DNA from: Elusimicrobiota bacterium
GTDB taxonomy: Bacteria > Elusimicrobiota > Elusimicrobia > UBA1565 > UBA9628
Direction: 5' to 3'
Assembly (NCBI GenBank): GCA_028717525.1
Contig: JAQUNT010000034.1
Span: 1 to 10,594, forward strand
Length of the DNA stretch: 10,594 bases
The notes under the pieces are model-generated. The model was given only the letters and a program-made list of their open reading frames with translations. It did not search any database and was not told the origin of the DNA. Made by a program: the position numbers and the translations under genes. Below are positions 1-10,594 of the stretch, in pieces; position 1 is the first letter of the stretch, and every line of letters starts with the position of its first letter.

Positions 1-875
1 CCTGGTGCCTCTTCGGCCTCGGCCCGGCGAAGGAAGTGGGCCGCGCCACCCTCCAGCGGACCTTGGACTTCGCGCGCGAGCGCGACGGCGCCGCGGACGG
101 CCGCCTCCAAGTCGCCTTGGGCCCGCATTCCCCCTACATGTGCCCGGACCGCTTCCTGCGCCAGGTCGTGGAGGCCGCGCACGAGCACAGACTCCCAATC
201 CACCTCCACCTCTCCGAGTCCGCGGAGCAAGTCTCCCGCTCCCAGGTCCTGCACGGGGAGACCCCCATCGCCCACCTCGACGGACTCGGGCTCTTCGACT
301 GCCCCCTGCCCACCATCGCCGCCCACTGCATAACCGCGGACGACCGCGACATCGCGATACTCGCCAGGAAGAAGGTTGTCGTGGCCCACACCCCCAAGAC
401 CTACATGAAGCTGGGCATGGGCATGGCTCCTCTGCAGAAGTTCCTGGACCGCGAGGTGCGTGTGGCCCTGGCCACGGACGGCCCGGCCTCCAACAACGAC
501 CTCGACATGCTCCAGGTCATGCGCCTGGCCGGCCTGTTCCAGAAGAACGAGCAGCGCAGGCCGGAAGCCCTGCCCCACGACCGGCTCCTCCGGCTGGCCG
601 CTTCCGGCCGGACCATCGCCCCGGGGTCAGCCGCGGACCTCGCCATCTTCGCCACCGACCAGGCCCACTGGGTCCCCCGCCACGACCTCGCGGCCTCGGT
701 GGTCTACTCCTCCCACCCCGGCGACGTCACCCACGTGATGTGCGACGGCCGCTGGCTCATGAAGGACCGGCAGCTGGTCACCCTCGACGAGGAGCGCATC
801 CTGCGCGAGGCCGAGAAGCGCGCCCTGCGTTTGGTCGGCGCGCCCATGCGGCTGGTGCGCCGCTACCGCGGTTAG
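1..875 (+). CDS. mtaD: Amidohydrolase, MTA/SAH deaminase-like (5' end outside window)
   Basis: This is the C-terminal part of a metal-dependent amidohydrolase. The reading frame is open from base 3 (WCLFGLG...) to TAG at 873-875, so the start lies upstream of the window. Signatures of the MTA/SAH deaminase (MtaD) group are a HLHLSES strand near base 200, a histidine in AAHC near base 325, and the block HTPKTYMKLGMG followed by ATDGPASNNDLDM, which carries the metal-binding Asp. Family members deaminate the adenine ring of methylthioadenosine, S-adenosylhomocysteine or 5'-deoxyadenosine in the cytoplasm, serving nucleoside salvage and the methyl cycle. The C-terminal small beta domain is present (APGSAADLAIF...VMCDGRWLMKD). 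About nine or ten residues seem to be missing between LRLAASG and RTIAPG compared with remembered relatives. The family is clear; the exact substrate is not, and another aminohydrolase of the same clan is possible. Confidence 0.85.
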   Translation, partial: WCLFGLGPAKEVGRATLQRTLDFARERDGAADGRLQVALGPHSPYMCPDRFLRQVVEAAHEHRLPIHLHLSESAEQVSRSQVLHGETPIAHLDGLGLFDCPLPTIAAHCITADDRDIAILARKKVVVAHTPKTYMKLGMGMAPLQKFLDREVRVALATDGPASNNDLDMLQVMRLAGLFQKNEQRRPEALPHDRLLRLAASGRTIAPGSAADLAIFATDQAHWVPRHDLAASVVYSSHPGDVTHVMCDGRWLMKDRQLVTLDEERILREAEKRALRLVGAPMRLVRRYRG

Positions 876-876
876 C

Positions 877-890
877 GGGCCAAAAGGCCC
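877..890 (+). terminator. Weak hairpin after the deaminase gene
   Basis: GGGCC-AAAA-GGCCC forms a 5-bp stem with a four-base loop, starting one base after the TAG of the deaminase gene. No T-run follows, so this would be a poor intrinsic terminator. It may only protect the 3' end or do nothing. Confidence 0.3.
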
Positions 891-904
891 ACCCGGCTTC
901 TAGG

Positions 905-932
905 TCGAAAGGCACCTTTTCTATGTTATAAT
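905..932 (+). promoter_or_regulatory. Sigma-70-type promoter for the clostripain gene
   Basis: A perfect TATAAT lies at 927-932 within a short AT-rich patch in GC-rich sequence. Sixteen bases upstream, TCGAAA (905-910) matches four of six positions of TTGACA. Transcription would start near 939 and give a leader of about 25 bases containing AGGGGG (954-959), five bases before the ATG. The -10 box is convincing; the -35 box is weak. Confidence 0.6.
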
Positions 933-964
933 CGGGACCAGGCCGCACCTGCTAGGGGGTTGCA

Positions 965-2296
965 ATGCTCAAGAGCTGTCTAGCCGCTTTCGCCGCCGTG
1001 CTGGTCTGCGCCGGCTCAGCCGCCGCGGACAAGATCGATTTCGACCAGGGCGTGGACGTCAAGGCCATCGTCCAGTCTCTCCAGGCCCAGCCCATGCAGG
1101 CCGCCCGGGCCCCCCAGGCCGGCGTGGCCGAGTGGACGGTCATGGTCTACGTCAACGCCAAGAACAACCTGGAGTCCTACGGCCTGACCGACGTCAACGA
1201 GATGGAGAAGGTCGGCTCCACGGACCAGGTCAAGATCGCGGTGGAGTTCGGCCGCATCAAGGGCTACAGCTCCGCGGACGGCAACTGGGTCGGCCAGCGC
1301 CGCTACATCGTGGCCAAGGACGCGGACATGTCCAAGATCGCCAGCCCGGTCCTGCAGGATATCCCCAAGGCCGACATGGGCGACTGGAAGCACCTGGTGG
1401 AGTTCGTGGCCTGGGCCAAGCAGAACGCCCCGGCCAAGCGCTACATGCTCGTGGTCTGGAACCACGGCAGCGGCTGGTCCAAGGCCCGGCGCAGCCAGGT
1501 CGTCATCAACGGCATCTCCTATGACGACGAGTCCGGCAACCACATGACCACCCAGGACATGGCCTCCGCCCTGGCCGGCATGGGCAAGGTCGAAGTTTAC
1601 GCCTCCGACGCCTGCCTCATGCAGATGGCCGAGATCGGCTACCAGATCCGGGACCACGCGGACTACGTGGTCGGCTCCGAGGAGACCGAGCCCGCAGACG
1701 GCTACACCTACGACACGCTGCTCGGGCCGCTCTCCGCCAAGCCCGCCATGTCCGCCGCGGAGCTGGCCAAGCTCACGGCCGACGCCTACACCGCGCACTA
1801 CGCCTCCATCAACCAGGGCGCCGCCCAGTCCGCGGTCAAGGCCTCGGCCCTGGCCAGGCTCCTGCCCATGCTCGGCGCCTGGACCGACGCGGTCATCGCG
1901 GCCAACGAGACCGCGGTGGTCAAGTCCGCGCGCAGCGCCGCGCAGAAGTTCTACTACAGCGACAACAAGGACCTCCTGCACTTCGTCCGGCTCGTGGACG
2001 CCGGCACCCAGAACCCCGTGGTCAAGGCCAAGGGCACCGAGCTCGAGCGCTTCCTCAAGGACGAGGTCATCAGCGCCAACGCCGTCACGGGCAGCAAGTA
2101 CAAGGACGCCTACGGCCTGGCGGTCTACATCCCCAGCGGCTACTACAACTCCGCCTACGACGGGCTGGCCTGGGCCAAGGACGGCTCCTACGCCAGGTTC
2201 GCCAAGTGGATCAAGGATATCAAGGAAGACCCCAGCAACGGCGGCGGCGACGACGAGGGCGGCTGGGACGACTATTACAAGCAGGCTTCCCGATAG
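965..2296 (+). CDS. Secreted clostripain-family (C11) cysteine peptidase
   Basis: This 443-residue protein is an exported cysteine protease of peptidase family C11. Residues 1-21 form a signal peptide: Lys3, a hydrophobic core, then AGSAAA before Asp22. Cys15 is not in a proper lipobox (valine at -1), so signal peptidase I is expected and the product should be periplasmic or secreted. The domain opens at about residue 56 (WTVMVYVNAKNNLE). The catalytic His is in WNHGSGW (His167) and the catalytic Cys in SDACLMQM (Cys217), an order and spacing typical of C11 enzymes. Clostripain itself cuts after arginine and needs calcium and self-processing; specificity here cannot be read. The C-terminus is a Gly/Asp-rich tail (GGGDDEGGWDDYY). 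The ATG at 965 follows the ribosome site AGGGGG. The gene has its own promoter and terminator, so it is probably a single-gene unit. Arginine codons are nearly all CGC or CGG. Confidence 0.9.
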   Translation: MLKSCLAAFAAVLVCAGSAAADKIDFDQGVDVKAIVQSLQAQPMQAARAPQAGVAEWTVMVYVNAKNNLESYGLTDVNEMEKVGSTDQVKIAVEFGRIKGYSSADGNWVGQRRYIVAKDADMSKIASPVLQDIPKADMGDWKHLVEFVAWAKQNAPAKRYMLVVWNHGSGWSKARRSQVVINGISYDDESGNHMTTQDMASALAGMGKVEVYASDACLMQMAEIGYQIRDHADYVVGSEETEPADGYTYDTLLGPLSAKPAMSAAELAKLTADAYTAHYASINQGAAQSAVKASALARLLPMLGAWTDAVIAANETAVVKSARSAAQKFYYSDNKDLLHFVRLVDAGTQNPVVKAKGTELERFLKDEVISANAVTGSKYKDAYGLAVYIPSGYYNSAYDGLAWAKDGSYARFAKWIKDIKEDPSNGGGDDEGGWDDYYKQASR

Positions 2297-2317
2297 CGCA
2301 CCCGTCGGCTGAACAGG

Positions 2318-2352
2318 CCCCCCGTCCCTCCGGGACGGGGGGTCGCGCTTTT
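2318..2352 (+). terminator. Intrinsic terminator after the clostripain gene
   Basis: There is a perfect 11-bp stem, CCCCCCGTCCC (2318-2328) pairing with its complement at 2332-2342, around a three-base loop. A short T-run (2349-2352) follows a few bases later. It lies 21 bases after the protease stop codon and separates it from the next promoter. Confidence 0.8.
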
Positions 2353-2363
2353 CCCCTTCCAGA

Positions 2364-2392
2364 TTGACAAGGCAGCGGGCATTACATATCTT
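2364..2392 (+). promoter_or_regulatory. Sigma-70-type promoter for the EF-Tu-like small gene
   Basis: A perfect TTGACA (2364-2369) is followed after 17 bases by TATCTT (2387-2392), which matches four of six -10 positions. Transcription would start near 2399. The resulting leader carries two purine-rich candidate ribosome sites, AAGGAG near 2403-2408 and GGAGG at 2413-2417, the latter four bases from the ATG. It sits directly behind the terminator of the preceding gene. Confidence 0.65.
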
Positions 2393-2421
2393 CTAGCTGA
2401 AAAAGGAGTTCCGGAGGCACC

Positions 2422-2676
2422 ATGGCAGAAAAAGAGATCGGCAAGATCACGCATTACTTCGCGCACGTCTCCGCGGGGGTCATCGCGCTGAGCGACACGC
2501 TCAAGACCGGCGACACCATCCACATCCGTGGCGCGCACGACGACATCACCCAGGTCGTGGACTCCATGCAGGTGGACCACAAGCCCGTGACCGAGGCCAA
2601 GCCCGGCGACCAGGTCGGGATCAAGGTCTCGGCCAAGGTCCATCCGCACGACAAGGTGTTCAAAGCAGTCCCATAA
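2422..2676 (+). CDS. Small EF-Tu domain II-like protein (translation factor-like)
   Basis: An 84-residue cytoplasmic protein resembling the second (beta-barrel) domain of translational GTPases. Typical features are GKITHYFAHVSAGVIAL, then DTLKTGDTIHIRG, then VDSMQVDHKPVTEAKPGDQVGIKV. In EF-Tu/IF2-type barrels the segment after 'L..GD.I...G' and the 'A..GD.VGI.V' strand have this pattern. There is no GTPase domain. Small proteins like this are usually annotated as elongation factor-like, and the same fold is found at the C-terminus of some U32-family peptidases/tRNA hydroxylation proteins. The role is unknown; RNA or protein binding is plausible. The ATG at 2422 has GGAGG four bases upstream and a strong promoter, suggesting high expression. 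It is followed by two tandem hairpins, so it is probably monocistronic. Confidence 0.8.
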   Translation: MAEKEIGKITHYFAHVSAGVIALSDTLKTGDTIHIRGAHDDITQVVDSMQVDHKPVTEAKPGDQVGIKVSAKVHPHDKVFKAVP

Positions 2677-2699
2677 CAGGACTCTCGCCGTAGAATGGC

Positions 2700-2755
2700 G
2701 GGGAGCCCTACGGGCTCCCCGCAACCGGCGCCCCCCTATGAGGGGGGCGCCGGTT
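2700..2755 (+). terminator. Two tandem perfect hairpins after the EF-Tu-like gene
   Basis: Hairpin one pairs GGGGAGCCC (2700-2708) with 2712-2720: nine base pairs, loop TAC. Two bases later hairpin two pairs AACCGGCGCCCCCC (2723-2736) with 2742-2755: fourteen perfect pairs, loop TATGA. No T-run follows either, so they are not textbook intrinsic terminators. They could still stop or pause polymerase, protect the upstream mRNA from 3' exonucleases, or belong to a dispersed palindromic repeat. They end just before the acyltransferase promoter. Confidence 0.6.
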
Positions 2756-2758
2756 CCG

Positions 2759-2787
2759 TTGGGGTGGCCATCCGAATTTGGCATAAT
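2759..2787 (+). promoter_or_regulatory. Candidate promoter for the acyltransferase-rubrerythrin unit
   Basis: CATAAT (2782-2787) matches five of six -10 positions, and TTGGGG (2759-2764) lies 17 bases upstream as a weak -35. The expected transcription start, six to eight bases after the -10, falls at 2793-2795, on or beside the GTG used as start codon. No Shine-Dalgarno sequence is visible before that codon, so the mRNA may be leaderless. Confidence 0.45.
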
Positions 2788-2793
2788 CCAATC

Positions 2794-3684
2794 GTGAATC
2801 CGCTCCTCTCCGGCCTCCTGCGCGCCATCCTCTTCTGCGCCGGCACGACCGTGAGCTTCCTGCCCAGGCCCGCGGAGGTCTCCTTGGGCCGCCTCTTGGG
2901 CCGCCTGCTCTACGCTTTGGACTGGAAGCGCAAGCGCATCGGCCGCGAGAACATGGCCCGCTGCCTGCCCGAGCTCCCGGCGACCGAGCGCGAGCGCCTG
3001 CTGGCGGAGAACTACCGCCACTACGGAATCCTCGCTCTGGAGCTCATTCACTATTTCTCCCCCTTCCCAGGCCATTACCCGGCCTATGTCCGGCGCGTCG
3101 TGGTCCTGGAAGGCTATGAACATTGGCGGAAAGCCAACGCCCGCGGCAAGGGCGTTATCTTCATCTCCGGACACTTCGCCAACTGGGAGCTGATGGTGGC
3201 CGTGGGGGGACTGCACGGCATCCCCCTGACCTTGGTGACCCGGCACTTGAAGCCCGAGTGGCTCCATCTGCAGATCGAGGCTGGGCGCCTCTCAATCGGC
3301 TGCCGGTGCGTCTATCAGCCCCGCACCTTGCCGACCATCCTGAAGGCCCTGCGCCAGGGGGAATCCCTGGGCATCGCCATGGACCAGTACATGCCCCCGC
3401 CCATGGGCAGCCCCACCCCTTTCTTCGGCACCCGGGTGGACACCTTGGCCGCGGTCGGCCCCCTGGCCGCGCGCACCGGAGCGGCCGTACTGTCCGCCAC
3501 CCAGAGGCGCGAGCCCGACGGCCGGGTGCGCGTCATCCTGTCGCCGGCTTTGGACCTGGGGCCGCTGCTCAAGGACCCGGCGGCGACCAACGCCCGGCTC
3601 GTGCGCGAGATCGAGAACATGATACGCGCCAACCCCTCTCAGTGGCTCTGGATCCACCGCCGCTTCAAGAACCTTGAACATTGA
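2794..3684 (+). CDS. LpxL/HtrB-family lipid A-type acyltransferase
   Basis: A 296-residue inner-membrane acyltransferase of the lysophospholipid acyltransferase superfamily, LpxL/HtrB branch, which adds secondary acyl chains to lipid A precursors. The HX4E catalytic motif is SGHFANWE (His127, Glu132). Further family blocks are RENMARCLPELP near residue 50, DQYMPPPMGSPTPFFG near 195, ARTGAAVL, and the C-terminal QWLWIHRRFK. An N-terminal hydrophobic stretch (LLSGLLRAILF) would anchor it in the membrane. I chose GTG 2794 because homologous sequence begins there; an in-frame ATG at 2695 would make the protein translate through both upstream hairpins, giving a proline/glycine-rich leader. GTG 2764 is an alternative. 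No ribosome site precedes 2794. Rubrerythrin follows after 19 bases, suggesting co-transcription. Lipid A work is the likeliest role, but the acceptor could be another lysolipid. Confidence 0.85.
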   Translation: MNPLLSGLLRAILFCAGTTVSFLPRPAEVSLGRLLGRLLYALDWKRKRIGRENMARCLPELPATERERLLAENYRHYGILALELIHYFSPFPGHYPAYVRRVVVLEGYEHWRKANARGKGVIFISGHFANWELMVAVGGLHGIPLTLVTRHLKPEWLHLQIEAGRLSIGCRCVYQPRTLPTILKALRQGESLGIAMDQYMPPPMGSPTPFFGTRVDTLAAVGPLAARTGAAVLSATQRREPDGRVRVILSPALDLGPLLKDPAATNARLVREIENMIRANPSQWLWIHRRFKNLEH

Positions 3685-3690
3685 AAACCC

Positions 3691-3696
3691 AGGAGG
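3691..3696 (+). promoter_or_regulatory. Ribosome binding site of rubrerythrin
   Basis: AGGAGG lies seven bases before ATG 3704. It settles the start: a TTG at 3674 opens the same frame ten codons earlier but overlaps the acyltransferase end and has no such site. Confidence 0.85.
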
Positions 3697-3703
3697 CTCG
3701 GAC

Positions 3704-4276
3704 ATGAAACTCAAAGGCAGCCAGACGGAGAAGAACCTCATCGCTTCGTTCGCGGGAGAGTCCCAGGCCCGCAACCGCTACACCTACGCCGCGGGCCAGG
3801 CGCGCAAGGACGGCTTCCAGCAGATCGCTTGGGCCTTCGAGGAGACCGCGGACCAGGAGAAGGAGCACGCCAAGCGCTTCTTCAGCCTGCTCGAGGGCGG
3901 CGAGGCCCAGGTGGCGGCCATGTTCCCGGCCGGCAAGACCGGCAGCACCGCGGAGAACCTCAAGGCCGCGGCGGAGGGCGAGGCCCATGAGTGGGGCGTG
4001 CTCTACCCGGAGTGCGCCAAGACGGCGCGCGCCGAAGGCTTCGAGGCCGCGGCCAAGCTCTTCGAGTTCATCGCGGTGGCGGAGAAGCAGCACGAGCGGC
4101 GCTACCGGGGCCTGCTGGCCAGCGTGGAGGCCGGGGAGGTCTTCAAGAAGAAGGCCAAGGTCAAGTGGCGCTGCCGCAACTGCGGCTACACCCATGAGGG
4201 AGAGGCCGCGCCGGCGGCCTGCCCGGCCTGCGCCCATCCCCAGGGCTATTTCGAGGTCGCGGCCGAGAACTGGTAG
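3704..4276 (+). CDS. rbr: Rubrerythrin
   Basis: A 190-residue rubrerythrin, a cytoplasmic non-haem diiron peroxidase that reduces hydrogen peroxide in anaerobes and microaerophiles. The four-helix ferritin-like domain carries all the expected iron ligands: Glu19 (GESQAR), Glu52 and His55 (QEKEHA), Glu93 and Glu96 (EGEAHEW), Glu127 and His130 (AEKQHE). The C-terminal rubredoxin-like domain has both Cys pairs, CRNCGY and CPACAHPQGYF, for one iron that passes electrons to the diiron site. The length is normal. All ten arginines use CGN codons, in contrast to the genes downstream on the other strand. It has a strong ribosome site but no separate promoter that I can see, so it probably shares the acyltransferase transcript. 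It meets the GAPDH gene tail to tail. Confidence 0.95.
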   Translation: MKLKGSQTEKNLIASFAGESQARNRYTYAAGQARKDGFQQIAWAFEETADQEKEHAKRFFSLLEGGEAQVAAMFPAGKTGSTAENLKAAAEGEAHEWGVLYPECAKTARAEGFEAAAKLFEFIAVAEKQHERRYRGLLASVEAGEVFKKKAKVKWRCRNCGYTHEGEAAPAACPACAHPQGYFEVAAENW

Positions 4277-4294
4277 GCCGGCCTCAGGCCTGAG
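4275..4294. repeat. Overlapping palindromes between convergent genes
   Basis: The 27-base gap between the two convergent stop codons contains AGGCCGGCCT (4275-4284) and CTCAGGCCTGAG (4283-4294), each its own reverse complement. A short hairpin GGCC-TCA-GGCC is also possible (4280-4290). This could act as a weak two-way transcription stop, but there is no T-run on either side and GC-rich palindromes arise easily here. Confidence 0.3.
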
Positions 4295-4303
4295 CCCCAG
4301 CGC

Positions 4304-5548
4304 CTATCCCATCGCCTTGTCGATATAGATCGTCAGCTCTCCCAGGCAGTTCGTGTAGCTCCCGTATTCGTTGTCATACCAGCCGAAGATCTTGGCGTGC
4401 GTGACCGGCAGCCTGAGCCCGTTCTGGGAAGTCATCTCATAGCGCTGGAGGAGCTCGGCGGGCAGTTCGATGAAGCCGGTCCTGGTATGCGTTTCGTGGC
4501 CCTCGATCACCACGGCGGCCCTGGTCCCCATGATGTCGGACGAGACATTCTGCCTCTTGCTGAAGAGCACGAGCCCCTTCTGCTGCCCCTCGGAGCAGGC
4601 GCGGTAGATGCCGTTGATCAGATCCTGATTGATCACGGGCTCGCCCTTCGCATTCAGGGGCGAGTGGAAGGTCACGTTCAGGTTGATGAGGGAGACGGTG
4701 TTGGTGGGGACGCGCACCGAGTCCGCCATGAAACCGATCCTCTTGATCGCCGGCAGCACGCTTTCCAGGGCCTGCGCGGCGCCCGTCGTCGAAAGGATGA
4801 TGTTGTTGAATGCCGCCCGCGTCTTCCTGAGATCCGCGGCCCCGCCCTTGGGCACCGAGTCGAGCACGCTCTGCGTGTTCGTGGCGGCGTGGATCGTCGA
4901 CATGGAGGCGGTGAGGATGCCGGAAGTCTCCCGCGTGTCGAGCAGCGGCTTCATCATGTGGGCGAGCCCCGTGGTGGTGCAAGAGGCCGCCGAGATGACG
5001 TGGTGCTTCCGCGGGTCAAAGGCCGTGTGGTTGATGCCGTAGATGAGCATCGTCGTGTCGTCCCCGGCCTTCTTCGACTTGTCCTTGATCTTGAACGGGG
5101 CGCTGTTGATGACCTTTTCCGCGCCAGCCTCCAGGTGGCCCCTGAGGCTCCCCTTCTTGTCATCACCGCCAGGGGCGACCGGGTCGGCGAACGTCCCCGT
5201 GGTCTCGACCACCAAGCGCACACCCTCCTTCCTCCAATTGACGTCTTTCGGGTTGCGGGCCTGCCTGAGGATCTTGACGGGACATCCGTCGACCTCGAAC
5301 AGCGCGGCCGCCGAATCGAGGATTTTGACGCTGCTCTCGCCCCGCGCCGCGACCCCGTGGAGGAACCCGCCCAGGGAACCATAGGTCGAATCGCTCTCCA
5401 GCACCTGAGCGATGTCGTCAAGGGTCTTGCCGACTTCGCGGCCCGTGTTGACCACGAAGCCCGAGAAGTGCCTTCTGGACAGATGATGCCACAAGGTCAG
5501 CTTGCCGATCCGGCCCAGCCCATTGATCCCCAAGTATTCCTTTGCCAT
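4304..5548 (-). CDS. Glyceraldehyde-3-phosphate dehydrogenase, long variant
   Basis: A 414-residue GAPDH-family enzyme, about 80 residues longer than the usual ~335. The family enzyme oxidises glyceraldehyde-3-phosphate to 1,3-bisphosphoglycerate with NAD(P). The Rossmann start is GINGLGRIGK (residues 7-16). The catalytic Cys is Cys190 in SAASCTTTGL (usual SNASCTTN), the partner His is His220 in STIHAATNTQ, followed by STTGAAQALESVLP, RVPTNTVSLINL and WYDNEYGS. Extra residues lie mainly before the Cys, such as PVAPGGDDKKGS and FKIKDKSKK. The Asp that normally binds the adenosine ribose of NAD (VNDL) is replaced: VVNTGREVG has Thr35. NADP or mixed cofactor use is therefore possible. It is the last gene of a minus-strand unit, starting 12 bases after the dikinase-like gene. 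A second GAPDH elsewhere in the genome, with this one specialised, is plausible. Confidence 0.88.
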   Translation of the reverse strand: MAKEYLGINGLGRIGKLTLWHHLSRRHFSGFVVNTGREVGKTLDDIAQVLESDSTYGSLGGFLHGVAARGESSVKILDSAAALFEVDGCPVKILRQARNPKDVNWRKEGVRLVVETTGTFADPVAPGGDDKKGSLRGHLEAGAEKVINSAPFKIKDKSKKAGDDTTMLIYGINHTAFDPRKHHVISAASCTTTGLAHMMKPLLDTRETSGILTASMSTIHAATNTQSVLDSVPKGGAADLRKTRAAFNNIILSTTGAAQALESVLPAIKRIGFMADSVRVPTNTVSLINLNVTFHSPLNAKGEPVINQDLINGIYRACSEGQQKGLVLFSKRQNVSSDIMGTRAAVVIEGHETHTRTGFIELPAELLQRYEMTSQNGLRLPVTHAKIFGWYDNEYGSYTNCLGELTIYIDKAMG

Positions 5549-5549
5549 A

Positions 5550-5558
5550 CCCCCCCCT
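5550..5558 (-). promoter_or_regulatory. Ribosome binding site made of an eight-G run
   Basis: Read on the minus strand, the 12-base gap between the dikinase-like stop and the GAPDH ATG is almost wholly AGGGGGGGG followed by T. The A+G tract serves as Shine-Dalgarno sequence and ends one base before the ATG, though pairing can use its upstream part. A homopolymer of eight is prone to length change. Confidence 0.6.
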
Positions 5559-5560
5559 GT

Positions 5561-8500
5561 TCAGGCCGGCTCCTCGATGGTGATCGAGAAGTTGCCTCTA
5601 TAGATGTTGCTCATGCAGCCGTCGATGGCGATCTTGTCGCCGAACTTGAATTCGGTCCCATGGATGGAGCACTGGGAGCTCTTCTCCCGGACCTTGAGCG
5701 CGACGCAGTTGACCACGCAGGTCTTCCCAAGGCGCACGGCCGTCACGGCGGCGTGCGACGTCACGCCGCCCCTGGCCGTCAGCAATCCGTCACAGGCGGC
5801 GATCATCTCGATGTCGTCCGGGACCGTGTCGGGCCGGATGAGGATCCGCTTCTCCCCGGGGTATTCCTGGGCGAGCCGGTCCAGATCGTCGCGGCTGAAA
5901 GCGACCCGGCCGTTCATGGCGCCGCCGCCGATCCCTATGCCGGACCCCACCAGATTCTCTTTCAGGGCCGGGTCGTTGAAGACCGCCTTCCGGGTCCGCT
6001 GGATGCTCTGGTCCCTGGTCTGGAGGATGTACAGGTCCCGGCCCCGGCTCGTCTCGAAGGTGAACTCCAGTTCCTGGTTGTTGTAGCCGTGCGTCTCCAC
6101 GAGTTCCCTCGCCCTGCTCAGGAGCGCGCCGTAGATCTCGGGGAAGTCCTTTTCCAGGGAGATGCCCTTATGGGACGGCGATCTCCCCCTCTGCGCCTCC
6201 GACACGGGCAGCGGATGGACCAGCCCTCCGACGACATCCTCCCCCTGGCTGCACATCGTGAAGTCGCCGTAGATCGCGACCCCCGGGCTCATGATATGAG
6301 GGTCCTTCGTGAACACGACTCCCGTGCCGGAATCATAGTTGATGTTCCCCAGGACCATCTGCTGGATGACGACGGCCGTCCCCCAGTCCTCCGCGATGGA
6401 GAGGTGCCGCCGGTAGGCGCGCGCCCGTTCCAGGTCCCACGAATCCAGGATGAAGGAGACCGCCTGTCTGAGCTGGCGGAAGGGGTCATCCTCGAAATGG
6501 ACGTCGTGGCCGTGGATGACCTTCTTGTAGGCGAAGGCGATCTCCCTCATCTGCTCGGGCTTGAACTGGACCTTCTCCCTCACATTATAGAGCCTTTTGT
6601 AGCGGATGATGACCTCGTCGAACTCGTCCCTGCTGATCCCGTGCGCCATCCCCCAGCTCTGCAGGAAGCGCCTATAGCAGTCCCAGGAGGTGAAGCCATA
6701 GTTGGGCTGCCTGCTCAAGGCCTCCACAATCGCGTCGTTCATGCCCACGTTGAGAAAGGTGTTCATGGCGCCCGGCAGGGAGATCGCCGCTCCGGAACGC
6801 ACGGAGAGCAGCAGGATGTTCTCCGGGTTCCCATACTCCCGGCCCGTCTTCCTCTCCAATTCCGCCAGGTGCGCCCGGATCTGCGCGTCCGCCTCCTTCT
6901 CAAGCTCGGGGAAGCTGCTCATGATGGGATGCAGCCGGAACAGCTCCGTGGAGATGATGAAGCCGTGCGGCACGGGGAAGCCGTAGGAGACCATCTTCTT
7001 AAGGAAGTATCCCTTGGCGCTCAGGAATATCTGATTGTCGACCTTCGGGGTCGCCCGGTCCAGCGCGCTGATCAGGTTCTCGGGGTTGTAGTTCATCACC
7101 GTCCGGATCGCGTCGGGAGGGAGCCTCTGGGCCATGTTGTCGAGGGCATGGAGCACCCGGCCCAGGAAATCGTCGAGCTGCTGGATGAGGAACGCCTGGG
7201 ACAGCATGTCCCTGTAGAACTCCTCGCTCCTCATGTCGACGAGCCGGGAGGCGGCTCGCGCGGACTCCTCGTCCGCCTTCGCCCCCGCCGTCCCGGCGCC
7301 CATCTGCTGGGAAAGGATCGTCGCGAGGCATCCCTCGTGATAGTCGAAGAAGTACTCGTTGATGATGTCGCGGACATTATGCGCGAGGAATTGGAACAGG
7401 TTGATGTACCGGTGGATCGAGAACGCCGAAGTCGTCAGGCTGTACTCGAGCATCTTGAGGTTCGACTTGAAGCCCTCATGCGAGATGCCGTCGATCTCCA
7501 GGCCCCTGCTGCAGAGGTGCAGGATCTCCGTCACCTTCCTGAGCGTCGACCGGCAGACGAAGTCCAGGTTGACGCCCCGCATCAGCTTTTCCATCTGGCG
7601 CGACGTCATGAGCTCGAGCCGGAAGAGGAGGCCCAGGGACTCGAACTTGGGCTCCCTGTAGGTGCCGTACATCGAAGGGATCCCAGCCGCTATGTGCCTC
7701 TTGTAGTAAATGTCCTCGTCGCCCTCGCATTTTTCCGGATCGAGGATCCTGTCCTTCAGCCTGGCCATCAGCCGCATGCAATGCTCGATGATCTCCTCAG
7801 GGTCTCCCTGGCGCAGGGCGCACCGGAAAGGCTCGATGCTCTCAGGCCCCAGGAAAGACGCTCGCTGCAGCTGCGGGAGGACCACGCCCGCGTCGAAGGT
7901 ATACTTCCCCTTCAGCAGTTCATAGAGCCGGATCAGGGACAAAAGCCGCTTCTTGTCGGGCCCGGACGCGCCCGGCTCCGCCATCACGCGCTTTTCGATC
8001 TGCGCGTAGTCTCCCTCGAGAAGCATCTCGGGCGTCGCCGCGAACGCGGCGCAGAGCCTCCGCATGAGCCCATGAACGCCGTCGTACCACTTGCCCGACG
8101 CCGTCAAGTCGCCTTTTACGTCCTCGGGGAGGCCCGGCGCGAGCCGCGCGACGCTGCCGTCGTACCAGTACCGCGCCGCGTGCCGGACGAGCTCCAGATG
8201 GGTGTTGTTGCTCTCGGCATGGATCTGCTTCCTTAAGAAATGAACCAGCGTATCCTCGCGCCGGGAGAGCTCGTCCATCTGCGTCGTTATGTCCCTGAGC
8301 TCCCCCTCCGCCCCGATCTCGTTGAAGTACACCGGGAATATCCGCGCCAGCTGCTTGACGAGCTCGAACACGGGTCTTATCTCCGAGTTGAGCAGGCGCG
8401 AAACATCCCTCTGGAACAGGTCCGTGTCCGAAATGAAGATGCCGCCGGTCTTCAGGTTGACGATCAAGGCCGAGATGAGCTTCACGCTCAGCGCCGTGTT

Positions 8501-9691
8501 CATGCCGATGAGCTCAAGCCAGACGCGGATGTTCTTGATGTGGCTGGGGTCGACCCGGACCTGCCATTCCTCGTCTATGCCTATGGGGCCCGGCGGGATG
8601 AAGCCCAGCCCGATGAGCTTGTCGATGAAATAGCCGATCTTGGCGCGGTCGTTGGTCGAGTATATCTCCCTGCCCAGCGCCAGCAGGCTGTCCAGCACGG
8701 TCGTCGCGTGGCCGGCCTTGAGCTTCCCCAGGATGGCAAAAATGTTGTCGATGAATCCGATGAGTTCCTTCTCCGGCGCCTCATGGGAGACGGTCCTGAT
8801 GGCCCTATTGAGGTCCCATAGCAGATGATCCCTCATATGGAGCATTCCGGGGACATTCAGGAGATGCAGGATATAGTAGATCCTGTCGAAGTTCGCATCG
8901 ATTCTCTCGATGTATTCCCTGAGTCTCCTGCAGATGCCGTTGAAATCGGTCACCCCGCAGAGCTCGTCCCAGGTTCTCGCGGAGGCCAGCGCCTGCCTCG
9001 ATTCGGCGAAGAAGCCGCACCCGATCTCGCCGGAGGCCGCGGAAAAGTCCCCATGGAGAAGCGCGCGATTCTCGTGAATCCAGGACTCGAGCCCTATCCC
9101 CTTCTCCCAAAAGTCAAGGTTGGCGGCGAGCGAAGCGCGCAGAAGTCTCGCCAGCCTGGGAGCCAGGGCTACATGCCTGGCCAGGGGGGATGCGATCGAT
9201 TTCAGAAGACCGGATGATTGCGAGAGAACCAGCGCGTTCCGCGGCAGGACATCCTCAAGGATGGCGACGCATTCCCTGACCGCATCCAGGGAAAGCGGGT
9301 CCCCGGTTTCCTCCTGCGGGGAGAGCAGAGAGACGGCGAATTCAAGGAACGTGGACAGGAGCCTGACCCGGGAAGCGTCATCGAGGCTGTCTTTGAACAG
9401 CGCGACAAAGACCTGGGTCAGTACGCTGACGGCGCGCTTGCCCTCAGCGCGGGACGAATAGAACCAGAGGTCATCGTAATAGAGCGTCCTGAGCAGAGCG
9501 ATGACTTCCTGCCTGTTCGAGTAGGGATGATTGAGCTCATTGAGAAGAGCCTCCGCTCTGCGATGCATCCCCAGATTGCCGGCAGAAAGGCCGAGGAACC
9601 ATCTCTGTTCATCCGGGACAACGATGGTCTTGTAGCGCGTCTTCGCCAGGTTGGCCTTCAGCGCCTCCGAATCGAATTCCGCGCCGGGCAT
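5561..9691 (-). CDS. PPDK-like dikinase lacking the PEP/pyruvate barrel, with giant unknown N-domain
   Basis: A 1376-residue protein. Residues ~885-1240 are the ATP-grasp domain of pyruvate phosphate dikinase/PEP synthase: SAKGYFLKKM (Lys893), VRSGAAISLPGAMNT (from 964), YDSGTGVVFTKDP, CSQGEDVVGG (Gln1149), QELEFTFE and LQTRD (Gln1224). A phospho-histidine swivel domain follows: PDTVPDDIEMI, then TARGGVTSHAAV with His1313. The protein ends 63 residues later, so the C-terminal PEP/pyruvate TIM barrel is absent. Residues 1-880 look helical and soluble, and I do not recognise them. By family logic ATP would phosphorylate His1313, but the final acceptor is unknown; the N-domain, a separate protein or a small molecule could serve. 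ATG 9691 follows GGAGGT by nine bases and abuts the TAG of the preceding gene, so translation is likely coupled. Many AGA/AGG arginine codons distinguish it from the left-hand genes. Confidence 0.85.
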   Translation of the reverse strand: MPGAEFDSEALKANLAKTRYKTIVVPDEQRWFLGLSAGNLGMHRRAEALLNELNHPYSNRQEVIALLRTLYYDDLWFYSSRAEGKRAVSVLTQVFVALFKDSLDDASRVRLLSTFLEFAVSLLSPQEETGDPLSLDAVRECVAILEDVLPRNALVLSQSSGLLKSIASPLARHVALAPRLARLLRASLAANLDFWEKGIGLESWIHENRALLHGDFSAASGEIGCGFFAESRQALASARTWDELCGVTDFNGICRRLREYIERIDANFDRIYYILHLLNVPGMLHMRDHLLWDLNRAIRTVSHEAPEKELIGFIDNIFAILGKLKAGHATTVLDSLLALGREIYSTNDRAKIGYFIDKLIGLGFIPPGPIGIDEEWQVRVDPSHIKNIRVWLELIGMNTALSVKLISALIVNLKTGGIFISDTDLFQRDVSRLLNSEIRPVFELVKQLARIFPVYFNEIGAEGELRDITTQMDELSRREDTLVHFLRKQIHAESNNTHLELVRHAARYWYDGSVARLAPGLPEDVKGDLTASGKWYDGVHGLMRRLCAAFAATPEMLLEGDYAQIEKRVMAEPGASGPDKKRLLSLIRLYELLKGKYTFDAGVVLPQLQRASFLGPESIEPFRCALRQGDPEEIIEHCMRLMARLKDRILDPEKCEGDEDIYYKRHIAAGIPSMYGTYREPKFESLGLLFRLELMTSRQMEKLMRGVNLDFVCRSTLRKVTEILHLCSRGLEIDGISHEGFKSNLKMLEYSLTTSAFSIHRYINLFQFLAHNVRDIINEYFFDYHEGCLATILSQQMGAGTAGAKADEESARAASRLVDMRSEEFYRDMLSQAFLIQQLDDFLGRVLHALDNMAQRLPPDAIRTVMNYNPENLISALDRATPKVDNQIFLSAKGYFLKKMVSYGFPVPHGFIISTELFRLHPIMSSFPELEKEADAQIRAHLAELERKTGREYGNPENILLLSVRSGAAISLPGAMNTFLNVGMNDAIVEALSRQPNYGFTSWDCYRRFLQSWGMAHGISRDEFDEVIIRYKRLYNVREKVQFKPEQMREIAFAYKKVIHGHDVHFEDDPFRQLRQAVSFILDSWDLERARAYRRHLSIAEDWGTAVVIQQMVLGNINYDSGTGVVFTKDPHIMSPGVAIYGDFTMCSQGEDVVGGLVHPLPVSEAQRGRSPSHKGISLEKDFPEIYGALLSRARELVETHGYNNQELEFTFETSRGRDLYILQTRDQSIQRTRKAVFNDPALKENLVGSGIGIGGGAMNGRVAFSRDDLDRLAQEYPGEKRILIRPDTVPDDIEMIAACDGLLTARGGVTSHAAVTAVRLGKTCVVNCVALKVREKSSQCSIHGTEFKFGDKIAIDGCMSNIYRGNFSITIEEPA

Positions 9692-10018
9692 CTATTGCCG
9701 ACCTCCAGAGCGGAACGGCCCAGAAGCCGTCCGCAAACCTTCCTCCGGGGAGGCAGTCCGCATGAATGGATGCGCGACCTGGAGCACGCGGAATATGCGG
9801 ACTCCCTGCCGCGATTCCACCCGGACGGAATCCCCCGCATGATGTCCCATCAGCGCCACCGCCAGGGGTGATCCCTGCGACACCTTGCCGGAGTCAGGGT
9901 CGGCAAGATGGTGCGGGACGATGGTGAACGCGCTCGTCTCGCCGCCGTTCACTTCCTGCACGGCGACACGGCACCAAACGCAGGCCCCATAGGCCTCAGG
10001 ACCGAAGCCCGGCATCAT
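9692..10018 (-). CDS. GreA/GreB C-terminal-domain-only protein (Rnk-like)
   Basis: A 108-residue protein matching the FKBP-like C-terminal domain of transcript cleavage factors GreA/GreB: VQEVNGGETSAFTIV, then ADPDSGKVSQGSPLAVALMGHHAGDSVRVES, then GVRIFRVLQV. The N-terminal coiled coil that reaches into the RNA polymerase channel is absent, so transcript cleavage is not expected. Rnk and other short Gre-type proteins have a similar domain on polymerase or a partner. A Ser/Arg/Gly-rich tail of about 25 residues follows the domain. I chose ATG 10018 because GGGAGGT lies seven bases upstream; ATG 10075 would add 19 unrelated residues and sits at the predicted transcription start, and a second ATG at 10015 is adjacent. 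Its TAG touches the ATG of the dikinase-like gene, implying a shared transcript and coupled translation. Confidence 0.75.
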   Translation of the reverse strand: MMPGFGPEAYGACVWCRVAVQEVNGGETSAFTIVPHHLADPDSGKVSQGSPLAVALMGHHAGDSVRVESRQGVRIFRVLQVAHPFMRTASPEEGLRTASGPFRSGGRQ

Positions 10019-10025
10019 GGCTGAC

Positions 10026-10032
10026 ACCTCCC
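10026..10032 (-). promoter_or_regulatory. Ribosome binding site of the Gre-domain gene
   Basis: GGGAGGT on the minus strand lies seven bases before ATG 10018. It favours this start over the upstream in-frame ATG at 10075, which lacks one. Confidence 0.75.
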
Positions 10033-10060
10033 GCTCGCCGCGACTCCAGCGGTCTACGGC

Positions 10061-10072
10061 TGCGATATCGCA
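10061..10072. promoter_or_regulatory. Perfect 12-base palindrome, possible operator
   Basis: TGCGATATCGCA equals its own reverse complement. It lies about 4-15 bases downstream of the predicted transcription start of the Gre-domain/dikinase/GAPDH unit, where a bound repressor would block initiation or clearance. Operator function is inference from position and symmetry. Confidence 0.35.
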
Positions 10073-10082
10073 CATTCAAGTG

Positions 10083-10111
10083 ATTGTACGCTCGCGGCTT
10101 CTCTTTGCTAA
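10083..10111 (-). promoter_or_regulatory. Promoter for the Gre-domain/dikinase/GAPDH unit
   Basis: On the minus strand TTAGCA (10106-10111) and TACAAT (10083-10088) are separated by 17 bases. They match four of six and five of six consensus positions. Transcription would start near 10076, leaving a leader of about 58 bases before ATG 10018. A 6-bp inverted repeat, TTCTCT/AGAGAA (10099-10104 and 10114-10119), brackets the -35 box and might bind a regulator. Between 10112 and the mreB stop no other clear signal was seen. Confidence 0.55.
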
Positions 10112-10164
10112 TCAGAGAAAGACCGATGGCGCGGGATTGTATTGTAGGATTTTTGGCCGGTGAT

Positions 10165-10594
10165 TTACGGCCGCGAATCGAACAGCGGGTATCGCGCGAC
10201 AGGATCAACCCCGCCGCGAAGACGATCCAGTTCTTCAAGGAACTTCCCCGCACCGGAGGCCACGCAGCCCAACGGATCGGCGGCGACGCTCACGGGCATC
10301 TCCGTTTCTTGCCGGATGATGTCAGGCAAGCCTCTCAATAGGCTTCCGCCGCCCGCCAGAACCATACCGCGGTCAACCAAATCGGCCGAAAGCTGTGCGG
10401 GCGTTCCTTCCAAGGTTTCCCTAATCATGTCGATGATGAGCCGCACGGGCTCCATAAGGGCCTGTCGCACTTCTTCAGAAGTGATCAGCACCGTCTTGGG
10501 CAGCCCCGTGGCCTGATCCCGTCCGCGCACTTCCAGCGTTTTCTCCTCACGCATCGGGGAAACGGAGCCGATCTGGATCTTGACTTCCTCCGCC
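10165..10594 (-). CDS. mreB: Rod-shape protein MreB, C-terminal part (5' end outside window)
   Basis: The last ~142 residues of the actin-like cell-shape protein MreB, which polymerises under the inner membrane and guides peptidoglycan synthesis in rod-shaped cells. The frame is open to the window edge (AEEVKIQIGSVSP before Met) and ends with TAA at 10165-10167. Diagnostic stretches are EVRGRDQATGLPKTVLITSEEV, the nucleotide-binding loop DRGMVLAGGGSLLRGLPDII, and ADPLGCVASGAGKFLEELD. These are characteristic of MreB rather than FtsA or DnaK. The C-terminal extension GGVDPVARYPLFDSRP is short. In many bacteria mreC and mreD follow mreB; here the next genes on the same strand are the Gre-domain, dikinase-like and GAPDH genes, so an mre cluster does not continue on this side. 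Confidence 0.92.
   Translation of the reverse strand, partial: AEEVKIQIGSVSPMREEKTLEVRGRDQATGLPKTVLITSEEVRQALMEPVRLIIDMIRETLEGTPAQLSADLVDRGMVLAGGGSLLRGLPDIIRQETEMPVSVAADPLGCVASGAGKFLEELDRLRGGVDPVARYPLFDSRP

Follow-up and report, generated by a model that had tools for sequence, protein, structure and literature searches.

RPH, HpeHI, CreHI and PpsAB combine an ATP-grasp and a swivelling phospho-histidine (His) domain with another acceptor domain that replaces the barrel, and the known barrel-less dikinases act on small hydroxyl compounds (PMC4844700; PMC12167813). Phosphoglycerate kinase (PGK) is also found in other fusions (PGK-TIM) or with added domains (PMC7729029). The protein described here, PPDKL, shares with rifampin phosphotransferase and the two-component aromatic dikinases the ATP-grasp, the swivelling His domain and the lack of a barrel. 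Its domain order is different, with the proposed acceptor part before the ATP-grasp and the His domain, in contrast to the RPH-type order of ATP-grasp, acceptor and His, or two chains, and the RPH model NF041857 gives 21 bits on PPDKL against a cut-off of 999, its best stretch (residues 1077-1160) lying in the ATP-grasp. From PPDK itself (TIGR01828), with which it has these two domains and the catalytic residues in common, PPDKL differs in the missing barrel, in about 880 extra N-terminal residues, in its end 63 residues past the His and in its GAPDH partner.

The window, the whole stretch of 10,594 nucleotides that was analysed, belongs to a contig that is probably assigned to the wrong genome bin. 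PPDKL (1376 aa) occupies 5561..9691 on the minus strand, which the first-pass annotation had left unstated; all features below are on this strand too. Its start codon is backed by the N-termini of homologues and by GGAGGT upstream of the ATG. Pfam/NCBIfam profiles and alignment with PPDK place a PPDK-type ATP-grasp at residues 888-1237 (5981..7030) and the swivelling His domain at residues 1246-1368 (5588..5956). Both exceed their Pfam cut-offs: PPDK_N scores 88.3 bits against a cut-off of 27, with residues 932-1160 as its best stretch, and PEP-utilizers scores 55.2 bits against 23.1 over residues 1280-1347. Among solved structures the best match is PPDK 1kbl (E 1e-77), strongest over residues 889-1228, and identity of this half to PPDK-size frames is about 32-41%. 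Lys893, Arg965 (of VRSGA), Glu1207/Glu1209, Gln1224/Arg1226 (of LQTR) and His1313, the predicted phospho-acceptor (codon 5753..5755), align with Lys22, Arg92, Asp321/Glu323, Gln335/Arg337 and His455 of PPDK, the Asp321 position being Glu in PPDKL. Across 86 aligned sequences, among them the window protein, conservation of each of these seven residues is 97% or more, and the GG.TSHAA motif of the swivelling His domain is present. The first-pass annotation, to which both domains looked catalytically intact and the barrel missing, was right on both points: a Pfam search gave no match of the barrel (PF02896) within PPDKL, and the chain ends 63 residues after His1313 (1376-1313), as it had counted. 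The full-length PPDK model (TIGR01828) reaches 364.9 bits, under its curated cut-off of 843, and the PEP-synthase model TIGR01418 58.2 bits (cut-off 739.75). Since the PPDK model scores far above the top two PEP-synthase models (365 versus 64 and 58 bits), we infer that PPDKL would use Pi-type chemistry. Upstream, a GreA/GreB C-terminal-domain protein (127 aa, 9692..10075) has its stop codon abutting the PPDKL ATG (TAGATG), and the two genes are probably on one transcript; no match of the GreA/GreB-type protein was found at the 24 PPDKL loci compared.

The N-terminal part gave no Pfam match up to E 1 and no NCBIfam match over residues 1-880, in agreement with the earlier statement that no domain could be recognised there. 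With an intact catalytic half, no barrel and no profile match for these residues, the region is best read as a new acceptor domain. Its treatment as a single unknown region was incomplete. In the AF2 model it appears to comprise a HEAT-like solenoid and a distinct conserved domain: residues 19-460 (8312..9637) seem to form an alpha-solenoid of HEAT/karyopherin-like arrangement, and residues 364-886 (7034..8602), whose start overlaps the solenoid, form a helical domain with one beta hairpin, which is the proposed acceptor domain. The model of residues 364-886 has pLDDT 89.3 and pTM 0.86, and a Foldseek search of it, a check suggested earlier for residues 1-880, gave no significant match in the PDB (best E 0.07). 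Two motif regions of this domain match the catalytic domains in invariance in the 86-sequence alignment, namely DTDLFQRD ... GAEGELR ... DE..R.D ... LRKQ.H.ESNN at residues 415-498 (8198..8449) and, at residues 658-682 (7646..7720), a hairpin whose loop YYKRHIAAGIPSMYG.Y.E.K is strongly conserved. Asp, Glu, Lys, Arg or His make up 20 of their 49 invariant residues.

Downstream, starting 12 bases past the PPDKL stop codon and preceded by a G-rich stretch, lies GapX (414 aa, 4304..5548), a long GAPDH paralogue recognised from its ORF, Pfam/NCBIfam profiles and alignment. Like type I and NADP-preferring anabolic GAPDHs, it has both GAPDH Pfam domains (Gp_dh_N and Gp_dh_C, each over the cut-off) and the catalytic Cys and His, together with the phosphate-site Arg (equivalents of Cys149, His176 and Arg231). 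On the other hand, it is longer than Escherichia coli GapA (331 aa), scores 304.4 bits with TIGR01534 (GAPDH type I), under the curated cut-off of 367.2, and lacks the NAD-type Asp32, while N-x-G-R is invariant in all 126 GapX sequences compared, mostly the best matches of the search. GapX is probably NADP(H)-linked.

The two genes keep close company, a clue that the first-pass annotation missed, as it did the PGK fusions described below. Among 198 genomes of one phylum (that of G212), with GapX counted at E <= 1e-50, 50 carry both, one carries PPDKL alone, two GapX alone and 145 neither (Fisher p 2.6e-43, uncorrected for phylogeny). GapX lies within 3.5 kb past the PPDKL N-terminal match, our definition of adjacency, in 39 of the 50 genomes with both and not in the other 11; 33 of the adjacent pairs are on the same strand, one of them (G278) counted via a 169-aa piece, and six are convergent. 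Fifteen of the 24 PPDKL loci belong to 15 genomes, of which 14 also contain GapX, in five cases away from PPDKL. The distance matrices of the two proteins correlate at 0.94 over 11 pairs, a value reached in 0 of 10000 permutations, in a comparison limited to these two genes. As for other neighbours, in 6 of 20 loci the ORF immediately preceding PPDKL, in the same orientation, is an ordinary GapA/Epd-like one, and PGK lies at most 0.6 kb from GapX in three of 26 genomes searched (G313, G407 and G226). PPDKL and GapX are the only two ORF clusters common to more than five of 17 PPDKL loci, in a comparison by ORF clustering. A link of PPDKL to the glyceraldehyde-3-phosphate/1,3-bisphosphoglycerate/3-phosphoglycerate (GAP/1,3-BPG/3-PG) node is well supported by these sequence data.

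In total, 2770 database proteins match the PPDKL N-terminal part, and among the 120 matches listed the proteins are often named PPDK where the sources supply a name. Collection of homologues with the same architecture, as had been proposed, showed that several phyla have the full-length protein, with identities of roughly 31-50%, so the architecture is not due to chance, and by these matches the family is widespread rather than rare. A sister architecture joins the PPDK ATP-grasp/His module to a whole PGK. The PGK domain was found on 40 of the 120 module matches listed and confirmed in both fusion proteins scanned. These fusions (Elusimicrobiales and others; P0242-P0281, L093-L095) resemble PPDKL in their order of N-terminal extension, ATP-grasp and His domain and in their tie to the same metabolic node. 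They differ in an N-terminus of about 480 aa, in the C-terminal PGK and in the absence of GapX from the three fusion-bearing genomes checked, all three of which also have a second PGK. Two short motifs are all that the N-termini have in common, and the new domain of PPDKL showed no detectable homology to the fusion N-terminus (hhalign 0.9%, 38 fusion sequences); the two systems may therefore differ in acceptor. No PPDKL protein, PPDK-PGK fusion or bacterial phosphoglycerate dikinase appeared in the full-text literature searched, which is mostly open-access and includes passages of PMC7729029, PMC12167813, PMC4844700 and PMC7894505.

Our main reading, with a probability of roughly 0.38, is that PPDKL is a PPDK-type dikinase with a new acceptor domain that works with GapX at the GAP/1,3-BPG/3-PG node; we infer 1,3-BPG/3-PG, or a neighbouring metabolite, as its acceptor. 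ATP, probably with Pi, would phosphorylate His1313 with release of AMP and PPi, and the His domain would swivel to residues ~364-886, where phospho-His would phosphorylate the carboxylate of 3-PG to give 1,3-BPG. GapX, probably with NADPH, would reduce 1,3-BPG to glyceraldehyde-3-phosphate, so that the two proteins would provide a gluconeogenic route running in one direction only, alongside ordinary PGK and GAPDH. The data fit the opposite direction (1,3-BPG + AMP + PPi to 3-PG + ATP + Pi) equally well. The putative solenoid (19-460) may hold GapX or orient the swivel. The wider proposal that many anaerobic bacteria possess an AMP/PPi-linked 3-PG (1,3-BPG) dikinase that bypasses or duplicates PGK and is coupled to a GAPDH of its own, probably NADP-linked, with the PGK fusion as a parallel version, is somewhat doubtful.

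Against 3-PG/1,3-BPG as the substrate pair, 25 of the 26 genomes checked contain PGK, which would make the step redundant, and for a PGK fusion this redundancy would lie inside a single polypeptide. This difficulty does not arise if PPDKL phosphorylates another small molecule feeding the node (for example glycerate, giving a phosphoglycerate, or glyceraldehyde/dihydroxyacetone, giving a triose phosphate) whose product PGK and GapX then process, which would also fit the fusions, pgk near GapX and gapA upstream, and barrel-less dikinases for small hydroxyl compounds are described in the papers cited above. However, it leaves unexplained why GapX and not an ordinary GAPDH is the kept partner, and the 17 loci, compared by ORF clustering, revealed no further conserved neighbour; we regard it as unlikely. 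The strict co-occurrence with a single protein, together with an apparent HEAT-like solenoid that suits a protein partner, could instead suggest that PPDKL senses energy charge and regulates GapX without catalysing a metabolic step, either phosphorylating it as a protein phosphotransferase or sequestering it as a scaffold. This seems rather improbable, because the invariant motifs of 364-886, with their Asp, Glu, Lys, Arg and His residues, look like an active site, because the pairs include six convergent and 11 non-adjacent ones, and because the sister architecture has its module joined to PGK.

The database names, and the PPDK- or PEP-synthase-size frame with a barrel that most genomes searched also have, would favour ordinary PPDK/PEP-synthase chemistry, either through a separately encoded PEP/pyruvate barrel, which the first-pass annotation had raised and which was sought by sequence in 25 genomes, or with PPDKL as a decayed PPDK. 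PF02896 matches were mostly in frames of PPDK/PEP-synthase or PTS-enzyme-I size, with a few smaller pieces, and a 347-aa piece in G205 starts less than 150 bases from a contig end. A 414-aa frame in G201 was rejected as a stand-alone barrel: the end of a PPDK ATP-grasp/His frame overlaps it directly, which makes the two parts of a single PPDK gene broken by a frame change. Moreover, two PPDKL genomes, G199 and G226, gave no PF02896 match; G226 measures 2.8 Mb and carries the PPDKL-GapX pair, and its matches reach 2.73 Mb on one contig. The low score with the PPDK model also speaks against this chemistry, and the conservation of the catalytic residues argues that PPDKL is not decayed, making this explanation hardly credible.

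Finally, the family, with 2770 or more matching proteins that are often named PPDK where a name is given, is without the pyruvate site of PPDK, and this can mislead metabolic models on PEP, pyruvate and pyrophosphate. The strict PPDKL/GapX pair offers a simple two-protein assay. The pairing points to a phosphate-transfer step of central metabolism that has gone unrecognised and, if the acceptor is indeed 1,3-BPG/3-PG, it would represent a previously unrecognised AMP/PPi-linked variant of glycolysis/gluconeogenesis at the main energy-conserving step.

PPDKL, encoded on the minus strand of the window (5561-9691), is a PPDK-type dikinase of 1376 aa. Its only Pfam matches are PPDK_N and PEP-utilizers (the His domain); the scan found no PEP/pyruvate barrel (PF02896) and nothing in residues 1-880, as the first-pass annotation had read from the sequence. 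The score against the NCBIfam PPDK model was 365 bits in two stretches, far from the cut-off of 843, with 58 bits for PEP synthase (TIGR01418) and 21 bits for rifamycin phosphotransferase (NF041857). The claim that the ATP-grasp and His domains are catalytically intact also holds, since alignment to PPDK 1kbl places the catalytic His and all nucleotide-site residues in PPDKL, and these are at least 97% conserved among 86 sequences including that of the window. Elsewhere in the window, a GreA/GreB C-terminal-domain protein (9692-10075, 127 aa), whose stop abuts the PPDKL start codon, had no match in the 24 PPDKL loci fetched from GTDB genomes; Pfam also found a clostripain-family (C11) peptidase (965-2296) and a free-standing 84-aa protein that matches EF-Tu domain 2 barely above threshold (2422-2676; 31.6 bits, cut-off 30.3).

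Among 7993 scored candidates, 2770 proteins match PPDKL residues 1-880 at E <= 1e-3. The 120 matches listed are mostly near 1360 aa, carry the same two Pfam domains except P0034 and P0073, and in no case carry the barrel. Most of the names supplied by the sources are PPDK, ppdk2 or PEP/pyruvate-binding protein, and the organisms include Geobacteraceae, Clostridia and Deltaproteobacteria; the 24 loci include CSSED10-310, Acidobacteria, Cloacimonetes, Holophagae, Sumerlaeota, rumen bacteria and Geobacteraceae.

The AF2 model of residues 1-886 (pLDDT 86.3, pTM 0.78) consists of helices and one hairpin, its first part resembling alpha-solenoids in general. Residues 364-886 refolded alone reached pLDDT 89.3 and pTM 0.86, and Foldseek with this model returned nothing below E 0.07. 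Positions at least 97% conserved in the 86-sequence alignment cluster at 415-498 and 658-691, where 20 of 49 such residues are Asp, Glu, Lys, Arg or His; 40-residue windows hold 12 (401-440), 15 (441-480), 8 (481-520) and 16 (641-680) of them, and the richest windows of the catalytic domains hold 10 to 15. Confidence in the 1-886 model is among its lowest at the hairpin loop 664-672, which might fit a mobile active-site loop.

GapX, a GAPDH paralogue of 414 aa, lies 12 bases downstream of PPDKL on the minus strand (4304-5548). It directly follows PPDKL in 9 of the 24 fetched loci, its putative start overlapping the PPDKL stop in two by longest-ORF calls (L005, L027). Of the genomes behind the 24 loci, 15 were searched, and all but G208 encode GapX at 57-69% identity, five of them apart from PPDKL; a further GAPDH match of lower similarity accompanies it in all 14. 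For a larger co-occurrence test, both proteins were searched in 198 genomes from the phylum to which G212 belongs, picked because one member carries the PPDKL family. Counted irrespective of kinship, PPDKL occurred in 51, GapX in 52, both in 50 and neither in 145. Only G325 has PPDKL without GapX, in an open frame of 1144 aa, and only G217, with a match within a 262-aa frame, and G290 have GapX without PPDKL. The 50 pairs comprise 33 adjacent on the same strand (including G278, with a 169-aa piece only), 6 adjacent and convergent, and 11 apart. PPDKL and GapX distances correlate at 0.94, a value from 11 pairs without a third-gene control.

In an alignment of 126 GapX sequences (the best 120 matches, the window's included, plus six from the loci), every one retains the catalytic Cys and His, the Ser/Thr residues of the phosphate site and the Arg equivalent to Arg231, and all have N-x-G-R in place of the acidic residue of NAD enzymes. 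Loss of this Asp with a following Arg points to NADP(H) in GAPDH. From these residues, GapX should be an active GAPDH, probably NADP-linked.

An ordinary GapA/Epd-like ORF directly precedes PPDKL in 6 of 20 loci from the search in the G212 phylum, four loci (L080, L083, L086, L088) being truncated by the end of the fetched stretch. PGK lies on the same strand within about 0.6 kb of GapX in 3 of 26 genomes (G313, G407, G226); the GapX-PGK pair occurs twice on contig C1 of G313, the two copies scoring the same and lying about 1.27 Mb from each other. Three genomes of the bin's class (G114, G086, G168; 3 of 198 genomes of the window's phylum) have the ATP-grasp/His module fused to a complete PGK in frames of 1421-1438 aa with a 480-aa N-terminal extension. 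Pfam was run on two of these fusions, and 40 of the 120 homologues listed have the three Pfam domains of PPDK module and PGK. The three class-mates also possess a second, ordinary PGK. PPDK modules are thus connected with the GAPDH/PGK steps by two different routes. G201, G202, G203, G204, G208 and G209 have a lower-scoring PGK in a frame of 432-441 aa, with an ordinary PGK elsewhere in G201, G202, G203 and G209; in G206 a lower-scoring one has 365 aa. G201 also has an ordinary PPDK in two overlapping frames, ATP-grasp/His then barrel (L118:1155-3978), owing to a frame change in either the gene or the assembly.

By analogy with PPDK and RPH (PMC4844700, PMC12167813), the His domain of PPDKL is expected to take up phosphate from ATP and deliver it to a site among residues 364-886. 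The genetic links to GAPDH and PGK point to their common metabolites, 3-PG/1,3-BPG, served by a dedicated GAPDH, and we tentatively propose these as the acceptor, at less than even odds. Such a reaction would be redundant with PGK, present in 25 of 26 genomes checked, and homology between the N-terminal domains of PPDKL and of the PGK fusions was not detectable; both count against this acceptor. Action on glycerate or another neighbouring metabolite is unlikely, a regulatory role about equally so, and completion of PPDKL as a PPDK by a barrel in trans very improbable; the remaining weight falls on some explanation outside these.

The window contig is probably mis-binned, because the MreB it encodes shares about 80% identity with that of genus-mates, two of which share 98%, and because PPDKL and GapX were seen nowhere else in the phylum sample: of 198 genomes only the bin has GapX, and the whole-PPDKL search, which matched 148 of 198, gave no other genome a match stronger than E 2.9e-77, this one being PPDK-type and covering residues 889-1366. 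Base composition does not set the contig apart from the bin. Another MreB piece of the bin (C272) shares just 61-76% identity with a genus-mate, which suggests that the bin may be mixed. This leaves the true host in doubt and makes the PPDK encoded in the bin a poor guide to it.

PPDK-type dikinases in which the acceptor domain has been exchanged are already known, and a full-text literature search met no description of the PPDKL family in the texts covered. For the acceptor domain and domain order of PPDKL, and for its link to GAPDH/PGK, we met no earlier account as far as searched. We consider it likely (probability about 0.7) that PPDKL represents a new dikinase branch that would act at the GAPDH/PGK node together with GapX.
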